Below the pieces are notes generated by a model that worked only from the letters and a program-made list of their open reading frames with translations, had not been told where the DNA came from and did not search any database. From an uncultured Planctomycetia bacterium (lineage in GTDB: Bacteria > Planctomycetota > Phycisphaerae > FEN-1346 > JAACEH01), in assembly GCA_903929765.1 (NCBI GenBank), contig CAIYVX010000114.1, forward strand, positions 1 to 47,564: DNA of 47,564 nt, in the 5' to 3' direction. This document shows positions 1 through 47,564 of this stretch, piece after piece (position 1 is the stretch's first letter; each line of letters begins with the position of its first letter). Both the position numbers and the translations under genes were made by a program.

Positions 1-115
1 GACCGCCGTGCTGATGGAACAAAGCGAAGAATGGGAAACGGGAAAAGTTTATCTGACCATAACAGAATCGGAGAACGCCTAAGCCACTGTTACGAGAGAC
101 GGACCGGAAATGAAT
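1..115. other. Left-edge stretch with no gene seen
   Basis: No convincing coding region or hairpin is visible here. It lies downstream of the minus-strand gene that ends at 116. Short open frames that cross it have no ribosome binding site and look like chance frames. Confidence 0.5.
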
Positions 116-550
116 TTACAGAAAAAAAGTTGCTTTGCCCACACGCCCGACTGTTTCCTGATCGTTTGTGTCTGAGCCAGCATCGTACTTTAGCGCACTC
201 AGCCGACCTGGCTCGGTACCGGTTGCCCTTGCAAGTACCGCTGTCGGCCAATTGTTGATTCTGCGAGCACACAACAACCGGGGATCTTCGACCAAGACAA
301 CGTGGGGTTGTTTCGGCAGAGAACGAAGGAGACTGGCGGCAATGACATCCACCCTGACATGCTCGTCAAGCGTGGGGCCATAAAGAATGCGCTGAGCAAC
401 GGTCGCACGGATCGGGGCAACGTGTGCGAAATGGAGAGGCCTTGCACGAGAGTCTGTCAACATAATGGCCCCAAGGAAGGCATTGGATGCATCCTGCGGG
501 CAAATGAGATAACACAGAACAAATTCGTGTCCGTCGGAACCGTCAATCAT
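116..550 (-). CDS. Small conserved-looking protein of unknown function (144 aa)
   Basis: I do not recognise a family. The protein has no signal peptide and no membrane segment; it begins MIDGSDGHEFVLCYLICPQD and has a mixed hydrophobic/charged make-up with a region (LLRSLPKQPHVVLVEDPRLL) that reads like a folded alpha/beta domain. The start is well supported: a perfect AAGGAGG sits six bases upstream of the ATG at 550, and a promoter-like pair lies further upstream at 602-631. The base composition is less GC-extreme than the neighbours, so it may be more recently acquired, but that is a weak inference. It is transcribed alone as far as the window shows. Confidence 0.7.
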   Translation of the reverse strand: MIDGSDGHEFVLCYLICPQDASNAFLGAIMLTDSRARPLHFAHVAPIRATVAQRILYGPTLDEHVRVDVIAASLLRSLPKQPHVVLVEDPRLLCARRINNWPTAVLARATGTEPGRLSALKYDAGSDTNDQETVGRVGKATFFL

Positions 551-601
551 GGCCGCCCTCCTTGCTGGCAGAGAACTGTTTTACGTCCGAAGAATAACGC
601 C

Positions 602-631
602 AATATAACAAGTCCTGACACTGTACGCCAA
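602..631 (-). promoter_or_regulatory. Possible sigma-70 promoter for the 144-aa protein
   Basis: On the minus strand, TTGGCG (631-626) and TATATT (607-602) are separated by 18 bases. The -10 matches the consensus at five of six positions, the -35 at three. Transcription would begin near 595, about 45 bases before the start codon. Confidence 0.35.
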
Positions 632-685
632 GATAAGTAAATTGAAACCAAAAAAAGACCGCTTCCCACTACCCACTGCTTCTCA

Positions 686-1924
686 TCAAAACTCGCAGAC
701 AATCGGCCGCGCGTATGGCGGCGATTTGCTCTGAAGGTGGCTGGCGACGATCCGCCCTGCGGCCTTCTTGTCCCGAATCTCCACCGTCAAAGAGTCGCCG
801 GTCCGCAGCGCGCTGTCCGCCAGCATCAGCCCAATCGACCGCATCAACTTCTCTTCCCCGATCCGGCACGCCAGTCCTTCGGCCTCGATCTTCCAATACG
901 GCACCACCGTCCCGCTCGTCACATACCCCACCAACTTTCCATCCGCTCCAATCACCCGCGCCCCCGCCCGGGCAATCGCCTTCCCCGCAATCGCCACCGC
1001 CATCACGCGCCGCGGCAACGCCTCCAGAGCCGGAGAATAAAACTCTCCGCGCATGATCCGCCCCGCCGCTTCGTGCTGCTTCTCGAGCGCCGCCCGCCCC
1101 ACAAACTCGCCCTTCAGGGCCGAAAAACTCACCGCGAACCGCGCCAGCGAAATCGCAAAGATCGGAATCTCTTGCCCCTGGGCATCCGTCCCCAGCTCGT
1201 GCCCGTAGAGCGGCAACCCCGCCTCCAGCCGCAACGTGTCCCGCGCCCCCAGCCCCACCGGCCGCGCCCCCAGACCCACCAGCAGATCGAAAATCTCCAG
1301 CGCGTCCGCCCGCGCCAGAAATAACTCAAACCCCAGCGGCTCGCCCGTGTACCCCGTCCGCGCCAGCCGCACCGGCTTCCCCTTGATCTTCGCCGCCCCA
1401 AGCGCATTTTTCTTTGGCTCCGGCAACTGCCCCTCAACGAGCCCCGCCAGCATCTCCCGCGAGCGCGGCCCCTGGAGCGACAGCATGGCCACCTCTTCGG
1501 TTCGGTCCGTCATCTCCACGCCCGCAAACCGCGCCAGGTGCCCCCGCAGATGCGCCACGTCCTTGGCCCGGTTCGACGCATTCACTACCAGCAGATATTC
1601 ATCTTCAACGAACCGATACAAATACGCATCATCCACCGCTCCGCCCTGTTCGTTGGCGATAATCGTATATTGCGCCTGCCCCACCTCCAGCGCCGCCGCA
1701 TTGTTCGTCAGCACGTGCTGCAAAAATTCCAGCGCCCGCGCCCCGCGCACCGTCAGCCGCCCCATGTGCGACACGTCGAAGAGGCCCGCCCCCTTCCGCG
1801 TCGCCAAATGCTCCTCGACAATCCCCTGGTACCACATCGGCATCTCCCAGCCGCCGAACTCCGCCAGCTTCGCCCCCAGCGCCGCATGCCGCGCCGCAAA
1901 CACCGTCCGCCGTAACTCGCTCAT
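686..1924 (-). CDS. gcvT: Glycine cleavage system T protein (aminomethyltransferase)
   Basis: GcvT moves the aminomethyl carbon from lipoylated H protein to tetrahydrofolate, giving methylene-THF and ammonia in glycine degradation in the cytosol. The N-terminus (FGGWEMPMWYQGIVEEH, then GLFDVSHMG) and the folate-site segment GLGARDTLRLEAGLPLYGHEL are typical of the family. At 412 residues it is longer than the usual 360-375; the extra length lies in the C-terminal barrel around PYWKIEAEGLACRIGEEKLM and in the tail ending PPYARPI. Other gcv genes (gcvH, gcvP) are not in the window, so it is a lone gene. No glycine riboswitch is visible upstream; the 300-base gap is filled with repeats. A GcvT-like dimethylglycine or sarcosine enzyme is a less likely alternative. 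Confidence 0.9.
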   Translation of the reverse strand: MSELRRTVFAARHAALGAKLAEFGGWEMPMWYQGIVEEHLATRKGAGLFDVSHMGRLTVRGARALEFLQHVLTNNAAALEVGQAQYTIIANEQGGAVDDAYLYRFVEDEYLLVVNASNRAKDVAHLRGHLARFAGVEMTDRTEEVAMLSLQGPRSREMLAGLVEGQLPEPKKNALGAAKIKGKPVRLARTGYTGEPLGFELFLARADALEIFDLLVGLGARPVGLGARDTLRLEAGLPLYGHELGTDAQGQEIPIFAISLARFAVSFSALKGEFVGRAALEKQHEAAGRIMRGEFYSPALEALPRRVMAVAIAGKAIARAGARVIGADGKLVGYVTSGTVVPYWKIEAEGLACRIGEEKLMRSIGLMLADSALRTGDSLTVEIRDKKAAGRIVASHLQSKSPPYARPIVCEF

Positions 1925-1944
1925 CGCCGCTCCGATCTTTTTTT

Positions 1945-2086
1945 ACAGTGGCACGGGCGTCCCGCCCGTGAGTCCCAGGGGCATCTTGCCCCTGGTTCTT
2001 CTTTTTCTTCTGTTTCTTCTTCACCCCTCTCCCTTGACGGGAGGGTGGCCCTTTAGGGCCGGGTGAGGGTGCACCTGTTTCGCCCA
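1945..2086. repeat. Composite repeat: twin hairpin, HPSPL-type unit and CACCTGTTTCGCCC tail
   Basis: The first part has two adjacent hairpins, CACGGGC/GCCCGTG and CCAGGGGC/GCCCCTGG, both with loops GTCCC or ATCTT. The second part (from 2020) is the CACCCCTCTCCC...GGGCCGGGTGAGGG unit, ending in a CACCTGTTTCGCCC tail. The same three parts recur in the same order at 16512-16661. This fills most of the 300 bases between gcvT and the PntA-type gene (1925-2224); no other gene is seen there. Confidence 0.85.
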
Positions 2087-2224
2087 GATCACTCTCGCCC
2101 GTTGTGCCGTTTCTTCTTCTCTCGTCGCGAAAACGAAATTATGCCACAATCCCGCCAAAATAAAAGGCCGTTCGACCCCCAACATACCGTCGAACGGCCC
2201 GTAACCATTTTTCGCCTTCACATC

Positions 2225-3397
2225 TCAATGCCCCGACGGCGGCTCCTTATCCCCCAGCAACTTCATCGCGCTCAGCGTCCCTTCATGCACCACCGCCCCG
2301 CCGTGCGTCACCGTCGCCGCCTTCGCCACCGGCCGCTCCAGGTCCAGCTTGCCGTTGTGGTAGGTATCCAGCAAAAGGTTACAGATATTCCTGGCATATA
2401 GTTGCGACGAATGCACCGGCACCTGCCCCGGCAGATTCATAATCCCCGCCATGGTCACGCCCTTGTGCCGCACGATCTTCCCGCGCTCCGTCAGTTCGCA
2501 ATTGCCCCCCTGGTCGATGGCCACGTCGATAATCACCGACCCCGCCTTCATCGTCTCGACCATCTCCCGCGTAATCAGCACCGGCGCGTGTTCGCCCAGA
2601 ATCAGGATCGACGGAATAATCACGTCCATCTCCGGCACAACCGCCGCCAGTTGCTGCCGCTCTTCGACCAGAATTTCCTCCGGCAGCACCTTGGCCGCGC
2701 CCTTTTCCTCCGCCAGTCCGCGCGGAGCGTTGAACCCCACCACCTTCGCCCCGGCCGACTCGGCCCGCTGCCGCGCCTCGCTCCGAATATCCACCGCAAA
2801 CACCTCCGCCCCCAGCCCCTTGGCGCTGGCAATGGCCTGCAACCCCACCATCCCCGCCCCGATCACCAGCACCTTCGCCGCTTTGGTGGCCCCGCCGCCC
2901 GACACCGCCCCACAGAGCATTTGCGGCAACAGGCTCGCCGCCTGAATCACCGCCCGATACCCCGCGACGATGCTCATCGAACTCAGCGCGTCCATCGGCC
3001 AACCTTCCGGCGTCCGCAATATGCAGTCCATGCTCAAACCCGTGATCTTTCGGTCCCGCAGCCGCTTCACCGTCGCCAGGCTGTTCGCCGGATGCAGGAA
3101 CGTAATCAGCGTCTTCCCCTCGCCCAGCAGTTCGTCCTCGAAGCACCCGTACTTGGCGTGCCGGAGCGGCTCTTTCACTTTCAGCACCACGTCCGACCGT
3201 TCCCACAACTGCCGCACGTCGCGGACGATCTCCGCCCCGGCCGCCTTGTAAGCCTTGTCGGCAATGAAACAGCCCTTCCCCGCCCCGGACTCCACCAGCA
3301 CCGTCAGGCCCGCCCCCACCATCTGCTTCACCGTTTCCGGTATCGCCGCCACGCGGCCCTCTTGCGGCATAATTTCTTTCGGCACGCCCACGATCAT
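2225..3397 (-). CDS. NAD(P) transhydrogenase alpha-1 / alanine dehydrogenase family protein, PntA type
   Basis: The protein (390 aa) has the AlaDh/PNT N-terminal domain and a Rossmann NAD-binding domain with GAGMVG at 180-185. Details favour the transhydrogenase branch: MDALSSM at 135-141 followed by VAGYRAVIQAA, the stretch GSVIIDVAIDQGGNCELTE, LPGQVPVHSSQLYARN, and the C-terminal VTHGGAVVHE. True alanine dehydrogenases differ in these places. PntAA binds NADH in the proton-translocating transhydrogenase, but the membrane partners (PntAB, PntB) are absent here, and the gene overlaps an Lrp regulator by four bases (ATGA), a partner more usual for alanine dehydrogenase. It may therefore be an amino-acid dehydrogenase with a PntA-like sequence. 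The family is sure; the reaction is not. Confidence 0.8.
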   Translation of the reverse strand: MIVGVPKEIMPQEGRVAAIPETVKQMVGAGLTVLVESGAGKGCFIADKAYKAAGAEIVRDVRQLWERSDVVLKVKEPLRHAKYGCFEDELLGEGKTLITFLHPANSLATVKRLRDRKITGLSMDCILRTPEGWPMDALSSMSIVAGYRAVIQAASLLPQMLCGAVSGGGATKAAKVLVIGAGMVGLQAIASAKGLGAEVFAVDIRSEARQRAESAGAKVVGFNAPRGLAEEKGAAKVLPEEILVEERQQLAAVVPEMDVIIPSILILGEHAPVLITREMVETMKAGSVIIDVAIDQGGNCELTERGKIVRHKGVTMAGIMNLPGQVPVHSSQLYARNICNLLLDTYHNGKLDLERPVAKAATVTHGGAVVHEGTLSAMKLLGDKEPPSGH

Positions 3398-3909
3398 CGC
3401 TTTCTCCTTTTAGAACTTCCCTTGACTCCGCCTCGCGCGGTTTTCCCCCGCGGCTCCGCCGGCCGGTCAATGCTCGCCGCCGCCAGCCACGGGTCGTAAT
3501 TTTTCAGACAGACAAAAGTCTCCGAATTCCTGATCCCCGCCACCGTCGAAAGTTTGTGCGTCACAAACTCCACCAGATCCGCCCGGCTCTTCAAGAGCAG
3601 GCTCACCAGCAGGTCATACCGTCCCGTCACGATCAGCGTCTGCTGCACCTCGGGAAACCGGTCGATCTGCTCGGCGCACTTCTCCAGTTGCCGCCCCTCG
3701 ATCGACAGCCCGATCACCGCAAAATAAAGTTCGGCGAACTGCCCCGCGTTGACCATGACCCGGACCTGCACCGCCTCGGTCTCGATCAGCCGCTTCAGCC
3801 GCTGCCGCACCGTCCCTTCCGAGACCGCCAGCCGCCGGGCGATTTCGCTGTTCGCCAGACGCCCGTCTTCGGCCAGAATCTTGGTAATTCGTAGGTCTAT
3901 GTCGTCCAT
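3394..3909 (-). CDS. Lrp/AsnC-family transcriptional regulator
   Basis: A 171-aa protein with an N-terminal winged helix-turn-helix (ILAEDGRLANSEIARRLAVS, then EGTVRQRLKRL) and a C-terminal RAM ligand-binding domain that includes VTGRYDLLVSLLLKS. Such regulators form dimers or octamers and respond to amino acids. The C-tail is unusually basic (KTARGGVKGSSKRRKR). I chose the ATG at 3909 because the family usually begins MDxxDxxIL; a GTG at 3945 is in frame but would lie upstream of the likely transcription start. It is the first gene of an operon with the PntA-type dehydrogenase, which it overlaps by four bases, and it probably controls that gene and itself. Confidence 0.88.
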   Translation of the reverse strand: MDDIDLRITKILAEDGRLANSEIARRLAVSEGTVRQRLKRLIETEAVQVRVMVNAGQFAELYFAVIGLSIEGRQLEKCAEQIDRFPEVQQTLIVTGRYDLLVSLLLKSRADLVEFVTHKLSTVAGIRNSETFVCLKNYDPWLAAASIDRPAEPRGKTARGGVKGSSKRRKR

Positions 3910-3935
3910 ATTACGAAAACCATCCTTTCCTCCCA

Positions 3936-3963
3936 ACTTTACCACGCTTTATTTCGCTGTCAA
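3936..3963 (-). promoter_or_regulatory. Likely sigma-70 promoter of the Lrp-dehydrogenase operon
   Basis: On the minus strand a perfect TTGACA (3963-3958) and TAAAGT (3941-3936) are 16 bases apart. Transcription would begin near 3929. That supports the ATG at 3909 over the GTG at 3945 as the start of the regulator. Confidence 0.45.
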
Positions 3964-4000
3964 GCCAATTTTCCGCGCCGTTCATTTCTGTTTCTTCCCA

Positions 4001-4080
4001 GCCCACCCTAACCGGTGGGTGGCATGGTCCACGCGAAGCGTGGCCATGAATAATGACCGCTCACCCGGCGGCCGTTGTTT
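4001..4080. repeat. GGGTGGCATGG...CCATGAAT-frame hairpin repeat
   Basis: The conserved frame GGTGGGTGGCATGG ... GCCATGAATAATGA flanks a variable stem, here CCACGC/GCGTGG. Related copies lie at 27388-27480, 41449-41490 and 43929-44020. The gap 3910-4183 holds this repeat and the operon promoter but no gene. Confidence 0.75.
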
Positions 4081-4183
4081 CTTTGCTGTTGCTCCCGCCC
4101 TCAAAGACGCTTGACCTGCGCCCCGCCGTGCCGTAAGCTTGCAGCACTCCGCCCCGTGAGAGCCGGAGAACCGTGAGGACGCC

Positions 4184-4594
4184 ATGATCGTTGCCGCTGA
4201 GATCGTCGTTGGACCGCTGCCGAACTTTGACGTGCAGAGCGCCGCCGACTTGCTCGCCGAGGCCTGCCACAGCCGGGGTTTTCCCGTCCACTGCCTGCCC
4301 GATCCGACGACCCTCGACAACCGCCTCTGTCTCTATCTTTCCACCGCCGACGCCGGCTTCCCCGTCGAGGTCCTGCTCGACCACGGCGTCCGCCGCGATG
4401 CCTTCGCCCGCCTGACGCGATCACAGTTTCTGGTCCGTTCCTGGCGCGGCGAGGCCCGCCTGCACCTCGCTCTCGCCGCCCGCTCCAGCGAAGGCCTCAA
4501 AGCCGCAGCTCGCCTCGTGGCGACCAGAATCGCCGCACAACAGGATTTCACCCACCTTGATCTTCAAGGGCCGACGGGCGATATCGCGGAGTGA
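4184..4594 (+). CDS. Unknown protein (136 aa)
   Basis: No family is recognised. It has no signal peptide or membrane segment and reads as a soluble alpha/beta domain (MIVAAEIVVGPLPNFDVQSA; LHLALAARSSEGLKAAARLV). A GAGG lies shortly before the ATG. It ends nine bases before the M50 protease gene and is probably cotranscribed with it. Codon use matches the surrounding GC-rich genes, which supports real coding. Some role connected with the protease is possible only by neighbourhood. Confidence 0.6.
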   Translation: MIVAAEIVVGPLPNFDVQSAADLLAEACHSRGFPVHCLPDPTTLDNRLCLYLSTADAGFPVEVLLDHGVRRDAFARLTRSQFLVRSWRGEARLHLALAARSSEGLKAAARLVATRIAAQQDFTHLDLQGPTGDIAE

Positions 4595-4602
4595 GATAAA
4601 CC

Positions 4603-5772
4603 ATGTTCACGAGCACCTTCAAAATCGGCTCACTTCTCGGCTTCCCCATCCGCATTGCCTGGTCCTGGCTGCTGATTTTCGCCCTCGTTCTCATCATGTT
4701 TGGCCGGCAACTCTTCCCGGAAAAGTGCCCCGATGCCGGCCCCGGGACGATCTGGACCATGGCCGTCGCCACAACGGTGATTTATTTCCTCTCGCTCCTG
4801 GCCCACGAGTTGGGCCACGCCCTCGCCGCTCGCTCGCGCGGCATTCACGTCCGCTCCGTCGAACTCTTCCTCTTCGGCGGCGTCGCCCGCATGGTCGGCT
4901 ACAGCCGCCGACCGGACGACGAGTTCGTCATCTCCGCCGCCGGGCCGCTGGTCACGCTGGCTTTGACCATGATCTTCGCCGTGGTGGCGCTGGTGCTCTG
5001 GGCCACCACGCCGTGGCCGACCGCCCCGAGCCTCGCCGCCGTACTCACCGGGGCCATGACCTGGCCGAACGCCCCGGGCCTGGTCGCCATGTATTCGAGC
5101 CTCTTCAACCTCGGGCTACTGATCTTCAACCTGATTCCCGGCTATCCCCTCGACGGCGGACGAGTCGCTCAATCAATCCTCTGGCAACTCACCGGCCGCC
5201 GCGGACTGGCCGCCGGCATCGTCACCGGAACTGGCTATTGTCTGGCCGCAGCTCTGGCGGCGTTTGGATTATATGAACTAATCGGCCGGCCCCCACATTG
5301 GTCCTGGACTTCCGGCCTCCTGGGCATTTCCCTCGCCGTCTTTCTCGCCTGGACCGCCCGCAGCAACTATCGCGCCGCCCGAATGCTCGAACGCGTCGCC
5401 CTCATGGTCGCCGCCCAGGCCCTCGACGCCGACATCCGCACCCTCCCCGCCGCCCTGCCCGTCGCCCAGGTCCGCGAAACCGCCTTCGCCGACGAGGCCG
5501 TCCCCGTCGCCATTGTCCTCGACGCCGACGGCCGCGCCACCGCCGCCGTCGCCAACGACGGCTCCGCCTGGCCACCCGCCTCCGCCACCGTCAGCGACAT
5601 CGCCCTGCCCCTCGCCGAAAACCACCGCGTCCCGCAGAATGCGCCGCTCCTGGACGTCCTTTTTCACCTGGCCTCGGCTCCAAACGCCTGGCTCGTCGTC
5701 GAAAACGAGGCGGGCCTTTACCTCGGAACCCTGACCCAAGCCTCCCTCCGCGAAGCCTTCGAGCGCCGTTGA
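4603..5772 (+). CDS. Site-2-protease-type M50 zinc metalloprotease, integral membrane
   Basis: M50 proteases cut substrates within the membrane, often anti-sigma factors or other regulators. The protein (389 aa) has an amphipathic N-terminus, membrane segments from about residue 18 and the zinc motif HELGH at 68-72. The third zinc ligand motif appears as NLIPGYPLDGGR at 176-187. Further membrane helices follow near 205-225 and 240-250. The last 130 residues are soluble and look like a weakly conserved pair of CBS-type domains, as in many short bacterial and archaeal S2P-like proteins. There is no PDZ domain, so it is not a classical RseP. The substrate is unknown. The preceding small gene is the only likely operon partner. 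Confidence 0.88.
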   Translation: MFTSTFKIGSLLGFPIRIAWSWLLIFALVLIMFGRQLFPEKCPDAGPGTIWTMAVATTVIYFLSLLAHELGHALAARSRGIHVRSVELFLFGGVARMVGYSRRPDDEFVISAAGPLVTLALTMIFAVVALVLWATTPWPTAPSLAAVLTGAMTWPNAPGLVAMYSSLFNLGLLIFNLIPGYPLDGGRVAQSILWQLTGRRGLAAGIVTGTGYCLAAALAAFGLYELIGRPPHWSWTSGLLGISLAVFLAWTARSNYRAARMLERVALMVAAQALDADIRTLPAALPVAQVRETAFADEAVPVAIVLDADGRATAAVANDGSAWPPASATVSDIALPLAENHRVPQNAPLLDVLFHLASAPNAWLVVENEAGLYLGTLTQASLREAFERR

Positions 5773-5834
5773 TGAGCCAATTTCACTTGAACCATCCGCT
5801 CAAGATTGGTATTTAATCGTAACGAAAGGGTGAC

Positions 5835-5910
5835 GTGTGGCCTGGCGGCCGCTGTTTGCCGCCAGGTTCAAGGGAGAGGATATGTCACGGCGGGTCTTGC
5901 CCGCCGTGAG
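5835..5910. repeat. Two hairpin repeats upstream of the citramalate synthase gene
   Basis: The first hairpin is CCTGGCGGC (5841-5849) with GCCGCCAGG (5858-5866) around CGCTGTTT; it is a variant of the CATGGCGGC...GCCGCCATG unit found inside genes at the right end of the window. The second is CACGGCGGG (5886-5894) with CCCGCCGTG (5900-5908). They fill most of the gap 5773-5980. Confidence 0.75.
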
Positions 5911-5980
5911 AAGACTCCCGCCCGTCCCCGCGTTCTGTCTCTTGATAATTCGAGGCGGCCAGAAACTGGCCGAATTTACC

Positions 5981-7594
5981 ATGACCAAAAAATCTCCACC
6001 CGTTTTTCTCTACGACACCACCCTCCGCGACGGGGCCCAGACCGAGGGCATCTCCTTCAGCCTCGACGACAAGCTCCTCATCGCCCGCCGCCTCGACCAG
6101 CTCGGCGTCCACTACATCGAGGGCGGCTTTCCCATCTCCAACGCCAAGGACGAAGCCTTTTTCAAAGCCCTCGCCGCCCAGCCCCTCAAGCAGGCCCGCG
6201 TCGCCGCCTTTGGCATGACCCGCCGCGCCGGCACGTCCGCCGGCAAGGACACCGGCCTCCAGTCTCTCCTCGCCGCCGAAACGCCCGTCTGCACCCTCGT
6301 CGGCAAAACCTGGGATTTTCACGTTCACAAGGCCCTCCGCGTCTCGCTCGACGAAAACCTCGCCATGATCGCCGATTCCGTCGCCTACCTCAAACCGCGC
6401 CGCCGCGAAGTCATCTTCGACGCCGAACATTTCTTCGACGGTTTCAAGGCCAACCCCGACTACGCCCTCGCCTGTCTCCGCGCCGCCGCCGACGCCGGAG
6501 CCGACTGGCTCGTCCTCTGCGACACCAACGGCGGCACCTTGCCGCAGGACATCTCCGCCATCACCGTCGATGCCGCCGACGAACTGTCCTACCCGCAACT
6601 CGGCATCCATTGTCACAACGACGCCGGACTCGCCGTCGCCAACACCCTCGCCGCCGTACGCGCCGGCTGCTCCCAGATCCAGGGCACCATCAACGGCCTC
6701 GGCGAACGTTGCGGCAACGCCGACCTCGGCGTCTGCCTGGCCAACCTCCAACTCAAAATGGGCCTCAAGGTCCTCCCCGCCGACCGCCTCCAGCGCCTGA
6801 CCGAAGTCTCCCGTTACGTCTACGAAATCTGCAACATGAATCTCGTCCCCGGCCAACCCTTCGTCGGACCCAGCGCCTTCGCCCACAAGGGCGGCATGCA
6901 CGCCTCCGCCATGGCCCGCGACACGCGCAGCTACGAACACCTCGCCCCCGAGGCCGTCGGCAACACGCGCCGCGTCCTCGTCAGCGAACTCGCCGGCGCC
7001 AGCAACATGGCCCTCAAGGCCCGAAAATTCAAGCTCGAAGGCAACGCCCCGCTCATGGCCCGCCTCCGCGACAAGGTCCAGGAACTCGAGCACTCCGGCT
7101 TCCAGTTCGAGGCCGCCGAAGCCTCCTTCGAAATGCTCCTCCGCCGCGAAGTCGGCCAGACCCGCCGCTTCTTCGAGCTCGATAATTACCATGTGATTAT
7201 CCGCAAGGACAACGGCGGCCGGCCCGTCACCGAGGGCACCGTCAAAATCCGCGTCGGCCAGGCCGTCGAGCACCGCGTCGCCGAGGGCGACGGACCCGTC
7301 AACGCCCTCGATGCCGCCCTCCGCAAGGCCCTCACCCGCCACTATCCCAACCTCGAAGCCATGAGCCTCGTCGATTACAAGGTCCGCGTCATCAACTCCC
7401 GCGCTGCCACCGCCGCCAAAGTCCGCGTCGTCATCGAGTCCCGCGACCAGGACGAAATGTGGGGCACCGTCGGCGTCTCCGAAAACATCATCGACGCCTC
7501 CTGGCAGGCCCTCGTCGATTCCATCGAATACAAACTCCTCAAGGACGAGGAAGCCAAGCCCAATAAAAAGAGCCGTAAGAAAAACAAAAAATGA
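5981..7594 (+). CDS. cimA: (R)-citramalate synthase (LeuA/CimA family)
   Basis: CimA condenses pyruvate and acetyl-CoA to citramalate, the first step of threonine-independent isoleucine synthesis. The 537-aa length fits the family. YDTTLRDGAQ at 11-20 and HCHND at 210-214 bring the metal ligands of the TIM barrel; AHKGGMHASA at 301-310 is conserved in the linker of this family; the C-terminal 130 residues form the allosteric LeuA-dimer domain. The larger frame starts further upstream, but that part is made of hairpin repeats, so I chose the ATG at 5981, where family similarity begins. Alpha-isopropylmalate or homocitrate synthase is the main alternative; the early DTTLRDGAQTEG wording and length favour CimA. 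No leucine or isoleucine genes are adjacent. Confidence 0.88.
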   Translation: MTKKSPPVFLYDTTLRDGAQTEGISFSLDDKLLIARRLDQLGVHYIEGGFPISNAKDEAFFKALAAQPLKQARVAAFGMTRRAGTSAGKDTGLQSLLAAETPVCTLVGKTWDFHVHKALRVSLDENLAMIADSVAYLKPRRREVIFDAEHFFDGFKANPDYALACLRAAADAGADWLVLCDTNGGTLPQDISAITVDAADELSYPQLGIHCHNDAGLAVANTLAAVRAGCSQIQGTINGLGERCGNADLGVCLANLQLKMGLKVLPADRLQRLTEVSRYVYEICNMNLVPGQPFVGPSAFAHKGGMHASAMARDTRSYEHLAPEAVGNTRRVLVSELAGASNMALKARKFKLEGNAPLMARLRDKVQELEHSGFQFEAAEASFEMLLRREVGQTRRFFELDNYHVIIRKDNGGRPVTEGTVKIRVGQAVEHRVAEGDGPVNALDAALRKALTRHYPNLEAMSLVDYKVRVINSRAATAAKVRVVIESRDQDEMWGTVGVSENIIDASWQALVDSIEYKLLKDEEAKPNKKSRKKNKK

Positions 7595-7654
7595 TGGCTG
7601 GACGAGGCCATAGACCAAATACAAGAAGAGGTTGATTGCCACAAAGACGAGTAG

Positions 7655-7676
7655 GGTGGCTGCTTGCAGCCACACG
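7655..7676. repeat. Short GTGGCTGC/GCAGCCAC hairpin
   Basis: GTGGCTGC-TT-GCAGCCAC forms a perfect 8-bp stem in the 134-base gap after the citramalate synthase gene. It resembles the larger GGGTGGC... hairpin family but lacks the second flank. It may act as a transcription barrier; there is no clear U-tract. Confidence 0.5.
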
Positions 7677-7728
7677 GTAATAATAAAATGTCGTGTTCCG
7701 CTTGCCGTTTCTGATCCTGGAGATCGTC

Positions 7729-8514
7729 TTGTCCATCCGCGATCACAACCGCGCCGCCTGGGACCATCTGGCCACCACCGGCTACCAGTGGACCGTGCCA
7801 GTCGATTCCGCCACCATCGCCGAGGCTCGGCGCGGCCATTGGCACATCATCCTCTCGCCGCTCAAACCCGTTCCTGACGAGTGGCTCGGTCAGGTGGCCG
7901 GCAAAAAGATCCTCTGCCTGGCCTCCGGCGGCGGCCAGCAGGGACCGATCCTCGCCGCCGCCGGGGCCAAAGTCACCGTCTTCGACAATTCACCCCGCCA
8001 ACTCGATCAGGATCGCCTCGTGGCCCGGCGCGATTCGCTCCAAATCGAAACCGTCGAAGGCGACATGGCCGACCTGTCCATATTCCCCGATCATCATTTC
8101 GACCTGATTGTCCATCCCGTCTCCAACTGCTTCGTCCCGGACGTGCGGCCCGTCTGGCGGGAAGCCTACCGCGTCTTGCGTTCGGGCGGCGCACTGCTGG
8201 CCGGGTTCAACAATCCCGCCGTCTACCTTTTTGATGAGCGGGCCTACGACGAGGGCCGACTGGAAATCCGGCACCGGCTGCCCTACTCGGATGCCGAATT
8301 GCTTTCGCCGGACCGGCAACAACAACGGCTTGCGGACGGCTATCCCCTGGAATTCAGCCACCTGCTGGAAACGCAACTTGGCGGCCAGATCGAGGCCGGC
8401 TTCGCCCTCACCGGCTTCTACGAGGACTCCTATCCGCCGTCCCCGCGCCAGCCCCTGAACGATTTCATGCCATTGTTCCTTGTCACGCGCGCCGAAAAGT
8501 TCTCGCGGCCGTAA
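7729..8514 (+). CDS. SAM-dependent methyltransferase, class I (UbiE/type 11)
   Basis: A 261-aa soluble methyltransferase. The SAM site is seen as [20 protein letters not shown] (motif I), then VFDNSPRQL and GDMADL. It begins [13 protein letters not shown] and has QWTVPV, a beginning typical of this methyltransferase group. The start is the TTG at 7729, with GGAG six bases upstream; the frame extends further upstream but without family-like sequence. The substrate is unknown. It precedes mcsA by about 90 bases on the same strand and may be cotranscribed with mcsAB, although nothing links the functions. Confidence 0.83.
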
Positions 8515-8603
8515 CCGCAGTTTCCGCTTTTCCCAAATTGACACCCGCCCCGCTGGCCGATACTATTACCGGGTCTAGGCCTGTGCTTGGAGAATCTCTG
8601 CCC

Positions 8604-9098
8604 ATGCAATGCGAACGGTGCAAAAATAATGTCGCGACGGTCCACCTGACCGAGATCGTCAAGAGCCAGAAGACCGAAAAGCACCTGTGCGAACAGTGTG
8701 CCAAGGAGGAAGGCTACACCATCAAGACGCACGTCAGCCTCCAGGACCTGCTCACGGCCTTCATCTCCGCCCACGACGACGCCGAGGAAATGGCCGGGGT
8801 GAAATGTCCCGATTGCGGGATGACCTACGTCGATTTCCGCTCTGAAGGGCGCCTCGGTTGCCCGAACGATTACGAAGTGTTCCGCGAGGCCCTGGACCCG
8901 CTGCTGGAAAAAATCCACGGCAAGGTCGAGCACTCCGGCAAGCTGCCCTCGCGGGCGGGCGAAAGCCAGCGCAAGCAGCGCGACCTGATGGCCCTGCGCC
9001 GCCAGCTCCGCGACGCCGTGGACAAAGAAGATTACGAGGCCGCCGCGCGGCTCCGCGACGAGATCAAAACCATGGAGAACATCGATGGATCTGCATGA
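8604..9098 (+). CDS. mcsA: McsA-like zinc-binding activator of protein arginine kinase
   Basis: McsA binds zinc and activates the arginine kinase McsB. This 164-aa protein has paired cysteines at 3/6 and 29/32, a second set at 68/71 with C86, and a C-terminal UVR motif (about 127-157, LRRQLRDAVDKEDYEAAARL) like that of UvrB/UvrC. The ATG at 8604, which gives the MQCERC beginning shared by the family, is preferred to an upstream in-frame ATG at 8538; GGAG lies 11 bases before it. It overlaps mcsB by 14 bases, which supports translational coupling. ctsR and clpC, the usual neighbours in Firmicutes, are not present. Confidence 0.88.
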   Translation: MQCERCKNNVATVHLTEIVKSQKTEKHLCEQCAKEEGYTIKTHVSLQDLLTAFISAHDDAEEMAGVKCPDCGMTYVDFRSEGRLGCPNDYEVFREALDPLLEKIHGKVEHSGKLPSRAGESQRKQRDLMALRRQLRDAVDKEDYEAAARLRDEIKTMENIDGSA

Positions 9099-10146
9099 AC
9101 TGGTCAACTCGCCCGGTCAGTGGCTCTGCGGCGACGGGCCGGAGTCGGGGATCGTCATTTCCACCCGCATCCGCCTGGCCCGCAACATCGCCGGCTATCC
9201 GTTCCTCAAGCGCATGACGGGCGACCAGCGCGTCGACCTCCAGGCCCGCGTCCGCAAGGCCGTCGACGAGAGCGCCGCCCTCAAGTCCATCGCCTGTCTC
9301 AACCTCGAAACCGCCAGCCACATGGACCGCCAGTTCCTGGTCGAGCGCCACCTCATCAGCCGCGAACTCGCCGCCGGCGAAGGCTCGCGCGCGGTCGTCT
9401 TCAGCCGCTCGGAGGCCGAAAGCATCATGGTCAACGAGGAAGACCACCTCCGCATGCAGGTCCTCCGCTCCGGTCTCCAGCTTCTGCCCGCCTGGCAGCA
9501 GGCCAGCCTCCTCGACGACCAACTTGAACCGCGCCTCGACTTCGCCTACTCGAGCCGCCTGGGTTTCCTGACCGCCTGTCCGACCAACGTCGGAACCGGC
9601 CTGCGGGCCTCGGTCATGATGCACCTGCCGGCCCTGGTCATCACCCGCCAGATCGAAAAAGTTTTCCAGGCCATCGGCCGCATGCGTCTGGCCGTCCGCG
9701 GCCTTTACGGCGAGGGCACCCAGGCCTCCGGCGACTTCTACCAGATCTCCAACCAAGTCACCCTCGGCAAGACCGAAGACGAAATTCTCGAAACCCTTAC
9801 CCTGACCATTCCGCGCATCATCGACTACGAACGCAAGGCTCGCGAGACTCTGGCCCGCGAAAGCGAAGTCTTCCTCGAAGACCGCATCTGGCGGGCTTTG
9901 GGCATCCTGCGCCACGCCCGGCAGATTTCCTCCGAGGAGACCATGGCCCTCTTGAGCGCCGTCCGCATGGGCGTCAACGTCGGCCGTATTCGCGGCCTCG
10001 ACGTCGCCACGGTCAACCACCTCTTCATCGGCTCGCAGCCCGGCCACCTCCAGATCCGCCACGGCCGCGAACTTTCCCAGGCCGACCGCGACGCCGCCCG
10101 CGCCGACTTCATCCGCCAGACGCTCCAGGCCGCGCCGCTCAACTGA
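9085..10146 (+). CDS. mcsB: Protein-arginine kinase McsB
   Basis: McsB phosphorylates arginine side chains and so marks proteins for ClpC-ClpP breakdown. It belongs to the phosphagen kinase fold. STRIRLARN (26-34) and NEEDHLRMQ (117-125) are nucleotide and substrate-loop motifs, and CPTNVGTGLRASV (165-177) holds the conserved cysteine. The length of 353 aa is normal. GGAG lies seven bases before the ATG, inside the end of mcsA. The C-terminal part (RMGVNVGRIRGLDVATVNHL) is intact, so the kinase should be active. Its protease partners must be encoded elsewhere. Confidence 0.93.
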   Translation: MDLHELVNSPGQWLCGDGPESGIVISTRIRLARNIAGYPFLKRMTGDQRVDLQARVRKAVDESAALKSIACLNLETASHMDRQFLVERHLISRELAAGEGSRAVVFSRSEAESIMVNEEDHLRMQVLRSGLQLLPAWQQASLLDDQLEPRLDFAYSSRLGFLTACPTNVGTGLRASVMMHLPALVITRQIEKVFQAIGRMRLAVRGLYGEGTQASGDFYQISNQVTLGKTEDEILETLTLTIPRIIDYERKARETLARESEVFLEDRIWRALGILRHARQISSEETMALLSAVRMGVNVGRIRGLDVATVNHLFIGSQPGHLQIRHGRELSQADRDAARADFIRQTLQAAPLN

Positions 10147-10299
10147 TTGCCGTTGTTTTGTTGTTTTGCCCCGCAAGGGGCGTCAGGAATGTAGCCGGGA
10201 GTGAAACCACCGGGTGGCCTCAAACCCGCTCGCTCGCTTCCGTACCTTGGGGAGGCGTTCTGGCTTTTATGCCAAGCCACGTTACGCCCCGCTATCGCC
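10147..10299. other. Gap between converging genes, possible dispersed repeat
   Basis: The gap between mcsB and the convergent kinase gene holds GCCCCGCAAGGGGC (a short stem) followed by AGGAATGTAGCCGGGAGTG. It looks like another dispersed repeat unit, but there is no second copy in this window to prove it. No gene is seen. Confidence 0.35.
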
Positions 10300-11283
10300 T
10301 CAATGCCAGTCCGGTTTTTCACCTTCCGTGCTGCACATGGTGTCTAAAAGCCTGGCCCAGTCGTTGGCCTTGAGTATCTGGGCCAGCGCAAGGGGCCGCG
10401 TTTCCCAGGTCATCATGAACACCCGGAGGGCGACGATCGAGGGCTCTCTCCCATAGCCCTCGAACAGTGGTTCCCACCAGCCACTCGAAGTCGGAAACCG
10501 TTCGGTCATCTCGCAGAAGAACTTGTAGAAATCCGTTTCAGGGCAGCCGGCCGAGGCCACTTCCATGTCCACCACCCCGGAAACCGCCCAGCCGGTGTCG
10601 GCGCGGTACAGGAAGAACTGGTGGGCATGGCAGTCGCCATGGATAAACCGCGGCGGTTCAAAGGCTGACTCCACTTCGGCCTTGTTTTGGCTGGCAAAAC
10701 CCCGTACCTCTTCGGCCAGTTGAGCGCCACACCGTGTGGCTTGGATTTGCCAACGCTGTTGGGCATCCTTCCAGAACCGCTCGAAGGTCCAGATGTTATG
10801 CTGCCAGCCATCGGGGTCAGGCGGCGACTGCGGCCCTTCATCGCGCATGATATACCCCGGAAAACGAAACCTGATTGCGTGCATTCGGCGCAAGTATAGG
10901 CCAACTGCATGGAGAAGGTTATGAAAGTCCGCACGGTCGACCTTGGCCAACTGGTCCGGAAGGGCGCCGCCTCGCAGGGCCTCGGTGAGGATGAATGGAC
11001 GGCCCAGTGGGTTGGCGCAGGTCATATCGGCCTCCACCACCCGAGGGGTGCTCAGGCCGTGTGCTGCCATGACTCGCCAAGCGCAGGCCTCGTGCGCCAC
11101 GCAGCCGCCGGTCTGAGCCGGATCCGAAGAATACCAGTCCTTAGAGTAGGTCTTGAGGAAGAAGGTGTTTTCGCCGGTTTGGATGCGGTAGACGTGATTA
11201 TGCGTTTTGATCAGGCTAGCCGTTACGGCGCCTTGCAGGCCGACCGCCCGTACCGTCTCCACTATGTCATGTTCTGTAAGCAT
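10300..11283 (-). CDS. Aminoglycoside-phosphotransferase-fold kinase (APH family)
   Basis: A 327-aa kinase-fold protein. FFLKTYSKDW holds the ATP-binding lysine; FIHGDCHAHQFFL is the catalytic loop and VVDMEVASAGCPETDF the metal-binding loop. In the catalytic loop the usual asparagine (HGDxxxxN) is replaced by glutamine, which could lower or alter activity. Substrates of such proteins vary (sugars, choline, homoserine, antibiotics) and cannot be told from sequence. No strong Shine-Dalgarno is seen before the ATG at 11283. Base composition is a little less GC-rich than in flanking genes, and the tryptophan-rich middle (DGWQHNIWTFERFWKDAQQRW) is distinctive. It stands alone between mcsB (convergent) and the LptD-like gene (same strand). 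Confidence 0.8.
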   Translation of the reverse strand: MLTEHDIVETVRAVGLQGAVTASLIKTHNHVYRIQTGENTFFLKTYSKDWYSSDPAQTGGCVAHEACAWRVMAAHGLSTPRVVEADMTCANPLGRPFILTEALRGGALPDQLAKVDRADFHNLLHAVGLYLRRMHAIRFRFPGYIMRDEGPQSPPDPDGWQHNIWTFERFWKDAQQRWQIQATRCGAQLAEEVRGFASQNKAEVESAFEPPRFIHGDCHAHQFFLYRADTGWAVSGVVDMEVASAGCPETDFYKFFCEMTERFPTSSGWWEPLFEGYGREPSIVALRVFMMTWETRPLALAQILKANDWARLLDTMCSTEGEKPDWH

Positions 11284-11394
11284 TAGTCGTTGCCGCTGCG
11301 ACTTTGATTCCGCATAGTGGTTGGGCCGAATTTTCTTTTCTTGTTTCTTCTTCGCCGTTACTCTCTTCTGACCGCTGTCCCTTACCCACGGCCG

Positions 11395-14259
11395 TTAATT
11401 TCCGATCTTGATTTCCGGCGCTCCGACCGGCTGGAATTGCAGGAAGAGCATCTTCTGCTTCTCCTGCGGATCCAACTGGAACGACATGGTCATGTCCCAG
11501 GTGTCCAGCCGCCGGGTTAAGTCAAACTGCGTCCCCCGGCTCGCCCCCGACTGTTTGAATTCGTACTGCTGGAAAATGTGGAATTTCCATTTATCATTAA
11601 TCACATAATCGCAGCCGATGGTCCCCTGCGACGAATTCGCATTCTTGACGTACTGCGTGCCAATGTAATAGCTGAACCGCGGCGACCGCACCACCGCCAG
11701 CCCTAAGTTCGCCAGGTGAATGGTTCCGCCGTCCACGTAATTCACGTCGCCCACCACCGACGTGGTGTCGTCCAACTGCATCTTGCCGTTGGCCTGCACG
11801 TTGTTGCGGACCCGATCGTCAAACGGCGACACGCGCGACGTCGGATTGTCGCCGTACCAGGTCATGATCAGGTCGAAGATGATCCAGTCCACCGTCCGCT
11901 GCTGGGGCCCGCGCTTGGTCTGCCACCTTTGCCGCCAGTCAAGCTGATAGACATCCGTCGAATCCACCCCGTCGACCAGTTTCGTTTCATTCGACCCCGG
12001 CTCGTCGAACGGATAGAGCCGCGCGCTCTGCACGTTCGTGTTCGCTTCCAACATGTTCACGCTGAAGGTGTTGATGTGTCGCAACCGGTCCAGACCCCAG
12101 AAGTCGCTATGCACGTCGTTATAAACCTTGCTCAGGTAAGTGCTGGCCTGAACGCCGCCCGCGTCATACGTCCGGCCCGCCGTACCCGGTTGACGCAACT
12201 GATCTCCAAAATAGCTCAGCCGGCCCTGGGCGTACGGCACCACCTTGGCCGGCCCGACTTGCAGCGGATAATCCAACTCGTGACTCGTGTCCCCGATGGT
12301 CGTCGTCGGGCTCGCCGGCGCTGCCGAAGGCTGATCTCCCGCCGGCAGTTTGCTCGGAGCCGTCGGATTGTATTTCGCCTCCTCGAACACGTTCGCCGAA
12401 AAATAGGTCAGCCGGTCGCCCCACAGCGCATCGCCCACCCGGTGATACTCCAGCCGCGGATATGTGTCCGTCTCCGTCTGGAAGTCGTTCACCCGACCCT
12501 TGACCAGCCCGGTGAGCGCCTCGCTGTCCTCCTGCCGCTTGACCGCCAGCAGCGTCTCCTGATCCTTGCCCTCTCTCTGTTCCCGCTCATAGAACTGCCG
12601 CAGGAAGTTCGGATCGCTCAGATACGACACTTCGGCCGTCACCTGCCAGTATTCGTCCAGAATCTGCCGGTGCCGCCAGAGCACTCGACCGCGATCCGGT
12701 TGGGTCGTGTAATAGGTTCCGCCGATCTGGTCTTTCCCCTTGTCATGGAGATAGCTGTCCATGAACTCGCCGTAAAAATTTTCGCGTTCGTACTTGCCCC
12801 GGGCCGAAATGTACGGCCCGCGCCGACTGTAATAGTTCAGGTCCAGGAAGGCCCGGCGGAACCCCTTCGGCGCCGTCATCCCCAGCAACTTCCACAGATA
12901 CCACTCCGTCTCGACGCTGGTGCCCTGGTCCGTCCGGTTTCCGGCTTTGATGTTCCGCAGCGCCGTCTCGCTATCCTCCACGTCGCCGCCCAACTTCGGC
13001 CAGTACCACATCGGCACGCCCAGCACCGAACCCACCACGTTGTCCGCCTCGAACCGCTCCCGGATCACATTCTTACCATCCGGCCCCGGCTCCGTCAGGT
13101 CGATGACCTTGAACTCCGTCCCAGAAATCGCCGTGTGCGGCCGGCCCATTTCGCTCGTCGTATAGGCCGCGTTCTCCGCCTCAAACTGTCCCTCGGCCAG
13201 TTGCCGCACCCGCTCCGCGTAATAATACAGCGAAACGTTCCGCTCCACGCCGGTACTCGTCCGCTCCGCGTAGCTGAAACTCCGGATCGACGCATCCACG
13301 ATCAACGCCTGGCTCCGGTCGAAGTCGTAATAGACCTTCGTCGCCCGGACCGTCCGGTACCCCTGGTTAATGACAACGTTTCCTTCCAGGTAGGCCGTCG
13401 GCGCCGACCCGTAAGCCTGCTTCGCCGCCCCCTCGTTCGTCCAGATCACCACGCTCTCAGCCTGCATCTCCATATCGCCCTGAGTCAGCAGCACGCCGCC
13501 CGTCCAGATGCTGATCCGCTTGTCGCCCGCCACCTTCGACTCGAACTTCCACTCCCGAATGTCCCGGAGCGGCTCGACCGTGATCTCCCCGCCCTTGCGT
13601 CCCGTCTTCGATTTCGCCCGGCCCCGGCCCTCGGCCGCGCCCGTCTTCATCCCCGGAACCGCCGCCGTCGCCGAACTCGCCGCCGTGGTTGAACCGGCAC
13701 CAGACGGAACCTCCGCAGTATTCGTCTCGGCCGCCTTCGCCGCCGCGACCGCTTCTTTTTCTTCCGCCTCGCTCCGAACTTTCTTCCCCCGCAGATACAG
13801 CGGCTGCCCCGCCGCCGTCTTCTCGATGTTCCCCGCCGCCGGACGCTCGAGGTCGCCCGTCGTCTGCAAGGTCAGATAAACCGAATCCATCTCCAGCGGC
13901 TTCACGATTCCCGGCCCCGTGATCTCCACCTTCCCCTCGGCATAGACGCCCAGCGTCTTCCGCCCGTCCGGCCCGATCGCCCCCTCGTCCAGCCAGACCA
14001 CTCCGTCCTGCGCCCGCAGCGTCCAGCCCCCCTGCTCCACCCTGAACCCGTCGATCATCAGGAAGATGTGCAACTTCACATTGTCTTCGTCGTACCAATG
14101 CTCGATGACGTGACTGGCCAGCTTGATCGTCGCCTTCGTGTCCGTGGGAACAATAGCCTTGGAGGTTTGCGCCGAGGCCGCCGCCGACAGCGCCGCCCAA
14201 ACGGCCAGCGCCGCCAGTCCCGCCACTACGGTTCGCAGATAATGAGAAGTTTCGGGCAT
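11395..14259 (-). CDS. LptD/OstA-like outer-membrane LPS-assembly protein
   Basis: LptD inserts lipopolysaccharide into the outer leaflet of the outer membrane. This 954-aa protein begins with a signal peptide (hydrophobic residues 8-28, cut near ASA-QT), then OstA/LptA-like beta-taco segments at roughly 40-150 and 235-345 separated by a low-complexity Ala/Lys/Glu-rich linker, and ends with about 500 residues rich in aromatic, alternating beta strands (for example RGPYISARGKYERENFYGEF and KWKFHIFQQYEFKQSG) as in a beta-barrel. With lpxB at 41 kb it suggests a lipid A-bearing envelope. There is no clear Shine-Dalgarno before the ATG, since the region upstream is a repeat; the true start might be an in-frame GTG a few codons later. 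Confidence 0.78.
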   Translation of the reverse strand: MPETSHYLRTVVAGLAALAVWAALSAAASAQTSKAIVPTDTKATIKLASHVIEHWYDEDNVKLHIFLMIDGFRVEQGGWTLRAQDGVVWLDEGAIGPDGRKTLGVYAEGKVEITGPGIVKPLEMDSVYLTLQTTGDLERPAAGNIEKTAAGQPLYLRGKKVRSEAEEKEAVAAAKAAETNTAEVPSGAGSTTAASSATAAVPGMKTGAAEGRGRAKSKTGRKGGEITVEPLRDIREWKFESKVAGDKRISIWTGGVLLTQGDMEMQAESVVIWTNEGAAKQAYGSAPTAYLEGNVVINQGYRTVRATKVYYDFDRSQALIVDASIRSFSYAERTSTGVERNVSLYYYAERVRQLAEGQFEAENAAYTTSEMGRPHTAISGTEFKVIDLTEPGPDGKNVIRERFEADNVVGSVLGVPMWYWPKLGGDVEDSETALRNIKAGNRTDQGTSVETEWYLWKLLGMTAPKGFRRAFLDLNYYSRRGPYISARGKYERENFYGEFMDSYLHDKGKDQIGGTYYTTQPDRGRVLWRHRQILDEYWQVTAEVSYLSDPNFLRQFYEREQREGKDQETLLAVKRQEDSEALTGLVKGRVNDFQTETDTYPRLEYHRVGDALWGDRLTYFSANVFEEAKYNPTAPSKLPAGDQPSAAPASPTTTIGDTSHELDYPLQVGPAKVVPYAQGRLSYFGDQLRQPGTAGRTYDAGGVQASTYLSKVYNDVHSDFWGLDRLRHINTFSVNMLEANTNVQSARLYPFDEPGSNETKLVDGVDSTDVYQLDWRQRWQTKRGPQQRTVDWIIFDLIMTWYGDNPTSRVSPFDDRVRNNVQANGKMQLDDTTSVVGDVNYVDGGTIHLANLGLAVVRSPRFSYYIGTQYVKNANSSQGTIGCDYVINDKWKFHIFQQYEFKQSGASRGTQFDLTRRLDTWDMTMSFQLDPQEKQKMLFLQFQPVGAPEIKIGN

Positions 14260-14280
14260 AGAGACGGTCGCCGCTGCTTT

Positions 14281-14330
14281 TTCACCCCTCTCCCTGGGGA
14301 GAGGGTGGCCCTTCAGGGCCGGGTGAGGGG
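14281..14330. repeat. HPSPL-type repeat (CACCCCTCTCCC...GGGCCGGGTGAGGGG)
   Basis: A CTCTCCC/GGGAGAG stem and a GGCCCTTCAGGGCC stem are followed by GGGTGAGGGG. The same unit is present at 2020, 16595, 40692, 45739, 46459 and 46568, four of these inside reading frames. Confidence 0.8.
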
Positions 14331-14470
14331 TTTACGCTCTGTGCGCCCAAAGACTGGTGTAACTGCCATTAAATCCCACGCAGTATAGAATTCCCGCGCC
14401 GACAGTGTCAACAGAAAACGATCCGCCCCAACCACTCTCCTGAAGGTTACCGTTTCTGCTGCCGCTGTTG

Positions 14471-14520
14471 TTGCTGCGCCTGAGGCCTGAAGCCTGAAGC
14501 CTGCCTTCTGCCTGCCTTCT
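14471..14520. repeat. CTGAAGCCTGAAGCCTG low-complexity repeat
   Basis: Units of about seven bases (TGAAGCC, TGAGGCC) follow GCTGCGCC. Related tracts at 16699, 25697, 27481 and 44019 also follow a T-rich lead-in and lie upstream of genes. Confidence 0.65.
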
Positions 14521-14578
14521 TGACTTACCCCGATAATCTGGTACTTTACCGCCTCGAAATACCGACGGAGGCGTTCAC

Positions 14579-16505
<1,927 letters not shown>

Positions 16506-16511
16506 GTTTTT

Positions 16512-16661
16512 CCAGTAGCACGGGCATCTTGCCCGTGAGTCCCACGGGCGTCCCGCCCGTGGTTGTTGTTTCTGATGTTTTGGTAGTTGCTTTTACACCC
16601 CTCCCCCTAGAGGGGGAGGGTGGCCCTTCAGGGCCGGGTGAGGGTACACCTGTTTCGCCCA
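16512..16661. repeat. Second copy of the twin-hairpin composite repeat
   Basis: CACGGGC/GCCCGTG and CCACGGGC/GCCCGTGG hairpins, then the HPSPL-type unit (16595-16645) and the tail CACCTGTTTCGCCC, in the same order as at 1945-2086. Compared with that copy the loops ATCTT and GTCCC are swapped and one stem differs with pairing kept. A low-complexity GCCTTAAGCC tract follows at 16699-16730. The gap 16506-16755 holds no gene. Confidence 0.85.
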
Positions 16662-16755
16662 AATCGCCTGTGGCGGCCGTTTTTGTTTTGCCGTTCCTTT
16701 AGCCTTAAGCCTTAGGTCTTAAGCCTTTTTTCTTCTTCGTAAAGGACTCTGCCTT

Positions 16756-18063
16756 ATGGCCGTCATTCTTCCGTTTCGCGCCCTGCGCTACAGCACGCAC
16801 CAGGCTCTCGATCTGTCCCTGGTCACCGCCCCGCCCTACGACTGCATCGACCCCGAAATGCAGCAGATCCTTTACGACACCCATCCCCACAACATCGTCC
16901 GCCTCATCCTCGGCCTCGAAAACTCCACCGACACCCCGACCGACAACCGTTACACCCGCGCCGCCAAGTGCCTCCGCGAATGGCTCTCCGCCGGCGTCCT
17001 GACCCGCGAAAAACGCCCCGCCCTCTACCTCTACGAACAGGAATTTACCGTCGCCGGCCGCACCCTCGTCCGCCGCGGCTTCATCGCCCGCGTCGCCCTC
17101 GAAGAGTTTGGCAAAGGCTCGATCTTTCCCCACGAGCAGACCTTCTCCGGCCCCAAGGAAGACCGCCTCAAACTCCTCCAGGCCACCCACGTCAATCTCT
17201 CGCAGGTTCTCGCTCTCTACCCCGACGAACGCAACGAAATCATGTCCATCTTCGACCGACTGCCGCTCGTCTCACCCGATCTCCAGGTCGTCGACTACGC
17301 CGGCGTCATCAACCGCGTCTGGATCGTCACCGACGAATCCGCCGCCTCCGAAGTCGCCGCCCTCATGCACCGTCGCCCGCTCTTCATCGCCGACGGCCAC
17401 CACCGTTACACCACCGCCCTCAACTATCGCAAATGCCTGATCGACAAGGGCGAAACCGTCGGCGAGCACCATCCCGCCAACTACACCTCGATCATGTGCG
17501 TCTCGATGAGCGACCCCGGACTGGTCATCCTGCCCACGCACCGCATCCTCGAAAATCTCCCGCCGCTCTCCGCCGACCGCATGCACGAAATCCTCAAAGA
17601 CCACTTCGTCTGGCACAAGTTCACCGGGGCCGAAGCCACCAGCGGCCGCATGGAAGACCACCTCGCCAAGTGCCGCGGCATCTGTTTCGGCGTCTACCTG
17701 CGCGGCGACCAGGCCGCCTACACCGCCTCGCTCAAAGACCAGACCGCCATGGACCGCCTGGCCCCCGACCGCAGCCCCGCCTGGCGCCACCTCGACGTCG
17801 CCGTCCTGCACCGCCTGATCCTCGAACGCCTCCTACCCGACGCCCTCGGCGGTCTGAAGGATTTGCGCCTCCGTTACGTCCATCTCGGCAGCGAAGCCTT
17901 CGACGCCGTCCACGAATCCGGCTCGAGCGCCGCCTTCCTCCTCCGCCCCACGCGCATGGACCAGGTCCAGTCCATCGCCGGCACCGGCGAACTCATGCCC
18001 CACAAGTCCACCTTCTTCTACCCCAAGCTCATCTCCGGCCTGACCATGAATCCGCTGGATTGA
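16756..18063 (+). CDS. DUF1015 family protein (435 aa)
   Basis: DUF1015 proteins are widespread, soluble and of unknown biochemical function. The family marks are here: APPYDCID at 25-32, HEQTFSGPKEDR at 126-137, and IADGHHRYTTALNY at 211-224. The length is normal for the family. The ATG follows a T-rich stretch with no clear Shine-Dalgarno (TAAAGGACTCTGCCTT contains AAAGGA at suitable distance, about ten bases). It follows ahcY on the same strand but with 250 bases of repeats between, so cotranscription is uncertain. Confidence 0.88.
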   Translation: MAVILPFRALRYSTHQALDLSLVTAPPYDCIDPEMQQILYDTHPHNIVRLILGLENSTDTPTDNRYTRAAKCLREWLSAGVLTREKRPALYLYEQEFTVAGRTLVRRGFIARVALEEFGKGSIFPHEQTFSGPKEDRLKLLQATHVNLSQVLALYPDERNEIMSIFDRLPLVSPDLQVVDYAGVINRVWIVTDESAASEVAALMHRRPLFIADGHHRYTTALNYRKCLIDKGETVGEHHPANYTSIMCVSMSDPGLVILPTHRILENLPPLSADRMHEILKDHFVWHKFTGAEATSGRMEDHLAKCRGICFGVYLRGDQAAYTASLKDQTAMDRLAPDRSPAWRHLDVAVLHRLILERLLPDALGGLKDLRLRYVHLGSEAFDAVHESGSSAAFLLRPTRMDQVQSIAGTGELMPHKSTFFYPKLISGLTMNPLD

Positions 18064-18618
18064 GTGGAGATAAGTTTGGTGCCGACGGAATTTGGGAACA
18101 AAGGACAGGAAAATGCTTGAAGGACAAAACCAATTACCAACCGGTATCGCGGACTGGAATATAGTAGAAATCAGGAAAAGGCGGGCCCGCTACCTAGCAC
18201 TCTTCATTTTAATGATCGCTTGCAATGTGATGTTGGTGATAGCCGGCAACATTCATGGCTTCTTGATCGGCAAGTCGTTATTAATCCCAATAAGCCTTGT
18301 GGTCGGAATCTTATTCCTGATTATTTTTGATTCCGTGGCCAAACAAGTTCTCGGTTACTCGACAGGAATGCTTATCTTTATCTCATTTATTATACTTTTT
18401 ATTCCATTCGCATCGTTGATTACAATTGCCATCGTTGACAACAAAATCTATGCCGCCATTAAAGGAAGGCAAGACAACATAGGCATGGCCAAAAGACAAT
18501 TGTGTTCGCTCGCTATTTTTTCAATACTCTTGTTTATTTTACCGGTTATAGGTTTGCCTTTGGCTGCATTAGCAATCCGCCGGATATCAAAAAGTGAAGG
18601 GCAGCTCTACGGGAAAAC

Positions 18619-18624
18619 CCTAGC
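18619..18624. repeat. Target-site duplication, left copy (CCTAGC)
   Basis: CCTAGC directly precedes the left inverted repeat and recurs at 21520-21525 just beyond the right end. Six bases fits the short duplications made by IS21-family elements. Confidence 0.85.
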
Positions 18625-18651
18625 TGTCACGGGGCGCTTCAAAACCAGCCA
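18625..18651. repeat. IS21 left terminal inverted repeat
   Basis: It matches the right end at nearly all positions, apart from one substitution and one extra T. It also codes for the last residues of the interrupted membrane protein and provides its TAA stop. Confidence 0.88.
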
Positions 18652-18692
18652 GTAACCTGAACTCCTTGTATACCTCATAAGGCCTGTCCGTT

Positions 18693-19511
18693 TCAAGCCT
18701 GATCTTTGCGGCCGGCGTCTTTTTCTGCTCGGCCGGCGCCGGTTTTGCCTTTTGGCGCCGGTGCCTCTTCGCCACGGTCGTTGCCGGCACGGTCTTTCAG
18801 CCGGTAGCTACGGCCGGTGATCGAGATGATCTCGGCGTGGTGCAGGAAGCGGTCGAGGATGGCGGTGGCCGAGGGCACGTCGCCCAGGAGTTTGCCCCAA
18901 TCTTCCAGCGGACGGTTGGAGGTCATCATGGTCGACCGCGTCTCGTAGCGCCGCAGGATAATCTCGAACAGGTACTCGCCGGATCGCTTCGGCAGTTGCT
19001 TGATGCCCATGTCGTCGATGATCAGCAGGTCGGGCTTGAGGTAGCGGGCCAGAACCTTCTCCTGGCCGTCAAAAGCCTCGTCGTGCAGGAAGTCCCGGAC
19101 CACGTCGAAGATCGAGCGATAGAGCACCACCAGGCCCATCTTGATCGCCTGGTAGCCCAGGGCCTGGGCCAGGTGGCTCTTGCCGGTGCCGGGCGGGCCG
19201 AGGAACAGGACGTCCCGGCCCTCCTGCACAAAGCGGCAGGTGGCCAGATCGTAGATCGTCTTCCTCTTGACCGAAGGGTTGAACTGCCAGTCGAAGTCTT
19301 CCAGGGTCTTCTGATCTCTGAAGGCGGCGGCTTTCACGCGTCGGGCCAGCAACCGCTCGCCGCGGACGGCCAGTTCGTCCTGGACCAGCAGTTCCAGGAA
19401 CTCCAAGTGATTGAGGTTGTGTCCGGCGGCCTCCTGGAGTCGCACGTCCAGGGTTCGGGCCAGGCCCGACAGTCGCAGCTTCTTCAGGGTACTTTGCAGT
19501 GGTTCATTCAT
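18693..19511 (-). CDS. istB: IS21-family helper ATPase IstB
   Basis: IstB is an AAA+ ATPase, related to DnaC, that assembles on target DNA and delivers it to the transposase IstA. The 272-aa protein has Walker A (FLGPPGTGKSHLA), Walker B (LLIIDDMG), TSNRPLEDWGKLLGD and the arginine-bearing segment ATAILDRFLHHAEII. The C-terminal tail is charged (PKGKTGAGRAEKDAGRKDQA) and somewhat longer than usual. The ATG at 19511 overlaps the istA stop codon by four bases. Confidence 0.95.
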   Translation of the reverse strand: MNEPLQSTLKKLRLSGLARTLDVRLQEAAGHNLNHLEFLELLVQDELAVRGERLLARRVKAAAFRDQKTLEDFDWQFNPSVKRKTIYDLATCRFVQEGRDVLFLGPPGTGKSHLAQALGYQAIKMGLVVLYRSIFDVVRDFLHDEAFDGQEKVLARYLKPDLLIIDDMGIKQLPKRSGEYLFEIILRRYETRSTMMTSNRPLEDWGKLLGDVPSATAILDRFLHHAEIISITGRSYRLKDRAGNDRGEEAPAPKGKTGAGRAEKDAGRKDQA

Positions 19512-21403
19512 GGCATTCCTTTCTCATTGAGGGTGTGAGGGACCGGGGGCCGTTCCCGCTGGAGGGCCGCCCGCACGAAGTCGCCATAATCGCTGAGTTC
19601 ACGGATGATCGGGTGTTCGGTGATGAAGGCCATCTCCTGCTGCTTGTTGCCGCCGTGGTTCACCAGGGCCCGCAGGGTCCGCAGGCGGTAGGCCCCATGC
19701 GTCAGGGCCACGGCGCAGGCCTGCTCGAGGCGGTCACAGGGAACGCGACCCGCCAGGCTGAGCAGGCCCTGAAGGACGCGAACGCCCTCGATGCCACGCT
19801 GCTGGAGCATGGCCTGAGCCCAGCGCTCGGTCTCGGGGCCGATGTGGGCCACTTTCCTGAGGAGCCAGGTCGTACCCCGCTCGATGGGCGAGATCTTCCG
19901 AGGATCGAGGTGCTCGCCCTTGGTGGCGAAGCGGCCGGCCTCACGCTGGGCGTGGGCGGCGATCTGGACCAGGCGGTGATTGAAGATCCGCACCAGGTGG
20001 CCGTCCCAGCGGACCCAGACCTGGCGGCCCAGGTACTCCGGCGGCACAGAGTAATAGGCTTTGGCCACTTCGACGTGGCCGTCGCGATGCACCGTCCGCT
20101 GGGCTTCCTGGAAGTGCGGGAACCGCCCCGCCGGCAGCGGCAACAGGGCCGGCTGCTCCGCCTCCTTGAAGACCTTGCCCACCTGCCGGCGGGTCGTCCC
20201 GTGCAGCCGGGTGTCGGCCACGGTCGTTTCCCAGTGGAGCAGATGGCGGTTCTGCTCCGCCAGGCTGCTGAAGCTGCGGCCCTTGAGGGCGTTGTCCTGG
20301 ACGTAGCCGATGCCGCGCTCGACCTTGCCTTTGTGTCGAGGCGTGTAGGGCTTGGTCGGCAGGATGACCGTGCCGTAGTGCCGGCAAAAGGCCTGAACCT
20401 TGGGGTTGAGCTCCGGATCGTACCAGTCGGCCCGCGTCACCGCGGCCTTCAGGTTGTCTGGAACGATGGTCCGCGGCACCCCGCCGAAGTGCCAGAAGGC
20501 GTCCTCCAGGCAGCGGAGGAACTCGTCGGTGCCTTCCCGAAAAGCGGCTTCGCTATAGGCCTTGCGGGAGTGGCTGAGGACGACCCGCAGAACCTTGGAC
20601 CCACGCCGGTGGCCGGCGCCGGCGATGATCGGCGCGCCTTTGCCGAAGTCCACCTGGGCCTCGTCGCCCGGAGCGCACTCCATCCGTCGCATCGGCAGCG
20701 GCGTCGCCCGGCGGAGCTGGCCCACGAACCGCCGGACGCTGTGGTAACGGTGGCGGAAGCTGTGGTCGGTGACCAGATCCTGGTAGATCCGCTGGGCCGA
20801 AAGGCCCAACTCCAGCTTGGCGACGATGACCTGGCGGAAGGGTTCGCACTGGCTGCGGCCGGTCGGCGGCGGAGTAGAACAGGCGGCACCCTCGACGAGG
20901 ATGCCGCCCGTGCCGTTTGGCGCCGCCGCGGCGCTCGGGTCGCTTCCCAGCGTTGCCCTATCCTCCGCGACGGCATCCGCCAGCGTACCGTCATCTGCCG
21001 GTGGCCGTAAAGCGCTAAATCCGCCGTTGGCTGGGGTAAAAGTGTCGGCCGGGCCAGCCCGCGCCGGTCCCACCAGGGCCCCGGAGCCGATGGGCGCTTC
21101 GGTGGCTGGTTTTGGCTCAACCGACCCGAGGGGCGCTTCGCTGGCTGGTTTTGGATCATCCGACCCGGTGGGCGCTTTGGCTGGTTTTGGGCCGGTGCCG
21201 TCCGACAGTGGCGGCGATTCGCCTACGACCGCCAGCGGCGACGATGTACTCGCCACGTTGGCCTGACGCGGGGCCAGGGCAGCGTATCTGCCGACCGTTT
21301 CACGGTTTATGCCCAGTTCACGGGCGATCCGCCGCTGCGACCAGCCCTGAGCCAGGAGTGTTGAGATTGCTTCTGCCATTGCCATTTTGAGTCGATTCGC
21401 CAC
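19508..21403 (-). CDS. istA: IS21-family transposase IstA with an enlarged linker
   Basis: IstA is the DDE transposase. An N-terminal helix-turn-helix (LLAQGWSQRRIARELGINRE) is followed by about 130 residues of Pro/Ala/Gly-rich linker, a second DNA-binding segment (GLSAQRIYQDLV), and the rve catalytic core, with likely acidic residues in DEAQVDFGKG, TIVPDNLKAAV and KGKVERGIGYVQ. At 631 aa it exceeds the roughly 500 aa usual for IstA; the linker accounts for the extra and includes a 13-residue tandem repeat (PKPATEAPIGS and variants). I chose the GTG at 21403, with AAGGAG seven bases upstream; the open frame extends to 21466. Confidence 0.92.
   Translation of the reverse strand: MANRLKMAMAEAISTLLAQGWSQRRIARELGINRETVGRYAALAPRQANVASTSSPLAVVGESPPLSDGTGPKPAKAPTGSDDPKPASEAPLGSVEPKPATEAPIGSGALVGPARAGPADTFTPANGGFSALRPPADDGTLADAVAEDRATLGSDPSAAAAPNGTGGILVEGAACSTPPPTGRSQCEPFRQVIVAKLELGLSAQRIYQDLVTDHSFRHRYHSVRRFVGQLRRATPLPMRRMECAPGDEAQVDFGKGAPIIAGAGHRRGSKVLRVVLSHSRKAYSEAAFREGTDEFLRCLEDAFWHFGGVPRTIVPDNLKAAVTRADWYDPELNPKVQAFCRHYGTVILPTKPYTPRHKGKVERGIGYVQDNALKGRSFSSLAEQNRHLLHWETTVADTRLHGTTRRQVGKVFKEAEQPALLPLPAGRFPHFQEAQRTVHRDGHVEVAKAYYSVPPEYLGRQVWVRWDGHLVRIFNHRLVQIAAHAQREAGRFATKGEHLDPRKISPIERGTTWLLRKVAHIGPETERWAQAMLQQRGIEGVRVLQGLLSLAGRVPCDRLEQACAVALTHGAYRLRTLRALVNHGGNKQQEMAFITEHPIIRELSDYGDFVRAALQRERPPVPHTLNEKGMP
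21091..21190. repeat. 39-bp tandem repeat in istA resembling the IS end motif
   Basis: Three copies begin near 21091, 21130 and 21169 (the last lacks three bases). Each contains GGGCGCTT followed by TGGCTGGTTTTGG. The first shares the 13-base string GTGGCTGGTTTTG with the terminal repeat at 21490-21519. In protein the repeat reads PKPA-EAP-GS. Confidence 0.7.
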
Positions 21404-21464
21404 GCCACCTCTCCTTGATCCCACCATGGGACAGGAGAGGGTAACGACGAACCGAGAACTCCTC

Positions 21465-21519
21465 AAAGTGGCTGGTTTTCAAGCGCCCCGAAGTGGCTGG
21501 TTTTGAGCGCCCCTTGACA
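21465..21519. repeat. IS21 right end: two direct copies of the transposase-binding motif
   Basis: AAGTGGCTGGTTTT followed by CAAGCGCCCC (21465-21489), then AAGTGGCTGGTTTT and GAGCGCCCC with TTGACA at the tip (21490-21519). The outer copy is the terminal inverted repeat. Confidence 0.88.
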
Positions 21520-21525
21520 CCTAGC
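21520..21525. repeat. Target-site duplication, right copy (CCTAGC)
   Basis: Identical to 18619-18624. Confidence 0.85.
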
Positions 21526-21607
21526 CTGGATTTCACTAGTTGTGAACATTCTAATGTTGGCCGTGATGATCTTTGGAATCACCCTGGCGATTTTGGAAAG
21601 AAAGTGA
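21526..21607 (+). pseudogene. 3' remnant of the membrane protein gene cut by the IS21 element
   Basis: Read in the frame of the gene that starts at 18113, these bases give a final hydrophobic segment (WISLVVNILMLAVMIFGIT and a short charged tail ending ERK) and a TGA stop at 21605-21607. The remnant has no start of its own and is separated from its promoter by the 2.9-kb element. Confidence 0.8.
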
Positions 21608-21715
21608 CCAAAAACAAGGAAAGCCACCTATTTCACCGGACTCGCCAAAAACCAGGGACAGCCACCTATTTCCCTGTTTATCAAATAACCCCAAACATCA
21701 AAAACCGCAATCCGC

Positions 21716-21765
21716 ACTTCATGATTGGATATTGAGTGTTGGATATTGGATATTCGCCGTTTCCG
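21716..21765. repeat. ATTGGATATTGGATATTCG repeat
   Basis: CTTCATGATTGGATATTG and following TTGGATATTGGATATTCGCC match units at 27529-27575 and 28658-28712. The gap 21608-21877 holds this repeat and the pilin terminator, and no gene. Confidence 0.75.
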
Positions 21766-21781
21766 CTTCTCTTCCCGAGGA

Positions 21782-21853
21782 TGCTAGAGAAAATAAACAC
21801 GACCGCCCGATTCCCTCCTGCCTTTGCCGGGCAGACCAGGGAACCGAGCGGTC
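21782..21853 (-). terminator. Rho-independent terminator of the Flp pilin genes
   Basis: On the minus strand a 16-bp stem (21853-21838 with 21816-21801; two G-U pairs) is followed by TTTATTTTCT. It lies 25 bases past the stop of the downstream pilin gene. The loop itself has a small TGCC/GGCA stem. Confidence 0.75.
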
Positions 21854-21877
21854 GTCAACCTTGCCGCAATACCGGGC

Positions 21878-22045
21878 TTAGTGGCCCGTCAGGCCCGCGT
21901 TCAACGCCGTGAACTTGCCCGAGACCCACGTCCCGATGGTGACCACGGTCGCGATCACCCCGACCACGATCAGGCCGGCTATGATGGCGTACTCCACCGT
22001 TTCCAAACCGTCTTCCGCCACGAAAAACTTTTTGACCATCGTCAT
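21878..22045 (-). CDS. Flp/Fap-type pilin, copy 1 (55 aa)
   Basis: Flp pilins are the subunits of tight-adherence (Tad) type IVb pili. MTMVKKFFVAEDG is the short leader, with the processing motif GLETVEY, then the hydrophobic helix AIIAGLIVVGVIATVVTIG. The prepilin peptidase should cut after the glycine at 13. GGGAG lies seven bases before the ATG at 22045. It is too short for ordinary gene calls. The paralogue at 22159-22329 differs at only a few residues. No tad/cpa secretion genes are in the window, so they must lie elsewhere. Confidence 0.88.
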   Translation of the reverse strand: MTMVKKFFVAEDGLETVEYAIIAGLIVVGVIATVVTIGTWVSGKFTALNAGLTGH

Positions 22046-22087
22046 ATCCGTGCTCCCTTCCTAAAAGGACCGACTACCTTCGTTTTA

Positions 22088-22118
22088 TCCTGCCGCGCAG
22101 ACCAGCTCTGCCGCAGGA
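22088..22118 (-). promoter_or_regulatory. Conserved leader hairpin upstream of pilin copy 1
   Basis: TCCTGC and GGCAGA pair with TCTGCC and GCAGGA around a five-base loop. It lies 43 bases before the start codon, exactly as for the copy at 22372-22402 in front of the second pilin. It might stabilise the mRNA, end transcription in part, or bind a regulator. Confidence 0.5.
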
Positions 22119-22158
22119 ACCATTTTTCGCCTCCGTCACGCTGGCCGCCTGACCGGAC

Positions 22159-22329
22159 TTAGTGGCCCGTCAGGCCCGCGTTCAGAGTCGTGAACTTGTT
22201 CGAGACCCAGGTCCCGATGCTGACCACGGTGGCGATCACCCCGACCACGATCAGGCCGGCTATGATGGCGTACTCCACCGTTTCCAAACCGTCTTCCGCC
22301 ACGAGAAATCTTTTGACCATCGTCATCAT
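22159..22329 (-). CDS. Flp/Fap-type pilin, copy 2 (56 aa)
   Basis: The protein begins MMTMVKRFLVAEDG and shares GLETVEYAIIAGLIVVGVIA with copy 1; differences are few (KR for KK, S for T, NK for GK, TT for TA). This copy is upstream in the transcript. The ATG at 22329 is chosen because GGGAG is seven bases before it, as in copy 1; ATG codons at 22335, 22326 and 22320 are also in frame. A tandem duplication that included the leader best explains the pair. Confidence 0.88.
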   Translation of the reverse strand: MMTMVKRFLVAEDGLETVEYAIIAGLIVVGVIATVVSIGTWVSNKFTTLNAGLTGH

Positions 22330-22877
22330 ATACATGCTCCCTTCCTAAAAGGACCGATAACCTTCGTTTGATCCTGCCGGGCAGACCAGTTCTGCCGCAG
22401 GAACCATTTTATTGCTTCCGCCGCCTCTTCCACCGACTGAAACCCCTTGAGTATCGACTTCAACTCATAGCTTCCTTTATTAAAAAACTCCAGCCCTTCC
22501 CCCTGCGCTCCCTCGCACCACCGATAACCGCCGCCTCTTTCGTGTCGGCCACCCCACCCGGCCACGCCTGACGCCCATTTTCCGAAGTACTCTCACTTCC
22601 CGGCGTCTCTGCTGACAACTCTACACATCGCCGAGGTCCGGTCAAATCGTCATGCTCCGTCCGTGATTCGAGAGAACGTAACTCTTTATGGGGAAATGAA
22701 TTACAACGATGTAAAATTCTTTTGGCCGCAGGCGATTCGTGAGCCGGACCGTAAAAATGGCGCGGTTTTTCTCTCTTTTGTCAATCTGGAGGAACTCTGA
22801 AGACAGGGCCATCTTCAGAAAACAGGCAGGATGCTTCTTACACTTTTACCTGTCTACTTTTAACTTATTACTTCGTT
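22330..22877. other. Gene-poor stretch upstream of the pilin genes
   Basis: Nearly 550 bases hold the leader hairpin of pilin copy 2 and otherwise no clear gene. A 79-codon minus-strand frame (22326-22565) has a protein-like stretch (SILKGFQSVEEAAEAI) but no good start site and overlaps the pilin leader. The part 22650-22870 is AT-rich and should carry the pilin promoter; no convincing -35/-10 pair is seen. A CTGAAGA/TCTTCAG stem lies at 22797-22818. Confidence 0.5.
22372..22402 (-). promoter_or_regulatory. Conserved leader hairpin upstream of pilin copy 2
   Basis: Same structure and same 43-base distance to the start codon as the element at 22088-22118. The bases between hairpin and start are also strongly conserved (GGTCCTTTTAGGAAGGGAG), which shows that the duplication included the 5' leader. 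Confidence 0.5.
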
Positions 22878-24125
22878 TCACCCTGCTTCCTCTTCCGCCA
22901 CTTCCCGCACTATTTTCACCCACCGCTGCAGTCGGTCCGGCTCCCCTTGCACCGTCTCGATATCCTTCAGATGCACGTGCCGGATGCACCCCCGGCTCGC
23001 CTCCAACCCTTCCCGGATTATCCTCCGAATCATCTTTTCATCAAACTGGCAGCAGACCATGTCCGCCGGACTCGGCCGCCACGACATCACGTAATCCCGC
23101 CCGATCTGCTCCGCGCAGCGCCGCACATCCGCCCGCGGCGACACCGCAATTATCCGCAAATTCGGCACTTTTCGCAGCATCTCGATCTTCTGCGTCAGAT
23201 TCTCGCAGCACCCGTACGCCGACAGACCCCACTCCTTCATGATCGGCATTTGATATTGCAGCAAAAATTCATCGTGCATCGCCGGGCTGATCAACTCAAA
23301 CTCCTGCGCCGCCATGAAGTTCCACAGTTGCCCCCGCTTCAGTCCACGCCGGTTCGCCGCCGGACGCGCCGTCGCGTCCGCATAGGTGTGACACTGGTTA
23401 TGCTGCGACGTCGCCCCCACGTCGCCCGCCGCCTCGGCCCCACGCTGATTCGCCAGCACCCCGTCCCGCAAAAACGCCATCAGGCCGTGCAACTCCTTCG
23501 GACTTTCATACATGTCTATCATCAATTGCTCCAGCCCGCGCAGTTGCGCCACGTGGTACGACAGGTCCCCCACGAAACCCTGGCACATCGGCCCGCGCTC
23601 CACGTTGATCGGCAAAAGGTCTCCGATCGCCTCGCCCAGCCGCGCCGCGTTCTGCGCCGTCTCCGCCTCGTCAAGCTCATGCGGCGGAGGACTCAGCCGC
23701 GCCATGTCGCTCCACTCCACCAGCGGCGCCGTGAATTTCCACGAGCCGCCCTCCTCCACCGTCCCGCTGTTCTTCAGTTGCAACCCCCACACTTGACCCC
23801 AATCACGACACTGCTTCGCCGCCACCATGATCCACGGCTCCAGCACCGTATCGTCGCCCACGCTCGCCTGAAATAGCCACAGCCGCAGCATTCGCTCGTA
23901 CTCCCGGTAAAACGGCTCCCGGGTCTTCATCGCCGCATCTGCGAACACCTCTCGGCACCAGACGTTCCACATCCCGAAGGTCGCCAGAACCGGAACCCGC
24001 GTTGCCCGCAGGCTGTTCTGATCGAGCCACAACTTCCGCCGCTCCTCCTGCACCGGATTCGCCGCGATCTCCCGATACGCCCGCGCCAACTCCCGCAGAA
24101 TCTGCACGTCACCCTTCTCGCTCAT
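22878..24125 (-). CDS. Uroporphyrinogen-decarboxylase-fold protein (URO-D family)
   Basis: A 415-aa soluble protein of the URO-D superfamily, which includes heme-pathway decarboxylases and corrinoid methyltransferases (MtaA, CmuA type). Family-like parts are VLATFGMWNVWCREVF near the N-terminus, MCQGFVGDLSYHVAQL, FELISPAMHDEFLLQYQMPI and YGCCENLTQKIEMLRKVPNL, then VSPRADVRRCAEQIG. It is not a typical HemE: the N-terminal heme-pathway signature is missing and the length is greater. Similar proteins are common and multicopy in PVC bacteria and are often linked to methyl transfer or sugar metabolism. The ATG at 24125 has GGGAG seven bases upstream. The substrate is unknown. Confidence 0.78.
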   Translation of the reverse strand: MSEKGDVQILRELARAYREIAANPVQEERRKLWLDQNSLRATRVPVLATFGMWNVWCREVFADAAMKTREPFYREYERMLRLWLFQASVGDDTVLEPWIMVAAKQCRDWGQVWGLQLKNSGTVEEGGSWKFTAPLVEWSDMARLSPPPHELDEAETAQNAARLGEAIGDLLPINVERGPMCQGFVGDLSYHVAQLRGLEQLMIDMYESPKELHGLMAFLRDGVLANQRGAEAAGDVGATSQHNQCHTYADATARPAANRRGLKRGQLWNFMAAQEFELISPAMHDEFLLQYQMPIMKEWGLSAYGCCENLTQKIEMLRKVPNLRIIAVSPRADVRRCAEQIGRDYVMSWRPSPADMVCCQFDEKMIRRIIREGLEASRGCIRHVHLKDIETVQGEPDRLQRWVKIVREVAEEEAG

Positions 24126-24299
24126 CGATCGTCTCCCGGTCTTCCCCAACGCTTATTCCGCAGTGGATATTATAGCCGTCCGCTCCCCTGAGGCCAACCA
24201 TGTTGCCGTTTCTGTTTGGTACCATGTTTCCTCTTGCCAATTCCGCCGCGCCACAGTATTATCCCAACTTCGTTTCGACGATTCCGAAAGGCGGCGACC

Positions 24300-25034
24300 G
24301 TGGGCCCCACCCTCTCCAAGCTCCTCGAACTCCAAAAGCAGCACGCCATCCTCCGCGCCCTTCAGAAAAAGGCCCACGCCAACGATGCCGCCGTGACCAT
24401 CAAGGAAAAGCAGGTCGCCAAATTCAAGGCCGAACTCGACAAAGTCCTCGACGCCCGCAAAATGCTCCAGAAAGCCGGCGACATCAAGGAACTCGAAGTC
24501 AAATCCCTCCAGGCCAAAATCGCCAAGTTCCGCGAGCAGCTCAACGCCATCAAGACCAACAAGGAATACCAGGCCCTCCAGAACGAAATCAAGTTCGCCG
24601 AAATCGAGCAGCGCCGCCACGAAGACCTCATCCTCAAGGACATGGAAAAGTCCGACGCCGACGCCCACAAGGTCGACGACGCCAAGGCCGCCCTGGCCCT
24701 GGCCGAAAAGGAACTCGCCGACCTCCAGGCCAAGCGCGCCGCCGAAATCGAAGCCCTCCAGGCCGACATCCGCAAGGCCGAACGCAACCGCTCCGACGCC
24801 GCCCGAGAAGTCCCCACCGAAGCCCTCGAACGCTTCGAACGCGTCGCCGCCAAGAGCGACGACGGGGCCATGTGTCCGCTCGTCCGCGACGAAGACGCCC
24901 ACGTCGAAGACGCCTACTGTTGCGCCGGTTGTAACATCGGACTCACCGAAAACATTTACGTCAAGCTCCTCGGCAACACCGACGACCTGATCGTCTGCCC
25001 CAACTGCTCTCACATTCTTTACCTCCAACCGTAA
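24300..25034 (+). CDS. Coiled-coil protein with C4-type zinc ribbon (DUF164/CT398 type)
   Basis: About 190 residues of heptad-rich helix (LSKLLELQKQHAILRALQKK onward) form a helical hairpin, followed by a C-terminal zinc ribbon with CP, CCAGC and CPNC motifs. The family occurs in many phyla; a role in secretion or nucleic-acid binding has been suggested for relatives, but no general function is fixed. The start is taken as the GTG at 24300, where the family pattern begins; upstream codons do not look conserved. It ends ten bases before the RNase H gene, so the two form an operon, an arrangement also known in other bacteria. Confidence 0.85.
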   Translation: MGPTLSKLLELQKQHAILRALQKKAHANDAAVTIKEKQVAKFKAELDKVLDARKMLQKAGDIKELEVKSLQAKIAKFREQLNAIKTNKEYQALQNEIKFAEIEQRRHEDLILKDMEKSDADAHKVDDAKAALALAEKELADLQAKRAAEIEALQADIRKAERNRSDAAREVPTEALERFERVAAKSDDGAMCPLVRDEDAHVEDAYCCAGCNIGLTENIYVKLLGNTDDLIVCPNCSHILYLQP

Positions 25035-25044
25035 GGTCGCCCCC

Positions 25045-25515
25045 GTGCCCCCCAAACCAAAAATCCTGATCTACATCGACGGCGGTTCGCGCGGCAATCC
25101 CGGCCCCGCCGCCTGCGCCGCCGTCCTGAAATCCGCCGACGACGGCCAGACCGTTCTCGACCAGGGCAAATTTCTCGGCCACGCCACCAACAACGTCGCC
25201 GAGTACGAAGGCCTGCTCCTCGGCCTGGAACTCGCCCGCCAACTCAAAGCCGCCGACATCGAAATCCGCTCCGACAGCGAACTTCTCGTCAAACAAATGC
25301 TCGGCGTCTACCGCGTCAAGAACCCCGCCCTCCGCGATCTTTTCGACCAGGCCCAGGACGCCATTGCTCCTTTCGCCGGCGTCGAAATCCGCCACATCCG
25401 CCGCGAACTTAACTCCGAGGCCGACGCCCTCTGCAACCAGACCCTCGACGCCGCCGCCAAAGCCAAAAATTCGTCCCCCTCCTCTGGCCCTTCCGGTGCC
25501 TTCCGGTTAAAATAG
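25045..25515 (+). CDS. Ribonuclease H (type I fold)
   Basis: RNase H removes the RNA strand of RNA-DNA hybrids. The carboxylates D12 (IDGGSRGNPGP), E53 (NNVAEYEG), D77 (RSDSEL) and D127 (NSEADALCN) are all present. With YRVKNP and a compact 156 aa it resembles the archaeal-like RNase HI group (YpdQ/RnhA type), not the E. coli type with a basic protrusion. The start is GTG at 25045. The C-terminal tail after NQTL is Ser/Pro-rich and reaches into a repeat-like region. Confidence 0.9.
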   Translation: MPPKPKILIYIDGGSRGNPGPAACAAVLKSADDGQTVLDQGKFLGHATNNVAEYEGLLLGLELARQLKAADIEIRSDSELLVKQMLGVYRVKNPALRDLFDQAQDAIAPFAGVEIRHIRRELNSEADALCNQTLDAAAKAKNSSPSSGPSGAFRLK

Positions 25516-25526
25516 ACTGCTGTCGT

Positions 25527-25619
25527 TGTTGTTCGTAGGGACAGGGCTCTGCCCTGTCCGGCCGTTTCTTTTGCTTTTTTTGTGTCGTTCGTAGGGGCGA
25601 CATACATGTCGCCCGTTTT
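25527..25619. repeat. Two hairpin repeats (GACAGGGC type and GGGCGACAT type)
   Basis: GTTCGTAGG precedes both. The first has GGACAGGGC/GCCCTGTCC (25541-25561) and occurs also inside lpxB at 40629-40667. The second is GGGCGACAT/ATGTCGCCC (25596-25615). The shared lead GTTCGTAGGG with different stems shows the same flank-constant, stem-variable design as other repeats here. Confidence 0.8.
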
Positions 25620-25696
25620 GCTGTTTTTGCCGTTGCTGTTTCTTTTTCTTTTGAAGCCTCCTGCACTGCTCGGGGACGCCTTTGTTTCTTTTTTTG

Positions 25697-25745
25697 TTGC
25701 TGCGCCTGAAGACTGAGGACTGAAGACTGAAGACTTTTTTCTGAA
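25697..25745. repeat. CTGAAGACTGAGGACTGAAGAC low-complexity repeat
   Basis: GCTGCGCCTGAAGACTGAGG and further GACTGAAGACTGAAGAC units. It belongs to the family seen at 14471, 27481 and 44019. Confidence 0.65.
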
Positions 25746-25769
25746 GTCTATCTTTGACAATTGAATAAT

Positions 25770-26156
25770 CTTGCAGGCAGGACAGGCAGCCGCTCCGGTC
25801 TTCGGGCCGGGGAGGAAAGTCCGAACTCCGCGGGACACGGTGGCGGCTAACGACCGCCGTTCGCAAGGATAGGGAAAGTGCCACAGAAAATATACCGCCG
25901 CAGCGCATCGCGGTAAGGGTGAAATGGCGAGGTAAGAGCTCACCGCGGGCCTGGTAACAGGTCCGGCAAGGCAAACCCCACCGGGAGCAAGGCCAAATTG
26001 GGAGCGAAGGAGCCGTCCCGCTCCGCTTCATTCTTCGGAATGAAATAGACTCCGGGTAGGCCGCACGAGGCGGCGGGCAACCGCCGTCCCAGATAAATGG
26101 CTGCCGGCGCACCACAAGGGCGTTACAGAACTCGGCTTACGTTTCTGTCCTGCAAG
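25770..26156 (+). ncRNA. rnpB: RNase P RNA, bacterial class A
   Basis: RNase P RNA is the catalytic subunit that cuts the 5' leader from tRNA precursors. The universal conserved core is visible: GAGGAAAGTCCGAACTCC near the 5' end, a central GAAAGTGCCACAGAAA, GGGTGAAATGGCGAGGTAAG, and near the 3' end CCCAGATAAATGGC and ACAGAACTCGGCTTAC. The ends CTTGCAGG and CCTGCAAG pair as helix P1 and define the limits. The length of about 387 is typical of class A. A strong terminator follows at 26172. Confidence 0.96.
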
Positions 26157-26171
26157 GTTTATTTCGTGGAC

Positions 26172-26207
26172 GAGCGGCGGACCCCACCGGTTCCGCCGCT
26201 CTCTTTT
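26172..26207 (+). terminator. Rho-independent terminator after rnpB
   Basis: GAGCGGCGGA (26172-26181) pairs perfectly with TCCGCCGCTC (26192-26201), followed by TCTTTT. Confidence 0.85.
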
Positions 26208-26225
26208 CGCGCAGACTTTGGCTAA

Positions 26226-26765
26226 TCACAACGTTCCGCCACAGGCGAAAAAGATAACTCCAATTAACAACAACCAACCTAATAGCGCAAAGGCCTCACT
26301 TAGCTTAAGAAGATGCCGCACCTCTAAAACATATTCCTCCGACAAATTCGCCTCAACCGCCTTGAACGCCCGACTCGTCTTGCGGATTCGCAGCAGAAGA
26401 AAAATGAACAAAAACGGGATGAAGAAGTTCAAGACGATCCCTCTTTTCACTGCCCGCAAAGTCTTGCGACTCTCCAGAACAATCTCCGGCTCGGGCTCGT
26501 AGTCGCCAATCTTAGGCGTATCGCCACACTTTTCCCGACCAAACTCCTCCAGCACCTCTGCCGCCTTTGCCGCCTGCGACTCCGGCACCAGCACTCCCAC
26601 GCCCTGATCATTCAACGTGATATCCAGCCCGGTCAGGGAAAACGCATTCGTCGGCTCCACCTGCGCGTTGATCCCCTCCCCGCGCAGCTTCGCCGCCGCC
26701 AGGTTCGCATCCAGCACACTCCCCATGCGCCCGGCTACGATCATCGGGCTTGGTGGTCTCGGCAC
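26226..26765 (-). CDS. DUF2007-like protein with two C-terminal membrane helices
   Basis: The N-terminal 80 residues (AGRMGSVLDANLAAAKLRGE, then QVEPTNAFSLTGLDITL and VLVPESQAAKAAEVL) fit the DUF2007 putative signal-transducing domain, a small ferredoxin-like fold. Two membrane segments follow (IVLNFFIPFLFIFLLL and ALLGWLLLIGVIFFA). The start is put at the GTG at 26765, five bases after AGGAGGTGATT, a near-perfect ribosome binding site. It is a paralogue of the next gene upstream, 43 bases away, with an almost identical N-terminal domain but an unrelated tail. Function is unknown. It converges with rnpB. Confidence 0.78.
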   Translation of the reverse strand: MPRPPSPMIVAGRMGSVLDANLAAAKLRGEGINAQVEPTNAFSLTGLDITLNDQGVGVLVPESQAAKAAEVLEEFGREKCGDTPKIGDYEPEPEIVLESRKTLRAVKRGIVLNFFIPFLFIFLLLRIRKTSRAFKAVEANLSEEYVLEVRHLLKLSEAFALLGWLLLIGVIFFACGGTL

Positions 26766-26808
26766 AATCACCTCCTATATGACAAACGGACCAGCCGTGC
26801 CGAATGGC

Positions 26809-27279
26809 CTAGAACGGCCACACCGGACGAGTGGATGGGTGGGGACTGTGTCGGCCGAAATAAAAGATCACAAAACCAACCGCTATCACGGCCAGCAGGA
26901 TCAGAATAATCCAGCCCCAGGACAGATGATAATCCGCCTCCTTCTCGTCCTCTGCGGCAGGCTCATCTACCGCTGCTTCTTCCGCTTCCGCGTCGGCGTC
27001 CATCTCCGCATCGGCCTCCCCGACCGCCAGGCTCGCGCCGCTCGACTCCGCCCGAAACTCTTCCAGCACCGCCTCGGCCTGTTCCACCTGAGATTCTGGC
27101 ACCATAATCGCCACGCCCTGATCGTTCAACGTAATGTCCAATCCCGACAGCGCATACGCATTCGTCGGCTCCACCTGCGCGTTGATCCCCTCCCCGCGCA
27201 GCTTCGCCGCCGCCAGGTTCGCTTCCAGCACGTTGCCCATGCGGCCGACTACAACGAACGGACTTGGCGGTCGAGCCAT
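26809..27279 (-). CDS. DUF2007-like protein with acidic linker and one membrane helix
   Basis: The protein (156 aa) has the same N-terminal domain as its neighbour (VGRMGNVLEANLAAAKLRGE, QVEPTNAYALSGLDITLNDQ) followed by a very acidic stretch (EADAEMDADAEAEEAAVDEP), one membrane helix (WGWIILILLAVIAVGFVIFY) and a short basic end. GGAGGAG lies upstream of the ATG at 27279. It is the first gene of a two-gene operon. The domain is likely cytosolic and tethered to the inner membrane. Confidence 0.8.
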   Translation of the reverse strand: MARPPSPFVVVGRMGNVLEANLAAAKLRGEGINAQVEPTNAYALSGLDITLNDQGVAIMVPESQVEQAEAVLEEFRAESSGASLAVGEADAEMDADAEAEEAAVDEPAAEDEKEADYHLSWGWIILILLAVIAVGFVIFYFGRHSPHPSTRPVWPF

Positions 27280-27598
27280 GGCATGCTCCTCCAAAACCGG
27301 TTGTCCTTTTCACTTCACCCCACCCCCACCATCGTATAGAATCATCTCCCGAAAACAAGACCCGGAAGTTGTCTTTTCTTTTTTTCCACACACCCCTGCC
27401 GGTGGGTGGCATGGTCCGGCGAAGACGGGCCATGAATAATGAATCTTCCGCTCGGAGGCTGTTGTTTCTTCTTCTTTTGTTGCTGCGCCTGAAGTCTGAA
27501 GCCTGAGGCCTGAAGCCTGCTTTTCTGACTTCATGATTCGATATTCGATATTCGCCGTTTCTGCCGTTGCTTTCCACTGACCAAAGCGGAACTTGCCC
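27280..27598. other. Divergent intergenic region made of three repeat types
   Basis: About 319 bases. It contains the GGGTGGCATGG-frame hairpin (27388-27480), a CTGAAGCCTGAGGCC tract (27481-27520) and the ATTCGATATTCG unit (27529-27575), one after another. No gene and no clear promoter are seen. Confidence 0.6.
27388..27575. repeat. Composite of three repeat families
   Basis: Order: GGTGGGTGGCATGGTCC...GGGCCATGAATAATGAA, T-rich lead GTTGTTTCTTCTTCTTTTG, GCGCCTGAAGTCTGAAGCC tract, then CTTCATGATTCGATATTCG. The first two units recur in the same order at 43929-44061. Confidence 0.8.
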
Positions 27599-28522
27599 AT
27601 GACCCTCGAAATCCGCCCCGTCTCCGCCGCCGAACTCCCCGCCGCCACGCGTCTCACCTTCACCGCCCTCCCCGCCGACGACCGCGCCGCCCGCGACTTC
27701 ATCGCCCGTGCCCCCGCCGAACTCGGCCTCGACTTCTCCCGCCAGTTCGTCGCCCTCGCCGACGGCCGACTCCGCGCGGCCTGTCTCTATGTCCTCACCC
27801 CCGGCCACGGAGCCATCGTCCTGCCGCCCGCCCTGGCCCTCCCGTTCGCCGACGACCAGCCCGCCCTGCTCGCCCCGCTCCTCGCCGCCGTCGCCCAGGC
27901 CTGCCGCGCCGCCGGAGCCAGGCTCATCCAAACCCTCCTCGACTTCGACCCCGCCTCGCCCGCCGCGCGACCCTTCCTCGACGCCGGCTTCGTCTACCTC
28001 GCCGCCCTCGACTACCTCGAACTCGACGTCGCCCGCGCCCCGCAAGAACCCCCTGACCCGTCTTGGCACTGGGAAACCTTCACCCCCGCCCGCGAAAACG
28101 ACTTCATCGAAGTCATTCGCCTCAGCTACCAGGACACCCAGGACTGTCCCGCCCTTGACCGCACCCGCACTGCCGCCGACGCCCTGGCCGCCCACCGCGC
28201 CGCCGGCCTCTTCACCCCCGACCACTGGATCCTCGCCCGCCGCGACGGTCGCCCCGCCGGCCTCGTCCTCGTCAACCGCATGCTCGGCCGCGCCGCCTGC
28301 GAACTGGTCTATATGGGCGTCGTCCCCGAATGCCGCGGCTTACGGCTCGGCGAGGCCCTCGTCCGCCAGGCCGTCGCCCACACCCGCGCCGCCGGCGCGC
28401 CCCTCCTGACCCTGGCCGTCGATGCCGCCAACCGCCCCGCCCGCCGCCTCTACGACCGCGCCGGCTTCCGCCCCGTCGCCCGCCGCTGGGCCTACGTCGC
28501 CCCCCTTCACCCCGATTTATAA
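27599..28522 (+). CDS. GNAT-family N-acetyltransferase (two-domain, MshD-like)
   Basis: A 307-aa protein. The C-terminal half is a GNAT domain with the acetyl-CoA loop in YMGVVPECRGLRLGEALVRQ and the ending YDRAGFRPVARRWAY. The N-terminal half (LEIRPVSAAELPAAT...) looks like a second, degenerate GNAT fold, as in mycothiol synthase-like proteins. The acceptor substrate is unknown. The ATG at 27599 is preferred over a TTG two codons earlier; the Shine-Dalgarno is weak. Codon use is extremely GC3-rich. A hairpin repeat 28 bases past the stop may end transcription. Confidence 0.8.
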   Translation: MTLEIRPVSAAELPAATRLTFTALPADDRAARDFIARAPAELGLDFSRQFVALADGRLRAACLYVLTPGHGAIVLPPALALPFADDQPALLAPLLAAVAQACRAAGARLIQTLLDFDPASPAARPFLDAGFVYLAALDYLELDVARAPQEPPDPSWHWETFTPARENDFIEVIRLSYQDTQDCPALDRTRTAADALAAHRAAGLFTPDHWILARRDGRPAGLVLVNRMLGRAACELVYMGVVPECRGLRLGEALVRQAVAHTRAAGAPLLTLAVDAANRPARRLYDRAGFRPVARRWAYVAPLHPDL

Positions 28523-28540
28523 TTGAGCATAACCTGCGAG

Positions 28541-28590
28541 TCCGGGTGCCACACCTTGGCCCCCGGCTTTTCGGGGGCAAGGTGTGTTCT
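28541..28590. repeat. CACACCTTG...CAAGGTGTG hairpin repeat, copy 1
   Basis: CCGGGTGC then a stem CACACCTTG/CAAGGTGTG extended by a C/G-rich inner stem (28550-28586), then TTCTTTGTC. It follows the acetyltransferase stop by 28 bases and may serve as terminator. Confidence 0.8.
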
Positions 28591-28657
28591 TTGTCTCACG
28601 CCTTGCCTCCCCAAATTTCTATTTCTCCGCCTGCCAATAAAATTCAGTATCATCATC

Positions 28658-28712
28658 TGACTTCATGATTGGATATTGGACATTCGATATTGGATATTTG
28701 CCGTTTTTCTTC
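28658..28712. repeat. ATTGGATATTGG-type repeat
   Basis: CTTCATGATTGGATATTGG, then CATTCGATATTGGATATTTG. Matches 21716 and 27529. Confidence 0.75.
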
Positions 28713-28741
28713 CGCGTTCCGAATTTTCCGGCCCGTTCCCA

Positions 28742-28785
28742 CTTACCCACCGCTTATCCACCGCCCACTTTCCGCCGGGGGATAA
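28742..28785. promoter_or_regulatory. DnaA-box-like sites upstream of dnaA
   Basis: CTTACCCACCG and CTTATCCACCG are direct repeats; the second contains TTATCCACC (28754-28762), one base off the usual TTATCCACA. GGGGATAAC nearby (28777-28785) reads GTTATCCCC on the other strand. A T-rich run follows at once. These could serve dnaA autoregulation or the origin. Confidence 0.45.
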
Positions 28786-29042
28786 CTATTTTTTTCTTCC
28801 CCCGCCGCAGCGTAACTCCTGCCCGCAACCGAGGTTCCCGCCGTCCTCCGACTGTACACCGCCCCTGACTCCTTTTTTCTTCTTGAACACCCCTCTCCCG
28901 CACGGTAATCTGCTCCCGTCGCAATTCCTCCGCTCTCGGTCGTGCGTTTTCGAGAGCGGTTTTCTTCTCGGTCTTGAAAAACCTGTCCGCCTCGCTCGCC
29001 TTGACCCGGCGACCTTGCGCGGTTTGTCTGCGGGAGACCTCC

Positions 29043-30512
29043 GTGACCCAGGTGCAATCGCAATTGGCCGCCGCCATTTTGCAGGAAGTCCAATCTCAGA
29101 TCGGACCGACCCAGTTCAACAACTGGTTCCGCAACGCCGCCGACTTCGCCCTCGAAAACAACGAGTTGCGCGTCGGCGTTCCCAACATCTTCGCCTGCGA
29201 ATACCTCGAATCTCGCTTCGCCAAAATCATCGCCGACGTCGCCCGCCGCGCCGCCGGGACCGACCTCACCGTCCGCTTCCACATCGACCCCCAGCTCTTC
29301 GCCAAGCGCCGCTCCCAGCAACTCGCTCAGACCAACGAATTCCTCGACCAGCAGGCCGACAGAAGTAAGGGTGGCATGGCCGCTTGCGGCCATGAGACAT
29401 CGTCGGTTGCCCTGCCCGCTCGTGGCACCGCCGCCGCCTCGCGCCCCGCCGAACCAGAATCCGGCCGCCCCCTGCTCACTCTCGACCGTTTCGTCGTCGG
29501 CGAATCCAACCGCGTCGCCTATGCCGCCGCTTTCGAGGTCGCCGTCCAGCCCGGCAAATCCTACAACCCGCTCTTCATCCACGGCGCCTGCGGCCTCGGC
29601 AAAACCCACCTCCTCCAGGGCGTCGTCCGGGCCATCCGCCAACGCAACCCCCAGGCCCGCGTCCTCTACATCACCGCCGAAGAATTCACCAACCGGTACA
29701 TCCTCGCCGTCAAAACCCACAGCATCGACGCCTTCCGCCTCCGCTTCCGCAGCCTCGACTGCCTCGTCATCGACGACATCCACTTCCTCTCCCACAAGGA
29801 AGCCACCCAGGAAGAATTTCTCCACACCTTCAACTCCTTCGACCTCGCCGACCGCCAGGTCGTCATGGCCTCCGACAGCCACCCCCGCGAAATCGCCTCG
29901 CTCCAGGACGGCCTGGTCAACCGCTTCGTCTCCGGCCTGGTCGCCCGCATCACCGCCCCCGACCGCCAGACCCGCGTCGAAATCCTCCGCCGCCGGGCCG
30001 CCCGCGACGGCCACGGCCTGCCCCCCGACGTCCTCGAATTCGTCGCCCAGCACGTCACCGCCAGCGTCCGCGAACTCGAAGGCGCCCTCACCCGCATCCT
30101 CGCCATCGCCGCCCTCGAAAAGTCCCGCGTCACCATGCCGCTGGCCCGCCAGGCCCTGGCCGACCACATCACTTCCTGCGAACGCTCCCACAACCTCGAC
30201 CACATCATCGACACCGTCGCCCGCCACTTCGCCGTCTCGCCCGCCGACATCATCGGCGACGGCCGCACCCGCTCCATCTCCCTGCCCCGCCAGGTCGCCA
30301 TGCTCCTCGCCCGCCGCCTCACCCCCCTCAGCTATCCCGACCTCGGCCGACGCATGGGCAACAAAAACCACACCACCGTCATCGCCGCCTGCCGACGCAT
30401 GGAAGCCCTCATCGCCGCCAACGATTTCCTCGTCTGGCAGGAAGGCTCCGTCGAGCGCCGCCTCCGCGCCGCCGCCCTCATCGAAGACCTCGAAGACCAA
30501 CTCCGCCGCTAG
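29043..30512 (+). CDS. dnaA: Chromosomal replication initiator DnaA
   Basis: DnaA opens the replication origin. The 489-aa protein has domain I (residues 1-85, with QIGPTQFNNWF), a domain II linker, the AAA+ domain with Walker A GACGLGKTHL (181-190; the usual second G is A) and Walker B LVIDDIHFL, and domain IV with GRRMGNKNHTTVIAACRRM for binding DnaA boxes. The GTG at 29043 has GGGAG six bases upstream. Residues 108-118 (SKGGMAACGHE) are coded by a dispersed hairpin repeat, in frame, inside the flexible linker. dnaN, recF and gyrB, common neighbours, are absent; the genes downstream code for secreted proteins. Confidence 0.96.
   Translation: MTQVQSQLAAAILQEVQSQIGPTQFNNWFRNAADFALENNELRVGVPNIFACEYLESRFAKIIADVARRAAGTDLTVRFHIDPQLFAKRRSQQLAQTNEFLDQQADRSKGGMAACGHETSSVALPARGTAAASRPAEPESGRPLLTLDRFVVGESNRVAYAAAFEVAVQPGKSYNPLFIHGACGLGKTHLLQGVVRAIRQRNPQARVLYITAEEFTNRYILAVKTHSIDAFRLRFRSLDCLVIDDIHFLSHKEATQEEFLHTFNSFDLADRQVVMASDSHPREIASLQDGLVNRFVSGLVARITAPDRQTRVEILRRRAARDGHGLPPDVLEFVAQHVTASVRELEGALTRILAIAALEKSRVTMPLARQALADHITSCERSHNLDHIIDTVARHFAVSPADIIGDGRTRSISLPRQVAMLLARRLTPLSYPDLGRRMGNKNHTTVIAACRRMEALIAANDFLVWQEGSVERRLRAAALIEDLEDQLRR
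29368..29397. repeat. Hairpin repeat inside dnaA
   Basis: A perfect 9-bp palindrome, CATGGCCGC-TT-GCGGCCATG (29375-29394), sits in the GGGTGGCATGG...CCATGA frame typical of intergenic copies. It is in frame and codes for GGMAACGHE in domain II. Confidence 0.82.
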
Positions 30513-30534
30513 GGCGGTCAAAGCGAATGGTTAC

Positions 30535-30590
30535 TTCCAGGGTGCCACACCTTGGCCCCCCGGCTGTTTGGGGGGCAAGGTGTGAGGAAG
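30535..30590. repeat. CACACCTTG...CAAGGTGTG hairpin repeat, copy 2
   Basis: CAGGGTGC then CACACCTTGGCCCCCC/GGGGGGCAAGGTGTG (stem 30546-30584), ending AGGAAGCC. It follows the dnaA stop by 34 bases and may end its transcript. Confidence 0.8.
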
Positions 30591-30682
30591 CCCGGCAAAC
30601 TTTCCCAAAGATTACAACCAATCGTTATCTGCTCCAAGCCTCTTTTCCCTCCCCCTGGCGCCAAGAATTACCGGAACTATTC

Positions 30683-30712
30683 TTGACAGCTAACGTCTAA
30701 TATTTGTAGAAC
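30683..30712 (+). promoter_or_regulatory. Possible promoter of the secreted-protein genes
   Basis: A perfect TTGACA (30683-30688) is followed after 18 bases by TAGAAC (30707-30712), four of six matches. The start codon of the downstream gene is about 35 bases beyond the likely transcription start. Confidence 0.4.
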
Positions 30713-30754
30713 TTATTGCCGTCGTGAACTGCCCTGCAAGTTCGGGGAACCAGC

Positions 30755-33700
30755 GTGACGCGAAGACTGCTTGGCCTGATCCTGGCTTGTGCCCTCTGGC
30801 CGTCGGCGAACGCCCTCGGCGACGACTCCGTTTCTGTCCCCGACGAGACCGTGCGGGCCGCCGTCGTCCGCGAAATGCTCGACCAGTCGCGGCTCCTCGA
30901 CGATGCCGCCTTCACCATTCCCCTCGATTACTGGAAAGAGTTCCTCCGCGACCAGGCCGAAGCCCACGGCGTCGCCCAGCCGCCCCCGGTCCCCCTGATT
31001 GCCGAGGCCGGCGAATACCACTTGTCGGCCCCGGCCGGGCAATCCCCGGTCTTGCAGGTCACCGTCCGCCTCCACGTCTTCCGCCCTTACCTCTGCGCCA
31101 ACTCCCCCGTCCTCTGGGCCAAAGCCCCCGGCGGTTGGGACGCCGTCGCCGTCAACGGCAAGCCCGCCACTCTCCCCGAAGCCGACGGCTGGCTCCGCTT
31201 CTCCCCCACCGCCTCCGGCGATTTCGTCATCACCGCCACCTCCGGCCTCAAGGACTCCCGCTCGGTCAATCTCTCCATTCCCCGCACCGTGCGAACCGTA
31301 TTGGAATTCGAATCGCCGAAAGCCATGGAAGTCGCTTTGCCGGGCGATCCCCGCCACATTCGCGGCCTCGCCGGCGCCCAAACACACGGCTCGCTCGCCC
31401 TTTCCCCGCGCGACAAACTCGAATTCACCGTCAACCCGCGCGGCCCCGAAACCGAGCACGCTCCCACCTTCGACGTTCGCGGCGACGTCGCCTGGAACTT
31501 CGATGCCGCCGGACAGACCGTCACGGCCGCGCTCGACCTGGCCATCGTCGGTGGCAAGACCGAGACCATCGACCTGACCCTGCCGCCAGGTGCCGCTCGC
31601 GTCACCGTCACCGGCCCGGACGTCCGCGAAGCCCGCCCCGACCAGGGCGAAGCCGGCGCCGTCCGCGTCTTCCTCCGCGGCCCCGTGGCCGAACGCACCA
31701 GCCTCGAACTCTCCTTCCAATTGCCCGCCGCCGGCAGCGGACTCCAGACCGTCGGCAACCTCGCCGTCCGGCGCGGCCACTGGGCCGGCGGCTCGCTCGT
31801 TGTCACCTCCACCGGCGGCGGCAGCGAAGCCGTCCAGGATTCCGCCACCGGCCTCGCCGAAATCGCCCTCGCCGACATTCCCGCCTCCGCCGCCGCCCGC
31901 CTCGCCGGCCCCGCCGCCCTGGCCTACCTCATCACCGGACGCGATTGGTCCGCCGGCGTCGAACTCTTGAACCTCGGCGAATTTGCCCTCCGCGAATCCA
32001 TCGCCGACGCCGCCCACTACGAAGTCGTCCTCCGCGACGACGGCTCGATGATGTGCCAGGCCCGCTTCGAAATTCGCAATCGTAACAAGCAGTTCCTCCG
32101 CGTCGAATTGCCCCCCGGCGCGACCGCCGTCCTCGCCCGCGTCAACGAGCAGTCCCGCCCCCTGGCCCCCGTGGCCGGCCAGCGCGACGCCTACCTCCTG
32201 CCCCTCGTCCGCTCCAAGGCCAGCCTCAAGGGCCTGGTCAGTTTCCCCGTGGAACTTGTCGCCTTCTACCGTGTCCGCCCACTCTCCGCCGCCGGCGATG
32301 CCACCCTGCCCTTGCCGCGAATCGATTTGCCCATTGCCTACGCCAAGTGCGAAGCTTACCTCCCGACCGAAATGTCGTCCCTGAAATGGTCCGGCGTCCT
32401 CCAGCAGGTCGCCCGCTACGCCGACGAGACCGGCGGCGAATCCTTCGGTTACGGTCACGCCGAGGCCGCCGAAAAGCCCGCTCCGTTGCTCCTGAATCTT
32501 ACAAAGGCGCCGTCTCCTCCAATCCAAGTCTCCGGTGGGGGATCTATTTTTGGCGGAGTGCCGGCGACTAGCAATGTTACGTTTAAAGGCGCGATGACTA
32601 GCGGGAAAGAGAAGGAACTTGGCCTGCCGCAAGCTCTGGCCAGCAATTATTACCGCGCCGGCAACGAAGCTTACGACCGGGGCGATTTCGAAAATGCCCG
32701 GCAGTCGTTTGAACAGGTCAAGAAGTTGGCCCCGGCCAGCCTCGAAGCGGCCAACGCCGAGCGGTTACTCTCCAACACGTCGGTCATCGGACAGACCTCG
32801 CCAACTAATAACCTCGGCGCCAATTTCAGCCCATCACCCGACGAGGCGGCCGCGACCCCATCTCCGGTGGCCGCTTCAAAGGAACACTCCCGCCCCGCCC
32901 CTAAACCCATGTCCAAATCCGAAAAGGTCGCCGCCCAGGAGGTCAAAGGCGAACTGAGCGTCGCCAACCGCAAACTCCTTGAGAATCAGCGGGAATTCCT
33001 GGAACGCGGCCAGAACCTGTCCGAGCAGGGCAATAAGGCCGAAGCGCTCGACCAGTTCCGCGCCGCCGCCGCGCTCGGCGACGAACTTTCCGCCCGCGGC
33101 GCCGACGTGCTGGAACAGGAACACAGGTCGCGCGTAGTTAAGGAACAACTCGCCAAGACCCAAGATGATCTCGCCCAGGCCGACAAGAGCCACGAACTCG
33201 GCTACCAAACCGTCACGAAGGATAAGAAGGGCTTAATGAATGAATCCGACCAGCGCCTGGCCGAAAATAGCCGCACGACCCGCAAGGCCGTCAGCGGCGA
33301 GACATCCCGGTTCGCCACGAAACTATCCGACCAACCCGTGCCGAGCGATGACGCCGGCCTGAAGAATATCGAAGTCATCGCTGCCGGCGGCGGACATTCA
33401 TATAGTGGCAGCATGCCCGCCACCGACACCGGTCGCGGTGGCAGCGGAGGCGGAGCGGCGTTTTTCTCCGGGTCGTCAAAAGCGCAACCGGCCACGCCCC
33501 CGGCCCCGGCCGAACCGCCCGCGCAGCAAGTCCAACTCGGCTCCAACATCGCCATCCAACGCGCCGCCCAGACCACGCATGGTTTGTCCTACAATGGAGG
33601 CACCGTAACCAATGCCTGGGGCTTCGCCAATAAGCCCCCATCGGGTCTCCCGGAAAACGGCGCGCTGACCCCGACCGACGGACGAGACTACCAAATCGCC

Positions 33701-34582
33701 TCGGTTGGAGGCAACGCCACGTTGTACGGCGACGGGACGGAATCACCCGCGGAGGCCAACGGCAAAATGCCTCTCCCGAACCAGGACGCGGATTTCAAAA
33801 AATTCGTAAGCGATAACTACAAGTGGATGGGCAAGGACCAGGAGCGTTTACAGATCACGAAGAACGAAATGGAATTAAGCGGCCCGACCCCCGCCCTCGG
33901 CGATCTGGCCGATAAGCTGTCCCGCAATCTCGGCCAGAAGGTCGCCGTCAGCAGCATCAATCTCAACGTCGATCCCGACTCCGCCGCCGCTCTGGGCATC
34001 ACTTTCCAATCCGGGGCCAACGGCGTCCATTACGCCCTGATCGACGAGGCCCAGTTCCGCACCCTGGCCCAGCTCGCCCCCGCCGCCGACGGCCAGCGGT
34101 CGCAGGAAACCATCGTCGGCACCGACGCGCTGTTCTCCAATAATTTTCGCGGCAACGTCGCCTATGCCGCCGACCGCTACAACAATCTGGTCGTAAAAGG
34201 AAACAATTTCGAGTTGCCGCACGAAAAGTACCTGCTCTTCAACAACGGCGACAACCTCACCGCCGTCCGCACCGGGGCCATGCAGTTCTGGAAAGACCAG
34301 GCCGCCCCGCTTCAATTCGCCGCCGCCCCCCAGGAAATTTCTGTGCCCCGCGTGGGGCAGCTCGTCAAGTTCGAGAAAACGCTCGTTAAACCGACCGACG
34401 ATCTCGGCCTTCGAACCCATTATGAATGGAAAGGAGCAACACAATGTATCGAACATGGAACATCTTTGCAGTGGCGATTGCCGTGTCGCTGGTCCTGGGA
34501 ACTTTTGCCCTGGCGCAACCGACAGGTCAACCGTCGGTCTCGGTCACGCCGCCCCCGGACTCTAAAGGCCAGGTCATCCTGA
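30755..34582 (+). CDS. Large secreted protein with TPR-like segment, unknown function (1275-aa frame)
   Basis: It starts with a signal peptide (TRRLLGLILACALWPSANAL), then beta-rich domains to about 600, a TPR-like segment near 628-675 (SNYYRAGNEAYDRGDFENAR), a charged helical stretch near 725-850 and a low-complexity part before the last 150 residues. RNKQFLRVELPPGATA and LLPLVRSKASLKGLVSFPVE match the gene downstream (RNQFLRLQMPAGAEI, LIPLVRSATSAAELASFPVE), so the two are paralogues. Compared with that paralogue, this protein should end near HYEWK (34432); instead it reads on for 49 arginine-rich residues that are an out-of-frame reading of the next gene, so the native stop seems lost. The start is GTG at 30755. 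I do not know a function. Confidence 0.75.
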   Translation: MTRRLLGLILACALWPSANALGDDSVSVPDETVRAAVVREMLDQSRLLDDAAFTIPLDYWKEFLRDQAEAHGVAQPPPVPLIAEAGEYHLSAPAGQSPVLQVTVRLHVFRPYLCANSPVLWAKAPGGWDAVAVNGKPATLPEADGWLRFSPTASGDFVITATSGLKDSRSVNLSIPRTVRTVLEFESPKAMEVALPGDPRHIRGLAGAQTHGSLALSPRDKLEFTVNPRGPETEHAPTFDVRGDVAWNFDAAGQTVTAALDLAIVGGKTETIDLTLPPGAARVTVTGPDVREARPDQGEAGAVRVFLRGPVAERTSLELSFQLPAAGSGLQTVGNLAVRRGHWAGGSLVVTSTGGGSEAVQDSATGLAEIALADIPASAAARLAGPAALAYLITGRDWSAGVELLNLGEFALRESIADAAHYEVVLRDDGSMMCQARFEIRNRNKQFLRVELPPGATAVLARVNEQSRPLAPVAGQRDAYLLPLVRSKASLKGLVSFPVELVAFYRVRPLSAAGDATLPLPRIDLPIAYAKCEAYLPTEMSSLKWSGVLQQVARYADETGGESFGYGHAEAAEKPAPLLLNLTKAPSPPIQVSGGGSIFGGVPATSNVTFKGAMTSGKEKELGLPQALASNYYRAGNEAYDRGDFENARQSFEQVKKLAPASLEAANAERLLSNTSVIGQTSPTNNLGANFSPSPDEAAATPSPVAASKEHSRPAPKPMSKSEKVAAQEVKGELSVANRKLLENQREFLERGQNLSEQGNKAEALDQFRAAAALGDELSARGADVLEQEHRSRVVKEQLAKTQDDLAQADKSHELGYQTVTKDKKGLMNESDQRLAENSRTTRKAVSGETSRFATKLSDQPVPSDDAGLKNIEVIAAGGGHSYSGSMPATDTGRGGSGGGAAFFSGSSKAQPATPPAPAEPPAQQVQLGSNIAIQRAAQTTHGLSYNGGTVTNAWGFANKPPSGLPENGALTPTDGRDYQIASVGGNATLYGDGTESPAEANGKMPLPNQDADFKKFVSDNYKWMGKDQERLQITKNEMELSGPTPALGDLADKLSRNLGQKVAVSSINLNVDPDSAAALGITFQSGANGVHYALIDEAQFRTLAQLAPAADGQRSQETIVGTDALFSNNFRGNVAYAADRYNNLVVKGNNFELPHEKYLLFNNGDNLTAVRTGAMQFWKDQAAPLQFAAAPQEISVPRVGQLVKFEKTLVKPTDDLGLRTHYEWKGATQCIEHGTSLQWRLPCRWSWELLPWRNRQVNRRSRSRRPRTLKARSS

Positions 34583-36489
34583 ACTGGAACGAGTTCGTCA
34601 AGATCACCGGCTACGACCCGACCCACAAGGGCGGCCAGACCCTGACCATCCCCTTCTCCGAGGTCCAGAAACTCCTCGGCGTCAAGATCGACCAGGCCCC
34701 GGCGGTCTCGGCCACCATCGACCTCCCCTGGACCGAGTTCAAGGCCCTCCTGGAATGGTCCGTCAACCGCAAAGAAGGCAGTGGCGGCGCCCCGCCCCCG
34801 ACCGATTTCGTCATCACCTCGACCGAATACAAGGGCGAACTTTCCGACGAAAAGGCCGACTTTTCCGCCACCTTCAAGCTCAACATCCTCCGCGAAAAGG
34901 GCTGGAAACGGGTCGCCCTGTTGCCGGCCTCGGTCGCCGTGACCAAAGTGACTGCCCCGGACGGCGTCTTCGTCAACACCAATAACGGCGTCTACGAATT
35001 GCTGACCGAGAAGACCGGCCCGCTGGAGGTCACGTTGGCATTTTCCGTGGCCGTGGAAAAAACCGCCGGCGTCAACCAGGTCGGTTTCCAGCGCGCCGTT
35101 CAAGGCTCCGCCATTATCGATCTTGTGGTCGACCGCCTGGACGTCGACGTCAAGGTCGCCCAGGCCCAGAAGTCCGTCACCGAAAAGTCCAAGGACAAGG
35201 CCGCGACCTACGTCGCCGCCGCCGTCCCCAGCGGCGTCCCCATCCAGATTTCCTGGGAACGGGCGTTGCCCAAGGTCGAAAAAGCCCCGACCAAACTCTA
35301 TGCCGAAACCCGCACCCTCGTCGGCGTGGCCGACGGCCTTTTCCTCTGCGATGAAATGGTCAACTTCAACATCCTTCACACCGGCGTCCGCGAACTCAAG
35401 CTCCAGGTACCCGCCGGGGCCAACGTCCTGGCCGTCAGCGGCCCGAACGTCCAGGACTGGCGCGTCGAAAATTCCCTCCTCGCCGTCGTCCTCCGCAGCG
35501 AAGTAATCGGCAGCTACAGCCTCCGCGTCAGCTACGAAGCCGCCGCCAAAGATAAGACCGCCGTCCCCGTCCTCCGCACCACCGGCGCCGAACGCGAAAC
35601 CGGCTTCGTCGCCGTCGTCGCCGTCGCCAACGTCGAAATCGAACCCGGCGAAACCTCCGGCGCCACCGCCATCGACGTCCGCCAGCTACCCGCCGAAATG
35701 GTCGGCATGACCAACCAGCCCATCCTCCTCGCCTTCCGCTACGTCGAGCCAAAGTTCTCCGTCCAACTGGCCATCAAAAAACACGATGAAGTCAGCGTCC
35801 TGGTCACCATCGTCGATTCCTCCCTCCTCACCGCCATGCAGATGGACGACGGCCGCCGCATCACCAAGGCCGTCTACACCGTCCGCAATAACCGCAACCA
35901 ATTCCTCCGCCTCCAGATGCCCGCCGGAGCCGAAATCTGGTCCGTCGGCGTCGGCGGCAACACCGTCTCCCCGGCCAAAGACGAGAAGGGCCAACTCCTG
36001 ATTCCGCTCGTCCGCAGCGCCACCAGCGCCGCCGAACTGGCCAGCTTCCCCGTCGAAATCGTCTACGTCGAAGCCCCCGCCGCCGCCGTCCCCGACAAGG
36101 GCAAGCTTCACGTCGTCCTGCCCGTCTGCGCCGTCCCCGTCATGCACGTCATGTACAGTTATTACCTCCCCGCCGAGGGTAATTACACCGTCGGCTGGTG
36201 GGGCGATAGCGCCTTCACCGGCCCCCTCCGCATCGTCCCCCAGTTTGCCGCCCTGGCCAGCGGGCCGACCGCCGAGGCCATCAAGGTCAACGCCGAAGCC
36301 CAGGCCGCGAACATGCAGCAGTCCGCCGATTTCCGGGCCGACGCCGAAGCCAAGGCCGCCGGCGGAACGCCCATTCGCGTCCGCCTCCCCCTCAACGGCA
36401 AACTCTTCAAGCTCGAAAAAATCCTCGCCCTGCCCCAGGATCAGTTGTGGTTCGACGTCCAGTACAGCGGCTGGAAACCGGCGAAGTAA
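34444..36489 (+). CDS. Secreted protein of unknown function, paralogue of the upstream gene (681 aa)
   Basis: A signal peptide (MYRTWNIFAVAIAVSLVLGT, cut near ALAQ) is followed by about 650 residues of beta-rich sequence with repeated strands like GVRELKLQVPAGANVLAVSG and QLLIPLVRSATSAAELASFP. No catalytic motif is recognised. AAGGAG lies seven bases before the ATG at 34444; an upstream in-frame ATG at 34426 is less likely because it precedes that site. The end (KLFKLEKILALPQDQLWFDV, then QYSGWKPAK) matches the natural end of the upstream paralogue. The gene is very GC3-rich. It is probably periplasmic or surface-exposed and made together with its neighbour. Confidence 0.85.
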   Translation: MYRTWNIFAVAIAVSLVLGTFALAQPTGQPSVSVTPPPDSKGQVILNWNEFVKITGYDPTHKGGQTLTIPFSEVQKLLGVKIDQAPAVSATIDLPWTEFKALLEWSVNRKEGSGGAPPPTDFVITSTEYKGELSDEKADFSATFKLNILREKGWKRVALLPASVAVTKVTAPDGVFVNTNNGVYELLTEKTGPLEVTLAFSVAVEKTAGVNQVGFQRAVQGSAIIDLVVDRLDVDVKVAQAQKSVTEKSKDKAATYVAAAVPSGVPIQISWERALPKVEKAPTKLYAETRTLVGVADGLFLCDEMVNFNILHTGVRELKLQVPAGANVLAVSGPNVQDWRVENSLLAVVLRSEVIGSYSLRVSYEAAAKDKTAVPVLRTTGAERETGFVAVVAVANVEIEPGETSGATAIDVRQLPAEMVGMTNQPILLAFRYVEPKFSVQLAIKKHDEVSVLVTIVDSSLLTAMQMDDGRRITKAVYTVRNNRNQFLRLQMPAGAEIWSVGVGGNTVSPAKDEKGQLLIPLVRSATSAAELASFPVEIVYVEAPAAAVPDKGKLHVVLPVCAVPVMHVMYSYYLPAEGNYTVGWWGDSAFTGPLRIVPQFAALASGPTAEAIKVNAEAQAANMQQSADFRADAEAKAAGGTPIRVRLPLNGKLFKLEKILALPQDQLWFDVQYSGWKPAK

Positions 36490-36519
36490 GACGCCAGCCG
36501 GCGCACGATAAATTGTTGT

Positions 36520-36575
36520 CTCCGGGTGCCACACTTTGTCCCGGCGGGTTTTCCCGCCGGGCAAAGTGTGTCTTC
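36520..36575. repeat. CACACTTTG...CAAAGTGTG hairpin repeat, copy 3
   Basis: TCCGGGTGC then CACACTTTG/CAAAGTGTG (36530-36570) with an inner CCCGGCGGG/CCCGCCGGG stem, then TCTTCGGAAGCC. The outer stem differs from copies 1 and 2 at one pair, with pairing kept (C-G to T-A). It follows the stop of the secreted protein by about 40 bases. Confidence 0.8.
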
Positions 36576-36634
36576 GGAAGCCACAAAGCGTTTTAATACT
36601 CAATGTTTAGAAACAGTTTTTATGAGGACTGAAA

Positions 36635-37300
36635 ATGTCGAAGGCCGATTGTCAAACCTACCTGGCCGATTTGCTCGGCGTCTTGAAAACCCACTGGCCC
36701 CAGAACCGTTACGTGAACCTGGTCTGCCACGGTCACAGCGTGCCGGCGGGCTATTTCGCCACGCCCATGGTGGACAGCCTGAACGCCTATCCGCACCTGC
36801 TGTTCACGGAACTGAAGGCCCGGTTTCCCTATGCGGTGGTGAACGTCATCGTGACGGCCATCGGCGGGGAAAACTCCGAGGCCGGAGCCAAACGGTTCAG
36901 GGCGGATGTCCTCGGCCATCGGCCCGATGTCGTTATGATCGACTACGGCCTCAATGACCGGGGACTGGGCCTGGCCAGGGCCGGCGCGGCTTGGCGGTCC
37001 ATGATCGAGCAGGCCCTGGCGGCGGGGAGCAAGGTCCTCCTGCTGACGCCGACCTGGGATGTCAAGCAACTGCCCGGAGCCGCAGAGAGCGAGATCGGAC
37101 CGCGAGTCGAACAGGCCCGGCAGATTCGTGGCCTGGCCGAGGAATACGGCGTCGCTCTGGCCGACAGCTTTGCCGCCTTCGAGCGGTACGTCACTCAGGG
37201 CGGCGACTTGGCGGACCTGATGTCGTGGCCAAATCACCCGAACCGCGCCGGCCACGAACTGGTCGCCCGCGAATTGCTGCGCTGGTTTCCCGCCTGGTGA
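36635..37300 (+). CDS. SGNH/GDSL-family hydrolase
   Basis: A 221-aa esterase or lipase-like protein without signal peptide. Block I is altered: CHGHSVPAGYF (31-41) in place of GDS, keeping the serine; block II glycine is in IGGENSEAG (76-84), block III in DYGLND (103-108) with its asparagine, and block V in WPNHPNRAGHEL with the histidine. The usual block V aspartate is not obvious. Similar proteins act on sugar acetyl groups or lipids; the substrate is not known. AGGA lies upstream of the ATG at 36635. It converges with the glycerate kinase gene, only 18 bases away. Confidence 0.8.
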   Translation: MSKADCQTYLADLLGVLKTHWPQNRYVNLVCHGHSVPAGYFATPMVDSLNAYPHLLFTELKARFPYAVVNVIVTAIGGENSEAGAKRFRADVLGHRPDVVMIDYGLNDRGLGLARAGAAWRSMIEQALAAGSKVLLLTPTWDVKQLPGAAESEIGPRVEQARQIRGLAEEYGVALADSFAAFERYVTQGGDLADLMSWPNHPNRAGHELVARELLRWFPAW

Positions 37301-37318
37301 ACGGCTGCGGCGAAATAT

Positions 37319-38470
37319 CTACTCCCGCCTCGCCAGCCACAACCGCATCACCCGCTCTGCCGCATTGGCAATCAGCGGCCCCCCATTCTTCATCGCCTCC
37401 TCCAGGCTGATCGGCCCGGGCGCCAGCGTGAACATGCTCGTCACACCCAACTCATAAAGGTTCTCCACCCCTTCCCCGATGCTCCCCACAATCGCCACCA
37501 CCGGCACGCCCGCCGCCTGCGCCACACGGGCCACCCCGCTCACCGTCTTGCCGTAGGCCGTCTGACGGTCGATCCGTCCCTCACCCGTCAGCACCAGGTC
37601 CGCCCCGCGAACTTTTTCCCCCAACCCGCTGGCCTCCAGCACAATCCCGATCCCCGGGCGCATCTCGGCCCCCAGAAACGCCCGCAGACCCGCCCCCAAT
37701 CCGCCCGCCGCCCCGGCCCCCGGTTCCTCGCGCACCCGCCGCCCAATCGTCCGCTCGATCACCTCGATCGCCCGCCCGAGGTTCGCTTCCAGCCGGGCCA
37801 CGATCTCCGGCGTCGCCCCCTTCTGCGGCCCGTACACCGCTGCGCACCCGCGCGGGCCCAGCAGCGGATTGTCCACGTCGCAGGCCACCTCGATCCGGCT
37901 CATCGCCACGCCCTCGTGCAGCCCCGACAAATCCACCCGCGCCACCTCGCCCAGCAACCCCCCGGTCATCGGCTCCGTGATCTCCCGACCGCCGCCCCGG
38001 AAAAACTTCACCCCCAAAGCCTGAGCCATCCCGCTGCCCAGGTCCGTCGTCGCCGAACCGCCGATCCCCACGATCACATGTCGCGCCCCCGCCGCCAGCG
38101 CCGCCGCAATCAGTTCCCCGGTCCCGTACGTCGTCGTCTCCAGCGGATTCCGTTTCCCCTCCGGCACCAGCGGCAGACCCGACACGCACGCCATCTCCAG
38201 CACCGCCGTCCGGCCCCCATCGATCAGCCCGATCTGCCCCATCACCTTCGCCCGGTCGCGCGGCCGCGGCCCCGTCGCCTCCACCGGCCGCAACTCGCCA
38301 CCCGTCGCCGCCACCAGCGCCGCCGTGGTTCCCTCGCCCCCGTCGGCCATCGGCGCCACCACGAACTCCGCCGCGGGCGCCACACACGCCGCACCCGCCC
38401 CGAGCGCCGCACACACTTCCACCGCCGTCAGCGATCCTTTGAACGAATCCGGCGCCAGCACGATCTTCAT
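37319..38470 (-). CDS. Glycerate 2-kinase (GlxK/GarK family)
   Basis: The enzyme phosphorylates D-glycerate with ATP, feeding glycolysis from glyoxylate or glucarate breakdown. This 383-aa protein has the family signatures LAPDSFKGSLTA at the N-terminus, PMADGGEGTTAALV, GIGGSATTDLGSGMAQALG, DNPLLGPRGCAAVYGPQKGA and LVLTGEGRIDRQTAYGKT. GGAGAGG lies before the ATG at 38470; the open frame extends seven codons upstream. Other glyoxylate genes are not adjacent, although gcvT in this window handles the related substrate glycine. Confidence 0.93.
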   Translation of the reverse strand: MKIVLAPDSFKGSLTAVEVCAALGAGAACVAPAAEFVVAPMADGGEGTTAALVAATGGELRPVEATGPRPRDRAKVMGQIGLIDGGRTAVLEMACVSGLPLVPEGKRNPLETTTYGTGELIAAALAAGARHVIVGIGGSATTDLGSGMAQALGVKFFRGGGREITEPMTGGLLGEVARVDLSGLHEGVAMSRIEVACDVDNPLLGPRGCAAVYGPQKGATPEIVARLEANLGRAIEVIERTIGRRVREEPGAGAAGGLGAGLRAFLGAEMRPGIGIVLEASGLGEKVRGADLVLTGEGRIDRQTAYGKTVSGVARVAQAAGVPVVAIVGSIGEGVENLYELGVTSMFTLAPGPISLEEAMKNGGPLIANAAERVMRLWLARRE

Positions 38471-38615
38471 CGACCTCTCCTCTCCTAACAATCGAATTCT
38501 TAACTTAACTCATAACCTCCTCCTTTGCAATCAGCATCGTCTTGCACCTGGCCAACCTGACCCCCTACCTCTGCAACATCAAGGAACAGCCGATCAATCA
38601 ACTGGACCGACCTCT

Positions 38616-38658
38616 AAAAAAAATCGTGCCCCGCTGGTCGGCCTGACCTGCGGGGCAC
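38616..38658 (-). terminator. Rho-independent terminator of the rplU operon
   Basis: On the minus strand GTGCCCCGC (38658-38650) pairs with GCGGGGCAC (38634-38626), then a run of eight T follows (38623-38616). It lies about 65 bases past the stop of the secreted coiled-coil protein. The rest of the gap 38471-38723 holds no gene. Confidence 0.85.
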
Positions 38659-38723
38659 GCTTGTTTACACAACATTCCTTAAGAACCTCTCTGGCTGACT
38701 TACTTCCCGACCGGCCCGGCCGC

Positions 38724-39386
38724 TTATTTCTTCTTGTTGAAATAGGCCGTCGCCGACGGATCGTTTGGATCGACCGCCCGAATCAGATGAAAGGCGTTGT
38801 CCTCGTCAGCGGTATCATAGATCGCCTCGCACAACGTCGCGATCTTTCTCAGCATGCCGGTGTACTGCCCCTTGACTTTCCCGGCCAGATCATCGCCCTG
38901 GCTCCTCAGTGTATCATCCTTCGGATCTAACTTCACAAGTTCCTGGCACTTCCCGTACGCCCCACCCGGGCCAAGCTTCTGGACGACGGCAAACCGGGCC
39001 GTGATAACCTGCGTCTTCAGGCTCCGATACTGCTTCGCCGCAGCCGATGGATTTTTTGTTCCCAATTCACTCTTCAGCGTCGTCTCGGGGATCGCGACCT
39101 CCTTGCCGCTTTTATCCCGGCTCTTGATGTTGCGAATCTGATCGTTCACCTTCGACTCCAGTTCCGGCAGTTTGTCTTCCAGCGCCTGGACGTCGTCCAA
39201 CATCTTCTGAACCTCGGCCATGAGCTTGACGTACTTCTTGCGGTTCGGATTCTCACCCGTCGAGGTCGAACCACCGGAACTCGTCGCGGAGACCGCGCTG
39301 GCTGCGCTGCTCGGGGTCGCCGCCCCGGCCGCCCCGCACCACGTCGCCGCTACTAACACCGCCGTCATCACGACCGTGAGCTTCAT
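38724..39386 (-). CDS. Secreted coiled-coil protein of unknown function (220 aa)
   Basis: The signal peptide (MKLTVVMTAVLVAATWCGAA) is followed by a Ser/Thr/Ala-rich spacer and a helical region with heptad pattern (KLMAEVQKMLDDVQALEDKL, then PELESKVNDQIRNI). I know no family. AAGGAG lies seven bases before the ATG. It is 32 bases downstream of rplU in the place where rpmA usually sits, and shares its promoter and terminator, so high expression is likely. It may be an abundant periplasmic protein, but that rests on context only. Confidence 0.78.
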   Translation of the reverse strand: MKLTVVMTAVLVAATWCGAAGAATPSSAASAVSATSSGGSTSTGENPNRKKYVKLMAEVQKMLDDVQALEDKLPELESKVNDQIRNIKSRDKSGKEVAIPETTLKSELGTKNPSAAAKQYRSLKTQVITARFAVVQKLGPGGAYGKCQELVKLDPKDDTLRSQGDDLAGKVKGQYTGMLRKIATLCEAIYDTADEDNAFHLIRAVDPNDPSATAYFNKKK

Positions 39387-39418
39387 AACTTTCTCCTTAG
39401 TCCCGAAGACTGCTTCTG

Positions 39419-39730
39419 CTATGCGCTGATCTTCGTGATCCGCACCGCCAGGTACTTCTGCCGATGGCCGTTCTTCACCCGCGACTTTTTCCGCCGCCGG
39501 TACTTATAGATGATCAGCTTCGGCCCCTTCGTCGGCTCGATCACTTCCGCCGTCACCGTCGCCCCGGCCACCGTCGGCGTTCCGATCAACGTCGCCTCGC
39601 CGCCGCCCACCAGAACCACACGGTCGAACTGGATCGTCGTCCCCGGCTCGCCTGCCCGCAGATCGATCTCGATCTCATCGCCTTCCTGAACCCGGAACTG
39701 CTGACCTGAATCTTCGATTATCGCGTACAT
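39419..39730 (-). CDS. rplU: 50S ribosomal protein L21
   Basis: L21 binds 23S rRNA in the large subunit. The 103-aa protein begins MYAIIEDSGQQFRVQEGDEI and has the signature KLIIYKYRRRKKSRVKNGHR. AAGGAG lies upstream of the ATG and a good promoter at 39790-39817. rpmA (L27), the partner of rplU in most bacteria, does not follow; a secreted protein gene does. Confidence 0.96.
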   Translation of the reverse strand: MYAIIEDSGQQFRVQEGDEIEIDLRAGEPGTTIQFDRVVLVGGGEATLIGTPTVAGATVTAEVIEPTKGPKLIIYKYRRRKKSRVKNGHRQKYLAVRITKISA

Positions 39731-39789
39731 GAGACCTGCTCCTTCTGTAGGCTCTCTCTTAACTTCCTGGGCATCTCAAAAGAACAGTT

Positions 39790-39817
39790 ATTATAATCGC
39801 CCCGCTCCAAAGAGCAA
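39790..39817 (-). promoter_or_regulatory. Sigma-70 promoter of rplU
   Basis: On the minus strand TTGCTC (39817-39812) and a perfect TATAAT (39795-39790) are 16 bases apart. Transcription should begin near 39783 and give a leader of about 50 bases. Confidence 0.6.
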
Positions 39818-39845
39818 CCAAAAACTCCCGCTCGCTTTTGCCGTT

Positions 39846-39906
39846 TCCGGGTGCCACACTTTGAAGCCCCGGCTACGCCGGGGCCAAAGTGTGTTCTTTG
39901 TCACGC
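39846..39906. repeat. CACACTTTG...CAAAGTGTG hairpin repeat, copy 4
   Basis: TCCGGGTGC then CACACTTTG/CAAAGTGTG (39855-39893) with an inner GCCCCGGC/GCCGGGGC stem, then TTCTTTGTC as in copy 1. It lies about 100 bases past the stop of lpxB. Confidence 0.8.
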
Positions 39907-39960
39907 CCCCGATCCTCGAATGCCACCAACCATAACCAGGTGAGGCTGTTGCTTTTTCTG

Positions 39961-39993
39961 TTGCCACTTTTCATTTTTCATTTTTAATTGCCG
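39961..39993. repeat. TTTTTCATTTTTAATT repeat
   Basis: CATTTTTCATTTTTAATTGCC. The same unit, extended, is inside lpxB at 40755-40790. Confidence 0.7.
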
Positions 39994-39996
39994 TTT

Positions 39997-41313
39997 TCAC
40001 ACCCAAAGCCCTCGCCGCCACCACGCCGTTGCCGGTATCTCTCGACCCACCAGCCCCAGCGCCGCCTCCGCCGCCCGTTCCGACGCCCCCGGTTCGCCCA
40101 GCTTCCCTCGCACCTCCGCCAGGTCCGCCCGCATCTGCCGGTTCCGCTCCACGTTTGTCAGAATCTCCACCGCCTCCGCCGCTATCGGTTCCGGCGGACC
40201 CCAATACAAATAATATTCCGGTATGATCTTTCGCCCCGCCACCGCGTTCGGCAGCGACAGAAACGGCGTCGTAATGAACCACCGCGCCACCAGATGATAC
40301 TGCCACCGGCTCACCGGATACAGCGCGATCATCGGCACTCCGAAACACGCCAGTTCCAGCGTCGTCGTCCCGCTCTTGGCCAACGCAAAATCCGCCGCCG
40401 CCATCAACTCCGGCGTCCGCCCCACAAACGTCTCGACCTCAACCCCCGGATTCTGCCGCAATATTTCCCGCGCCTGCGCCGCATCTCGCTCATTCAAACA
40501 CCCCATCACAAACTTCAGCCCCGCCACCTTCTCCGCCATCGCCGCACACACCTTCAGATACAGCGGCAACAACCCCGCAATCTCCTTCCGCCGGCTCCCC
40601 GGCAACAGCAACACCACCTTCGAGGCTGTTGTTGTTCGTAGGGACAGGGCTCTGCCCTGTCCGGCTGTTTCTTTTGTTACTTTTTCTTCTTCACCCCTCT
40701 CCCTTGAGGGGAGAGGGTAGGGTGAGGGTGTTGCCGTTTCTTTTTTTGCCGTTTCTAATTTTTCATTTTTAATTTTTAATTTTTCATTCTGCCGTTCCAT
40801 CTCCGCAAAATGATCCATCAGCGGATGCCCGACAAACTCCGCATCAATCCCATGCTTCCCATAAAATTCCGCATCGAACGGAAAAATGCACGCCAGCCGC
40901 GTCAACCGCCGCTTCGTCTTATGCACCCGGAACGACGCCCACGCCCACATCTGCGGCGGAATATACCACAGCGTCGGCACGCGCCGCACCCGCGCCCGGC
41001 TCGCCAGCACAAAGTTCAGCCCCGGATAATCCACGAACACGCACACGTCCGGCCGCCGCGCCGCCAGCTCCCGATCCACCTGGCGGATCAGCCGCAGGTA
41101 TTTCCCGATCTCCAGCAGCGGCCCCAGGCCGATATGACTATCCGCCACCGTCATGTCGCGCAGCAACTCGCACCCGGCCGCCGCCATCTTCGGCCCGCCC
41201 AGCCCGAAAAACTCTGCCCCCGGCGCGCGCCGCTTCACCGCCGCCATCAGCTTGGCCGCATGCGCATCCCCGCTCGCCTCGCCCGCCGAAATAAAGAACC
41301 GTGGTCCACTCAT
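39997..41313 (-). CDS. lpxB: Lipid-A-disaccharide synthase with an in-frame repeat insert
   Basis: LpxB joins UDP-diacylglucosamine and lipid X into the lipid A disaccharide at the inner membrane. FFISAGEASGD at 7-17, PDVCVFVDYPGLN (88-100), WYIPPQMWAW (116-125), then LLLPGSRRKEI, FALAKSGTTTLE and PMIALYPVSRWQYHLVARW are family landmarks. At 438 aa it exceeds the usual 380 by about the length of one insert at residues 174-231, coded by three dispersed repeats in a row. The insert sits between the two Rossmann domains, just before LLLPGSRRKEI, and keeps the frame. The start is the ATG at 41313. Confidence 0.93.
   Translation of the reverse strand: MSGPRFFISAGEASGDAHAAKLMAAVKRRAPGAEFFGLGGPKMAAAGCELLRDMTVADSHIGLGPLLEIGKYLRLIRQVDRELAARRPDVCVFVDYPGLNFVLASRARVRRVPTLWYIPPQMWAWASFRVHKTKRRLTRLACIFPFDAEFYGKHGIDAEFVGHPLMDHFAEMERQNEKLKIKNEKLETAKKETATPSPYPLPSRERGEEEKVTKETAGQGRALSLRTTTASKVVLLLPGSRRKEIAGLLPLYLKVCAAMAEKVAGLKFVMGCLNERDAAQAREILRQNPGVEVETFVGRTPELMAAADFALAKSGTTTLELACFGVPMIALYPVSRWQYHLVARWFITTPFLSLPNAVAGRKIIPEYYLYWGPPEPIAAEAVEILTNVERNRQMRADLAEVRGKLGEPGASERAAEAALGLVGREIPATAWWRRGLWV
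40622..40795. repeat. Three repeat families inserted in frame in lpxB
   Basis: From left to right: GTTCGTAGGGACAGGGC with GCCCTGTCC (40629-40667; also at 25527), the CACCCCTCTCCC...GGGTGAGGG unit (40692-40731), and an ATTTTTCATTTTTAATT tract (40755-40790; also at 39961). In LpxB they read TAGQGRALSLRTTT, TPSPYPLPSRERG and NEKLKIKNEKLE. Confidence 0.88.
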
Positions 41314-41364
41314 GCCCCCGATTCTATCACCCGTCCCCCTCCCCCGCAACGCGCCGTTGTTGTT

Positions 41365-41490
41365 ATGTAGGTCGGGTCAACAGACCCGACAGAAATAAAA
41401 TGCCGTTTTCCGATTGCCGTTGTTGTTGAATCGTCCAATACTTCCATCGTCCGGGTGGCATGGTCCGGCGAAGACGGGCCATGAATATCC
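41365..41490. repeat. Two hairpin repeats between lpxB and the lipoprotein gene
   Basis: GTCGGGTC/GACCCGAC with loop AACA (about 41372-41391), then the GGGTGGCATGG...GGGCCATGAAT unit (41449-41490). The divergent gap 41314-41582 holds no gene; the AT-rich part around 41500-41560 (CTTGACTATC, TATCTGAATATG) could hold the lipoprotein promoter. Confidence 0.7.
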
Positions 41491-41582
41491 ACCTCCCACC
41501 GATCTTGACTATCTTTTTCTTAAAACTTTTCCCTATCGCCAGCGTATCTGAATATGAACTTACAGCCCCACGGAGTCTGCCC

Positions 41583-42392
41583 ATGTCCTTTCGACCGCCA
41601 ACCGCCTTCATGACCCTTGCCTTTTTGGCAGCCTTCTCCTCCCAAGGTTGCACGAACTCGCCCCCGGTCCCCAAACTCACGATCCAGCATCACACCGACG
41701 GCACCGACTTGATCCGTTTCCAGAACATCACCATCAACGAACCGACGGATGCTTCTCTTACTCCTCTCGTGGACCGCTTGAAGCAATTCCGTGGCGAGAG
41801 GCATAAGAAAAATCCATCTGTCTGGCCTGTTTCGGTGGCCTTTGAGTCCGATGATGAATCCGCTTACGTTACAGTTGCCGACGCCATGTTTGCCACACAA
41901 GCGTCCGGACTGCTTTTCGACCTGCCGACTCCGCTGAGCGGCAAAGTCTATCTGGCCAGCACCAGCAGTCTGTTGCAGGGCAAAGGGGCACCGGTAGTCG
42001 GTCCCTGGCATGGGGACAAACCAAACCTAGTGCGTGCCGATCAATCCGCAATAGAACCATCGAGTCTCAAGATTCTTCTGCTTGGTCCAGAAAATGCCTA
42101 CGCCTCGGCCAAGACCACGAAGGTCAGCCTGTTGGTCGTGATCCATCCCGGGCTTCACCGCACGGGCAATCCGGACCCGTATGAAATCCTTAAACCCATC
42201 GCCAGTATCGACGAACTCGGCCCCGCTCTGGCCGAATACTACAAACAATCAAGCGACAAAAGACTTGTCGCGGCCGAAACCCGCATCTTCATCTCTCCCG
42301 ACTGCGCCATCCGCTGGGGAGACGTGCGCCGAGCCTGCCTGGCCGCAAGCGACGCCGGTTTTCGCTGGATGATCCTCTGCGTTCCCCGCTGA
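41583..42392 (+). CDS. Putative lipoprotein with an ExbD-like C-terminus
   Basis: A 270-aa protein. The N-terminus (MTLAFLAAFSSQGC) looks like a lipoprotein signal with the modified cysteine at 23, although the lipobox is not perfect. The middle has no family I know. The end, TRIFISPDCAIRWGDVRRAC and the following LAASDAGFRWMILCVP, resembles the periplasmic part of ExbD/TolR proteins, where a beta-alpha-beta unit has this pattern. The start at 41583 has GGAG eight bases upstream; the frame extends into a repeat. Base composition is less GC-rich than the neighbours. Confidence 0.7.
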   Translation: MSFRPPTAFMTLAFLAAFSSQGCTNSPPVPKLTIQHHTDGTDLIRFQNITINEPTDASLTPLVDRLKQFRGERHKKNPSVWPVSVAFESDDESAYVTVADAMFATQASGLLFDLPTPLSGKVYLASTSSLLQGKGAPVVGPWHGDKPNLVRADQSAIEPSSLKILLLGPENAYASAKTTKVSLLVVIHPGLHRTGNPDPYEILKPIASIDELGPALAEYYKQSSDKRLVAAETRIFISPDCAIRWGDVRRACLAASDAGFRWMILCVPR

Positions 42393-42523
42393 CCCTTGCG
42401 ATTGCCTTCTATTTTCTCCTCTCAACCCCCATCGCCGCTTGACTGCATCTCCCCTCCCCCCTAAACTTAATCGTATCTCGTTTCAGTTTCTGTTTCTCTC
42501 GGCCCTTGCTTACGGACTCCCGC

Positions 42524-43897
42524 ATGGACGACTCGCCCCGCAATTTCTCTTCCCCGCCCCTCGTGGTCGGTTTCGTCAGCCTCGGCTGCCCCAAAAATCT
42601 CGTCGACAGCGAACGCATGTTGGCCAACCTCGCCGTCGCCGGCTACGTCGTCACCGGCGACCTCGACGCCGCCGACGTCGCCATCGTCAACACCTGCGCC
42701 TTCATCGCCGACGCCCGCAAAGAATCCGGCCAGGTCATCGCCGAACTCGTCGGCCGCAAGCTCGAAGGCCGACTCCGCCTCGTCATCGTCGCCGGCTGCT
42801 ATCCCCAGCGCGACAAAGACGAAATCCTCGACAAGTGGCCCGACGTCGACGCCGTCGTCGGCCTCTCCGCCCGCGAGGAAATCGCCGACGTCCTCGCCCG
42901 CCTCGCCGCCCGCCGCTCCGACCTGCCGCTGGAGAACGTCGGCGCCGCCACACCCAACCTCGACGACCGCGCCCGCCTCCGCCTCACCCCGCGACACTAC
43001 GCCTACCTCCGCGTCAGCGAAGGCTGCGACAACCGTTGCGCCTATTGCACCATCCCCCTCATCCGCGGCCCCCTGGTCTCCAAAGACCCCGACCTCCTCG
43101 TCGCCGAAGCCGAAGAACTTCTCGCCGACGGCGCCGCCGAACTCATCCTCATCGGCCAGGACACCACCGCCTACGGCCACGACCGCCAGGGCCAATGCGA
43201 CATCGCCGCCGTCCTCGCCCGCCTCGACCGCCTCCCCCGCCTCACTTGGCTCCGCCTCCTCTACACCCACCCCGCCAGCTTCTCCGACTCGCTTCTGGCC
43301 GCCTACGGCGAACTCGAACACTTTCTCCCTTATGTCGATATCCCGCTCCAGCACATCGCCCAGCCCGTCCTCGACGCCATGGGCCGCCGCACCTCCCGCG
43401 CCTCCGTCGACAAACTCATCGCCGACCTGCGCCGCCGTCGCCCCGACATCATCATCCGCACCAGCCTCATCGTCGGCTTCCCCGGCGAGACCGACGCCCA
43501 TTTCGCCGAACTTCTCGACTTCGTCCGCGCCGTCCGTTTCGACCGCCTCGGCGCCTTCGCCTATTCCCGCGAACCCGGCACCCGCGCCGCCGACCTCCCC
43601 AACCAGATCCCCACCCGCGTCAAAAACGAACGCCTCCGCGCCCTGATGACCCTCCAGTCTCGTCTCGCCCTGGAAAATCAGCAGCGCCTCGTCGGCCAAA
43701 GCCTCGATTTCGTCATCGACCGCGGCGCCGCCAAACCCGGCCAACCCGCCCTCGCCCGCTTCTGGGGCCAGGCCCCCGAAATCGACGGCCTCACCCACCT
43801 CCGCGCCCGCCGCCCCCTCCAGGCCGGCGACCGCCTCTCCGCCATCGTCACCGCCGCCGGCCCTCACGACCTTGAAGCCCGCGTCCCCACACGCTAG
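42524..43897 (+). CDS. rimO: Ribosomal protein S12 methylthiotransferase RimO
   Basis: RimO adds a methylthio group to an aspartate of ribosomal protein S12, using two iron-sulfur clusters and SAM. SLGCPKNLVDSE at 19-30 separates RimO from MiaB. Further cluster cysteines are in VNTCAFIAD and VAGCYPQRD; the radical-SAM motif is EGCDNRCAYCTIPLIRG. The C-terminal TRAM domain is present but short. The ATG at 42524 is preferred over an upstream in-frame ATG at 42506; the ribosome site is weak. Length is normal (457 aa). Confidence 0.95.
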   Translation: MDDSPRNFSSPPLVVGFVSLGCPKNLVDSERMLANLAVAGYVVTGDLDAADVAIVNTCAFIADARKESGQVIAELVGRKLEGRLRLVIVAGCYPQRDKDEILDKWPDVDAVVGLSAREEIADVLARLAARRSDLPLENVGAATPNLDDRARLRLTPRHYAYLRVSEGCDNRCAYCTIPLIRGPLVSKDPDLLVAEAEELLADGAAELILIGQDTTAYGHDRQGQCDIAAVLARLDRLPRLTWLRLLYTHPASFSDSLLAAYGELEHFLPYVDIPLQHIAQPVLDAMGRRTSRASVDKLIADLRRRRPDIIIRTSLIVGFPGETDAHFAELLDFVRAVRFDRLGAFAYSREPGTRAADLPNQIPTRVKNERLRALMTLQSRLALENQQRLVGQSLDFVIDRGAAKPGQPALARFWGQAPEIDGLTHLRARRPLQAGDRLSAIVTAAGPHDLEARVPTR

Positions 43898-43928
43898 AAT
43901 CCTTTTCTTCTTTCCGTTTCTTCTTCGT

Positions 43929-44061
43929 TCACCCCTGACGGTGGGTGGCATGGTCCGGCGCAGACGGGCCATGAAGAATTAACCGCTCGACCGGCTGCCG
44001 TTGTTGTTTCTTCTTTTGCTGCACCTGAAGCCTTAAGCCTAACTTCTGAGGTCTGAAGCCT
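43929..44061. repeat. Composite repeat reaching the start of the HAD gene
   Basis: The GGTGGGTGGCATGGTCC...GGGCCATGAA unit, a T-rich lead, then a TGAAGCCTTAAGCC/TGAGGTCTGAAGCC tract that ends directly at the ATG of the next gene. Any ribosome binding site of that gene must come from the repeat (GAGG at 44047-44050). Confidence 0.8.
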
Positions 44062-44874
44062 ATGCCCTTCCGCCTTCTCGCCGTCGACGTTGACGGCACT
44101 CTCTCCACCCCCGGCGTCGGCGTCCCGACCGATGTCCTCGACGCCCTCCGCGACTGTGCCGCCGCCGGAGTCCTCGTCGTCATCGCCACCGGCAAACATC
44201 CCTTCCTCATCCGCCACATTGCCGCAGCCATTGTCCCCCCGGCCCCCGTCATCGCCTGCAACGGCGCCATCACCATTGACCTCGCCACCGACCGCATCAT
44301 CGCCGCCAGCTTCATCCCTCCCGACGATTACCTCTCGCTCATCAAATCCCTCCGCCACGACCGCCGCATCCAGCTCGCCGTCTTCACCGACCGCGACATT
44401 GTCTGCGCCGCCCCAAACTTCGCCTCCAACTCGCTCGAATCCATCGGCGAACCCACCGGCCGCTTCCTCTCCGACCTCACGTCTCTGGCCGCCGAACCGA
44501 TCTTCAAAGTTCTAGTCGCCTCGCCCGACTCTTCCGTCATCCAATTTCTCCGCCGCGAACTCACCCCGCTCTGGGAGAGCCGCTTTTCCATCACCACCAG
44601 CGGCCGCTCCTTCCTCGAATTCATGGCCCCCGGCGTCTCCAAGGGCGCCGCCCTCGCCCGCCTCGCCGCCGACCGACGTATCACCCGCGACCAGATCGTC
44701 GCCATCGGCGACAGCGAAAACGATCTCAGCATGTTCGCCGTCGCCGGCTTCCCCGTCGCCGTCGCCAACGCCATACCCGCCGTCCTCCAGGCCGCCCGAC
44801 TCGTCGTCCCCTCCGCCGCCGACCGCGGCGTCCGCTACGCCATCGACCAACTCATTCTCGGAGCCGGGGCATAA
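44062..44874 (+). CDS. HAD-superfamily phosphatase, Cof/IIB type
   Basis: A 270-aa hydrolase. Motif I is AVDVDGTLS (D9, D11), motif II/III regions IATGKHPF and the lysine in SKGAALARL, motif IV IGDSENDLSMF. The cap domain between about 85 and 185 is of the C2B kind. Such enzymes release phosphate from sugar phosphates, nucleotides or cofactors; the substrate is not predictable. The stop codon touches the ATG of the next gene, so the two are coupled. Confidence 0.88.
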   Translation: MPFRLLAVDVDGTLSTPGVGVPTDVLDALRDCAAAGVLVVIATGKHPFLIRHIAAAIVPPAPVIACNGAITIDLATDRIIAASFIPPDDYLSLIKSLRHDRRIQLAVFTDRDIVCAAPNFASNSLESIGEPTGRFLSDLTSLAAEPIFKVLVASPDSSVIQFLRRELTPLWESRFSITTSGRSFLEFMAPGVSKGAALARLAADRRITRDQIVAIGDSENDLSMFAVAGFPVAVANAIPAVLQAARLVVPSAADRGVRYAIDQLILGAGA

Positions 44875-47564
44875 ATGGCCAATCCTCCGCCCGTCCAAAT
44901 CCTCCTCGGCCCCGCCCGCTCCCACAAAGCCGCCGCCCTGCGCCGCCGCTACCTCGACCTTGTCACCGCTGGCACTGATCCCGCTCGTATCCTCTACCTC
45001 GTCCCCACCTCCGCCCGCCGCGCCGCCACCATCGACGCCCTGCTCCGCGATTCCCCCGCCGGAGTCCTCCGCCAGCCTGAAATCTTCACCTTCCCGCGTT
45101 ACGCCCAACGCATCCTCGAACTCCTCCAGACCCCCGCCCGCCGCCTCACCCCGCTCCACGAACGCGCCCTCCTCGCCGCCGCCATCGAAGATTGCCGCGC
45201 TGCCGGCTCCCTCTCCTATTTTCTCCCCATCCTCGACCGCCCCGGACTCCTCGACTCCTTCGCCGACTTCATCCGCCAACTCAAAACCCATTCCGTCCGC
45301 CCCGACGACTTCGCCCGCCAGGTTCGCACCGCCGCCCCGGCCCTCGCCGACGCCGCCGCCATTTACGCCCGCTACCAGGCCCGCCTCGCCGAACGAAACC
45401 TTTACGACGACGCCGGTCTTTTCTGGCAGGCCCGCGACGCCCTCAACGCCGCAAATAATATTTTTCCCTGGCCCGCCCACGTCCTGGTCGACGGCTTCCA
45501 CGACTTCACCGCCCCACAGTTCGACGTCCTCCGCTCCCTCGCCGACCGCGCCGAACTCCTCATCACCTTAACCTGCGACCCCGCGCGCCCCGCCCTCTTC
45601 GCTCCCGTCCTCCACACCCTCGACCAATTGAAGAAGGTATTCCGTTCCGTTGTTGTTAATCACTCTCCAGAGCCGGGTGGCATGGCGGCTGCTGTTTGCC
45701 GCCATGAATCTCAGACGCCCGACGAAGGTTCTTCGTTGTTTCACCCCTCTCCCTTGGGAGAGGGTGGCCCTTCAGGGCCAGGTGAGGGGTTGAGGCCAAC
45801 CACCTCCCCCCCGCCAACCGATACCCTTGAATCACCAATCCTCTCCGCCCTCGAACTTCACCTCTTCGACCCCGCCGAATCCTCTTCTGGATCATGTGCC
45901 ACGGTCGGCTTGTCCGACCGTGTTCTTTCTTTCGCCACCGCCGCCGGCCGCACCCGCGAAGTCGAACACCTCGCCCGCTCCATCCGCCGTCTCCTCCGCC
46001 AAGACCCCACCCTCCGCCCCTCCGACTTTGCCGTCATTCTCCGCGCCCCCGACCCCTACGCCGACCTCATCGCCGAAATCTTCCCGCGCTATGGCCTGCC
46101 CCTCACCGGCGCTCCCGGCCGCCCTCTGCTCCGCCTCCCGCTCATCCGCTGGCTCGTCGAACTCCTGAAACTAAAACTCCCCGCCACCGACTTCAACTTT
46201 GCCGACCTCGCCGCCGTTCTCCGCTCGCCCTACTTTCCGCGCGACTTCTTCCAAGCCCGCGAAACCGATTTACAAATGGCCGACCGCCTCCTCCACCAAC
46301 TCAACGTCTTCTCCGGCCCCGACGCCTACCTCCGCGCCTTCGCCTCCTTCATAGACCGCGCCGCTTCTTCTTTTGCCAAACCAAAAACGCCGGGTGGCAT
46401 GGCGGCCGTTGTTTGCCGCCATGAATCACCGACGCCCGACGAGGAATCTTCTCTTCTTCACCCCTCTCCCTTGGGAGAGGGTGCCGCTTTAGCGGCGGGT
46501 GAGGGGTCTGCGAACATACCCGCGCCCCCGCACTCTCCATCGCCGGAAGATTCCGAGACGTCGCTTCTTCACCCCTCTCCCTTGAGGGGAGAGGGTAGGG
46601 TGAGGGTGACGAATACTCCCGACGCTCCCCCGATATACGACGGCGAAAAACTAGGGACAGTCCCTATTTTTCCAGTGGACGCCGACTACGACTCCGCTCC
46701 CCGCCTCGACCTCGCCTCCGCCCGCGGCGCTCTCGCCCTCCTGCGCCGCTTCTTCGCCTGGGCCGCCACTCTTCCCCCTCGCGCCACCCGCGCCGACTAC
46801 GCCGCCTTTCTCGCCCGCACCCTCGAACAATTCGCCCTCGACTCTTCGCTCGCCACAACCTCCGACGACCTCGCCCTCACCCGCCGCGACCTTGCCGCCC
46901 TCGAATCCCTCCGCGACCTTCTCGACCAGTTCTCCGCCCTGCCCGATCTCGCCGCCGACTCGCCCGTCCCTCTCGCCGATTTTGTCGCCGAACTCGAAGC
47001 CGCCGCCAGCGCCGCCGTCGTCGAGCCGCCCTCGCCTTTCGGCCGCGGCGTCCAGCTTCTCGACGTCTGGTCCTCCCGCGCCCTCACCTTCCGCATCGTC
47101 CTCCTGCCCGGCCTCGCCGACGGCCTCTGGCCCGCCCCGCCCCCCGCCCACCTGCTCCAATCCCACGACGAGCGCGGCCTGCTCCGCGCCGCCGGACTCC
47201 AGTTCCCCTCACCCGACGAACATCTCGCCCAGGAACGCTTCCTCTTCTACATGGCCCTCACCCGCGCCTCCGAACGCCTCATCTTCACCCGCCCCGACTC
47301 CGACGAAGACGGCCGCCCCATCGTCGCCAGCCGTTTCTGGGACGAACTCACCCGCCTCGCCGGTGAAAGTTCCGAAATCCACTCCGTCTCCGCCCGCGAC
47401 GCCGACCTCCCGCTCGCCGACGCCGCCAACCTCGACGAACTCCGCCGCCTCGCTCTTTCAGTTTCTGTCTGCCCAACTCCCGGCGCGGGTGGCCTGGCGG
47501 CCGCCGTTTGCCGCCATGAATCACAGACGCACGATAAGGAGTCTTCGCTTCTTCACCCCTCTCC
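44875..47564 (+). CDS. AddB-like helicase/nuclease protein with in-frame repeat inserts (partial)
   Basis: The frame is open from the ATG at 44875 to the window end (896 codons, 3' end missing). The N-terminus VQILLGPARSHKAA corresponds to the Walker A loop of AddB-type proteins but is degenerate (H for G and A for S/T), so ATP binding is doubtful. Later parts fit the family: LVDGFHDFTAPQFDVLRSLA, REVEHLARSIRRLL, VILRAPDPYADLIAEIFPRY, VLLPGLADGLWP and FLFYMALTRASERLIF (motif VI-like). AddB acts with AddA in processing double-strand breaks. Four blocks, at residues about 267-308, 339-351, 507-579 and 872 onward, are translated dispersed repeats. A C-terminal PD-(D/E)XK nuclease domain with iron-sulfur cysteines would be expected beyond the edge. 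Confidence 0.8.
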   Translation, partial: MANPPPVQILLGPARSHKAAALRRRYLDLVTAGTDPARILYLVPTSARRAATIDALLRDSPAGVLRQPEIFTFPRYAQRILELLQTPARRLTPLHERALLAAAIEDCRAAGSLSYFLPILDRPGLLDSFADFIRQLKTHSVRPDDFARQVRTAAPALADAAAIYARYQARLAERNLYDDAGLFWQARDALNAANNIFPWPAHVLVDGFHDFTAPQFDVLRSLADRAELLITLTCDPARPALFAPVLHTLDQLKKVFRSVVVNHSPEPGGMAAAVCRHESQTPDEGSSLFHPSPLGEGGPSGPGEGLRPTTSPPPTDTLESPILSALELHLFDPAESSSGSCATVGLSDRVLSFATAAGRTREVEHLARSIRRLLRQDPTLRPSDFAVILRAPDPYADLIAEIFPRYGLPLTGAPGRPLLRLPLIRWLVELLKLKLPATDFNFADLAAVLRSPYFPRDFFQARETDLQMADRLLHQLNVFSGPDAYLRAFASFIDRAASSFAKPKTPGGMAAVVCRHESPTPDEESSLLHPSPLGEGAALAAGEGSANIPAPPHSPSPEDSETSLLHPSPLRGEGRVRVTNTPDAPPIYDGEKLGTVPIFPVDADYDSAPRLDLASARGALALLRRFFAWAATLPPRATRADYAAFLARTLEQFALDSSLATTSDDLALTRRDLAALESLRDLLDQFSALPDLAADSPVPLADFVAELEAAASAAVVEPPSPFGRGVQLLDVWSSRALTFRIVLLPGLADGLWPAPPPAHLLQSHDERGLLRAAGLQFPSPDEHLAQERFLFYMALTRASERLIFTRPDSDEDGRPIVASRFWDELTRLAGESSEIHSVSARDADLPLADAANLDELRRLALSVSVCPTPGAGGLAAAVCRHESQTHDKESSLLHPS
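45673..45797. repeat. Composite hairpin repeat inside the AddB-like gene, block 1
   Basis: GGGTGGCATGGCGGC...GCCGCCATGAAT followed by CAGACGCCCGACGAAGG and the CACCCCTCTCCC...GGTGAGGGG unit. In frame it reads GGMAAAVCRHES, QTPDEGSS and LFHPSPLGEGGPSGPGEG. Confidence 0.9.
45891..45926. repeat. CACGGTCGG/CCGACCGTG hairpin inside the AddB-like gene, block 2
   Basis: TCATGTGC then CACGGTCGG-CTTGT-CCGACCGTG, then TTCTTTC. The 9-bp stem is perfect. It reads CATVGLSDRVLS in frame. Confidence 0.75.
46390..46612. repeat. Composite hairpin repeats inside the AddB-like gene, block 3
   Basis: A second GGGTGGCATGGCGGC...GCCGCCATGAAT unit, CGACGCCCGACGAGGA and two HPSPL-type units (46459-46507 and 46568-46610). 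In frame they read GGMAAVVCRHES, PTPDEESS, LLHPSPLGEGAALAAGEG and LLHPSPLRGEGRVRV. Confidence 0.9.
47488..47564. repeat. Composite hairpin repeat inside the AddB-like gene, block 4 (cut by the window edge)
   Basis: GGGTGGCCTGGCGGC...GCCGCCATGAAT, CACAGACGCACGATAAGGA and the start of an HPSPL-type unit, in the same reading phase as the other blocks (GGLAAAVCRHES, QTHDKESS, LLHPS). Confidence 0.85.

Follow-up and report, generated by a model that had tools for sequence, protein, structure and literature searches.

In-frame palindromic repeat blocks in the addAB genes of an uncultured planctomycete

An open reading frame that runs to the end of a metagenome contig raises the question of how hairpin repeats that lie elsewhere between genes came to be read as part of a DNA repair enzyme, and at what cost to the protein. 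The window analyzed here is the whole of this contig (C114; 47,564 nt). It belongs to one metagenome assembly (3.83 Mb, 116 contigs) of the lineage Phycisphaerae/Planctomycetota, for which the nearest named relative is the Phycisphaerae MAG JAAYDY01.

Repeat blocks in AddB and AddA

The frame begins with an ATG and, as described in the original prediction, remains free of stop codons over 896 codons. The window ends with the contig, inside a repeat copy, and the 3' end of addB is cut there. The encoded protein matches the N-terminal part of AddB (Pfam ADDB_N PF21445, 2e-18), a UvrD-C-like segment (PF13361, 3e-6), and the solved AddB 3u44_B (PDB comparison, 8e-24). It also matches the NCBIfam model TIGR02773 at 8e-34, yet below the equivalog cut-off. 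The codon score is in the coding range, with addB itself included in the training set. Judged from these sequence comparisons, the frame encodes a genuine AddB, subunit B of AddAB, in line with the earlier assignment of the blocks to a DNA repair protein. Its Walker-A-like motif reads GPARSHK rather than GPARSGK; the Gly is also missing in the same-family relative G001 (GPARSRK).

The main repeat unit is a composite made up of an F1 palindrome (GGTGGCATGGCGGCNNNNGTTTGCCGCCATGAATC, with a perfect 9-bp stem), a spacer of fixed length, and F2 (CTTCACCCCTCTCCCTTGGGAGAGGGTGGCC...GGCCGGGTGAGGGG, two hairpins). Based on shuffled windows, the number of F1 matches expected by chance is zero. Three composites occur in one phase within addB, with F1 starting at 45676, 46393, and 47488 and F2 at constant spacing, and all are translated as GGM/LAA.VCRHES..TPDE.SS/LLHPSPLGEG; the third is cut by the contig end. 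In addition, addB carries an extra F2 hairpin, one F3, and one F4 palindrome, all in frame, which agrees with the predicted block of another repeat type (Table 1). A predicted translation from the blocks is exemplified by HESQTPDEGSSLFHPSPLGEGGPSGPGEGLR. The AddB homology runs on in order across every block without a stop or frameshift, and the blocks are missing in every AddB ortholog compared. In the AlphaFold (AF2) model of the 896 residues (pLDDT 76 overall, pTM 0.75), the stretches with pLDDT<50 (269–317, 506–607, and 883–896) are the blocks, and the fold is confident elsewhere. The model thus supports the proposal that the blocks form predicted disordered loops between conserved helicase-like segments. 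With 172 residues at pLDDT<50, the earlier figure of about 150 repeat-derived residues is reasonable.

The repeat load visible in this part of addB is real but gives a partial picture, as more copies are found on contig C86, in addA, and in other genes. Contig C86 starts inside a repeat and then encodes an AddB PD-(D/E)XK nuclease domain (PF12705, 5e-33; motifs GRLDR..VDYKS..QPQLY) with a 4-Cys cluster (CSDYCDYVDLC), next to addA. Because this arrangement is co-linear with G001, in which addA follows addB, C86 very likely continues the addB gene of C114. The AddB part on C86 has further in-frame blocks and AddA has several more, one of which is located between helicase motif II (DELQDTD) and motif III (GDPKQS). 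The left arm of AddB block 1 is shared with AddA block 1. AddB and AddA have 42–47% identity to those of G001 with conserved segments kept, and nearly all large insertions relative to G001 are repeat-derived. The motifs of AddA and the AddB nuclease domain (GAGTGKT, DELQDTD, GDPKQS, VDYK, and the 4-Cys cluster) are intact. Mainly local copying was rejected as the source of the addAB copies, with an identity of 0.85 within addAB and 0.86 to other copies.

Table 1. Coordinates of the addB frame, its repeat blocks, and other repeat copies (window positions, except for valS).
Feature	Position	Strand	Remarks
addB, first 896 codons (N-terminal helicase-like part)	44875..47564	+	ORF; profile and ortholog comparison
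Block 1: left arm, F1 (45676-45708), spacer, F2 (45739-45796)	45646..45799	+	Read VVVNHSPEPGGMAAAVCRHESQTPDEGSSLFHPSPLGEGGPSGPGEGLRP; absent in orthologs; pLDDT<50 at 269-317
Block 2: F3 palindrome, core CACGGTCGGCTTGTCCGACCGTG (45900-45922)	45890..45928	+	Read SCATVGLSDRV; insertion relative to G001
Block 3: composite, F1 (46393-46425) and F2 (46456-46513)	46389..46513	+	Read PGGMAAVVCRHESPTPDEESSLLHPSPLGEGAALAAGEG; pLDDT<50 at 506-607
Second-type F2 hairpin CTTCTTCACCCCTCTCCCTTGAGGGGAGAGGGTAGGGTGAGGGTG (46564-46608)	46560..46612	+	Read LLHPSPLRGEGRVRV; identical copy at 40686-40730
F4 palindrome around AGGGACAGTCCCTATTTTTC (46646-46672)	46644..46675	+	Read KLGTVPIFP; further copies in genome
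Block 4: third composite, F1 (47488-47520) and F2 start	47477..47564	+	Cut by contig end
F2-type copy outside addB	2016..2077	+	No long ORF across
F2-type copy outside addB	14277..14337	+	
F2-type copy outside addB	16590..16652	+	
Second-type F2 copy outside addB	40686..40730	+	Identical to 46564-46608
F1 copy, non-composite type	5836..5866	+	ORF 5' edge
valS with REP-RAYT-REP cassette and F2 copy	C82:71100-75023 (locus L209:601-4524)		

Repeats in the rest of the genome

In this genome, F1 has 52 sites and F2 about 375 (18-base pattern), mostly intergenic, whereas F3-related palindromes have 28 sites and F4 a few. A closely related 19-base F2 pattern has 362 sites here and two in the nearest relative compared, a genome of the same family. 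F1 is absent in 100 other genomes of the class, and within the named genome collection, exact F1 matches were confined to this genome. F1 and F2 are dispersed, lineage-specific repeats that are nearly absent from relatives. These patterns bear out the earlier statement that hairpin repeats of several families also lie outside genes. The lineage, as likewise stated there, is unrelated to Rickettsia. F1 copies outside the composites differ in their 3' flank and lie mainly between genes. Among the stretches taken in contig order, only one of 87 F2 copies is clearly inside a gene; F2 therefore lies between genes in the great majority of cases, and addAB is an exception. Codon usage, scanned over 162 repeat clusters (F1-enriched), placed 14 in frame within a gene and most others between genes or at gene edges. 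All counts of in-gene copies come from sampled stretches and are lower bounds. For F1, seven of the 52 sites are in addAB, compared to 0.10 expected under a uniform null.

The window also has two longer direct repeats. One (193 nt; 21853-22045 and 22134-22326) is 91% identical with starts 281 nt apart. The other (237 nt; 26522-26758 and 27036-27272) is close to an RNase P RNA gene (class A; 25774-26156), the sole Rfam match in the window.

The in-gene copies preserve the reading frame. All 13 in-gene F2 copies belong to one length class modulo three, compared to 30 of 61 elsewhere (Fisher p=4e-4). For the composite, 12 of the 13 well-matched copies are in genes, and all 12 use the same frame (GGMAAAVCRHESQTPDEESSLLHPSPLGEG), even though one opposite-strand frame is also fully open. 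Within the composite, synonymous changes are in excess (27:38, compared to 27% synonymous expected; p=0.008, with no phylogeny correction), suggesting that the peptide may be under some, perhaps weak, constraint.

Beyond addAB, at least 15 genes carry in-frame copies, mostly at domain junctions; folC, miaB, valS, and flhF are among them. Copies are located at the interdomain junction of FolC, at a domain junction of an AsnB-like amidotransferase, and in the linker and TRAM region of MiaB (locus L067, C84), in which F5 palindromes (MGILPMSPTGVPPV..HGRDARAT) are read in the interdomain linker at residues about 150–190. An LptD/LptC-like protein, MobAB, FlhF, and a GNAT protein also have in-frame copies. 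Two composites link a radical SAM protein to a siroheme decarboxylase within a single 762-codon frame (L063:1752-4037, C105), possibly a gene fusion by in-frame repeat. Further copies are in ORFs that, judged only by eye from their sequences, resemble CopA, an ATP-grasp ligase-GNAT fusion, a LexA/S24-type regulator, and a TauE-type permease. The CopA-like P-type ATPase (L222:4292-7225, C105:46158 region) has an F5 copy just before GDGLNDAPAL and F2 in the reverse direction, and the latter rules out a single orientation for all in-gene copies. Other repeat-spanning ORFs were set aside: those of L122 and L138 are spurious on inspection of their translations, those of L167, L172, and L186 are upstream extensions of real genes, and the upstream half of a GH42/GLMA-like ORF on C62 seems to be in the wrong frame, so this ORF is not strong evidence.

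For the possible mobilizing enzyme, the genome has eight Y1_Tnp matches. None of F1, F2, or F3 was found beside the three best genes for REP-associated tyrosine (RAYT) transposases among these, so a RAYT mobilizer of these families is putative. The search for the REP transposase family led to the single valS gene that scores above the cut-off of the ValS family. The valS ORF (1308 codons) has a 765-nt (255-codon) in-frame insertion at the editing-domain entry, between the positions that correspond to residues 204 and 210 of the solved ValRS 1gax. Within the insert, F5 palindromes stand on both sides of a RAYT-type Y1 transposase. The transposase matches NF047646 (1e-17, under the curated cut-off) and PF01797, has an HxH motif and a candidate catalytic Tyr, and weakly matches the solved TnpA-REP 4er8. 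Although a RAYT-type gene with flanking palindromes resembles the known arrangement, this one is part of the valS reading frame, and its flanking palindromes are F5 rather than F1 or F2. The ValS frame is the only one open through the insert. The ValS segments on either side of it adjoin each other directly in relatives, including G001, which therefore lack the insertion. A further F2 copy is located downstream in the same valS.

Recurrence in other lineages and known systems

AddB orthologs from other lineages were retrieved without regard to repeats. In MAG VGYT01 (G005, locus L154), addB has five copies of an unrelated palindrome (AGAGCCGCGACCGTAAGGGAGCGG) that has 281 sites in that genome. 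In Brocadiales-type genomes (L149–L153), GTAGGGGC...GCCCCTAC palindromes are read in frame within AddB and also within the long ORF after it, which is positioned as for addA; in L152, all six palindrome copies of the 12-kb locus are inside these two frames. Compared to a uniform expectation, five palindromes were observed versus 0.21 in G005 and five versus 0.25 in G101. Such excesses show recurrence rather than targeting, as the uniform null ignores differences in tolerance from gene to gene. At the sequence level, addAB is loaded by unrelated palindromes independently in at least three planctomycete lineages.

In-frame palindromic elements of about 100–150 bp are found in unrelated, apparently functional genes of Rickettsia, to which they add similar extra peptides (PMC10969869, review). 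The elements described here resemble these Rickettsia elements (RPEs) in being inserted in frame into unrelated genes and missing from orthologs. However, they differ in sequence, are GC-rich mosaics of two hairpin families in a planctomycete, and reach several copies per gene with a concentration in addAB. Because of this GC-rich composition, homology to an RPE family is unlikely. Intragenic REPs of the GTAG and CGTC superfamilies were described in several species in 2013, many of them in replication and repair genes including recBCD; in-frame palindromes in uvrA, recB, and dnaE2 were already known outside Rickettsia, and tolerance in loops, possibly flexible linkers, or altered repair was discussed (PMC3733652). 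The original comparison with Rickettsia stands for in-frame elements in the repair protein of an unrelated lineage, but cases from outside Rickettsia and from repair genes were already in that report.

Similar to REP/BIME elements, the repeats are short palindromic units that are dispersed, clustered, mosaic, and mostly intergenic, with a minority in frame in genes. In contrast, no consistent GTAG or CGTC end tag was seen by eye in F1 and F2 (F1 alignment), the composite is about 50 codons long and almost only genic, and addAB is far more densely loaded. GTAG does stand at the start of the Brocadiales palindromes. Taken together, this case is an extreme form of in-frame repeat insertion as already described for Rickettsia and a small number of other bacteria; the new features are the density, the largely gene-resident mosaic, the recurrent loading of addAB, and the RAYT in valS.

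Origin and tolerance of the insertions

The repeats are very likely REP/BIME-type palindromic mosaics that spread recently in this lineage, were purged where they broke proteins, and were tolerated in loops. The copies were probably moved by RAYT-type transposases or repeat-repeat recombination. Most insertions in genes would disrupt the protein and be lost, and the survivors would be those whose added length is divisible by three, that are read in one of the few frames without stops, and that fall in a solvent-exposed loop. At such sites, the Pro/Gly/Ser/Glu-rich peptide may act as a disordered linker, and AddAB, as a large multi-linker enzyme, would have accumulated most copies. For AddAB activity, the blocks are probably nearly neutral. 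It is not obvious how neutral tolerance by itself would account for the share of F1 sites in addAB or for the recurrence in other lineages.

Alternatively, REP-type repeats may be targeted to addAB and other repair genes, or be retained there, because a change in the enzyme is advantageous (e.g., an altered rate of recombination or mutation) or because of an interaction between AddAB and the palindromes. The excesses in addAB of this genome, G005, and G101 are consistent with this explanation, and the same view was put forward for REPs located in the uvr, recBCD, and polymerase genes (PMC3733652). However, most of the other genes with in-frame copies have no repair role, AddAB is a large enzyme with many loops, the uniform null is blind to tolerance differences, and the insertion events may be non-independent, which together leave selection or targeting an unlikely explanation. 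Less probable still is an inactive, drifting addAB in which repeats pile up freely. The high repeat load and the altered Walker-A-like motif of AddB could point to such a pseudogene, but the sequenced parts of addB and addA have no stop or frameshift despite the many insertions, the addB codon score is that of a coding gene (again with addB in the training set), the nuclease and helicase motifs are intact, and about 47% identity to G001 is retained with conserved segments; moreover, G001 lacks the same Gly, and the essential valS carries the same kind of insertions. Least credible is an artifact of short-read assembly that pasted repeats into genes: although the genome is fragmented and both C114 and C86 break inside repeats, homology to AddB, AddA, FolC, ValS, and others runs through the sequence on either side of each block with order and frame kept, misjoins would pair unrelated flanks without preserving the frame, and the same pattern occurs with other repeats in independent assemblies of other species.

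Selfish repeats read as protein provide genomes with a route for adding new peptide segments to core enzymes. This genome is a dense natural experiment, with one much-inserted operon, empty sites in relatives, and a transposase gene in valS. Independent loading of this operon by unrelated palindromes in three or more planctomycete lineages also makes the 2013 idea that REPs prefer recombination and repair genes testable. A bolder possibility, which is rather doubtful at present, is that the composite is a coding-compatible mobile module and that the RAYT/REP machinery can insert translated modules in genes. In that case, the essential gene valS would carry a transposase in its REP-RAYT-REP cassette and might also express it. 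Together with the addAB loading in three lineages, repair enzymes would then be preferred long-term hosts of translated REPs.
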